From positions 1 through 37,103 of the forward strand of contig JAUVVY010000040.1 in assembly GCA_030604405.1 (NCBI GenBank): a DNA stretch of 37,103 nucleotides, in the 5' to 3' direction. Position numbers and translations under genes: made by a program. Below, one piece after another: positions 1-37,103 of this stretch; within the stretch, counting starts at the first letter, position 1; every line of letters starts with the position of its first letter. The notes beneath the pieces are model-generated. The model saw only the letters and a program-made list of their open reading frames with translations, did not search any database and had not been told where the DNA came from. This DNA comes from a bacterium. GTDB lineage: Bacteria; Armatimonadota; Zipacnadia; Zipacnadales; UBA11051.

Positions 1-823
1 CTCTGTTCTCATAGACTTCGACAACGCGATTGGCGATGATGTTCATGATGCAGGTGCCCTCAGAGCAGATCAACTCGCCCCGGAAATCGCACACCGCAGC
101 CATGCTGTCTGACATTATCCAGCAGTTTTCGATGTGCGCCACTGCGCCATTGTCGTACTCCAGGATCGAATGGAAGAAGTCCGGGGTGTCGTAGCCCTCG
201 GCCTTCAGCACCGTCGAGCGCGAGACCGAATAGACGCGCTTGACCTCGGAATCGAACAGCCAGCGGGCGAGGTCGGCGGCATGGGCGGCCAAAAACCACG
301 CTACAGTGGACTGCCCGCCCCAACTGAGCATCTGCGTGGGCACAAACTTGGTGTCATTGAGCCGCAGAGTTATCATCAGCGGGTCGCCCAGCGCGCCCTC
401 GTCGAGCTTGGCCTTGATCTCTGTGAACGCGGGGTTCCAGCGGTTGTGGAAGTCAACCATCAGCGTGACGCCGCTCTCCTCGGCGGCCAGCATCATCTCC
501 TTGCACTCTTCCGCGGTCGTCGCCATCGGCTTTTCGACCAGAATGTGCTTGCCGGCATTGGCCGCGGCCACCACGATCTCCTTGTGCAGGAAGTCGGGCG
601 TCACTACGGATACCGCTTCGATGTCGTCGCGCGCCAGCAGCTCCTGATAGTCCGGCGTGGTGTCGGCGATGCCGTACTCTTCGGCCCGCTGCGCCAGGAG
701 TTCCTCGTTCTTGTCGCAGATGCAGACCAGCTCCACCAGCGGGTCGTAGGTGTAAGCCTTCAGATGGGTGTCACCCCACACGCCGGTTCCGATCAGTCCC
801 ACACGTAGTTTTTCATCGCACAT
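1..823 (-). CDS. Gfo/Idh/MocA family NAD(P)-dependent oxidoreductase (3' end beyond window)
   Basis: The protein starts at the ATG whose complement is 821-823 (MCDEKLRVGLIGTGVWGD) behind a GGAGG Shine-Dalgarno. It runs open to the window edge, so about 274 residues are visible and the C-terminus is missing. The glycine-rich Rossmann motif GLIGTGVWG lies at residues 9-17 and the family signature EKP (in ILVEKPMATT) near residue 108. The second domain, with HNRWNP followed by a beta-sheet region, is typical of the family. Known members oxidise or epimerise sugars, inositols and related polyols with a bound or exchangeable nicotinamide cofactor; the substrate cannot be told from sequence. It has its own promoter at 898-926 and is probably not co-transcribed with the upstream NTPase gene. 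Family assignment is firm; function within the family is open. Confidence 0.93.
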   Translation of the reverse strand, partial: MCDEKLRVGLIGTGVWGDTHLKAYTYDPLVELVCICDKNEELLAQRAEEYGIADTTPDYQELLARDDIEAVSVVTPDFLHKEIVVAAANAGKHILVEKPMATTAEECKEMMLAAEESGVTLMVDFHNRWNPAFTEIKAKLDEGALGDPLMITLRLNDTKFVPTQMLSWGGQSTVAWFLAAHAADLARWLFDSEVKRVYSVSRSTVLKAEGYDTPDFFHSILEYDNGAVAHIENCWIMSDSMAAVCDFRGELICSEGTCIMNIIANRVVEVYENR

Positions 824-846
824 TACGCGAGCCTCCTCCGATTATT

Positions 847-867
847 GCGCCGGCATCTCACCGGCGC
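847..867. other. GC-rich hairpin in the leader of the oxidoreductase gene
   Basis: GCGCCGG (847-853) pairs with CCGGCGC (861-867) across a 7 nt loop. It sits between the promoter and the ribosome binding site of the oxidoreductase gene, so it would form in the 5' leader. It could equally help end transcription from the NTPase gene upstream, but no T-tract follows it. Confidence 0.4.
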
Positions 868-897
868 CATTTGCGCCAAAATATCGGCAGCTAGGCG

Positions 898-926
898 ATT
901 ATAAGCCATGCCAAATGCCGAGTCAA
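898..926 (-). promoter_or_regulatory. sigma70-type promoter for the oxidoreductase gene
   Basis: On the minus strand TTGACT (926-921) and TATAAT (903-898) are separated by 17 nt. This is near consensus and lies about 75 nt upstream of the ATG at 823. Confidence 0.7.
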
Positions 927-1018
927 CGCGGGGCCGACCGTGCATTTCACCTCTAGAAACTGGCACTGCGTGTCGACCCAAGGAAGGGTGCTGCCACGCT
1001 CGCTTCAACCCAGACGCA

Positions 1019-3361
1019 TCAAGCCCGCCAATCTGGGTCTTTGCTTCTATCTACGTCTTCCAGGCCCTTACCTTCGAGTATGGTGCCTGTGAGGTTGGCT
1101 TTGTAGAAGTTGGCAGTTTCGATTTCACACGCGCCTTCTAACGATGCATCTGTCAAATCAGCTTCGGCAAAGTCTGCGTAATGGATCTTGGTTCCACGTA
1201 GGTTGGCTGCGCGCAGGTCGGCTCCGGTCAGGTCGGCTCGGTTCAGGTCGGCATCGCTCAGGTCGGCTCCGCTCAGGTTGGCTGCCGTCAGGTTGGCTCC
1301 AGGCGCCTCAGCTCCGCTCAGGTCGGCTTCGCTCAGGTCGGCTTCGCGCAGGACGATTCCCGGCAGGTGACCTCGCCTCAGGACAGCTTTGCCCAGGTCG
1401 GCTTCACTCAGGTTGGCTCCCCAGAGGCGGGCTCTGGTCAGGTTGGCTCCGCGCAGGACGGCTCGGCGCAGGTCGGCATCGTCCAAGTCGGCTCCGTGGA
1501 GGTCGGCTCGGCTCAGGTCGGCTCCGGTCACAACGGCTTGGCGCAGGTTGGCTCCGGTCAGGTCGGCGTCGCGCAGATCGGCCCCCATGAGGTTTGCTTG
1601 CGATAGATTTGCGGCGACGAGCACAACTTTGCGCAGATCGACCGAGAGCAGTCCTCCATCTCCACCAAAGGTGGCGGCGTTAAAGGCCACCTGTCCGAAC
1701 CCGCCCAAGTGTAAGTGTTGGGTCAAGTTGAGCTGGTGCAGGTCCACACCGGAAAGATCCAATAGCTGGTAGTCCGTCTCTGCACGTCGCCGGTTGAAAT
1801 ACATGATGTTGCTAGCGCGGAGAAGCTTCAGAGCTTCCTCTCGCGTCAGCGGGCCGTCTCCAGGTTCCTCAGTTTCTGGTGTCACCGTGACGGTCGTCGC
1901 GCGGGCATGCGCCTGTATCTGTTCCGGTGGGAACTCCAAGAGTTGTGTGTGCAGCAGGAGCTGGGCGACCTTTCTACGGGTTTCATCGTCACGCGCGCCA
2001 CTGGCAATGCGACCTGGCTGAGGTGGTGTCGGCTCCGGGGTATTGTCCTCAGTACCGGCGTCTTCTGCGTTTGCGCCGATGTCCACGTTCAGTTCGCGGC
2101 ATGCTTGCCGGTAGAGCAGATCTCGGTACTGGTCTGTGGAGTCAGCGACAAGACGGTTGTAAGTATCTTCGTCAAGAAAACGCAACACAAGCAAGGATAC
2201 CGTTATGAGGGGATTGAAGGGGGTTCCTGGTGTGTCTTTCAATTCTGCGCGCGTCATGTCCGAGCTTACGATGTAGGCATTGAGCAGGCGCTTCATCTCG
2301 CGCGGCTTTTGCTGCAAGTAAATGGTAGCGATGTCACACACTTTTTCTAGGCCCGGGAGTTCGAGTTTCTTGGGCTGCTGGTCGAACTTGAGATATTCCT
2401 CTGGGTCATGCGGTAGCAAATCTGCGATGGGCCGGCGTAGTTCATTAGGAAGGTTTTCTTCAGAGATCAGGCCCTGGACGAGGCCGTCCATTTCCCGTTG
2501 CGTTCCGGGGGGTATGGCGAACGGGACCTGAACGATTTTCTTTATGTACTCGTCACCCAGATCGGGACCGTAGGGATGCTCTTCAAGCTTCTCACCCCTG
2601 TGGCAATACTTTATCTCCACGCATCTTTGGATAATGGCACGGTTGAGACCAAGGACATAGACCATGCCGGGGAAACCGAGGAATACCTTGACGGCTTCTA
2701 ACACCGCCAGTGCCGGCTTGGGGAGACACCTGTCGAGATCGTCTATGAAAACCACAAATTTGTTCTGATACTCGTGCCCCGTTGGCTTAGCGAACTTACC
2801 GATCTCCTCCCTTAGCCTCTGATAAGCCTTTTCATATTCGGATGAGCCGGGCATTGTCTTACGTAGCTTCTCCCAGTACACGAAGGTCTTCTCTGGATCA
2901 TACTCGACGCTTGCCGATACTCCGGGCGTCTTGATCTCGGCACCAAAGGTGAAACCTCGCAGGACAGACAACAACCCACGACCGAGCGTACGGAGTGCAG
3001 CTTTCACCTTGTTGCCCAAGCCCCTGTCATGCCGCTTCACAGCCTCCGCTATCGTGTTTAGAAGGGGCAATATGAGTTCACTTTCGCGTTCGTAGCGCCA
3101 GGCTTCGAACCATACCGGGATAACCTTAGGTGACCTGGCAGTTTTGATGTGCTCTTCGAGCTTGCCCTCCACCATCTTCATCAGCGTGGTCTTGCCGGTG
3201 CCCCAGTCCCCGAAGATGCCGATGGTGAAGGGAGTGTCGCCGCCCAGGATGATGTTGGTGAGCACATCGGCATAGACTTCGAAACCGAGCTTGCCCTCCT
3301 TAACCGGCTCGTCGAGGAGTATCTTGACGAAGTCATCTTGGTTGGTCTCGTTATCCGCCAT
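1019..3361 (-). CDS. KAP family P-loop NTPase with C-terminal pentapeptide repeats
   Basis: A 780-residue protein starting at 3361 behind GGAGTG. The Walker A motif GDWGTGKTT is at residues 51-59, the KAP-typical WFEAWRYE at 84-91, and Walker B FVVFIDDLDRC at 202-212. Together these identify the KAP group of STAND-like ATPases. An acidic, Pro-rich linker (about 430-500) leads to some 190 residues (about 575-765) of A(D/N)LxxA pentapeptide repeats, which fold as a right-handed square beta-helix. No obvious pair of transmembrane helices interrupts the NTPase, unlike many KAP proteins, so it may be cytoplasmic. By eye the first two thirds are more AT-rich than the neighbours, and the gene stands alone between unrelated metabolic genes, which fits acquisition. 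Some KAP proteins act in phage exclusion; a defence role here is only an inference. Confidence 0.92.
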   Translation of the reverse strand: MADNETNQDDFVKILLDEPVKEGKLGFEVYADVLTNIILGGDTPFTIGIFGDWGTGKTTLMKMVEGKLEEHIKTARSPKVIPVWFEAWRYERESELILPLLNTIAEAVKRHDRGLGNKVKAALRTLGRGLLSVLRGFTFGAEIKTPGVSASVEYDPEKTFVYWEKLRKTMPGSSEYEKAYQRLREEIGKFAKPTGHEYQNKFVVFIDDLDRCLPKPALAVLEAVKVFLGFPGMVYVLGLNRAIIQRCVEIKYCHRGEKLEEHPYGPDLGDEYIKKIVQVPFAIPPGTQREMDGLVQGLISEENLPNELRRPIADLLPHDPEEYLKFDQQPKKLELPGLEKVCDIATIYLQQKPREMKRLLNAYIVSSDMTRAELKDTPGTPFNPLITVSLLVLRFLDEDTYNRLVADSTDQYRDLLYRQACRELNVDIGANAEDAGTEDNTPEPTPPQPGRIASGARDDETRRKVAQLLLHTQLLEFPPEQIQAHARATTVTVTPETEEPGDGPLTREEALKLLRASNIMYFNRRRAETDYQLLDLSGVDLHQLNLTQHLHLGGFGQVAFNAATFGGDGGLLSVDLRKVVLVAANLSQANLMGADLRDADLTGANLRQAVVTGADLSRADLHGADLDDADLRRAVLRGANLTRARLWGANLSEADLGKAVLRRGHLPGIVLREADLSEADLSGAEAPGANLTAANLSGADLSDADLNRADLTGADLRAANLRGTKIHYADFAEADLTDASLEGACEIETANFYKANLTGTILEGKGLEDVDRSKDPDWRA

Positions 3362-3594
3362 TGGTCACTCCTGGATGCAACTTCATTGGCGCTTTGATAT
3401 ATTATTGGACGAAGATGAACGTTCTCCTGCTCGAATGTGTGATAGGCTGAAGAAGAAAAAGGGGGAAGGATGAGGACTCGGGCAGGATGCCCGAGCCACG
3501 CGACAGGTGGTTGGCGTCGGGCTGGAAGGCGCACCCACGCGAGACGTGGAAGACATTGACCAACGACATCTCAAATATCTTGCCTGTGCAGAAT
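3362..3594. repeat. spacer with perfect GGA-loop hairpin (3477-3495)
   Basis: This 233 bp spacer separates the acyltransferase gene from the NTPase gene. CTCGGGCA (3477-3484) and TGCCCGAG (3488-3495) form a perfect 8 bp stem with loop GGA, followed by CCACG. The same core with different outer arms recurs at 33716-33734. A purine-rich run lies at 3451-3470. No T-tract makes it a convincing terminator. Confidence 0.6.
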
Positions 3595-4308
3595 CTATGC
3601 GGTCAGAATCGCTGGTGCCTCGGCAATGGCCTCGGCCAGCCTCGCGACAAAGCGGGCACCATCAGCCCCGTCAACCGAGCGGTGGTCCATCGTCAGCGAG
3701 AGCCAGACGGTACTACACACAACCACCTCGCCCGCGATAGCCATCGGTTGTGGAATGATGGAGCCGATTGCCAAGATGCCGGTCTGCGGCGGCGATATGA
3801 CGGCATCAAAGATGTCCATGCCGATCGGGCCGATGTTGGATATGGTGAAGCCCGCGCCCATCTGCAGAGTGGCACGCAGGCGCCCGCGCCGCGCCAGGTC
3901 CACTAACTCAGCGGTCTCGGCGGCTATCTCGGCCAGCGATTTGTTATCGGCATTGAGCACAGTCGGCAGCAGCACGCCCTCTTCAGTATCCACCGCAAAA
4001 CCGATGTTGATGTCCTGCAGCAGCTTGAGCCCTTCGGGTGAATGCCAGGCATTGAGCCGGGGGAAGTCCGGCAGCGTTGCGGCCACCAGCTTGATCAGTA
4101 TGTCGTTGTAGGTCGGGATCGGCTCGGTGCCGCTTTGTTTCAACTGGTTGCGAAACGTCACCATCCCGTCGGCAATTGCCATCTTCTGCACGCGGAACTG
4201 CGGCGCTTCATTGACGCTCTGCAGCGTACGGTCACCGATGGCCTTGCGGATCCTCGTGTGCGGTACGAGTTCGAATTCCTGCTCGTCAGGTCGCTTGCGT
4301 TTCGCCAT
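3595..4308 (-). CDS. stand-alone 2-oxoacid dehydrogenase E2-type acyltransferase catalytic domain
   Basis: The start chosen is the ATG at 4308 (MAKRKRPDEQEF), with AGGAGGAG 8 nt upstream, giving 237 residues. The whole protein matches only the trimer-forming catalytic domain of dihydrolipoamide acyltransferases: RIRKAIGDRTLQS near the N-terminus, GAGFTISNIGPIG at about 151-163 and the active-site motif HRSVDG, with H209 and D213. There is no lipoyl domain and no E1/E3-binding domain, and no E1 or E3 gene nearby. The same fold and HxxxDG motif serve chloramphenicol acetyltransferase, so a CoA-dependent acyl transfer to a small molecule is as likely as a role in an oxoacid dehydrogenase. It is the last gene of a probable operon with a deacylase and an MFS transporter (46 nt gap). 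Confidence 0.88.
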   Translation of the reverse strand: MAKRKRPDEQEFELVPHTRIRKAIGDRTLQSVNEAPQFRVQKMAIADGMVTFRNQLKQSGTEPIPTYNDILIKLVAATLPDFPRLNAWHSPEGLKLLQDINIGFAVDTEEGVLLPTVLNADNKSLAEIAAETAELVDLARRGRLRATLQMGAGFTISNIGPIGMDIFDAVISPPQTGILAIGSIIPQPMAIAGEVVVCSTVWLSLTMDHRSVDGADGARFVARLAEAIAEAPAILTA

Positions 4309-4329
4309 AGCACATTCTCCTCCTGAATC

Positions 4330-4342
4330 GGGGACTGTCCCC
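4330..4342. repeat. short palindrome, degenerate copy of the GGGGACAGTC repeat
   Basis: GGGGACTGTCCCC is a perfect 6 bp palindrome around a single T, followed by AATTT as in the larger copies at 9800-9887 and 21714-21803. It lies in the 45 bp between the deacylase stop codon and the acyltransferase start and partly adjoins the latter's ribosome binding site. Confidence 0.6.
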
Positions 4343-4353
4343 AATTTACCAAT

Positions 4354-5841
4354 TTACTTGCGCAGGGCATGGCCGTGGTTTTCGGGTGTGGTGTGGCCGT
4401 CTTTGACCGCGAACTTGCCATTCACGATGACGTGCGGGATGCCCTTGGGATACTGGTGCGGCTCGCTGAAGGTGGCGGTATCCTGGACGGTCGCCGGATC
4501 GAAGACCACCACATCGGCGACCAGGCCGTCCTGCAACAGGCCGCGGTCGCTGATGCCGAAATGCTCTGCGGTCATGCCGCTCATCTTATTCACGGCCTGC
4601 GGCAGGGTCACTACCTGTTCTTCGCGGCAATACCTGGCCAACATTCGCGGGAAGGTGCCGTAGCTGCGCGGGTGGGTGAACACAGTCTTGTCGGCTTCCT
4701 GGTGGCTGTCGGAGCCGACACAGACCAGGGGATGTGCCAGGATGCGCTTGATATTGTCCTCGGACATGGCCATGCCGATAGCCGAGATTTTGCCCATCTC
4801 TTCGAGTCGGACGCCGACCTCCAGCAGATCGCAGTCCCACTGCTCGGCGAGCTGTGCCGGCGTTTTGTTTTCGACTTCAGGCCGCGGCTCGCCCATCGAG
4901 CACAACAGCAGCGTCTCCGGCCCGCCGCGCTCGGCCCACATCTTGTCAAGCTCCTCGTAGATGACCTCCTCGACATCGGGGTCGTGGAGGTTCTCCCAGC
5001 TTCCCCGCTCCTGCTTTATCTGGTAGGCCACGCGCGGCAGGGCATTGGTGGAGCCGCCGGCCCACGCGCAATAGGTGTAGCGGTCGGCGCGCACGCTCAG
5101 GCCCCGGTCAAGCGCCCCTTCCATCAGTCCGAACACAGCGTCGAGCTTGTTCCAGTTGGGCGGGTTCATAGTCTTCAGGTGTGAGATCTGGATGCGTATG
5201 TCGGCATCTTGGGCCAGCTCGATGATCTCAGCGATGGCCTGGAGCAGATGCTTGCCCTCGGAGCGGATGTGGGAGGCGTACAAGCCGCCGCGCTCTGCGG
5301 CCGGCTGGGCGAATGCGAAAAGCTCGTCATTGATCGCATAATCACTCATGTATCCGGCAGTGACGCCGAATGCGCCTTCCTCCATGCCCTGGACTACCAG
5401 CTTCTGCAAATCTTTGAGCTGCCACGGGTCCAGGAACTGGGCCTGCTCATCACCGAGTAGCTTCCGCCGGATGGTGTTATGCCCTATCAGCATCGCGTAG
5501 TTCTGCTTCATGCCCAGGCGGTCAACCTTGTCCAGGTGCTCGCCGAACGGCCAGCCGGAGCTGCCGCAGTTGCCGGACACCACGGTGGTTATGCCCTGGC
5601 GCACCAGGTTGTCCTCGTGCATGATGTCGTCGTTGACATTGTTGTGGCAGTGGGTATGGGCATCAATGAAGCCGGGGCATACGACCATATTCGAGGCATC
5701 AATCTCCTGGGCGGCGGTGGCGTTTGCCAGCTCGCCGATTGCCTCGATTTTGCCATACTTGATGCCGACGTTGGCCAGATAGCCCTGCTCCCCGGTGCCG
5801 TCAACGACCGTACCGTTGTTGATGAGAATGTCGAAATCCAT
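4354..5841 (-). CDS. N-acyl-D-amino-acid deacylase (D-aminoacylase family amidohydrolase)
   Basis: The start is the ATG at 5841 (MDFDILINNGTVVDGTGEQG) with GGAGG 9 nt upstream, giving 495 residues. The N-terminal composite beta-sandwich leads into PGFIDAHTHCHN with the metal-binding H62-x-H64. The conserved NCG at 91-93 holds the cysteine that D-aminoacylases use as a metal bridge. Later come SHIRSEG, QISHLK and GSDSH, the remaining metal and substrate residues of this subtype. Family members hydrolyse N-acyl-D-amino acids to D-amino acids and a carboxylic acid; some act on D-Glu or D-Asp derivatives or on dihydropyrimidine-like rings. It follows the MFS gene by 126 nt on the same strand, suggesting uptake and then deacylation of an acylated D-amino acid or cell-wall fragment. 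Confidence 0.9.
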   Translation of the reverse strand: MDFDILINNGTVVDGTGEQGYLANVGIKYGKIEAIGELANATAAQEIDASNMVVCPGFIDAHTHCHNNVNDDIMHEDNLVRQGITTVVSGNCGSSGWPFGEHLDKVDRLGMKQNYAMLIGHNTIRRKLLGDEQAQFLDPWQLKDLQKLVVQGMEEGAFGVTAGYMSDYAINDELFAFAQPAAERGGLYASHIRSEGKHLLQAIAEIIELAQDADIRIQISHLKTMNPPNWNKLDAVFGLMEGALDRGLSVRADRYTYCAWAGGSTNALPRVAYQIKQERGSWENLHDPDVEEVIYEELDKMWAERGGPETLLLCSMGEPRPEVENKTPAQLAEQWDCDLLEVGVRLEEMGKISAIGMAMSEDNIKRILAHPLVCVGSDSHQEADKTVFTHPRSYGTFPRMLARYCREEQVVTLPQAVNKMSGMTAEHFGISDRGLLQDGLVADVVVFDPATVQDTATFSEPHQYPKGIPHVIVNGKFAVKDGHTTPENHGHALRK

Positions 5842-5967
5842 CTCTGTATCCTCCGTTATTGACTCTGCCAGCCGCATATCCGACAGCCAGCAACAAACTC
5901 CCGCTCTGCCACCGTCACAGGTGAGGGTATTCGCCGCAGGTCGGGCGGGCACCTTGCCGATTGTCCG

Positions 5968-7188
5968 CTAGTCCTCGACCTGGGGCTTTGGAATGCGGAT
6001 GAGCGAGGCCAACAGGCACATCAGTAGCGCGATGCCCGCCGCGCCGACGAAGACCCACTGATGCCCATAAGCCATCCACACCAGCCCGCCGACAGTCGGC
6101 ACCGACATGCCCATAACATGGTCGAAGCTGACCCCCATGCCGATGGTGGGAGGGATATGATCCGGGTCGGTGGCGATCTTGGACATGTAGGTCGAGCGGG
6201 CCATGGTAACTGAGAAAAGCAAGTGGTCCAGGATATAGCACGCGAAGGTGATCCATAGGCCGATGCCGACGATCCCCCAATGGTAGGCAAAGCCATAGAC
6301 CCCGCAGATGACAACTATTATCATCGAATCAACCATCAGCACGGCGCGCTCGCCGAAGCGATCGATCAGCTTGCCGACGGTGGGGATGAAGAAGAGGCTG
6401 CACAGCGACGAGATTATCCAGAGCTTGGCGAAGGTCGCCGGCGGCTGGCCGAAGATGCGCACCAGCACCCAGGGGGCGAAGGTGATGAAGATCTGCTTGC
6501 GTGCGCCGAAGAACAGTGACAGGACATAATACAGCCAGTAGCGGCGCCGCACTATCAGCCGCGGCCGCTGGGTCTGCACGCCGACGTTGCGGATGCGGAC
6601 AAATATTAGCCCGGCCATCAGAGCAAAAACTGCGCCACAACCGAAGGTGAGCCAGTAAGGCGGCACCTTGAAGCCGACGGTGGTGATCCAGACCGCGGCG
6701 GCGCCGAGTATCGCCCCGAACGCCCCGACCGTGCGTATCTGGCCGAGCTTTCTGCCCCGGGCGTTTTCCGGGGCCAGGCTCATGCCCACCGACTCTCGCA
6801 CCGGCATAATCAGATGGTTGCCGACGCTCCAGGCGAACATGAACACCATCATCAGCGGCCAGCTTGCGCCGTGGCTGTCAATGTAGCCGACGCCGCCCAG
6901 GCCGAACAGACCAACGCAGGTGCATAGCAGCGCAATCCCGCCGACACGGGTCTCCGGCAAAAACGCCAGAAAGCCGGCGAACACAGTGACCAGCAGGCCG
7001 GGCATCTCGCGGGGAAACTCCAACATGCCCCGGGTGCCGGCCGAGATGTGATAGGTGTCGTCCAGGAAGTTGTTGAAGGTGGTGTGAAATACGCCGCCTT
7101 GTGCGCCGGTAAAACCCAGGGCCAGCAGGAATAAGAGCACCTGGGGATTGACGGCGCGCAGCCGCTGGCGGATATCGGATAAGCTCAT
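5968..7188 (-). CDS. major facilitator superfamily transporter
   Basis: A 406-residue, very hydrophobic protein with about 12 predicted membrane helices in two halves and a basic loop (about 225-232, RPRLIVRRRYW) between them. RGRKLGQIRTVGAFGA resembles the MFS loop that follows helix 4. The N-terminus MSLSDIRQRLRAVNPQ starts at 7188 with a GAAGG-type ribosome binding site. The promoter at 7209-7238 predicts a leader of only about 14 nt. Substrate is unknown; position ahead of a D-aminoacylase gene suggests an acylated amino acid or peptide, but that rests on context alone. Confidence 0.88.
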   Translation of the reverse strand: MSLSDIRQRLRAVNPQVLLFLLALGFTGAQGGVFHTTFNNFLDDTYHISAGTRGMLEFPREMPGLLVTVFAGFLAFLPETRVGGIALLCTCVGLFGLGGVGYIDSHGASWPLMMVFMFAWSVGNHLIMPVRESVGMSLAPENARGRKLGQIRTVGAFGAILGAAAVWITTVGFKVPPYWLTFGCGAVFALMAGLIFVRIRNVGVQTQRPRLIVRRRYWLYYVLSLFFGARKQIFITFAPWVLVRIFGQPPATFAKLWIISSLCSLFFIPTVGKLIDRFGERAVLMVDSMIIVVICGVYGFAYHWGIVGIGLWITFACYILDHLLFSVTMARSTYMSKIATDPDHIPPTIGMGVSFDHVMGMSVPTVGGLVWMAYGHQWVFVGAAGIALLMCLLASLIRIPKPQVED

Positions 7189-7208
7189 GGGGTAACCTTC
7201 TCGCCGCC

Positions 7209-7238
7209 ATTATAGTCCCCGCTGCAATCGCCGGTCAA
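7209..7238 (-). promoter_or_regulatory. sigma70-type promoter for the MFS-deacylase-acyltransferase operon
   Basis: On the minus strand TTGACC (7238-7233), an 18 nt spacer and a perfect TATAAT (7214-7209). The expected start site near 7202 leaves a very short leader before the ATG at 7188. Confidence 0.72.
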
Positions 7239-7310
7239 TTCAGCAGCCAAGGGTGCGTAGGTGATCGGAGGTTGCCCGTCCAAGCCTCGACAGGCAGGGC
7301 AGCTTCGCTG

Positions 7311-7372
7311 GACAGGCGGGGACGCCTGGCCTCCTCTACGGTCTCCTGGAGGACAGGCATCTCTGCCTGTCC
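7311..7372. repeat. hairpin cluster in the divergent spacer 7239-7541
   Basis: The 300 bp spacer before the first methyltransferase gene carries stacked inverted repeats. CAGGCG (7313-7318) pairs with CGCCTG (7323-7328), and GGACAGGCA (7351-7359) pairs perfectly with TGCCTGTCC (7364-7372) over a 4 nt loop. Several more CAGGC and GCCTG pieces surround them. No gene or clear promoter is seen in the remainder up to the GGAGG site at 7530. Confidence 0.6.
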
Positions 7373-7541
7373 GTGCCTGTCGTCCAGGACGGCGCTGTGA
7401 GAAAATGCTCCGGCCACTTTTTCAGGAGATTCTGCGTAGGTGTAAGAAGCTGCAACGGAGAACTGTACATCGGAGACCCAAGGAGAGTGCGGCCCCGGCC
7501 TCAAGCGTCGGAACTGCGATCTCAAAAAGGAGGCAGGACAG

Positions 7542-8678
7542 ATGACTTCGCGAGAACGGGTACTGATGGCGCTCAATCACGAGGAGGCGGATCGAGTGCC
7601 AATTCACGACGCCCCCTGGGCTGCCACGATCGAACGCTGGTATCAGGAGGGCCTCCCTCACGACCCTGCTCCGGCTGAGTATTTCGACTACGAGATTGTG
7701 ACCTTCAACGCCGATACCACACCACGCTTTCCAATCGAGATAGTCGAGGAGACTGACGAATACATCATCTGCACCACTCCTGCCGGCGGATTGCGACGCG
7801 ATCGCAAGGACTACGCCAGCACCCCTGAGATCATTGACTACCCCTGCAAGAACCGGGATGACTGGGAGAAGATGAAGGAGCAACTCGCCCCGGACCCCAC
7901 TCGCGTTGACTGGGATGGCCAGTGGCTCAAGGGCTCAGCCGAGGATGAACGCGGCGAGGATTCGCTATTAGAGATCGGCCGCACCGACCACCGCCTCGGC
8001 CTCCCTGGCAACACAAAAGCCCGCGCGCAGGGCAGGTTCATCTGCTATGGCTGCTCTATCGGCTATGACAAGATTCAGAGCTACGTCGCCTCCGAACAAC
8101 TGCTCATCGCCATCGCCACCGAGCAGGAATGGGTCCGCGATATGTACGAGACCGACGCCACTTTATCACTGCAGATGTACGAGATAATGAAGGACGGCGG
8201 CTTCGAGTTCGATGCTGCCTGGGCCTACTGTGACCTCGGATACCGCAACGGGCTGCTGTTTTCGCCCAGGCACTACGAAGAGACGCTCCGCCCGACCTTC
8301 CAGCGCGTTTTCGACTACTTCCAGGCCGAGGGGTTGCCGATTCTCCTGCATAGCTGCGGCAACGTCGAGGAGCTGATGCCTTACTTCATTGAAGATGGCC
8401 TGACCTGCCTGCAGCCCCTGGAGGTCAAGGCGGGAATGGACCTACTCGAACTGAAGAAGAATCTCGGCGACAGGCTGACGCTGATGGGTGGGATTGATGT
8501 GCGGGCGATGGCCGACCCTGACCCGACGGTAATCGAAGAAGAGATCCGCAGCAAGATTCCCCTCGCCAAGCAGGGCGGCGGATACATCTATCACTCGGAC
8601 CACTCTCTCCCCAACAACATCAGTCTCGAGCAATATCGCCGCGTTCTGGAGCTTGTCAAGCAATACGGCGCTTACTGA
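7542..8678 (+). CDS. uroporphyrinogen decarboxylase (URO-D) superfamily methyltransferase-like protein
   Basis: A 378-residue protein with ATG at 7542 and GGAGG 8 nt upstream. MTSRERVLMALNHEEADRVP is the standard opening of URO-D-like proteins, a TIM-barrel family that includes the corrinoid methyltransferases MtaA and MtbA. The central motif LLHSCGNVEELMP gives H270-x-C272, the first two zinc ligands of the methyltransferase type. The place of the third, cysteine ligand is occupied by HSDH (351-354). It therefore resembles methyltransferase-like members rather than heme-pathway HemE, and no other heme gene is nearby. The second URO-D-like gene begins 13 nt after its stop, so the two are co-transcribed. 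A substrate cannot be given. Confidence 0.85.
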   Translation: MTSRERVLMALNHEEADRVPIHDAPWAATIERWYQEGLPHDPAPAEYFDYEIVTFNADTTPRFPIEIVEETDEYIICTTPAGGLRRDRKDYASTPEIIDYPCKNRDDWEKMKEQLAPDPTRVDWDGQWLKGSAEDERGEDSLLEIGRTDHRLGLPGNTKARAQGRFICYGCSIGYDKIQSYVASEQLLIAIATEQEWVRDMYETDATLSLQMYEIMKDGGFEFDAAWAYCDLGYRNGLLFSPRHYEETLRPTFQRVFDYFQAEGLPILLHSCGNVEELMPYFIEDGLTCLQPLEVKAGMDLLELKKNLGDRLTLMGGIDVRAMADPDPTVIEEEIRSKIPLAKQGGGYIYHSDHSLPNNISLEQYRRVLELVKQYGAY

Positions 8679-8691
8679 TGAGGTTACAGAT

Positions 8692-9795
8692 ATGGCAATG
8701 ACTTTCCGCGAAAGAGTGCTGGCGACATTCGAGAAAAAGCCGCTGGACAGGGTCCTGTGGCAGCCGAGAATTTACTACTGGTACAACGGCCGCACGGCTG
8801 ATGGGACGATGCCCGAGAAGTATCGCGGCAAGTCCATGCTGGACATTTACGACGACCTGGCCGCCTCGCCGAGGTACTGCCCTGAGGTGCTGGGTATCTC
8901 GGTCTTCAACATGGAAGTGGACGACACAGTCCGGGTCCACAGCTACGAAGAAGATCAAAACACCATCACCGTCCGCGACACCCCGGTCGGTTCGCTGCAC
9001 GAGGTGGTCAGAAAAGGCGAAAGAGGCTCCGGCGGCTACCATACTGAGTACCCGGTAAAAACCCCCGAAGATATGCAGGTGATGAAGTACATTCTCGACC
9101 ACACGCGCTTCAGCTTCGACCAGGCCGCCTTCGAAAAGGCCGAGGCAGCCTTCGGGCCCCGCGGAGTTGTGCAGACTTATTACCCCCGTTCCCCATACCA
9201 GAGATTGCTTATCACTTACATGGGTTGGCAGAACACGATCTACGCACTGAACGATCATCCCGCCGAGACAGAGGCGTTCATGGCCGCTATTGAACAATGG
9301 GACGACGGGATGTATGAAGTTATCCTCAAGTCGTCTGTGCAAATACTGAATCTGGGAGAGAACATTGACGCTCATATCGATTCGCCCGGCCTCTACGAGA
9401 AGTACTTCATCCCGTATTACAAAAAAAGGGTGGGCCAACTCCACCAAGCAGGCAAGTTCTGCCACATACACATGGACGGGGCGCTCAAGCCCCTGCTGCC
9501 GCTGCTGAATGAACCCGGTTTCGACGGCATCGAAGCCGCCACTCCTCTGCCCCAGGGCGATGTCACGTTGGAGCAACTCAAAGAGGCGATGGGGGATACG
9601 ATACTCCTGGACGGCATCCCGGCGATTCTGTTCTTGCCTCAGTATTCGGAGCAGGAGCTCATAGATTTCGCCACCCGGGTGCTGGACCTATTTGCTCCCA
9701 ACTTGATCCTGGGCATATCTGATGAACTGCCCCCGCCGGCGGATATTGAGAAAGTGAGACTCATATCTGACCTAGTGGAGGATTACACGATCTAG
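8692..9795 (+). CDS. second URO-D superfamily protein, divergent HxH metal motif
   Basis: The start chosen is the ATG at 8692 (MAMTFRERVLATFEKKPLDR) with GAGGT 7 nt upstream; the ATG at 8698 is possible. It is 367 residues long. The opening, ENIDAHIDSPGLYEKYF at about 223-239 and GISDELPPPADI at 341-352 place it in the URO-D/corrinoid-methyltransferase superfamily. The usual HxCG motif is replaced by H258-I-H260-MDG, so metal binding, if kept, would use two histidines. It is clearly not a recent duplicate of its neighbour. Side-by-side URO-D proteins plus a corrinoid activator downstream suggest that the pair divides donor and acceptor methyl-transfer half-reactions. That is inference. Confidence 0.82.
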   Translation: MAMTFRERVLATFEKKPLDRVLWQPRIYYWYNGRTADGTMPEKYRGKSMLDIYDDLAASPRYCPEVLGISVFNMEVDDTVRVHSYEEDQNTITVRDTPVGSLHEVVRKGERGSGGYHTEYPVKTPEDMQVMKYILDHTRFSFDQAAFEKAEAAFGPRGVVQTYYPRSPYQRLLITYMGWQNTIYALNDHPAETEAFMAAIEQWDDGMYEVILKSSVQILNLGENIDAHIDSPGLYEKYFIPYYKKRVGQLHQAGKFCHIHMDGALKPLLPLLNEPGFDGIEAATPLPQGDVTLEQLKEAMGDTILLDGIPAILFLPQYSEQELIDFATRVLDLFAPNLILGISDELPPPADIEKVRLISDLVEDYTI

Positions 9796-9799
9796 AACT

Positions 9800-9887
9800 G
9801 GGGACAGTCACCTATTTCGGCCAATTTGCCCCGTACACGAATACGAGTGGCGACTGCGGAAATGTCAAGAAATAGGTGACTGTCCCC
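9800..9887. repeat. REPIN-like paired inverted repeat
   Basis: Nineteen-nucleotide arms beginning GGGGACAGTCACCTATTTC lie at 9800-9818 and, as perfect reverse complement, at 9869-9887, separated by 50 nt. One mismatch lets the arms extend to about 22 nt. The element fills the gap between the second URO-D gene and the RACo-like gene, so it lies inside a likely operon. The right arm ends 22 nt before the next ATG. Confidence 0.85.
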
Positions 9888-9909
9888 AATTTCCAGGAAG
9901 GTGAATTAA

Positions 9910-11517
9910 ATGAGCAAGCGGTCCGCCGGCCACAAGATCTACTTCCCACAGTATCGAAAGGGCAAGGTCGGCCTGGAGCTGTTTGAGGGCACCATTCTGG
10001 ACCACGCCCGCAAGCTCGGCGTAGAGATTAACGCAGAGTGCGGCGGCCAGGGAACGTGTGGCACTTGCGTGGTGAGAATCGAGCGGGGCCAAGAGGCGCT
10101 CGGTCCCCTGACGCCGGCGGAGCGCGACTTCGATCTCGGCAGCTCCGAGCGGCTCGCCTGCCAGGCCACCATCGAACGCCCCGCCGACATCTATGTATTC
10201 ATCAAGGACGCCGGGCAATATTCCATCCTCAGCCAAACCGTTCAGCATGAAATGGAAGTGGATCCGCTGGTGCGGAGTGTGGATGGCCAGGTGGTCTGGA
10301 ACGGCCCGGAGCGGCAGCGCATACTCGGACCACACACCGGCCGGATGTACGGGCTGGCAGTAGATGTGGGCACCACTACCCTGGTCGTGCAGCTTTGCGA
10401 CTTGCAAACTGGAGAGCAGATCACCACCTTCGCCACCAAGAACCCGCAGGCCGCCTACGGCGACGACGTGATTTCCAGAATAGGTCACACGATGTACAAC
10501 GAGGGAGGCCTGCAGGAGCTTCAGGTGACCGTTATTCGGGCAGTCAACGAGATTATCGAAGGCATCGTCGAGCAAGATGACCTGAGCCACCAGCAGATAT
10601 ATGAGGCCGTCGTGGTGGGCAATCCCACCATGCGGAACCTGTTTTTCGGCCTGCAGGTCGAGTCGCTCGGCGTCATCCCCTTTGAGCCGCCCGATAAGCA
10701 GCCGGTCAACGTGAAGACTTCGGCCCTGGGTCTGAAGATTAATCCTGAGGCCAACGTTTACGGCGCTGCACTCATCGGTGGACACGCCGGCGCCGACTGC
10801 ATCGCCGACATCATCGCTGCACGGCTCCATGAAGCCCAAGAGCCCTCCATGCTCATTGATATTGGCACCAACGGCGAGCTGGCGATCGGCACCGCTGACG
10901 GCATCATAACTGCTTCGGTCGCCGCCGGCGGCGCCTACGAGGGCGCTACCGTCACCAGCGGAGTGGGCGCACTGGACGGAGCAATATGCAACGTCCAGAT
11001 CCGAAACGGCCAGGTCTCATACCAGACGATAAACGACAAGCCTCCGATTGGTATCTGCGGCTCCGGGCTGATTGACCTGCTGGCCGAATTGCTCAACGAT
11101 GGTATCATGACTCGCAAAGCCAAACTCGCCGGCGACTTCCATCTCACCGAAACGATCAAGCTCACCCAGCAAGACGTTTACCAACTCATCACAGCAAAGG
11201 CCGGGCTGAGGACCGACCAGGACCTGTTGATTGACTACTATGGAATCGAGCTTGCAGATGTGGACAAGCTCTACCTGGCAGGCGGCTTCGGTAACTACAT
11301 TGACGATGACAATGCCATCACTATTGGCCTGCTCCCGGACGTCAGAGGCAGAGTCGTCAAGATCGGCAATGCCGCCCTCGCCGGCGCGGCAGAAATGCTT
11401 CTGTCCAGGAGGCGACGCCAAGAAGCTGAGCTTTGGGCCACCAAAATCCGCCACACCAAGCCCAACGAGCTGGAGCCCGAATTCGTGTATATGATCGCGG
11501 AGAACATGTATTTCTAA
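9910..11517 (+). CDS. RACo-like reductive activator of corrinoid proteins ([2Fe-2S] ferredoxin + ASKHA ATPase)
   Basis: A 535-residue protein with ATG at 9910 behind AGGAAGGTGA. The N-terminal plant-type ferredoxin domain has C44, C50, C53 and C84 in the pattern CGGQGTCGTC ... LAC. After a linker, an actin/hsp70-like ATPase domain starts at GLAVDVGTTTLVVQLCD (148-164). It continues with VVVGNPTMRNLFF, IDIGTNGELAIG, GGAYEGATVTSG, GICGSGLIDLLAE and YLAGGFGNYID. RACo proteins use ATP to push an electron from the iron-sulfur cluster to Co(II) corrinoid, restoring the Co(I) form for methyl transfer. Its place after two URO-D proteins supports a corrinoid-dependent methyltransferase system. The corrinoid protein itself must lie elsewhere. 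Confidence 0.93.
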   Translation: MSKRSAGHKIYFPQYRKGKVGLELFEGTILDHARKLGVEINAECGGQGTCGTCVVRIERGQEALGPLTPAERDFDLGSSERLACQATIERPADIYVFIKDAGQYSILSQTVQHEMEVDPLVRSVDGQVVWNGPERQRILGPHTGRMYGLAVDVGTTTLVVQLCDLQTGEQITTFATKNPQAAYGDDVISRIGHTMYNEGGLQELQVTVIRAVNEIIEGIVEQDDLSHQQIYEAVVVGNPTMRNLFFGLQVESLGVIPFEPPDKQPVNVKTSALGLKINPEANVYGAALIGGHAGADCIADIIAARLHEAQEPSMLIDIGTNGELAIGTADGIITASVAAGGAYEGATVTSGVGALDGAICNVQIRNGQVSYQTINDKPPIGICGSGLIDLLAELLNDGIMTRKAKLAGDFHLTETIKLTQQDVYQLITAKAGLRTDQDLLIDYYGIELADVDKLYLAGGFGNYIDDDNAITIGLLPDVRGRVVKIGNAALAGAAEMLLSRRRRQEAELWATKIRHTKPNELEPEFVYMIAENMYF

Positions 11518-11558
11518 GGCGATGTCTGACAGTGGTTCTGCCGGCTGCTCAGGTCATT

Positions 11559-11570
11559 TTGCATATGCAA
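11559..11570. promoter_or_regulatory. TTGCATATGCAA palindrome upstream of the CBS gene
   Basis: A perfect 12 bp AT-rich palindrome lies 79 nt ahead of the CBS protein start in an otherwise gene-free 131 bp spacer. It could be an operator. No second copy was found in the window, so confidence is low. Confidence 0.3.
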
Positions 11571-11648
11571 GAAAAATTCTTTGCAGGAACAAAGCGCGCT
11601 TCGTAGAACAATACATATACCACAGAATACTGCAGGGAGGTGCGAAAC

Positions 11649-12026
11649 ATGGCTACGGCCAGAGAGATTATGGCTAGCCCGGTAGTGGTGATTAACGGAA
11701 TGGCGACCGTCGCCGAGGCCATCGAGACGATGAAGAGCGAGGGGGTAAGGGCGCTGATTGTGGACCGGCGCGAGCCGGATGACGCCTACGGCATCCTCAC
11801 CATGCGCGACATCGCCTACCTAGTGCTGGCGGTCGAGGCGGACCCGGCAGATGTGCTGGTGCATGAAATTCAGTCCAAGCCGCTCGTGGTCGTCAATCCG
11901 GACCTGGATGTGAGGTATGTGGCGCGGCTCATGGCCAACCTTGGCCTGTCGCGAGCCCCTGTCATCTTCGATGGCAAGGTTCAGGGGATTGTGTCGGTAA
12001 GCGACATCGTTACCAAGGCCACCTAG
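11649..12026 (+). CDS. tandem CBS-domain protein
   Basis: The ATG at 11649 (MATAREIMASPVVVINGMAT) has GGGAGGTG 6 nt upstream, giving 125 residues. Two CBS motifs fill the protein, about 7-60 (MASPVVVINGMATVAEAIETM ending GILTMRDIAYLV, each part seen separately) and about 75-123 (ending GIVSVSDIVTKAT). Paired CBS domains form a Bateman module that binds adenine nucleotides or S-adenosylmethionine. A free-standing module usually regulates partner proteins, but none is identified. It lies 131 nt after the RACo-like gene on the same strand and ends at a strong terminator, so it may be the last gene of that unit or have its own promoter. Confidence 0.9.
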   Translation: MATAREIMASPVVVINGMATVAEAIETMKSEGVRALIVDRREPDDAYGILTMRDIAYLVLAVEADPADVLVHEIQSKPLVVVNPDLDVRYVARLMANLGLSRAPVIFDGKVQGIVSVSDIVTKAT

Positions 12027-12118
12027 CGCCGCGCCCAGCTAAGCTGCAGACGGCCGCAGCAGGCCTCGCACCTTTACCGGAGCAATACTCGCACCTGGGG
12101 ATGAATGAGATAGAAACG

Positions 12119-12155
12119 GCGGCTCCCGTAGAACTAGCGGGAGCCGCTTTTTTTT
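12119..12155 (+). terminator. intrinsic terminator after the CBS gene
   Basis: GCGGCTCCCG (12119-12128) pairs perfectly with CGGGAGCCGC (12138-12147) over a 9 nt loop and is followed by eight T residues (12148-12155). It closes the plus-strand unit and faces the 3' end of hypE. Confidence 0.92.
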
Positions 12156-12229
12156 CGGGCCTCGCGAAGAGTTCAGAAAGCCAGGGCCTTGTTGGTTGCA
12201 GTGTCTGGTCGCTTGTGTGGGGACGGTGT

Positions 12230-13252
12230 TTAGCAAATGCGGGGCAGCAGCTCTCCGGCGGGCAGTTCCAGCACGCGCCTGGTGCCGATCGGGGTTTGCA
12301 GTTGCACCATACCGGGCGATTCGGAGATGACCTCACCGATGACACAGGCGTCTCTGCCCAGCGGGTGCGACTGCATGGCCTGGAGCACCTCATCCGCCGC
12401 GGCCGCATCCACCATCGCCAGCAGCTTGCCCTCGTTGGCGACCGCGTAGGGTGAGAGCCCCAGAATTTCGCAGGCGCTGCCGACTTCAGGCCGCATAGGG
12501 ATCGCGGTGGCCTCGGCCAGCACCCCGACGCCTGATGAGGCCGCGATTTCGTTGAGCGCCGCCGCCAGCCCGCCCCGTGTCAGGTCGCGCAGAGTGTGGA
12601 CAGCTTCGCCGCTGGCCTCAAGCATTGCGGCCACCAGCGTGTGCAGCGCCGCTGTGTCACTTCGCAGATCCGCCGAGATCTCCAGCGCCTCCCTGGCCAC
12701 CATCACAGCGATTCCGTGGTCGCCCAGGGTGCCGCTGACCAGGGCCTTATCACCCGGCTGCGCAGCGGTGACCGATGGCACATGCGCGCCACATTCGCCG
12801 ATGCCGGCGGTGTTGATGAAGATGCCGTCCGCGCTGCCATGGCCTACAACCTTGGTATCGCCGGTTACGATGTTGACATCAGCCTCACGCGCGGCCGCAC
12901 CGATGGATTTGATTATCTGGCGCAGCAGCGCCAGCGCCAGGCCCTCTTCGATAATCAGGCCGAGGCTCAAAAAGCGTGGTGTCGCCCCACGCATCGCGAG
13001 ATCGTTTATGGTGCCGTGGACGGCGAGAGTGCCGATGTCGCCACCCGGAAAGACCAGCGGCTGGACGGTAAAAGAATCTGTGGTAAAGGCGAGCCGGTCG
13101 GCGGCGATGCTGATGGTGGCAGCGTCTTCCAGCGCCTGGGGCGACTGCCCGGGCAGGGCGGGCAGCAGTTCCTGTGCGATAAGCTCCTGCATCATCGCTC
13201 CGCCGCTGCCGTGGCCGAGGTTTATAGTCTCAGAGTTCTTTCCTGTATTCAT
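12230..13252 (-). CDS. hypE: hydrogenase maturation protein HypE (carbamoyl dehydratase)
   Basis: The start chosen is the ATG at 13252 (MNTGKNSETINLGHGSGG), giving 340 residues, the normal size; a longer open frame upstream covers only hairpin-rich spacer. The N-terminal GHGSGGAMMQEL and later DDNG-type ATP-binding region match the AIR synthase/PurM fold. The protein ends ELLPRIC: the C-terminal cysteine C340 is the residue that HypF carbamoylates and that HypE dehydrates with ATP to a thiocyanate, the source of the active-site cyanide of NiFe hydrogenases. It is third in the hypC-hypD-hypE block, 177 nt after hypD. Identification is firm. Confidence 0.96.
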   Translation of the reverse strand: MNTGKNSETINLGHGSGGAMMQELIAQELLPALPGQSPQALEDAATISIAADRLAFTTDSFTVQPLVFPGGDIGTLAVHGTINDLAMRGATPRFLSLGLIIEEGLALALLRQIIKSIGAAAREADVNIVTGDTKVVGHGSADGIFINTAGIGECGAHVPSVTAAQPGDKALVSGTLGDHGIAVMVAREALEISADLRSDTAALHTLVAAMLEASGEAVHTLRDLTRGGLAAALNEIAASSGVGVLAEATAIPMRPEVGSACEILGLSPYAVANEGKLLAMVDAAAADEVLQAMQSHPLGRDACVIGEVISESPGMVQLQTPIGTRRVLELPAGELLPRIC

Positions 13253-13333
13253 AATTCGACTGGCCTTCGCTCTGCGTATTAGAGTTTTTTGAAGGGCGGG
13301 TGCTTCGCTCAGGCGGCCCCCCTGTCCTTTTTG

Positions 13334-13399
13334 CCCCCTTCCGTGTCGGAAGGGGGCGGCGGATGCCCAGCATCCGCCGGGGGTAGGTGAGTAGTCACC
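13334..13399. repeat. hairpin cluster between hypD and hypE
   Basis: Three inverted repeats lie in the 177 nt hypD-hypE gap. CCCCCTTCC/GGAAGGGGG (13334-13342, 13348-13356) and GGCGGATGC/GCATCCGCC (13358-13366, 13370-13378) are perfect. GGTGA/TCACC (13386-13390, 13395-13399) is short. On the hyp-coding strand a run of T precedes the first of them and a short TTTTT-complement lies beyond the last, so partial termination within the operon is possible. Confidence 0.6.
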
Positions 13400-13429
13400 C
13401 AAAAAAGTTTCCCCCAAGGTGCTTGCCCT

Positions 13430-14500
13430 TCATCCCTGTTGCCGTTGATACTTAAACACCGCCGCGCAAGAACCCTCTGAGGAGACCATGCAGGGCCCGA
13501 TCGGCGACTGCGGCGTGCAGGCGCTGCCGAAGGCCGGGCAATCCGTCGGGAGTGCCTTGCCCTGCAGCACATCGCCGCAGATGCACGGCCCGGGGTCGCG
13601 CTCGATGGGCGGCTCAAGCTCATAACGGTTGCGGGCATCGAAGACGGTATACTCGTCACCTATCCGCAGGCCGCTTGCGGGAATTGTTCCCAGCCCGCGC
13701 CACTCCGCATCGGCGACCTCAAAGACCGCAGCCATCTGGGCCTGAGCGACGGTGTTGCCGAGGACCTGCACCGCGCGGGTGTAGGCGTTGTGGACATACG
13801 ATGTGGCGCCTTTGATCTGCCCGACGATGGCGTAGATCGCCTCCATGATGTCGCTGGGGCCGAAGCCGGCCACCGCGCAGGCAATCCCATAGTCCTCGGC
13901 CAGGAAGTCATAGGCCTGCGTGCCGATGATGGTGCTGACATGGCCGGGGCACAGGAAGGCATCAATGCGGCATTCGGGGTCCACCACCAGCGCCGCCATC
14001 GCCGGCGGGATCAGCTTATGGGCGCAATGGACGCTGAAACTCTTCAGGTCCTCGCCGGCTGCGTCGGAGATGGTTACAGCGATGCTGGGGGCGGTGGTCT
14101 CAAAGCCGATGCCGAGCAGGACCACTTCCCGGTCGGGGTTCTGTCGCGCTACCTCAAGTGATTGCATCGGCGAGTACAGCACCCGCACATCGGCTCCGGC
14201 GGCGCGGGCATCGGCGAGACTGCCGCGCGGGCCGGGCACACGCACCATGTCGCCGAAGGTGGCGATGATAGCGCCCTGCTGGGCGATCTGTACGATGGCG
14301 TCGAGGTCGGCGTCAGCGGTAACGCACACCGGGCAGCCGGGGCCGGAGATGAGGCGCACCTGGTCGGGCAGAAGTTGCGCGAGGCCGTAGCGGGCGATTT
14401 CGTGCGAATGCGTCCCGCAGACCTCCATGATGGTCAGCGGCGGCGGGTCGGCCTCGGCGATGAGCTGAGCAAGCTCCTGGCAGCGGGCGATGACGCTCAC
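13430..14500 (-). CDS. hypD: hydrogenase maturation protein HypD
   Basis: The start is best placed at the GTG at 14500 (GTG overlapping the hypC stop as GTGA), giving 356 residues, SVIARCQELAQL onward. MEVCGTHSHE (about 25-34) and SGPGCPVCV (52-60) are the HypD signature motifs, and GFETTAPS near residue 145 is also typical. The C-terminal part has the iron-sulfur cysteine set CICGDVLQG, DCPAF, ACTPQ and PCMVSSEGSC. HypD with HypC forms the scaffold on which the Fe(CN)2CO group of NiFe hydrogenase is built. The four-base overlap with hypC shows translational coupling. Confidence 0.96.
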   Translation of the reverse strand: MSVIARCQELAQLIAEADPPPLTIMEVCGTHSHEIARYGLAQLLPDQVRLISGPGCPVCVTADADLDAIVQIAQQGAIIATFGDMVRVPGPRGSLADARAAGADVRVLYSPMQSLEVARQNPDREVVLLGIGFETTAPSIAVTISDAAGEDLKSFSVHCAHKLIPPAMAALVVDPECRIDAFLCPGHVSTIIGTQAYDFLAEDYGIACAVAGFGPSDIMEAIYAIVGQIKGATSYVHNAYTRAVQVLGNTVAQAQMAAVFEVADAEWRGLGTIPASGLRIGDEYTVFDARNRYELEPPIERDPGPCICGDVLQGKALPTDCPAFGSACTPQSPIGPCMVSSEGSCAAVFKYQRQQG

Positions 14501-14721
14501 CAGAAAGCCCCCCCGAGTTCCTCCCACAGTTCCTCCAGCTCTTTGGCCTCCTGCTCATCTATCTTGTTGATTGCGAAGCCGGCGTGGATGAGTACATAGT
14601 CACCGACGCCGACATCATCACCGAGTAAATCGAGCCGGGCCGCAACGGTGGTCTGGAGCACCTCGACTTTGGCCTGTTTGCCGTCTATTTCAGTTATGCG
14701 TCCTGCAACAGCGAGGCACAT
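14497..14721 (-). CDS. hypC: hydrogenase maturation chaperone HypC
   Basis: The ATG at 14721 has AGGAG 9 nt upstream and gives 74 residues, the usual length. It begins MCLAVAGRITEID; after removal of Met the Cys2 becomes the N-terminal iron ligand, an invariant HypC feature. GDYVLIHAGFAINKIDE is the second conserved block of the OB-fold. HypC carries the iron with HypD and delivers it to the hydrogenase large subunit. The stop overlaps the hypD GTG start. The canonical proline of MCLAIPGK is an alanine here, which is uncommon but seen. Confidence 0.96.
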   Translation of the reverse strand: MCLAVAGRITEIDGKQAKVEVLQTTVAARLDLLGDDVGVGDYVLIHAGFAINKIDEQEAKELEELWEELGGAFW

Positions 14722-14923
14722 TTGCGTATTCTCCTGTTTTGGTCTCGATATTTCCCCAGAATAGCGGCGTGCGTGCGACGCCTCAGCCGCATCGGATGCT
14801 TTCCGTTTCTGCCGTGCCAAGACGTCTAAAGTCTCAGATCCGCATGACCACAGTGTCGCCAGGACGCAGGGACACTGTGCGCCTGGTCTTGGATCGCCTG
14901 ACAGATGGCGCCGACACAACGAT

Positions 14924-17281
14924 TCAAGGCCGCCGCTTCTGGGTAGCAACGATTGTGCCGAGTTGCACAACCGCTTTCGACAGCGCTGTGAACTGCTCGC
15001 TAAGGTCTAGGTCGGTCTCGGTCCCACTCGTTGAGATCCAGTATCCGATGCCGCCGATGAGTCCCTCGAAGCTGAACTTGCCATCGGCATCGGTCTGGGT
15101 AGTCTGTTGAGTGGCGCCCGGCGGCAGCCACTGCGCGATCGCGTGCTCGAAACGGACCATGGTGTTCAATTCCACGCGCAGCCCGCTGACCGGGTTGCCC
15201 GCTGCATCTTGGATCTGGCCGGTTACTTCGCCCGGCGGCTCCAGTATCAGTCCTGGCTCGAAGCCCCAGTCGGGATTGAGCCGCTCGGCTTTGTAGAGAG
15301 CTTTGGTGGGATGTATCGCCACGATCCAGACCCGGTCTTTCATGGGCAAACCGGCGATCTCGAAATCCCCGTCAGCATCAGTTTCGGCGGCCTGCTTGCA
15401 CTTGGTGACGAGAATTCTGGCACCCGACACGGGGTTCTGCTGCTCGTCGCCGACCCACCCGCGCACGGTCCGGCCGGCAAGGTTGAGCACCAGCGGCGGC
15501 AGTTGGTACTCCTCGCCTTCGCGCAGCGAAATCAGGCCCAGTTCGCGCCAGGTATCGTCCGCGACTTTATCGTTCGCTTCCCCAACCGGCCGCACGCGCA
15601 GGGGATACCCCGCAGGCAAGGGCCCGATGCGCAAATTCCCCTCGGCGTCGCTTTTTGCCCCCATGATGACATAAGTCCAGGGGCCGGGACCCGGCCGGTC
15701 AAGTTTCAATTCAGCGGCCACCGGTATGCCCTCCAGCGGGTTGCCTTCGATGTCAGCCACTGTTGCGAGTATGTACGCGCCTGGTTGCAAGTTGACTTCG
15801 ACGGAACTATCCAGGTCGAAAAGGAACTGGGCGCCAGCCAGACCTTGCTCTGCATCCTTGGTGAACACAGCATACGTGGGCCCGTGGCGGTATCCCGGAC
15901 CCCGGCCGGGGCGGTACTCAAAGCGTCCGGCTTCATCGGTTTGTGTCTCGTAGAGTAGGAGGCCGTCACGAAAATCGGCACTGTAGTGCCACATTCCTTC
16001 TATCGCGACAACCACCGTCAAGCCGGCCACAGGCTTCCCGTCCGGCCCACGCACGATTCCCTTGATTAACTTGGGCTTTGTGACCTTGAAATCTATGCCG
16101 GCGGCGGTCTTTCCTGCGACAACCTCCACCCCGAGCATGCCGGGCTCTGCCGGCTCGTAGTCTTTGCCGCTCGAGCTGACGCTTACTGTGTTGTTTCCGG
16201 GCGGCAGGCGCAGTCGGTAGTAGCCGGCTTCGTCGGTACTGGTTCCCAGCAGCGTGCCGCCCGACGATGGGTCTGCCGGCCCGTGCGCACGAATGCGAAC
16301 ACCGGCCACGGGCTGGCCGGTTTCTGCATCGGTCACGGTGCCCTCGACAAAGCCACCCTCGATCAACTCCAGTTCCACGCCCTGCCGATGGTCGCCGGCC
16401 TCCAGCCTGATGTCGGCGGCCGCAACAGCCGTGTAGTCCTCCGGTGCTTTTACCAGCACGTTGTATATACCCGGCGACAGGTTATCAAATTTGAACTCGC
16501 CGGCAGCATCCGAATCTCTGTGAGATATCGAATCCGTGCTTTGGGCCCGGATCTGCACGTCCGCCACGGGCCGGCCATCGCGGGTGATGCGCCCGGATAT
16601 AGAAGCGGCCGGCTGCAGGACGATTGAGGTGTCCTGTGCGCCCGATTCCACATTTCCGGCCCGCTGCAGTTCCACCATGCCCTCCGCCGATGCCCGCAAC
16701 CCAAGCACGCTCCCTCGGGGCAAGCCCGAAATCTCAAACCGCCCGGTCTCATCGGTAACGTCGCTCAGCAGCGGGAAAGCTGTTCTCAAAAACCAGCTTT
16801 CCAGCCCATCTCTCCCAGCGTAGCGGATAAACGTAACATTTACCGTGACCCCTGCCAGCGGATTGCCCTCGCGGTCCGTGGCCGTCCCCGCGCAGGTGAC
16901 GGGACTGTCGCCGAGTTTGACAGTGGGCTTGTCGCCTTCGGTCACTATCGCCCAACCGACCGCATAGGCTTCTTTCGCAGCGACGATTGTGTGTTTCTGC
17001 TCCCGTTCCCGCCCATCCATGAAGAGATTCTTTAGGGCACTGGCAGCCAGGGCAGTGACGGTGATTGTAAAGGCCCCCGCCTCGTCGGCCTGCGTCTCTG
17101 CATAGGTCTCCCCAAACCAGTGACTCTTGGCGAAGACACGACACCCGGACAGCGGTTCGCCGGCAGGATCAGTCACCCGGCCTGTGATGGTAACATCTCT
17201 GGTCTGCGGAGCTTGGGCCGCGGCGAACGTAGCCATGCACAGCAATAGACCTAACAAGGCTCCGTTGACTCTGCGAAGCAT
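14924..17281 (-). CDS. secreted protein of tandem carboxypeptidase-regulatory-like (Ig-fold) repeats
   Basis: The start chosen is the ATG at 17281 (MLRRVNGALLGLLLCMATFA), which gives a Sec signal peptide cut near AAAQ and a 785-residue protein. After this come eight or so repeats of about 80-100 residues, each opening with G.V.D..G.P..G: ITGRVTDPAGEPLSG, AGTATDREGNPLAG, ISGRITRDGRPVAD, VEGTVTDAETGQPVAG, IKGIVRGPDGKPVAG, ATVADIEGNPLEG, VRGWVGDEQQNPVSG, VTGQIQDAAGNPVSG. Many end with TDADGKF-type turns. This is the CarboxypepD_reg-like beta-sandwich common in cell-surface proteins. There is no catalytic domain, LPxTG or membrane anchor. It sits between hypF and hypC on the same strand with gaps of 157 and 202 nt. 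A link to hydrogenase maturation is unlikely on family grounds. An in-frame extension beyond the TGA is noted in the findings. Confidence 0.9.
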   Translation of the reverse strand: MLRRVNGALLGLLLCMATFAAAQAPQTRDVTITGRVTDPAGEPLSGCRVFAKSHWFGETYAETQADEAGAFTITVTALAASALKNLFMDGREREQKHTIVAAKEAYAVGWAIVTEGDKPTVKLGDSPVTCAGTATDREGNPLAGVTVNVTFIRYAGRDGLESWFLRTAFPLLSDVTDETGRFEISGLPRGSVLGLRASAEGMVELQRAGNVESGAQDTSIVLQPAASISGRITRDGRPVADVQIRAQSTDSISHRDSDAAGEFKFDNLSPGIYNVLVKAPEDYTAVAAADIRLEAGDHRQGVELELIEGGFVEGTVTDAETGQPVAGVRIRAHGPADPSSGGTLLGTSTDEAGYYRLRLPPGNNTVSVSSSGKDYEPAEPGMLGVEVVAGKTAAGIDFKVTKPKLIKGIVRGPDGKPVAGLTVVVAIEGMWHYSADFRDGLLLYETQTDEAGRFEYRPGRGPGYRHGPTYAVFTKDAEQGLAGAQFLFDLDSSVEVNLQPGAYILATVADIEGNPLEGIPVAAELKLDRPGPGPWTYVIMGAKSDAEGNLRIGPLPAGYPLRVRPVGEANDKVADDTWRELGLISLREGEEYQLPPLVLNLAGRTVRGWVGDEQQNPVSGARILVTKCKQAAETDADGDFEIAGLPMKDRVWIVAIHPTKALYKAERLNPDWGFEPGLILEPPGEVTGQIQDAAGNPVSGLRVELNTMVRFEHAIAQWLPPGATQQTTQTDADGKFSFEGLIGGIGYWISTSGTETDLDLSEQFTALSKAVVQLGTIVATQKRRP

Positions 17282-17438
17282 AGGGCTCACCCCATCTCGA
17301 TTATGCAATATGAGCGCGAATTCTCCATACCTGTTTGTGCGTATGCGTTGGCTTCCCGACCGTTAAGCAGTTTTGGTCCGGAACTCCAGACAACCGGAGA
17401 CTTAGGCTGGAAGCCCGCCGCCTGCGATGAAAGAAGAC

Positions 17439-19778
17439 TCAGCTAAGCCGATGGTGCGCGATGACGGCCTGGCCCAGCGACAGGCAACCGTCGCCAGGCG
17501 GCAGGTCCCGGTGCAATAGTACCCCGAGACCGGCCTCGCGTAAAGCCCCGGCCAGCTCCTCGACGAGTATGCGATTGGCGAAGGTGCCGCCGGACAGCGC
17601 CACCGTGTCCAGGCCGGTCCGCTTGTTTGCTGCCGTGGCGGCCTGTGCCAGCATCTGCGCGAATCCTACGTGAAAGGCCCCGGCGGTCTTCTCTCTGGCG
17701 ACACCGGCGAGGCGGGACTCTACTATCTGCCGCAATAGTCGAGACGGGTCGAGCATCAGATTGTTCTCTGTAATGCCGAAATCAACATCCTGCTTAGCTG
17801 AGATGTCGGCTGCACCCTCCAGCATCATGGCCGGCTGGCCCTCGTAGGTGGCGTGCTGGCAGATATCCAGCAGCGACGAGACCGCGTCGAAGAGCCTGCC
17901 TGCCGAGGATGCCGGCGGAGCGTTGACATTGTTGTCGATCATCTGCTTGAACGCCGGCCAGGCGGCTGCGGTTTCCGGCGGATATAGCCGGGCAATCAGT
18001 TCCTCGGCCTCCGGGCCGTAGATGTCATACAGGTAAGCCATCGCGACGCGGTACGGCTGTTTGACCGCCGCATCGCCGCCGGGCAGCGGGATATACTTCA
18101 GGTGGCCGATGCGCTCGTAGTTGCGGTAGTCGCACACCAGCACCTCACAGCCCCAGACGGTGCCGTCGTCACCGAGGCCGGCGCCGTCGCAGGCCAGGCC
18201 GATCACCGGCTCAGCAGCGCGGTTCTCGGTCATGCAGGCGACGATATGAGCGTGGTGGTGCTGGCTCTGGATAAGCGGGATGTCGAGTTCAGCGGCCCGC
18301 TGTTTGGCATGACGGGTGGACAGATAATCCGGGTGCAGGTCACAGGCCAGCGCCTCGGGCTGGGTCCTGAAGATGTCCATGAGATGTTCGGCCGCGCGTA
18401 TGAAGTAATCGAGCGCTGCGACGTCCTCCAGGTCGCCGAGATGCTGGCTCATGAAGGCGTTCTTGCCGGTGGTCAGGCAGACGGTGTTCTTCATGTTTCC
18501 GCCCAGCGCCAGCACCGGCCGCAGCTCTTCGCCGAGCCGCACCGGGAACGGCACATAGCCACGGGCGCGGCGCAGGAAGATCGGCCCCTCGGCGCTGTCA
18601 CGGACCACCGAATCATCGCACCCCACGAGGATGTCGCGGTCATGGAGGAGGAAGGCGTCGGCCATGTCGCCCAGGCGCGCCAAGGCCTCATCGTTGCTGA
18701 TGCAGAGGGGCTCGTCGCTGATGTTGCCGCTGGTCATCACCAGGGCGGTAAAGGCCGTCTCCTGCAGGCGGCTGCCCTTGCGCAGAAGCAGATGGTGGAT
18801 GGGGGTATAGGGCAGCATCAGGCCATAGTCGCTGCTGTCGGGGGCGATGGCTGCTGCCAGGCCCTCGGGGTGTCGCTTGCGCACCAGCAGGATGGGGGTC
18901 TGGGGGCTGGTCAGGAGCTCGCGGGCCCGCTCCGACATAAGCCCCAGCCTCTGCGCCGTCTCCGCATCAGGCACCATCACGGCCAGCGGCTTTTGCTCGC
19001 GATGCTTGCGCATGCGCATCCGCTCGACTGCCTGCTGATTCGTGGCATCGCAGGCCAGATGAAAGCCACCGAGGCCCTTGATGGCGACTATCTTACCGGC
19101 GGCCAGCAGCTCCTGTGCCTGCACGATCGCCTCGTGCCCCTCGACGCGGCTTGCGTCTGATTCCAGCCACAGGCTCGGGCCGCATTGCGGGCAGGCCACC
19201 GGCTGGGCGTGATAGCGCCGGTCGGTAATGTCGGCGTACTCGGCGGCGCATTCGGGACACATCGGGAACTCTGCCATCGAGGTAGCCGGCCGGTCGTAAG
19301 GCATGCTGCGGATGATCGTATAGCGCGGCCCGCAGTTGGTGCAGTTGACAAAAGGGTGCAGATAATGGCGGTCCTCGGGGTCGGCCAACTCGCGCAGGCA
19401 GTCGCTGCAGGTGGCAACCTCCGGCGATACGAAGATGACGCCCGCCTGGCTGTGAGCGCTGGGGGCGATGGTGAAACCGGTGTACTCAGCGGGCGGGAGT
19501 TCTGCTACGTCCACGCGCTCGATGACGGCTATCGGAGGGGCTTCGGATACGAGGCGGTCGGCAAAGCGGCGGCACTTTTCGGCCGGCCCCTCGACATCAA
19601 TTTCCACGCCGCCGGTGAAGTTGTGCACCTGGCCGCTCAGTTGCAGCTCTGTGGCCAGACGGTGGACAAAGGGCCGAAAGCCGACGCCCTGCACTATGCC
19701 CTCGACGGTAATGTGCAGGTGAGAGAGCTTCGTATCCTCAGTGGTCTGGCCGCCTTGCGGCTCAGGTATGGCTCGCAT
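17439..19778 (-). CDS. hypF: hydrogenase maturation carbamoyltransferase HypF
   Basis: A 779-residue protein with all HypF domains in order. The acylphosphatase-like domain has VEGIVQGVGFRPFVHR (25-40). Two zinc-finger units follow with C124/C127/C146/C149 and C174/C177/C196/C199. The YrdC-like domain (about 215-400) has KIVAIKGLGGFHLACDA. The Kae1-like C-terminal domain has SQHHHAHIVACM and ACDGAGLGDDGTVWG. HypF makes carbamoyl-AMP from carbamoyl phosphate and transfers the carbamoyl group to the C-terminal cysteine of HypE. The start ATG at 19778 has no strong Shine-Dalgarno; hypA ends 30 nt upstream, so coupling is likely. Full length and with all motifs, it should be active. Confidence 0.97.
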   Translation of the reverse strand: MRAIPEPQGGQTTEDTKLSHLHITVEGIVQGVGFRPFVHRLATELQLSGQVHNFTGGVEIDVEGPAEKCRRFADRLVSEAPPIAVIERVDVAELPPAEYTGFTIAPSAHSQAGVIFVSPEVATCSDCLRELADPEDRHYLHPFVNCTNCGPRYTIIRSMPYDRPATSMAEFPMCPECAAEYADITDRRYHAQPVACPQCGPSLWLESDASRVEGHEAIVQAQELLAAGKIVAIKGLGGFHLACDATNQQAVERMRMRKHREQKPLAVMVPDAETAQRLGLMSERARELLTSPQTPILLVRKRHPEGLAAAIAPDSSDYGLMLPYTPIHHLLLRKGSRLQETAFTALVMTSGNISDEPLCISNDEALARLGDMADAFLLHDRDILVGCDDSVVRDSAEGPIFLRRARGYVPFPVRLGEELRPVLALGGNMKNTVCLTTGKNAFMSQHLGDLEDVAALDYFIRAAEHLMDIFRTQPEALACDLHPDYLSTRHAKQRAAELDIPLIQSQHHHAHIVACMTENRAAEPVIGLACDGAGLGDDGTVWGCEVLVCDYRNYERIGHLKYIPLPGGDAAVKQPYRVAMAYLYDIYGPEAEELIARLYPPETAAAWPAFKQMIDNNVNAPPASSAGRLFDAVSSLLDICQHATYEGQPAMMLEGAADISAKQDVDFGITENNLMLDPSRLLRQIVESRLAGVAREKTAGAFHVGFAQMLAQAATAANKRTGLDTVALSGGTFANRILVEELAGALREAGLGVLLHRDLPPGDGCLSLGQAVIAHHRLS

Positions 19779-19808
19779 TGGTAGGACGCTCTTTCGAGGC
19801 TTGGCGAA

Positions 19809-20147
19809 TCAGGCGAACTCGCACGATTCGAGAAGTATTGTGTTGTGGTCGCCGATCTCTACATAAGGCCCGCCGCAGCGCCTGCAACACAAGGTGTTGT
19901 CTATTTCCACGGTGGTCTGGCATTTCGCGCACGTGCCCAGCAGCGGGACAATCTCTATGTGCAAGACGATGTCTTCCAATCCTGGCTTGTCAGCGCGCGC
20001 AAAGCAGGCCTGCACGACCTCGGGGGTGACCGAGGCGAGTTCGCCGATCTTGATCGTGGCGCTGAGCACGCGGCTGGCGCCTTGCGTTTTGGCTTGCTTG
20101 GTGATTGTGGCGGCGATGATGTCAATCAGTCTGTGTTGTTCAGGCAA
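19809..20147 (-). CDS. hypA: hydrogenase nickel-insertion protein HypA, atypical N-terminus
   Basis: The best start is a TTG at 20147 with AGGGGG 7 nt upstream, giving 112 residues (MPEQHRLIDIIAATITKQAK), close to the usual 113-118. No ATG gives a sensible protein; a longer frame reaches into repeat-rich spacer. KIGELASVTPE (33-43) is a HypA hallmark. The zinc site is C73-AK-C76 and C88-RR-C91, intact. Canonical HypA starts MHE, whose His2 binds nickel; here residue 2 is proline and the nearest histidine is H5. hypF follows after 30 nt and hypB is absent. A promoter is readable at 20215-20243. The family is certain, the start less so. Confidence 0.88.
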   Translation of the reverse strand: MPEQHRLIDIIAATITKQAKTQGASRVLSATIKIGELASVTPEVVQACFARADKPGLEDIVLHIEIVPLLGTCAKCQTTVEIDNTLCCRRCGGPYVEIGDHNTILLESCEFA

Positions 20148-20214
20148 TTGTGCGCCCCCTGGATGGATTTTCGGTGCGAGCGGAATGACGAAGCTGTGGA
20201 GACTTGCGGTCTTG

Positions 20215-20243
20215 ATATTATAGATGTATGCGGCCCTTGTCAA
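20215..20243 (-). promoter_or_regulatory. sigma70-type promoter for hypA-hypF
   Basis: On the minus strand a perfect TTGACA (20243-20238) is followed after 17 nt by TAATAT (20220-20215), or after 15 nt by TATAAT (20222-20217). It lies about 70 nt before the TTG start of hypA, supporting that start. Confidence 0.68.
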
Positions 20244-20329
20244 CCCGCCGTGGGCTGTGGGGCGCGTGTGAGAATTGTGGGTAGGCGATCTTGAGCGGTC
20301 GTGAGAGCAGAAACATGACAGCGTGATGT

Positions 20330-20395
20330 GTAGGGGCGCAATTGATTGCACCCACTCAGCAGCCGCGTGGAGGGCGTGATAAATCACGCCCCTAC
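20330..20395. repeat. double-hairpin repeat element with GTAGGGGCG ends
   Basis: Outer arms GTAGGGGCG (20330-20338) and CGCCCCTAC (20387-20395) are perfect inverted repeats. Inside are two smaller hairpins, GGGCGCAAT/ATTGCACCC (20334-20342, 20345-20353, one mismatch) and GGGCGTGAT/ATCACGCCC (20372-20380, 20383-20391, perfect). It looks like a small non-coding palindromic element. The rest of 20244-20554 shows no gene. Confidence 0.7.
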
Positions 20396-20554
20396 GGACA
20401 GGCCGAGCCCAACCACGCCCGCAAGGCCGCCTGTGCAAGGGGCAGCTCATTCGCGCAGCCGCATCGGGGCCATACCGGCGGCGTATGTCGTAGGACTCCG
20501 CACCTCCAGGCAGGACTCTGTGCCCTCAAGCGTGAAAGAGAGCTTGCGATAATC

Positions 20555-21706
20555 ATGGTAACAAGGATCACTTTTCACACCAAACCAGCCAAACCCAAAC
20601 GTAAGCGGAGACGGCAAGTAGTCGGTTTCGTCAAAAGGCACCTGGAAACCTTCGGCTGGCTGTGGTGGATAGATGTTGACACAGGCTGGCTGACCAGACA
20701 TGCTGTAATATCCCAGGTGCATCGCCTCCGCAGCAAAGGCTGGCAAATTGAAACCGTTCCTCGAAAAGGCTACAAGCTCATCGCACGGCCCGAAATGCAA
20801 CACTCCACCGATGCGCCGGCTCCCCGGCAGCCAAAGCAGAACCGCCCCAGCCACCCACAGTTCGTCAGAAGGCTGCTGCTGGAGCACGGCCACCTGTGGC
20901 TCGACGAAGTGGCCGCCGAGAGTATTGCCCCAGAGCAGCTTCGCCAACAGGTCTATTGGCTGCGGCAAAAGGGATGGGAGATTGAGACGACACCACGCGG
21001 TTACCTGCTGCACAGCCGGCCGCCAGACGATTCCCCAGCTCCCGCGCGCCACGGCTTTGTAAAAAACCACCTACGGCGCTACGGCAGGCTCAAGTGGGCG
21101 GACGCCACTTTGGCCCGCCTTAGCAGGCGCGTCGTGTACGGTCAGGTCCAACGCCTGCGCACAAAAGGCTGGCAAATTGAAAACCTTCCCGGAGAAGGAT
21201 ACAAGCTTATCGCAACTCCCCAAAGCCAGCTCTACGACGATACCCCGACTCAACCAGCATCAAAGTCGGGGGGCCGCTGGTGTTTCGTGAAAAGGCATCT
21301 ACTGCAGCACGGCCACCTGTGGCCGGAGGAAGTGGCCGGCGAGAGCATCAGCCGAAAGCAGCTTCGCGGACAGGTCTATTGGCTCCGCAAAAAGGGATGG
21401 GAGATTGAGACGACGGCGCGGGGCTGGGTGCTGCACAGCCGGACGGCGGACAAGCCGCGAGCCAGCGCTCGACCCGGCTTTGTAGAGAAGCACTTGCAGC
21501 GGCGCGGCTCCTTGTCGTGGACGGAGGCCACCCGCGCCGGCGTTAGCAGGCACGTCGTGCACGCTCAGGTGCGACGGCTGCGCAGAAAAGGCTGGCGAAT
21601 TGAAAACACACCCCGAGGAGTCCGCCTGCAGAGCATTCCCAGGCCAGCGCCTCGCGGAACCCCGAAGTCGCTTACTCGCCTATCGGACGTGAAGCGTCGG
21701 GGCTGA
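20555..21706 (+). CDS. protein of five tandem winged-helix-like repeats (unrecognised architecture)
   Basis: From the ATG at 20555 (MVTRITFHTK) it is 383 residues. A basic tail (PKRKRRR, 14-20) precedes five repeats of about 56 residues at 23-79, 102-156, 166-222, 242-297 and 307-362, joined by Pro-rich linkers. Each has a helix (FVKRHL..HG.LW), a helix-turn-helix-like segment (SR..V..QV..LR.KGW.IE) and a beta-wing (TPRGYKL). This resembles the BirA/HTH_11 winged helix, in which a recognition helix is followed by EGYEIE-type and GRGYRL-type strands. Repeats 1, 3 and 5 are one type (QVxRLRxKGWxIEN/T), 2 and 4 another (QVYWLRxKGWEIETT). There is no other domain. A multivalent nucleic-acid-binding role is inferred. 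The ribosome binding site is weak. Confidence 0.8.
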   Translation: MVTRITFHTKPAKPKRKRRRQVVGFVKRHLETFGWLWWIDVDTGWLTRHAVISQVHRLRSKGWQIETVPRKGYKLIARPEMQHSTDAPAPRQPKQNRPSHPQFVRRLLLEHGHLWLDEVAAESIAPEQLRQQVYWLRQKGWEIETTPRGYLLHSRPPDDSPAPARHGFVKNHLRRYGRLKWADATLARLSRRVVYGQVQRLRTKGWQIENLPGEGYKLIATPQSQLYDDTPTQPASKSGGRWCFVKRHLLQHGHLWPEEVAGESISRKQLRGQVYWLRKKGWEIETTARGWVLHSRTADKPRASARPGFVEKHLQRRGSLSWTEATRAGVSRHVVHAQVRRLRRKGWRIENTPRGVRLQSIPRPAPRGTPKSLTRLSDVKRRG

Positions 21707-21713
21707 CAAAGCA

Positions 21714-21803
21714 GGGAAATTGGGGACAGTCACCCATTTCTTGCCGCTGCGATCATAATGTCGTCCAAGATCGGTGGAAATGGGTGACTGTCCCCAATTT
21801 CCC
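21714..21803. repeat. REPIN-like paired inverted repeat, perfect 27 bp arms
   Basis: Arms at 21714-21740 and 21777-21803 are perfect reverse complements (27 bp) and contain the core GGGGACAGTCACCCATTTC. The spacer is 36 nt. The right arm ends directly at the stop codon of the CBM9-like gene, and the element lies only 7 nt after the stop of the winged-helix repeat gene. It is the best copy of the family also seen at 9800-9887. Confidence 0.9.
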
Positions 21804-22490
21804 TTACAGAGCCGCCAGCCGGACTTGGCCCCAGGTGCTGGGGTCGTAAGTGTACGGAAATCTGTCGCTGATTGCGTATGTCTGTCGCCCGCGGACCAGG
21901 TCGGTAATCAGGTAGGTGAACCCCATCGTCTGCCCCGGCTCCGGCTCGAAGCCCTGCAAGATCTCCGCCGGCAACAGCACCTCGAGGCTGTAAGATGTTT
22001 CGTCCTGGCGGGCGGCGATGACAATGTCTTCAGGCGCGGCCATGGCGGACTGATCGTGAGCGCGGCGGATAGGGGTCTGCCAGCCGAGTGGCTCCTGGCG
22101 ACCCGGGCCACCGCCCTTGGGCAGGATGACGAAATGGTGGCAGAAGCGGGTCGCACGATGGCCGCTGAGGCCGCCGCGGGTGTCCAGCCATACCTGGAAG
22201 CTGTCGGCGCTGTGGGGGCGCTGGCGGCTGATGGCGACGGGTTCCTCGCGCTCGGCGAAAGTAGCCAGATAGACGCCGCGCTCGTTGTAGGCGATCTTTA
22301 CCTCGGCAAACGGCTCGCCGCCATCGAGCTGAACCAGCGGCGGCAGGGCGGGTATGGCCTGCCAGTCGGACAGGTCGCCGTCAATGGTGATGTCGCCGGC
22401 ACGGGGGCACTCGACCACCGGCCTGAAGAGCAATCGCGACGGGAAATCCACAGTTAGTTTTCCCCTCTCTTGGTCCATCTCGCGTGCCAC
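21804..22490 (-). CDS. CBM9/DOMON-like carbohydrate-binding domain protein
   Basis: The start suggested is the GTG at 22490 with AGGGGAA 6 nt upstream, giving 228 residues; the ATG at 22478 (MDQERGKLTVDFPSR) is the alternative. The motif ITIDGDLSDWQAIPAL followed by VKIAYNERGVYLATFAERE, then DSFQVWLDTRG and a C-terminal GFTYLITD is the pattern of family 9-like carbohydrate-binding modules in glycan-related proteins. There is no signal peptide and no enzyme domain, so it may be intracellular or have lost an N-terminal part: the sequence just upstream is a repeat element (22503-22610). Binding partner unknown. Confidence 0.75.
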   Translation of the reverse strand: MAREMDQERGKLTVDFPSRLLFRPVVECPRAGDITIDGDLSDWQAIPALPPLVQLDGGEPFAEVKIAYNERGVYLATFAEREEPVAISRQRPHSADSFQVWLDTRGGLSGHRATRFCHHFVILPKGGGPGRQEPLGWQTPIRRAHDQSAMAAPEDIVIAARQDETSYSLEVLLPAEILQGFEPEPGQTMGFTYLITDLVRGRQTYAISDRFPYTYDPSTWGQVRLAAL

Positions 22491-22502
22491 AAGCTTTCCC
22501 CT

Positions 22503-22610
22503 TCGACGTTGCTCAGGGCGGTGAGCCTGTCGAACCGCAGCCTGTGGTCGTTGCCGTTGCCTTCCGGAGGGGCCTGCCTGCCCTGAGCCTGTCGAAGGGC
22601 CGAAGGCCTG
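22503..22610. repeat. dispersed repeat with CTCAGGGCGGTGAGCCTGTCG core
   Basis: Blocks such as GCTCAGGGCGGTGAGCCTG and CCCTGAGCCTGTCGAAGGG form partial inverted repeats. The same blocks recur at 36826-36896. The type is common between genes in bacterial metagenome assemblies. It lies directly upstream of the CBM9-like gene start. The remaining spacer up to 22724 shows no gene. Confidence 0.65.
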
Positions 22611-22716
22611 TTCGGCGGGCCGAACATGCCTGAGACTGGCCCGCGCCCTTCTCATCGCTCTGTGGGCCGAATGGGGGATGTTTGGGGCCCCATCCGGCCC
22701 AGGCGTTGCCGCCACC

Positions 22717-22751
22717 AACAAAACGAGCCACCCATCTCGGTGGCTCTTTTT
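22717..22751. terminator. bidirectional intrinsic terminator
   Basis: GAGCCACC (22725-22732) pairs with GGTGGCTC (22739-22746) over 6 nt. On the plus side five T follow; on the minus side GTTTTGTT follows. Its position 27 nt after the minus-strand zinc-ribbon gene suggests it mainly ends that gene. Confidence 0.72.
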
Positions 22752-22777
22752 GCAATCTTGAACTGATCCGCGCTACT

Positions 22778-23104
22778 TCAGGCTTTGTTGCTATGCAGGT
22801 CGGAGAATTCGCTATCTGTCACGTTCGCGAGTCCTTGTGCGAACTGTATTATCTCTCCGGCATCTATTGGGCCTAGCCGTTTGAGCTCGGCCGCCTCATC
22901 GCTGTCGGGTTCCGGCTCTTTGATCATCGCGTTCCACTTCTCGTAGTCCAGCAGTTCCAGCCCTTCGTATCCGCACTCGGCGCAGCGGTATTTGAGGTAC
23001 ACGTGTACCGGCTCGTCTCCTACCATTACGAACCCGTGGGCCAGCAGTTCATTCAGACCGATGCGGTGGCCACACACGCACTGCACGACTGTATCCATGT
23101 TCAT
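22778..23104 (-). CDS. small zinc-ribbon protein, unknown function
   Basis: The 108-residue protein starts at 23104 (MNMDTVVQCVCGHR); AGGAGG lies 13 nt upstream and an AGGT nearer. C9-x-C11 with H13, and C41-AE-C44 (YRCAECGYEG), make a likely zinc ribbon, between which a short helix and strands lie. The C-terminal half is acidic (EPEPDSDEAAELKRLG). No enzyme motif is visible. It has its own promoter (23135-23163) and terminator, so it is a single-gene unit. Not recognised as a named family. Confidence 0.75.
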   Translation of the reverse strand: MNMDTVVQCVCGHRIGLNELLAHGFVMVGDEPVHVYLKYRCAECGYEGLELLDYEKWNAMIKEPEPDSDEAAELKRLGPIDAGEIIQFAQGLANVTDSEFSDLHSNKA

Positions 23105-23134
23105 ATACCTGTGCCCCTCCTGGCGGCGACTCCT

Positions 23135-23163
23135 TTTGTATCAGAAAATCGGCCAAAATGCAA
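23135..23163 (-). promoter_or_regulatory. predicted promoter for the zinc-ribbon gene
   Basis: On the minus strand TTGCAT (23163-23158), 17 nt spacer, TACAAA (23140-23135), about 30 nt before the ATG. Only moderately close to consensus. Confidence 0.45.
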
Positions 23164-23465
23164 GTGCCTTGCCTCGAAATGCTGCATCTTTTCTCACTAA
23201 TTGGCGTATTGCTTTCCTGTCTGTGTGAACGCACCGCCACTTCTCAGCCCACGAGGACGCCGCCTGGGCACTTCCGCGCCATCCGGAGCACCCATGTCCA
23301 GAATATATAGCAATCCTCCTCGGAAATCAAGGCCCCGGTCGTCAACGCATCGGCCTCATGCCTGATTGTCTCCGCTACTTCGCCCTTGCCTGATCGACTC
23401 CGGGAGCCAGATCACACAAGAAAAGAAAGAAAAAGATGCTTTGCCTGCAGGAATACGTTTATCCC
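23164..23465. other. gene-free spacer upstream of the prepilin gene
   Basis: About 300 bp between the zinc-ribbon promoter and the prepilin promoter. No open frame with family features, repeat or strong hairpin was seen. It is less GC-rich than the coding flanks. Confidence 0.5.
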
Positions 23466-23493
23466 TTGTCGAAAATGGGTAAAATGTTATAGT
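23466..23493 (+). promoter_or_regulatory. predicted promoter for the prepilin-like gene
   Basis: TTGTCG (23466-23471), a 16 nt spacer and TATAGT (23488-23493) lie just ahead of GGAGG (23512-23516) and the ATG at 23525. Confidence 0.5.
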
Positions 23494-23524
23494 GGATCCT
23501 AGAAGAGCTACGGAGGTAATGGAG

Positions 23525-24184
23525 ATGTCGCGAACACGCTTGCGCAGTATCTCTGGATTCACGCTGATTGAACTGCTGGTGGTGATCGCAATAATCGCGA
23601 TCCTGGCGGCGATCCTCTTCCCGGTTTTTGCCCGGGCTCGCGAAAAAGCCCGCCAGACTTCGTGTCTCAACAACGTCAAACAGATAACCTTAGGCCTTCT
23701 GATGTACTGCAATGACTATGACGGCAAGTATCCGGAGCGATATTACGTGATGGCGGGTCTCTCTGGCTGCAGCGGAAAGTGTTTCTGGCCCCGCGTGGTC
23801 GAGCCCTACATCCAGACCTCCACCGAGGGCTTGTGGCGCTGCCCGTCGTACCGTGAAGCACGCACCAACTGGTATTGTGGCGCTTACGCAGATTACGGGT
23901 TCAATTACAGACTGGACAACCTCATTGATGGGCAGGTCCGATGGCCCGCCATGACCGTACTGATGGGAGAAACGGCTTACTGGCACACAAGCGCCTTGCG
24001 TTGGTACGGATGGTACACCTGGTACGGGTTTAACAGCTACAATTACAACGCGCACACGTCGGGCTCACGCTACGACCACAACGGGCTCCAAAACCTCGGT
24101 TTCTGCGACGGCCATGCCAAGGCTGGCACCGAGACGGCCTTCAAAACCGCCTATGCCGCCGGTCATATCAGAATCACCAGGTAG
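23525..24184 (+). CDS. type IV prepilin-like (DUF1559-type) secreted protein
   Basis: The ATG at 23525 has GGAGG 8 nt upstream, better than the ATG at 23519 which nearly touches it. The 219-residue protein begins [20 protein letters not shown], a class III signal with cleavage after SISG and a glutamate at +5 of the mature form. The membrane helix ends in [19 protein letters not shown], very typical of Armatimonadota. The body is aromatic-rich with Tyr/Trp clusters, and the end has the family motif FCDGHAKAG. Such proteins are exported by a type II/IV pilus-like machine and are highly multiplied in these genomes; their role is unknown. No prepilin peptidase or assembly gene is close. Confidence 0.9.
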
Positions 24185-24434
24185 TGGCACCCGCACTGAC
24201 AACATAGCCCGCATTATTCATCGCCCCGTGGCTCGGGCTTCCACCCCGAGTCGTCGTTGCTGTTGCCGTTGCCTTGCGACATCACGCCGCCCGATCAGTC
24301 GAAGTGGAACCTCTTGGATTACCCAATAGAAGAAATCCGCGTTCTACTCTGCAACTTTGCATGCTGGCAACTAAAGTAGATTTCCTCCCCCCCTAGTAAG
24401 AAAGCCCGTAGTATCAGGGGTTGGCGGCGTCGGC

Positions 24435-24506
24435 GGGGATTTACTCCCCTAGAGCAAAAGGCCGATTTGACCCCCCTCAGCGGGCGCTTGCTGAGGGGGG
24501 TCAAAT
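24435..24506. repeat. long perfect hairpin plus smaller inverted repeat in convergent spacer
   Basis: The 346 bp spacer 24185-24530 lies between two convergent genes. It holds 17 nt perfect arms at 24465-24481 and 24490-24506 (core TTGACCCCCCTCAGC) with an 8 nt loop, and just before them GGGGA/TCCCC around TTTAC (24436-24450). No T-tract follows on either strand, but a stem this strong may still end transcription from both sides. The rest of the spacer shows nothing recognisable. Confidence 0.75.
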
Positions 24507-24530
24507 GACGCTGCCCGGGCCGTCCTGCGG

Positions 24531-26234
24531 TCAGAAGCTGCAGGCCAACTTTTCTTGCCACGGGGCCTCGTCGGTTAGTGCCGCGTGAAGGCGGCGGTCG
24601 AGTGCGCTGCGGTAGCGGCTTTCTCCTGGCGCGGGCCACCGCGAGCGGCCGTACTTGCCATGCAGGTGCAGCGTCTTGGTGGTCGGGTCATAGGTGGCAT
24701 CTGCGCCGCAGTAGTCCATCAGTATCCACAGCGGCACCATGCTGGTGCCCTTGTAGAACACTGGCGGCACCACCATCCAGACTTCCTCCGAGCCGAGTTG
24801 CATCGTGCGGCGGTTGAGGTCCATCTGCATCTTGAACACCGGCGCGCCAATGTGCAGTCGCTGGGCGGGCTTGTCGTAATAGACTGAGCAGCCCAGCATC
24901 TCCAGGGTCGGCCGCGCCGGCAGTAGCAGTTGCCCTTCGATCTCCACCGGCGGCACCGGCAGGTCGGCGGCCTGCCCGTTGATGATTACCTTCAGGTCCC
25001 TGTCGGCTGGAGTCAGCTTCACGTCGCCGCTCTCAGTGTGGATAATGAACTCATCATCCCAGGCGTCAGGTTTACTGTAAAGCTCCGAGAGCGTGACCAG
25101 CCGGTAGCCCTTGGCCTGCAGAGCGGGCACCATGCGTTTGACTGCCGCCACGGTTTGGCTGCGTGGGCCGCCACCGTCGTGCATCAGAATGATCGCACCG
25201 GCGCGGGCCGCAGCCATTGCGCGGTTGTATATCGCATTTGAGCCCGGCCGCCGCCAGTCACGGGTGTCGCCGGTCCACATCACGACGCTATAGCCCATGC
25301 TCTTGAGCACTCCGCGCACCCGCGAATTGACTGCTCCGTAGGGCGGCCGGAAGTACCGCGCCCGGCCCCCTGTCAGTGGCTCCACCGCCGCCTCCCAGCG
25401 CCGCACCTGCTGGCGGATGGCGGCATTGGAAAGCTTCGTGCAGTTGGGGTGTGACCAGGTGTGGCACCCGATCTCGTTGCCGTTGGCTACGGCCCGCTTG
25501 ACTATGTCGGGGTGTTTTGGCACCCAGCAGCCGAGCACAAAAAACGTCGCCCGGGCGTGATGGGCGGCCAGCACGCTCAGTATCTGCGGGGTGTAAGTCG
25601 GATGCGGCCCGTCGTCGAAGGTCAGCGCCAGCCGCCTGCGTTTGCCGGGCACGCCGCCGTGAGCGGTTGTGACGGCGGCCAGTACAATCCCCTGCAGCTT
25701 GCCGCTGATCTGGCCGCGATAGACGTACTTGATGCCACCGACACCGCTTTGAGTCAGCCAGGGCAGCGGCTTGGGCCCCTTAGGGGTCATGACCACCGGG
25801 GTGATGAAGCTGGCGGTCTGCGTAATCGGCTCTACACGATCGCCGGCGGGACTGATCTCGACGACATCGCCCGGCCGCACCGATTCGTCCGGCCTCACGA
25901 GTGCGTTATTTACTCGGAATATGGGCGGTGTGCCGCGGCCCTTGTTGAGGAGTGCGCCTGAAACATCCAGCAGGTCGCCGGGCTGCAGGGGGATATCGAG
26001 TCGCCTGGCGCAGTCGGCCACGGTGAGCGCCCTGAGCATTGGCACCGCGCGGCCATTGACCGTGGCGCGCCGGCAGTAGCCGACCGCGATCAGCAACAAC
26101 ATCGCCGCGCCGACCGCGCACAGCGCCCATGTTGCGGTCCTGCGCATCGGATCGAGCATTCCGGTGTCGCCGCTGGTGCGCTCTGGCAGGCCGGTGTCTG
26201 TAGTTTTCACTGTATCGGTGCGGCTTTCTGCCAT
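24531..26234 (-). CDS. membrane-anchored polysaccharide deacetylase with C-terminal stalk (copper amine oxidase N-like) domain
   Basis: A 567-residue protein. One membrane helix (about 34-52) follows a 30-residue cytoplasmic tail. Residues about 58-140 hold two short units (TVADCARRLDIPLQPGDLL and VRPDESVRPGDVVEI) that look like small beta-grasp or LysM-like modules. The NodB domain (about 200-385) has TFDDGPH with D208, H258 and H262 as metal ligands, RPPYG (296-300), and LMHDGGG (350-356). All catalytic positions are present, so it should remove N-acetyl groups from peptidoglycan or another glycan. The C-terminal part (about 395-530) is a copper amine oxidase N-terminal-like domain, as in the next gene upstream (26350-27153). 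Start ATG 26234 has GAGATGA just before it. Confidence 0.9.
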   Translation of the reverse strand: MAESRTDTVKTTDTGLPERTSGDTGMLDPMRRTATWALCAVGAAMLLLIAVGYCRRATVNGRAVPMLRALTVADCARRLDIPLQPGDLLDVSGALLNKGRGTPPIFRVNNALVRPDESVRPGDVVEISPAGDRVEPITQTASFITPVVMTPKGPKPLPWLTQSGVGGIKYVYRGQISGKLQGIVLAAVTTAHGGVPGKRRRLALTFDDGPHPTYTPQILSVLAAHHARATFFVLGCWVPKHPDIVKRAVANGNEIGCHTWSHPNCTKLSNAAIRQQVRRWEAAVEPLTGGRARYFRPPYGAVNSRVRGVLKSMGYSVVMWTGDTRDWRRPGSNAIYNRAMAAARAGAIILMHDGGGPRSQTVAAVKRMVPALQAKGYRLVTLSELYSKPDAWDDEFIIHTESGDVKLTPADRDLKVIINGQAADLPVPPVEIEGQLLLPARPTLEMLGCSVYYDKPAQRLHIGAPVFKMQMDLNRRTMQLGSEEVWMVVPPVFYKGTSMVPLWILMDYCGADATYDPTTKTLHLHGKYGRSRWPAPGESRYRSALDRRLHAALTDEAPWQEKLACSF

Positions 26235-26246
26235 TTCATCTCATGC

Positions 26247-26279
26247 AAGAAAAGAACCCCTGGGCGCTCAGGCCAGGGG
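26247..26279 (-). terminator. intrinsic terminator after the stalk-domain gene
   Basis: On the minus strand CCCCTGG (26279-26273 side) pairs with CCAGGGG across 9 nt, followed by the T-rich TTCTTTTCTT (26256-26247). It separates the stalk-domain gene from the deacetylase gene. Confidence 0.65.
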
Positions 26280-26349
26280 CATTCAGTCAGGGCATTAAGA
26301 CCACTTGCTGCGGCGTAAGCTTGTTCACATGGTCTCCTGAGTTGTAGGG

Positions 26350-27153
26350 CTACGTAGCGAAATTGACCAGGGCCCGCTTGTCAATTCTGTTCCAGTCAAC
26401 GCCGATGCCGAATAGCTCGCACATCGGACGCAGCGGGACATAAGTGCGGCTCTGCATGCGAACAGCTCGCCGGCCCAGGCTCTGCTTGTTGCCGTCAACG
26501 TAAATCCTGGCGCTGCCCGGAATGACCCGCACGACCATGCTGTTGCGATGCACCTCGATGTAGTTGCGGCTGGGGCCCCAGATGATGCCGCCGCCGATGT
26601 GACGCATCAGGTCGGTGAGGGTGATATAGACCCGCCCGCTGCGGACGAAGCCGTGCTTCTCCAGATCGGCTTCGCGGCCGTTGAACCACACGATCTCGCG
26701 CAGGATGATCTTACGGCGCAGCTTGAAGAAGTTGGGGTCAGGCCTGGTGACTTGCTGAAACAGCGCCTGGTGGGATGTGTTGTAGATGTGCAGCGGCACC
26801 GCGCCGGTCGAGGCCAGAAGCACCTGCCCCTCGGTACAGTCAATCCGCAACTCGTGAACGCCGTCGGCCAGATCGCCGGTGTCGAGGGCGTATTCGGGCA
26901 TACTGATATCGGTCATCAGCTTGATCGCCCCGTCAACCACGAAGTTCTTCATGCCCTGGGGCATGGGGCTGGACGGCCGCAGTGTGATCTGTCCGCGCAC
27001 GGCCGCCGATGAACCCAGCGGCACCACCGGCTCGGCGGCGTTAATCGTAATGCCGAGCTGGCTGCCGGCCGAAATCGTCGTGGTGTTGGCGCCGGCGGCC
27101 ACACAAATCACGATTAGTGCTATAATGGCTGTGCCTAGCATCACTCGTTGCAT
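26350..27153 (-). CDS. secreted copper amine oxidase N-terminal-like (stalk) domain protein
   Basis: The start chosen is the ATG at 27153 (MQRVMLGTAIIALIVICVAA) behind GAGGTG, giving 267 residues with a signal peptide cut near AAGAN. A central beta-rich part (VVPLGSSAAVRGQITLRP, DLADGVHELRIDC) resembles a fibronectin or Ig-like fold. The C-terminal 110 residues, with GRVYITLTDLMRHIGGGI, MVVRVIPGSARIYVDG, and SRTYVPLRPMCELFGI, are the Cu_amine_oxidN1 pattern: a small extracellular beta-alpha domain of structural, not enzymatic, use. It has a good promoter at 27218-27247 and a terminator. It probably acts at the cell wall together with the downstream deacetylase. Confidence 0.85.
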   Translation of the reverse strand: MQRVMLGTAIIALIVICVAAGANTTTISAGSQLGITINAAEPVVPLGSSAAVRGQITLRPSSPMPQGMKNFVVDGAIKLMTDISMPEYALDTGDLADGVHELRIDCTEGQVLLASTGAVPLHIYNTSHQALFQQVTRPDPNFFKLRRKIILREIVWFNGREADLEKHGFVRSGRVYITLTDLMRHIGGGIIWGPSRNYIEVHRNSMVVRVIPGSARIYVDGNKQSLGRRAVRMQSRTYVPLRPMCELFGIGVDWNRIDKRALVNFAT

Positions 27154-27217
27154 CGCCTGAAGCACCTCTTTCTGACCTACATGCCTGCTGTCTGAGTCTC
27201 TGGAGTTGCGCAGGCTC

Positions 27218-27247
27218 ACTATAGCACAACAATTTCGGCGGAGTCAA
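27218..27247 (-). promoter_or_regulatory. sigma70-type promoter for the stalk-domain gene
   Basis: On the minus strand TTGACT (27247-27242), an 18 nt spacer and TATAGT (27223-27218), about 65 nt before the ATG at 27153. Confidence 0.68.
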
Positions 27248-27290
27248 CGCAATCCAAAAAGGCGCTGTCCGCTTTCTTAGATATCAGACA

Positions 27291-27980
27291 ATGATACCAC
27301 TTCGCGATAGCCTCAAGTCCCAGTCCACGCCGTATGTCAACATCGGCCTCATCAGCATCTGTGTGCTGGTGTTCGTGGCCCAGTTCGCGGCTGCCGACGG
27401 CCTGCTGCGCTGGGCGTTTGTGCCCCGTCACCTCGTCAGCCCGGCGGCGTGGTCCCAATATGGCGCGGGAACAATACTGCTCTCCGGCATCACCGCAATG
27501 TTCATGCACGGCGGCCTGCTGCACCTGGCCTTCAACATGCTCTTTTTGTGGGTCTTCGGCGACAACGTGGAGGACCGCCTGGGACACGGCCGTTACCTGG
27601 TCTTCTACCTGGCTTGCGGAATCATCGCGACGCTGGCCCACAGTCTGGTTACACTTTTTTCCGAAGTGCCGATGGTGGGCGCCAGCGGAGCCATCGCCGG
27701 GGTGATGGGGGCGTATTTCGTGCTGTTCAAACACGCCACAGTCCGCGCCCTGGTGCCGATATTTATCATCATCACGGTCGTGGACCTGCCGGCGGTTCTC
27801 TTCATCGGCATCTGGTTCGTATTCCAGTTTGTATCCGCACTTGGGATCATCAGCAGCCAGCCCGGGATCGCCTTCGTGGCGCATGTCGGTGGCTTTGTGG
27901 CCGGTTACCTGATGGCAAGGCCGCTGGTACGGAGACGCCGCCGGCCGCCGCCGCGTGTTGTGGACTTCCGCATCGAGTAG
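27291..27980 (+). CDS. rhomboid family intramembrane serine protease
   Basis: A 229-residue membrane protein starting MIPLRDSLKSQSTPYVN at 27291, a usual opening of bacterial rhomboids. HGGLLHLAFNMLFLWVFGDN (73-92) carries the conserved His and Asn of helix 2. The active-site serine is S132 in GASGAIAGVMGAYF, and the partner histidine H198 is in AHVGGFVAGY. About six membrane helices and an Arg-rich tail are visible. Rhomboids cut membrane proteins within or near their membrane segments; the substrate is unknown. No clear Shine-Dalgarno precedes it. It is divergent from the stalk-domain gene. Confidence 0.92.
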   Translation: MIPLRDSLKSQSTPYVNIGLISICVLVFVAQFAAADGLLRWAFVPRHLVSPAAWSQYGAGTILLSGITAMFMHGGLLHLAFNMLFLWVFGDNVEDRLGHGRYLVFYLACGIIATLAHSLVTLFSEVPMVGASGAIAGVMGAYFVLFKHATVRALVPIFIIITVVDLPAVLFIGIWFVFQFVSALGIISSQPGIAFVAHVGGFVAGYLMARPLVRRRRRPPPRVVDFRIE

Positions 27981-28150
27981 CCGATCAACGGCAGCGCGCT
28001 GGGCCGTCCGGGGCCCGCACCCGACCCCCGAAACACTTCACTGTTTTCTCCCGAGACTGTTGGGAATGGAACTATCGCAACCTGTCTCAGGTCTAATGCT
28101 ATAACAAGTAGCACGGTGGTTGATATCGTGAAGCTGGGTACAGAAGGGAC

Positions 28151-30715
28151 ATGGTTGCGATGACCAGGAAAACGAGCACGAGCATCATAGCAGTAGTGAT
28201 CATAGTGGTGGTAGGCGTGGGGGCAGCGGGGCTGTGGCTGCAGGGGGCGTCAAACGCCCAGGCCGCCGATGACGTCGCAGCGGGCAGATCCACGGGCGGC
28301 GCTTTGGACGTGGTCAATAAAGAAGGCGAGGTGGTCGGCACTTGCCCGCTCAAGCATACCGATGTGCGCGCCGAGATCTCCGGCTTCGTCGTCCGGGTGG
28401 AGGTCACCCAGAAGTTCCACAACCCCTACGAAGAGAAGATCGAGGCGGTCTATACCTTCCCGCTGTCGCAGAATGCCGCGGTTGATGACATGTTGATGAA
28501 GGTGGGCGAGCGCGAGATCAAGGGGGAGATAAAGCGCCGCGAGGAAGCTCGGCGCATCTACGAGGCGGCCAAAGAGGCCGGGCACATCGCGAGCTTGCTG
28601 GACCAGGAGCGGCCCAACATCTTCACCCAGTCGGTCGCCAACATCATGCCCGGCGAGAGCGTGGATGTGACCATCCGCTACGTGGAAGTGCTCAAATACG
28701 AGGACGGCTGGTTCGAGTTCTCCTTTCCAACGGTAGTCGGCCCGCGCTACATTCCGGGGCAGCCGACCTCCCGGCAGCCGGAGACGCCCCCACAGCTCGA
28801 AGGCAAAGTAGTGGAAGTTGAGACGCCTGAGGGTGAGAAGGAGCCGAAGGGCACTGGCTGGTTGCCGGATACCGACCAGGTGCCGGACGCCTCGCGGATC
28901 ACGCCGCCGGTAACGGTCCCGGGCACCCGCGCCGGCCACGACATCTCCATCAGCGTCAACCTGGACGCCGGCGCAGCGGTGCGCGAGCTGGATTCAAAGC
29001 AGCACGAAACCGCGACCGAGCGCGACGGCGATATCATCAAAGTCAGGCTCAAAGAGAAAGCCACTATCCCCAACAAGGACTTCATCCTGCGCTACAAGAC
29101 CGCCAGCGACGAGATCGGGGACGCGGTGTTGACACACGCCTCCGACCTCGGGGGATTCTTCACGCTCATTTTGCAGCCACCGGAGCGGGTGGCCCCGGAG
29201 CAGATCACTCCCAAGGAGATGGTCTTCGTCCTCGATACCTCCGGCTCGATGAACGGGGAGCCGATCGAGAAAGCCAAGCAGACAATGTTCCATTGCCTGG
29301 CCAATCTCAACCCGAAAGATACCTTTAATCTCATAACCTTCGCCGGCGATACCCACATTCTGTTTGATAAGCCGGTGGCGGCAACTAAGCAGAATGTCGA
29401 GAAGGCCCAGGACTTCGTCAAGAGCCTTAAGGGCCGCGGGGGCACGGAGATGATGAAGGCGATCCGGGCCGCGCTTGAGCCCTCAGATTCGCAGGAGCAC
29501 ATGCGCATCGTTTGCTTCATGACCGACGGCTTTGTGGGCAACGATATGGCGATAATTGACGAAATCCAGCGCCATCCCAATGCCCGCATCTTCTCCTTTG
29601 GCGTCGGCAGTTCGGTCAACCGCTTCCTGCTCGACAATATGGCGAAGGCGGGACGCGGCGAGGTGGACTACGTGACACTCAACACGGCCGGGGAAGACGT
29701 AGCCAAGCGTTTCTACGAGCGGCTGCGCAATCCGGTGCTGACTGACATTGAGATAGACTGGGGCGGACTGCCGGTCACCGAGCTATATCCGGAGCGCATT
29801 CTGGACCTGTTCAGTGCCAAGCCGGTAGTTGTGTACGGGCAGGCTCTGAAGGCGGCCAGCGGGCAGATCACGCTGCGCGGCAAGGTGGCAGGCCGGCCCT
29901 TTGAGCGCAAGATCGCCGTAGAATTGCCGGACCGCAAGCCTGAGCACGAAGTCCTGGGCCCGCTGTGGGCGCGGCAGAAGATCGAGCACCTGATGAACCA
30001 GGACTGGCGAGGCATGCAGGAGGGCAAACCGCGCACGGACATCAAGGAGCAGATTGTTGACCTGGGCCTGAAATTCCGACTGGTCACCCAATATACCTCG
30101 TTCGTGGCCGTCGAGTGGATGGTGATCACCGAGGGCGGCGAGGCGCGGAGAGTGCCGGTGCCTGTCGAGATGCCCGAGGGAGTGAGCTATGAGGGTGTGT
30201 TCGGGGATAGCATGAAGTTGGGCGTGTATTCTGCGAGGAGACTTTCCAGCCGGGCATATGCGCCGACAGCCGGGCCAGCGGGACCAGTCGGGCGGCCGCG
30301 TGCGAGCGGCAGGGGAGCCGTGGACTACATCCAGGACGACGTGTACGATCTCGCCGACCGTGAAGCTCGGGAAGAGAAAATGACGCCCGGGGAGAAGCGG
30401 GAGTTCCGACTGAAGAACCGCCTGGCGGACGAACTGCAAGGCCTGGCCGAGAAGGTCGCTCAGGAAGGCCAGAACGGCAACCTGACCACCGCCGATGGTG
30501 TCGAGGTCAAGGCCGGCCTGGTCGAAGTGCAAGTCTGGCTGAGCGATGCTTCGGATGAGAATCTGGCGAAGCTGAAAGAGCTTGGCTTGCAGATACTGGG
30601 GCAGGCCAAGAGCGTCAAGATGGTAATCGCCAAACTGCCGGTGGAGAAGCTGGAAGAGCTGGCGGTGCTGGACTTCGTGGTGCGGGTGGAGCCGGTGCCT
30701 GCCGCCGGTGGGTAA
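28151..30715 (+). CDS. VIT and von Willebrand factor A domain protein, membrane-anchored
   Basis: The reading frame opens at 28151 (MVAMTRKTSTS) with AAGGG only 2 nt before; the ATG at 28160 is better spaced. Up to 854 residues. A membrane helix or uncleaved signal lies at about 10-30. The VIT domain (about 60-195) has ISGFVVRVEVTQKFHNPYE, VYTFPLSQNAAVDDM, EARRIYEAAKEAG and the RPNIFTQSVANIMPGE block. The vWA domain starts at MVFVLDTSGSMNGEPIEKAK with the MIDAS DTSGS at 362-366. It resembles inter-alpha-trypsin-inhibitor-like proteins and bacterial sortase-target-like proteins, but no LPxTG or C-terminal anchor is present. The last 80 residues form a compact extra domain. Function unknown; likely a surface adhesion or assembly factor. 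Confidence 0.88.
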   Translation: MVAMTRKTSTSIIAVVIIVVVGVGAAGLWLQGASNAQAADDVAAGRSTGGALDVVNKEGEVVGTCPLKHTDVRAEISGFVVRVEVTQKFHNPYEEKIEAVYTFPLSQNAAVDDMLMKVGEREIKGEIKRREEARRIYEAAKEAGHIASLLDQERPNIFTQSVANIMPGESVDVTIRYVEVLKYEDGWFEFSFPTVVGPRYIPGQPTSRQPETPPQLEGKVVEVETPEGEKEPKGTGWLPDTDQVPDASRITPPVTVPGTRAGHDISISVNLDAGAAVRELDSKQHETATERDGDIIKVRLKEKATIPNKDFILRYKTASDEIGDAVLTHASDLGGFFTLILQPPERVAPEQITPKEMVFVLDTSGSMNGEPIEKAKQTMFHCLANLNPKDTFNLITFAGDTHILFDKPVAATKQNVEKAQDFVKSLKGRGGTEMMKAIRAALEPSDSQEHMRIVCFMTDGFVGNDMAIIDEIQRHPNARIFSFGVGSSVNRFLLDNMAKAGRGEVDYVTLNTAGEDVAKRFYERLRNPVLTDIEIDWGGLPVTELYPERILDLFSAKPVVVYGQALKAASGQITLRGKVAGRPFERKIAVELPDRKPEHEVLGPLWARQKIEHLMNQDWRGMQEGKPRTDIKEQIVDLGLKFRLVTQYTSFVAVEWMVITEGGEARRVPVPVEMPEGVSYEGVFGDSMKLGVYSARRLSSRAYAPTAGPAGPVGRPRASGRGAVDYIQDDVYDLADREAREEKMTPGEKREFRLKNRLADELQGLAEKVAQEGQNGNLTTADGVEVKAGLVEVQVWLSDASDENLAKLKELGLQILGQAKSVKMVIAKLPVEKLEELAVLDFVVRVEPVPAAGG

Positions 30716-30743
30716 CTGACGGGATAGCCTGCAGCAGAACATG

Positions 30744-30774
30744 CAATAGCCGCCACAAGCTGTGGCGGCTATTG
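30744..30774. terminator. perfect 14 bp stem-loop after the VIT/vWA gene
   Basis: CAATAGCCGCCACA (30744-30757) and TGTGGCGGCTATTG (30761-30774) are perfect complements with a 3 nt loop AGC, 28 nt after the stop codon. No T-tract follows, so it is either a terminator of weak type or a member of the intergenic hairpin set. Confidence 0.55.
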
Positions 30775-30832
30775 CTGTGGGCCTGTAACCTGGATTATTC
30801 GTGAGTGACACGCGTTGGTGAGTGATTGGGGT

Positions 30833-30880
30833 TAGGACCTTGATGACCTCTGCTCCCGTGACTACGGGTAGCTTAGGCAA
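30833..30880 (-). pseudogene. hicA: hicA remnant (first 16 codons only)
   Basis: From the TTG at 30880, overlapping the end of the second hicB, the frame reads MPKLPVVTGAEVIKVL. This matches MPKLPVVSGKEAVRAL, the start of the intact HicA at 31248-31478. After 16 codons homology stops and the frame runs on without HicA features into antisense of the VIT gene. The toxin of this copy is therefore lost. Confidence 0.8.
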
Positions 30881-31154
30881 CAGCAGCGGCCTCCCTCACA
30901 GTCAGCTTGTAAACGAGGGCTTCGGTTGCGGCGGCCATGTCAAATGATACCTGTGGGCTGTCGGGCGGAATGGGGTCGCCATCCTCCTGCAGAACCTCAA
31001 GGTATAGCTGGATCGCTTCCTCAGCCATTTGCAGTGCGTGGGGTACAGTCTTACCCCAGGTGAAACACCCGTCGAGGGCGGGAACGGAAACCGAATACCG
31101 CCCGTCCTGCTCGCGCATAAGTACCACGGTGTAAGTCAGTTCATTCTTTTTCAT
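30873..31154 (-). CDS. hicB: HicB-family antitoxin, orphan second copy
   Basis: A 93-residue protein, MKKNELTYTVVLMREQDGRY, with GGAGG upstream. YTVVLMREQDGRYSVSVPALDGC is the HicB partial RNase H-like fold, seen in the order strand, turn, strand, PxLpGC-type loop; AEEAIQLYLEVLQEDGDPIPP is its helix and conserved tail. It lacks a C-terminal DNA-binding domain. It is very similar at both ends to the HicB at 31471-31752. Its partner toxin is reduced to 16 codons, so it is an orphan that might still neutralise the other HicA. Confidence 0.88.
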   Translation of the reverse strand: MKKNELTYTVVLMREQDGRYSVSVPALDGCFTWGKTVPHALQMAEEAIQLYLEVLQEDGDPIPPDSPQVSFDMAAATEALVYKLTVREAAAVA

Positions 31155-31159
31155 CTCTT

Positions 31160-31199
31160 CAACCTCCGGGGCACCACTTACTCAGAAACTCCCCGATTA
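31160..31199 (-). pseudogene. tyrosine recombinase 3' end, second copy
   Basis: Just upstream of the orphan hicB the minus strand reads EFLSKWCPGG then stop, matching EFLSKRCPGG, the end of the recombinase remnant at 31757-31999. About 48 nt (31151-31198 and 31749-31796) are nearly identical between copies. It marks the duplication edge; the GGAGGT of this tail also serves as the hicB ribosome binding site. Confidence 0.75.
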
Positions 31200-31247
31200 G
31201 AAGGGCTAAGAACAAGTCCGGCGGGAACGTGATCTGTCACACCAACG

Positions 31248-31478
31248 CTACTTGAGCAGCCGCCGGAACTCCTCTATGGTCAAGTCCGCGTCCCGGAGAA
31301 TAGCTCTCAGGGTTCCGGGCTTCAGGTCCCTGCCCGCATGTACGGGCACCGGCACAGTCACTTTCGTTTTCGGGTGGCGGAGTATCATATGAGCGCCGGT
31401 CTGTCGCCTAAAGACGAAGCCGGCCCGCTCTAGCGCCCGCACAGCTTCCTTGCCGGAAACTACGGGTAGCTTAGGCAA
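31248..31478 (-). CDS. hicA: HicA-family mRNA interferase toxin
   Basis: A 76-residue protein starting at a TTG at 31478 with GGGAGG 8 nt upstream, inside the end of hicB (8 nt overlap). MPKLPVVSGKEAVRALERAG and the active-site block RQTGAHMILRH (catalytic histidine in GAH) are followed by VTVPVPVHAGRDLKPGTLRA. This is the complete double-stranded-RNA-binding-like HicA fold. HicA cuts mRNA in a ribosome-independent way and is blocked by HicB. Antitoxin-before-toxin order and overlap give coupled synthesis. It appears intact. Confidence 0.9.
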   Translation of the reverse strand: MPKLPVVSGKEAVRALERAGFVFRRQTGAHMILRHPKTKVTVPVPVHAGRDLKPGTLRAILRDADLTIEEFRRLLK

Positions 31479-31752
31479 CAGCAGCGGCCTCCCTCACTGT
31501 CACCTTGTAAACTAGCGCCTCTTTCCCGTCGCCCAAGTCGAGGGCTACTGTGTCAACGTCCGGCGGCATAGGGTCGCCATCTTCCGCCAGCACCGCCAGG
31601 TAGCCCTGAATCGCGTCCTGGGTCATCCACAGTGCCTCTGGCAGGTCATCGCCCTGTGTGTGGCAGCCCTTGAGGGCCGGAACAGAGACTGAATAGCCCC
31701 CGTCCTGCTCGCGCATGAGTACCACGGTATAAGTCAGTTCCTTCTCTTTCAT
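31471..31752 (-). CDS. hicB: HicB-family antitoxin
   Basis: A 93-residue protein, MKEKELTYTVVLMREQDGGY, with GGAGG 9 nt upstream. It has the HicB pattern SVSVPALKGCHTQGDDLPEAL and the helix DAIQGYLAVLAEDGDPMPP. It is the cognate antitoxin of the overlapping hicA. There is no added helix-turn-helix or ribbon-helix-helix domain, so autoregulation would need another factor. It directly follows a decayed tyrosine recombinase gene, whose last codons contain its ribosome binding site. Confidence 0.9.
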   Translation of the reverse strand: MKEKELTYTVVLMREQDGGYSVSVPALKGCHTQGDDLPEALWMTQDAIQGYLAVLAEDGDPMPPDVDTVALDLGDGKEALVYKVTVREAAAVA

Positions 31753-31756
31753 CTCT

Positions 31757-31999
31757 TCAACCTCCGGGGCACCGCTTACTCAGAAACTCCCTGATCCTGT
31801 GTCCTGGCGATAGGTTCAGGTAAACCTCCGTGGTTAGCGGCCTGTCGTGGCCCAGTAGGGTTTGCAGTGGCGGCGTGGAGATGCTCCTATTGATGCAGTT
31901 GACCGCGAAGATATGCCTGAGTACATGTGGGCTGACCGGCTTGGTTATTCCGGCAGGGCATGTTCTGTCTTGAGGCAGTATAACATGCTCTTGGATGCT
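31757..31999 (-). pseudogene. tyrosine recombinase/integrase C-terminal fragment
   Basis: The minus strand encodes VSPHVLRHIFAVNCI, then LQTLLGHDRPLTTEVYLNLSP and EFLSKRCPGG before the stop. These are the HxLRH, LLGH and catalytic-Tyr boxes of phage-type/XerD-like recombinases. Only about the last 80 residues are recognisable; the N-terminal DNA-binding domain and first catalytic arginine are not found upstream, where hairpins lie. It is therefore a broken gene. Confidence 0.8.
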
Positions 32000-32060
32000 T
32001 GTCCATGTGAGGCAAGGAGGCGACACGGTGAGGCAAATGAACGACCTCGGGCTGGAAGCT

Positions 32061-32133
32061 GAGAACGCTGACCCACGCCTCTGGCGTGGGTGCCCTCGCG
32101 TTCTCACCTGACCTGCGCTTGGCGCAGGTCAGG
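32061..32133. repeat. two adjacent perfect hairpins within the integrase remnant region
   Basis: ACCCACGCC/GGCGTGGGT (32071-32079, 32083-32091, loop TCT) is nested inside GAGAACGC/GCGTTCTC (32061-32068, 32098-32105). Next to it is CCTGACCTGCGC/GCGCAGGTCAGG (32107-32118, 32122-32133, loop TTG). All arms are perfect. The stretch 32000-32206 otherwise shows no gene. Confidence 0.75.
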
Positions 32134-32206
32134 CCGAGCCACGCGTTGATTGATGAGTTGTTCGAGATAGTCGGCATCATATTGTCAAGATTGCGCGGCG
32201 GATGAA

Positions 32207-32581
32207 TCAACGACATTCCATTTCCCGGTAGATATCCTCGCGCGTCTCGCGGTAATGGGCGTTATCGGGAGATTGCTCTAGCGCACGGGTGTAGTCGGCG
32301 GCGGCCTCGTGAAGTCGGCCCAGGGCGCGGTAGGCATTGGCTCGGCGCACATAAAGGCCCTGCAGGTCAGGCTGCAGATCAGCGGCCGTGTCAAAATCAT
32401 CTATGGCCTGGCGGTAGGATTGCTTTTTCGCAAAAGCCACACCGCGAGCCAGATACGCCTCGGCATACGCGGGGTCGCGGCTGATCGCCAGTCCGAAACT
32501 TGCAATCGCCGGGTCGAATTGGTTCATGCCCATTTGGTCCATGCCGCGCTGATGGGCCTCACGCGCCTCGTCGGTTGGCAT
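32207..32581 (-). CDS. tetratricopeptide-repeat protein
   Basis: The start is one of two ATGs at 32584 or 32581 behind GGAGG; the second has the better 7 nt spacing and gives 124 residues. Three TPR units are visible: AHQRGMDQMGMNQFDPAIAS, AEAYLARGVAFAKKQSYRQA and LYVRRANAYRALGRLHEA, each with the A/G and P positions of the motif. TPRs are protein-binding scaffolds; no partner is evident. The start codon overlaps the stop of the AAC(3)-like gene (ATGATG), so the two are translationally coupled. No signal peptide. Confidence 0.85.
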   Translation of the reverse strand: MPTDEAREAHQRGMDQMGMNQFDPAIASFGLAISRDPAYAEAYLARGVAFAKKQSYRQAIDDFDTAADLQPDLQGLYVRRANAYRALGRLHEAAADYTRALEQSPDNAHYRETREDIYREMECR

Positions 32582-33363
32582 CATTGCTCCTCCGGTTGCG
32601 GCTGGTTGACGGCTGTGGCGCACTGAGCGCAGAGGGTCTGGGCCAGGAAAAAGGCTCCGCCGATGACATCCGCCGCGCGCATCAGATGAACGTCGGCATC
32701 CCCAATCCTGCTGTCCTTTATCTGGCCGCGGCTGCGCATGTGGCCCTCGATGGCTCTTTCGACAAGACACGGGCCGTGCCTGCGAAATGTATCGCCCCAT
32801 ACCTGTACCACGTTGCCAAAGGCATCAACGATCTTGCGCGGCTCCAGCCTGGGGGCGATGCAGGGGCAGTGAGCCATGGTTTCGCCCATGTGAAATGCCG
32901 TATTGGTGTTCATCCCCACGCCCAGCAACAGCACATAGCCGCCCCAGATGGCCAGCTTGCCCAGCGGGCAATTATGGCTGAAGGTGCCGGCCTCGAGATG
33001 GCCTTCGACAAGGCAGTCAGCGAGATAGCCGATAGCGCCATAGGGATGCGTCGGGTGCATGCTGCGGCGCGCCTCGGGCCGCTTGCGCAAGGCCTCGGTA
33101 ACAGCGCCATTTGTCGAAGGCGTAGTCTTTATGTCGAATACCTTGGCGCTGCCGTGGTTGAAGGTCGGCGTCATCACGGTGCCCTCAGGCCCTACAACCT
33201 CCAGCAGGGCGTCAAGCACTGCGTCGGCTCCGCCCTCGATATGGCCGAACGCGGAGAGGGAAGTGTGTACCTGCACCAAGTCGCCTTGCTGCAGGCCGAT
33301 TTGCCGCAGGCCAGCCACGATGTCGTGCTTGGTTACCACGGTCTTGCCTGTCGGATCGTACAT
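32581..33363 (-). CDS. AAC(3)-family N-acetyltransferase
   Basis: The ATG at 33363 (MYDPTGKTVVTKHDI) has AAGAGGTGG just upstream and gives 260 residues, the family size. LVQVHTSLSAFG (29-40), GTVMTPTF (61-68), HPTHPYGAIG (103-112) and SHNCPLGKL (129-137) are the motifs of the aminoglycoside 3-N-acetyltransferase fold, including the conserved histidines of the acetyl-CoA site. Many chromosomal homologues in environmental bacteria act on other amino sugars, so antibiotic resistance should not be assumed. The stop overlaps the TPR gene start. Confidence 0.9.
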   Translation of the reverse strand: MYDPTGKTVVTKHDIVAGLRQIGLQQGDLVQVHTSLSAFGHIEGGADAVLDALLEVVGPEGTVMTPTFNHGSAKVFDIKTTPSTNGAVTEALRKRPEARRSMHPTHPYGAIGYLADCLVEGHLEAGTFSHNCPLGKLAIWGGYVLLLGVGMNTNTAFHMGETMAHCPCIAPRLEPRKIVDAFGNVVQVWGDTFRRHGPCLVERAIEGHMRSRGQIKDSRIGDADVHLMRAADVIGGAFFLAQTLCAQCATAVNQPQPEEQ

Positions 33364-33979
33364 GTGACCACCTCTTGGGCGTGTCGGTAAGACAATATTT
33401 CGCAGTAGAGGCGTCTTGACCTGCCGGAAGGTTTGGGGAAGGCGGCAGGGAAGGGTGTAAGTGGTTAGTCCGGGGGACCAACGGCGCCGCTGCTTCCCGG
33501 GACAAGTTGGCCTTCGGTATCTACGCCGATTGGCCGAGTACCTTCGCGTAGGTCTTCCGTTGTGGTTATGCAGATTCCTGGTCTGCGACGCGCGCATCTG
33601 TGATGATAGGCGATGGTGCTGTGACAGGTCTTGGGCCGGATAGGGAACCCGAATTTTGCTTTCGCAAAATCCACCCTATTTGGCCCCTCCGAAAGGCTAC
33701 GACAACGGCAACGGCGGCGGGCAGGATGCCCGCCCCACGGGAGTATATTGTGAGGCCCGAGCTACGCGGTAAGTAAAAGACATTCACAGGCTAGAAAGCC
33801 CCGCCGCCGCTAAAGCTTCCGCCTTCGCCAAGGCTATGGCGGACAGGATGGCGGGCAAGCTTGTGCCACGCGATGAGTATTAAGAAGGCCGAGCTATGCG
33901 GTGATTATTGTGAGGCCCGAGGTATGCGGTAAGTGAAAGACATTTCATTCGGGCCCTCCGAAAGGCTACGGCAACAATT
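33364..33979. repeat. 616 bp spacer with direct repeats and a GGA-loop hairpin
   Basis: Between divergent genes. GGCAGGATGCC lies within a perfect 8 bp stem (33716-33734, loop GGA), the same core as 3477-3495. A roughly 40 bp direct repeat occurs at 33747-33786 and 33907-33947, with a partial third copy at about 33888-33906. A 25 bp direct repeat with CCTCCGAAAGGCTACG occurs at 33682-33706 and 33951-33975. Whole blocks have thus been duplicated. No gene or convincing promoter is seen. Confidence 0.7.
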
Positions 33980-34954
33980 ATGAGTAAATGGGTGTCGCGT
34001 CCGGATGATGTTGATGCGCTAGTTGAGAAATGGGCCGACGAATTCCCGCAATACCTCAGGGCCGAGTCGAAAACTCAATACGGCGGGCACCCGGTGTGGG
34101 CGCTGACTGTGACCGACCACGAGCAGGAAAGCGACCAAAAGCCGGCGGCAATGTTCTTCAAGCCCCACGCCCATGAGCCAGCACCAATAGCCGCGCAGAT
34201 GAACTTCATCAGCCAGCTTCTGACCGGCCAGGAATTGGATGGCACACCGACCGCTCTGCCGCGTGAGGAGATTCTCGCCAACACCGTGCTGTGCTTGATG
34301 CCTGACGCCAATCCGGCCGGTACCGCAGCGGCACCTGTTGATGCCTGGGACGGGAGCCAGTACACCAACGAGGAGTTCTGGGCCTGGATGCGCGGCATTG
34401 ATCCCGAAACCGGCAAGATGTGGAAGCGCGTGGACCTGTGGGATGACACCGTCGAGGAGCCGCTGCCACTGCGCTACGGGATCGTCTATGAGCAGATATC
34501 TGAGCACGAGTACGTGGAGCCGAACCGCCACCACCGCTCGAGTCTGTTCCGGTGGATCCTCGAGCTGCGCGAGCGCCGCAAATGGGATCGGATGCTGAGC
34601 TTGCATCAGTGCGAATTCACGGGCACGGTGGAAAACGCCATGATGATCCTGCCGTGCCTGTATGACGAGCAGCCGGCGGAGCTGCAAGAGATGGAATCGG
34701 CCTGGGCGCGGCGGATCGTGGAGGCCTGGGAAGAGGTCCCGGGCGGTAAACCGAGACAGGAGATCGCGCCGCTGGGCTACACGGGCCAGCAGCGGCAGTA
34801 CTTCGTTGACCGCTGGGGTGAGATCTACAAAGACAGCGCCATCATTACCTCCGAAATCCGCAACAACTCGCTGCCGTGCCCGCCGGAATTGCAACAGGCG
34901 CTGAATGAGAAGGCGATCGAGGTGACGGTGGCGGAGCTGTTGGATGGCAACTGA
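33980..34954 (+). CDS. M14-family zinc carboxypeptidase-like protein
   Basis: A 324-residue protein from the ATG at 33980, which has only a weak ribosome binding site. KPHAHEPAPIAAQM gives the H63xxE66 zinc motif, SLHQCEFTG the third ligand H209, and IITSEIRNNS the likely general-base E292; CLMPDANPAG is also typical. Together these are the metallocarboxypeptidase M14 plan. There is no signal peptide, so it would act in the cytoplasm. Members trim C-terminal residues or act on peptidoglycan peptides or as deacylases; which one is unclear. The beta-helix gene follows after 28 nt on the same strand. Confidence 0.82.
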   Translation: MSKWVSRPDDVDALVEKWADEFPQYLRAESKTQYGGHPVWALTVTDHEQESDQKPAAMFFKPHAHEPAPIAAQMNFISQLLTGQELDGTPTALPREEILANTVLCLMPDANPAGTAAAPVDAWDGSQYTNEEFWAWMRGIDPETGKMWKRVDLWDDTVEEPLPLRYGIVYEQISEHEYVEPNRHHRSSLFRWILELRERRKWDRMLSLHQCEFTGTVENAMMILPCLYDEQPAELQEMESAWARRIVEAWEEVPGGKPRQEIAPLGYTGQQRQYFVDRWGEIYKDSAIITSEIRNNSLPCPPELQQALNEKAIEVTVAELLDGN

Positions 34955-34982
34955 AAGTAGGCTCCAGAGTAGAGGAGGAGGA

Positions 34983-36602
34983 ATGATGAAAATCTCGGTG
35001 GGGCTAACAATCTGGGTAGTTGTCGCAAGCTGCTGCGCCTGGTTTGGCGGTCCACGTACAGTGTCGGCGCAGACGATCATCGCGCAGCAAGCGGAGGAGG
35101 CCACAGAGATGCACCGCATACCACCGCCGCTAGTGGATGTCACGGAGCTGGGGGCCAAGGGTGACGGCGCCAGCGACGATCAGCCCGTCATTCAGAAAGC
35201 CGTCGAGCAGGTGGAAGCGGCCGGCGGCGGCACAGTCGTCATCCCGCCCAGTGAGACCCCCTACATTGTCCGAGACAGCATCACCATCACGGGCAGCAAC
35301 GTCCGCATCGTCGGCTACGGCGCGACGCTGAAGCTGGCCGATCATGCCAATGACGGGGTCATCACCGATGTCATCGAAGTCGTCGGCACGGCTGAAAAGC
35401 CCGTCGAGGACCTCGTCATAGCGGGCCTGACACTTGACGGCAACTACTGGGCGCAGAGCGGATCGAGAAACCCCCGCTGCCTGGACTGCGACTACGCAGT
35501 CGGGGCGCTGGTGAAGGACTGTGAATTCACGCGCGGGTTCGTCGCGATGACGTTCGGCGCGGGCTGCGAGCAGTGCACCGCGCTGAACTGCACGGCGACG
35601 CTCTGGCATAACGATGGCTTCAATGCCGACGGCGGGGGCCGCTCCGGCGGCTCTTCGTCCATCAGCTTCATCAACTGCCATGCGCGCGGAGCGCCCAATG
35701 AGCGGGATGGTGGCCTGCCTGGCTCGCGTGACAGCGGATGGGAGATCGAGGACGGGGTGCAGGATGTGTGGCTGGTCAACTGCTCGGTCGAGCACGCCGG
35801 CGGCGATGGCTTCACTGTCCGCAATCATGGCGGCTATGAGCACGAGGTCACCGAAAACATCAATTTCGTCAACTGCCGCGTCACTAACGTCACTGCTGAT
35901 GCCTGGGACATCTACAGCCGCACCGAGACCAATGTCACGCGCCGTATCCGGCTGCTGAACTGCTACGCCGACTGCCCAGTCAAGCTGTTCAGCGGCGTAG
36001 AGCAGGTCACCGTTTCAGGCGACTTCCCTGGCGGCCTGTTCCTTGGCCGTCCCGACAAGCCCACACCGCTCCGCGATGTGGAGATCTACAACGTGTGTAC
36101 GAGCTATCTGGCCCTATTGGCGCAGGAGGTATTCGCCGCCAATGTGGTAGTGCAGGCGGATGGCCCCCGGGGCGTGGAACTTGTCGCAGGCTGCTCGGAC
36201 GTGGAGATGGCTTTTTGCACGGTGACAGGCGCCAGCGAGACGGGAATCGTCTGCGCGAATGTGGCAGCAGTGATAGCCAATTGCGTCGTGTGGGGCAATG
36301 GTACAAGTCTTTTGGCAGAAGGAGAGCATCAGCCGACCATGTCCCACTGTTGTATTGAGGGCGGCCTGGCGGACGGCTGCGGCGATGGCGGCGGCAACAT
36401 CAACGCGGATCCGAGGTTCCGAGATGCGGAGAACGGCGACCTGCGCCTGGGCCAGGGCAGTCCGTGCATAGGTGCGGGCCTGCCGCTCGCGGGTCTCAGC
36501 CACAGGCTGCGTCTGATGGCGACGAGGGACCTCGCAGGAAGGCCGCGGCCCGCCCCGCCGGAGTCACTGCCGGACCTGGGCGCGTGGGAAAGCGCCATGT
36601 AA
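34983..36602 (+). CDS. secreted right-handed beta-helix (pectate-lyase-superfamily) protein
   Basis: The ATG at 34983 follows AGAGGAGGAGGA; the next ATG (34986) is equally possible. It gives 539 residues with a signal peptide (ISVGLTIWVVVASCCAW) cut near VSAQ. LGAKGDGASDDQPVIQKA at the start of the mature part is the opening of the pectate_lyase_3 type; it is followed by many short IxxCxVxxxxxDGxxV coils (LVNCSVEHAGGDGF, INFVNCRVTNVTADAW) of a parallel beta-helix. The C-terminal INADPRFRDAENGDLRLGQG and the ending LPDLGAWE are common in secreted beta-helix proteins. It probably binds or cuts polysaccharide outside the cell; catalytic residues were not assigned. Likely co-transcribed with the M14 gene. 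Confidence 0.88.
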   Translation: MMKISVGLTIWVVVASCCAWFGGPRTVSAQTIIAQQAEEATEMHRIPPPLVDVTELGAKGDGASDDQPVIQKAVEQVEAAGGGTVVIPPSETPYIVRDSITITGSNVRIVGYGATLKLADHANDGVITDVIEVVGTAEKPVEDLVIAGLTLDGNYWAQSGSRNPRCLDCDYAVGALVKDCEFTRGFVAMTFGAGCEQCTALNCTATLWHNDGFNADGGGRSGGSSSISFINCHARGAPNERDGGLPGSRDSGWEIEDGVQDVWLVNCSVEHAGGDGFTVRNHGGYEHEVTENINFVNCRVTNVTADAWDIYSRTETNVTRRIRLLNCYADCPVKLFSGVEQVTVSGDFPGGLFLGRPDKPTPLRDVEIYNVCTSYLALLAQEVFAANVVVQADGPRGVELVAGCSDVEMAFCTVTGASETGIVCANVAAVIANCVVWGNGTSLLAEGEHQPTMSHCCIEGGLADGCGDGGGNINADPRFRDAENGDLRLGQGSPCIGAGLPLAGLSHRLRLMATRDLAGRPRPAPPESLPDLGAWESAM

Positions 36603-36825
36603 ATGCGTGTATCCGTCGGCGGCTAAGCAAATCTCAGTTGTCTCCAGCAGGTGATTTTGGAAGAAAGATGGTAAATGCAAGGCGCGTACCTTAGCCCGGA
36701 TTATTTGCGAAGATCGTCGCACAGGAGGCGACACTGCTGGCAAAGGGCATTTCGACCCGCACAGCGCCCTTTCCTAGAATACCTCCAAAATGACACAGTG
36801 CAATTCCGCGTAGGCCAGGCTTTCC
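36603..36825. other. gene-free spacer after the beta-helix gene
   Basis: No gene with recognisable features is seen. A long plus-strand frame from 36675 to the window end is not credible as a protein because it runs through repeats. Confidence 0.45.
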
Positions 36826-36896
36826 GCTTCGACGGTGCTCAGGGCGGTGAGCCTGCCGCAGGCCCTGAGCTTGCCGAATGGGCCGAACCGCAGCCT
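36826..36896. repeat. second copy of the CTCAGGGCGGTGAGCCTG repeat
   Basis: GCTTCGACGGTGCTCAGGGC and CCCTGAGCTTGCCGAATGGG blocks with GCCGAACCGCAGCCTG match the element at 22503-22610 with rearranged parts. Confidence 0.65.
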
Positions 36897-36975
36897 GGCT
36901 GGTGGTTGGCCCGTAACAGCGTCGGGCTAGAGACTGTAGTTATGCAAATGCTGTTGACGGCTGGGCCGGATTCTC

Positions 36976-36996
36976 GGCGGAAGCTGCGCTTCCGCC
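36976..36996. repeat. perfect 9 bp hairpin, loop TGC
   Basis: GGCGGAAGC (36976-36984) and GCTTCCGCC (36988-36996) form a perfect stem with loop TGC in the terminal spacer. Confidence 0.6.
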
Positions 36997-37067
36997 TCGT
37001 ATGCGGCCCCTCCTATGGGTTATTCTGTTTGGTGGAGGGGAGTGGGGGATGCAGGTGGAAAAGGTCT

Positions 37068-37099
37068 GCGGTGTGGTGGGGCATGCCCCACCACACCGC
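37068..37099. repeat. 32 bp perfect palindrome at the window end
   Basis: Sixteen bases beginning GCGGTGTGGTGGGG at 37068-37083 are followed without spacer by their exact reverse complement (37084-37099). Confidence 0.85.
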
Positions 37100-37103
37100 C
37101 TGA

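Follow-up and report, generated by a model that had tools for sequence, protein, structure and literature searches.

Bacteria seldom have arrays of same-fold DNA readers such as zinc fingers, TALEs and Myb repeats, and their winged helices normally occur one or two per chain together with a sensing or catalytic partner. BirA, the biotin protein ligase, carries one N-terminal winged helix (TIGR00122; HTH_11, PF08279) joined to a biotin ligase/repressor part, and NiaR (TM1602) combines a single HTH_11 winged helix with a ligand-binding, sensing domain. A longer row is found in domain IV of SelB, which places four winged helices one after another in one bacterial protein (PMC8124441); SelB also carries an EF-Tu-like GTPase and binds RNA. 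Tandem winged helices are likewise recovered by Foldseek in an RNA polymerase III subunit, TFIIIC, UFL1, ESCRT-II and the prokaryotic ScpB and MukE, which are mostly subunits of large complexes, have no alternating two-type array and show no sequence relationship to the protein described here. Phage winged-helix proteins of the HTH_39 (PF14090) and PHROG 4973 families have detectable similarity to it in the helix-3/wing region, although these profiles (70 and 149 positions, respectively) match over one domain-sized stretch and no five-repeat phage relative was found.

In the DNA analysed here (a stretch of 37,103 nucleotides, termed the window), a forward-strand open frame from ATG 20555 to TGA 21706 encodes a 383-residue protein of pI 11.55 (77 K/R versus 30 D/E) composed of five winged-helix repeats in tandem. 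Each repeat is predicted to have the fold of the BirA domain, its best structural and NCBIfam match, and shares with it the signature SR..V...V..LR..G..IE..P..GY.L. However, the protein has neither the ligase nor any C-terminal domain of BirA, and it lacks both the sensing domain of NiaR and the GTPase of SelB, to which it has no significant sequence match. The biotin ligase of the host genome itself has no HTH domain. What is new is the architecture, the domain being already known and ordinary. A literature search for bacterial proteins with five winged helices found none, in agreement with the first-pass annotation of this DNA, which knew of no described family with such a build.

Repeat architecture and predicted fold

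The repeats are 58-59 residues long, begin at residues 22, 100, 165, 241 and 306 and follow the order A-B-A-B-A. Repeat 1 (A type, residues 22-80, 20618-20794), repeat 2 (B type, residues 100-157, 20852-21025), repeat 3 (A type, residues 165-223, 21047-21223), repeat 4 (B type, residues 241-298, 21275-21448) and repeat 5 (A type, residues 306-363, 21470-21643), all on the forward strand, each match the repeat profile. Mutual identity is 43-55% among the A-type repeats and 67% between the two B-type repeats, against 33-41% between the types. All ten repeat pairs give Smith-Waterman scores (75-215) higher than anything obtained from 500 shuffles per pair (at most 55), and 14 columns are invariant across the ten repeats of the protein and its paralogue (F4, V5, L9, G13, Q33, L37, R38, K40, G41, W42, I44, E45, G51 and L54). 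Repeat spacing alternates between 78, 65, 76 and 65 residues, to within one residue also in the paralogue, with long linkers from A to B (17-19 residues) and short ones from B to A (7 residues). The repetition extends to the DNA, where a 300-nt pair (20861-21160 and 21284-21583) and a 109-nt pair (20714-20822 and 21143-21251) each show 76% identity and a 51-nt repeat occurs five times. The first-pass annotation had described five repeats of about 56 residues in this same alternating order, repeated at the DNA level, and both descriptions agree with the identities, the shuffle scores and the DNA repeats.

The same annotation held that nothing else was attached to the array. This stands as regards domains, since the 383 residues revealed no domain of effector, catalytic or membrane type, but not for the chain as a whole, which begins and ends in basic tails, each with 90% identity across the two copies of the gene in the genome. 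The N-terminal tail (residues 1-21, 20555-20617, forward strand) contains KPKRKRRR and is predicted to be disordered (pLDDT <50 for residues 1-14), with a dN/dS between copies of 0.10; the C-terminal tail (residues 364-383, 21644-21703, forward strand) has a dN/dS of 0.15.

AlphaFold2 predicts repeat 1, from a 10-row alignment, to be a winged helix with a pLDDT of 92.3 and the element order H-E-H-H-E-E (helix 4-12, strand 14-16, helix 17-22, helix 27-39, strands 43-47 and 51-56). A full-length model of low confidence (two-row alignment, pLDDT 65) contains five winged-helix units, including repeats 2 to 5, and no other domain, and its linkers (residues 81-101, 156-164, 224-242 and 297-305) fall below a pLDDT of 50. 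The winged-helix fold anticipated for the repeats is therefore borne out in the predicted structures, at high confidence for one repeat and at lower confidence for all five. In Foldseek searches with a single repeat the best matches are the HTH domains of BirA/biotin protein ligases (query TM-score up to 0.77), though with a query of 59 residues the E-values are no better than 0.03, and a profile of the repeats compared with the PDB gives NiaR/TM1602 as the best match (E 1.5e-5, over helix 3 and the wing) and BirA weakly. These nearest solved relatives support the assignment of the repeats to the BirA type. At the whole-protein level, Pfam returns HTH_11 (E 3e-11, 43.4 bits, cut-off 25) and HTH_39 (E 2e-10), both above curated cut-offs, although most single repeats match HTH_11 weakly. 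TIGR00122, the BirA regulatory region, reaches 76.4 bits against a cut-off of 70, but this score adds up five partial stretches, the best single one spanning only positions 25-59 of 69, and full-length BirA models score at most 23 bits against cut-offs of 353-489. As judged from these models, the repeats belong to HTH_11 and the winged-helix superfamily at the level of the domain.

Paralogue, selection and history of the gene

The genome carries a paralogue of the same five-repeat build on a different contig (C16, L006:6310-7455), with 74% protein and 83% DNA identity. Homology between the copies spans 20505-21714 and stops there; the flanking genes differ and no neighbouring genes are common to the two loci. 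An assembly duplicate was rejected because 17% of sites differ between the copies and the flanks are different. Upstream of the paralogue are two overlapping genes (L006:3789-4547 and L006:4525-4890) for 252 and 121 residues, which resemble a toxin-antitoxin pair by eye and have no Pfam or PADLOC match. In the window, the reverse-strand gene at 1022-3361 encodes a P-loop NTPase of the KAP family joined to a long region of pentapeptide repeats (Pfam KAP_NTPase and Pentapeptide) and contains a DNA array of 15-nt period at 1193-1582. Downstream of the five-repeat gene, short repeats common to many contigs of the host genome and of its congener G001 cover the 5' end of the open reading frame at 21804-22721 (22493-22720 in the window), so that the start of this CBM9-like gene is probably further downstream.

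Comparison of the two copies gives a dN of 0.153, a dS of 0.358 and a dN/dS of 0.43, with no stops and no frameshifts. Neutral evolution simulated 300 times with these base changes never gave a dN/dS below 0.55, and stops were present in every run (mean 5.1, observed 0). The gene pair is under purifying selection, though moderate only, which together with the intact frames indicates that the gene is real. Constraint is strongest in repeats 1, 2 and 4 (dN/dS 0.26-0.35) and in the two basic tails, and the linkers diverge freely yet keep their length (dN/dS 2.0 in linker 4). Within the domain, divergence between paralogues is lowest at the end of the recognition helix (1.0 differing pairs of 5) and in the wing (0.89), compared with 1.4-1.6 in helices 1 and 2. 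The exposed recognition-helix positions 28, 32 and 35 are poorly conserved, differing in 3-4 of the 5 paralogous pairs, and the helix-1 positions 7, 11 and 12 vary to the same extent.

The homologous block begins with a conserved 50-nt leader (20505-20554, forward strand), which is identical to that of the paralogue at 47 of 50 positions and is also recognisable in the remnant of the gene in G001. Its 94% identity is higher than that of the whole unit (83%; P = 0.02 relative to this value and 7.6e-5 relative to the expectation from synonymous sites), and this higher conservation suggests a functional promoter, untranslated region or operator. The leader is likely to be a promoter, a 5' UTR or an autoregulatory site. 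Tried as a genus-wide promoter, the leader motif GCAGGANTNNG...CGAA gave 6 matches versus 2 for the reversed control.

The first-pass annotation had further proposed that the array arose by duplication of a two-domain unit, which is supported by the DNA repeat period of 423-429 nt and by the dS between repeats: about 0.43-0.46 for repeats 2 and 4 and for repeats 3 and 5, compared with 1.16 for repeats 1 and 3 and 0.36 for the paralogues. The simplest order of events would start from an older A-B-A core, in which two domains, about 141 codons together, were duplicated in tandem, with gene duplication to the second locus following, although the patchy identities do not pin down the register in which the unit was copied. 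In the C16 copy, repeats 4 and 2 are separated by a dS of 0.175, less than the distance from this repeat 4 to its counterpart in the window, which points to gene conversion that would have partially overwritten repeat 4 of C16. A recent origin from the birA of the host is disfavoured, as that gene starts at the ligase domain with no HTH in frame.

In G001, the locus syntenic with that on C16 (flank 91% identical) retains only residues 1 to 38 and, twice over, the last 27-45 residues. These pieces are in different frames, with some 1.7 kb of unrelated sequence lying in between; judged by its sequence, this remnant is a pseudogene. The 1.7-kb segment, which lies between the C-terminal remnants (L007, contig C25) and holds an open reading frame resembling a GNAT acetyltransferase by eye, suggests an insertion with local duplication. 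The G001 assembly does not span the window locus. In the congener G004, hypA adjoins the CBM9 gene directly, leaving an empty site, and besides the decayed copy in G001 the gene is absent from three other congeners, from which it follows that it is dispensable. The first-pass annotation had paired absence from close relatives with a lack of purifying selection as grounds for doubting the gene; the former was found, as absence or decay, while the latter was not, selection being present.

Across 291 genomes of the phylum, a census with the repeat profile found ten repeats in the host genome, the remnant in G001 and two single weak matches, of which one (G041) is an ordinary BirA and the other (G227) is short; the array was not otherwise found. 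Pattern scans and tblastn over 84,980 bacterial and archaeal genomes yielded no confirmed relative, the scans starting from short exact peptide patterns by which distant arrays can be missed. The tblastn search of phages and plasmids found no relative of the five-repeat gene, and pattern and tblastn scans of viral contigs found neither a relative nor a five-repeat protein, so that a phage or plasmid origin was rejected. PADLOC gave no match and no link to defence.

Candidate functions

The reading we favour, to which we give about an even chance, is that of an accessory protein specific to this lineage, which would hold DNA by several individually weak winged helices and act by occupancy, as a repressor or architectural protein. 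The protein would be organised as beads on a string, with five BirA/HTH_11-type winged helices, disordered linkers and basic tails, and would insert several recognition helices and wings at once, probably into double-stranded DNA, so that weak contacts sum to tight multivalent binding. The absence of a sensor and of an enzyme, the pI of about 11.5 and the flexible linkers argue for such avidity. The A repeats have a net charge of +3 to +12 and the B repeats, which have conserved aromatics in helix 3, one of 0 to +6, a difference suggesting separate tasks: repeats 1, 3 and 5 (A type, basic) are probably the main DNA contact, and the near-neutral B repeats (2 and 4) may be spacers or protein-contact units. 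Without a ligand-binding or catalytic domain, action would be by occupancy, as a repressor or a local architectural protein, with the gene's own 50-nt leader as a possible site of control. The low divergence at the recognition-helix end and in the wing is expected if these surfaces touch nucleic acid, and DNA is favoured since the nearest relatives are DNA-binding repressors. Counted against this reading are the poor conservation of positions 28, 32 and 35, the moderate selection, the decay or absence of the gene in congeners, the lack of shared partner genes and the low confidence of the full-length model, built from two sequences. A more specific form of the same reading, a minimal modular DNA reader in which the two repeat types correspond to two half-sites and repeat number and order set a composite target, is considered improbable. 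In this form, tandem duplication and gene conversion would reshuffle the repeats, and the paralogues would be tuned to different targets. TALE logic pairs hypervariable base-reading positions, in a repeat that is uniform elsewhere, with matching arrays of sites; no such array was identified here.

The five-repeat gene may instead be an accessory of a mobile or selfish unit: the block of leader and gene would move, with the encoded winged helices attaching to the block ends or to the repeats of a helper transposon. The two copies lie at unrelated loci with homology ending at 20505 and 21714, the site between hypA and the CBM9 gene is empty in G004, the distribution is narrow, REP elements lie at the block edges and there is weak similarity to an excisionase family in PHROGs. 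However, neither terminal inverted repeats nor a recombinase is seen at the block, the REP elements are widespread in this genome and also in others without the gene, and the presence of only two copies, diverged to 83% nucleotide identity, gives no sign of recent movement. This explanation is considered unlikely.

An RNA-binding array comparable to SelB domain IV, acting on its own mRNA leader or on transcribed REP hairpins, is thought to be still less probable. SelB, whose four winged helices bind SECIS RNA, is the known bacterial precedent for such a row (PMC8124441) and keeps RNA among the possible ligands; the high basicity of the protein is compatible with it, and the Foldseek matches of the full model include SelB winged-helix fragments with SECIS RNA (2ply and 2uwm). 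However, these matches are of the generic tandem winged-helix kind (query TM-score 0.14-0.16, E about 0.02-0.04), the relatives of single repeats are DNA-binding repressors, the GTPase part is missing and no Rfam element occurs in the window at gathering thresholds. The full model also matches, again with low TM-scores, UFL1-DDRGK1, an RNA polymerase III subunit and ESCRT-II. Several of its best matches (UFL1-DDRGK1, ESCRT-II and ScpB) are protein-binding tandem winged helices, and the B repeats are near-neutral and aromatic, as might be expected of a protein-interaction scaffold whose winged helices have turned to binding proteins, as in ESCRT-II, UFL1 and condensin-type proteins. These likenesses reflect generic topology (query TM-score at most 0.22), while the A repeats, like both tails, are strongly basic and the recognition-helix end and wing are the best-kept surfaces; a scaffold is distinctly improbable. 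Decay in G001, absence from three other congeners, a dN/dS of 0.43 that is not low and the free evolution of the linkers would suit an orphan gene that has no function or is drifting towards loss. This is very unlikely, however, given two copies that are still full-length and free of stops with 17% of their nucleotides changed, a dN/dS below all 300 neutral simulations and the conserved tails and leader.

The palindromes on either side of the gene, which the first-pass annotation had proposed as the target of the protein, are both present where it had placed them. On the 5' side is a pair of palindromic repeats tagged with GTAG (20330-20395), built of 24-nt GTAGGGGCG...CGCCC arms in inverted pairs. 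GTAG-tagged REPs are high-copy short palindromes with a GTAG end that often form inverted pairs, a widespread described class with its own proposed transposases (PMC3733652), and the 5' palindrome fits this type in its sequence pattern. It has 64 sites in the host genome (control pattern 0) and 85 in G001, is absent from G002-G004, and recurs in many genomes that lack the gene, among them G036 (78) and G006 (64), as well as two genomes of the phylum where its copy number is very high (694 in G009 and 298 in G055). Of these six carriers only the host genome has an intact gene and G001 a remnant. On the 3' side, at the edge of the paralogue homology, a second interspersed element containing a 28-nt perfect inverted repeat (21713-21804) has GGGAAATTGGGGACAGTC arms, which frequently form inverted pairs with a spacing of about 70 nt, and 71 half-sites in the host genome. 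Palindromes lie near both gene copies, yet at no conserved place relative to them. Both are background interspersed repeats that form no part of the system, with no evidence that they are its target. A dedicated binder that reads the two palindrome types with its two repeat types is accordingly hard to credit, for although palindromes lie close to both copies and the GTAG element is abundant in the two genomes with gene or remnant and absent from G002-G004, this co-occurrence is expected from the close kinship of the two genomes, and the element is also numerous in four genomes without the gene and belongs to a class with transposases of its own.

The weight of the finding is limited by the dispensability of the gene in sister species, and if the favoured multivalent DNA binder bound DNA only non-specifically, it would be a local curiosity. 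The five-repeat gene nevertheless shows the birth, conversion and loss of such an array within one genus, and, seen soon after internal and gene duplication, the array is a test case for the chaining of winged helices into additive sequence recognition.
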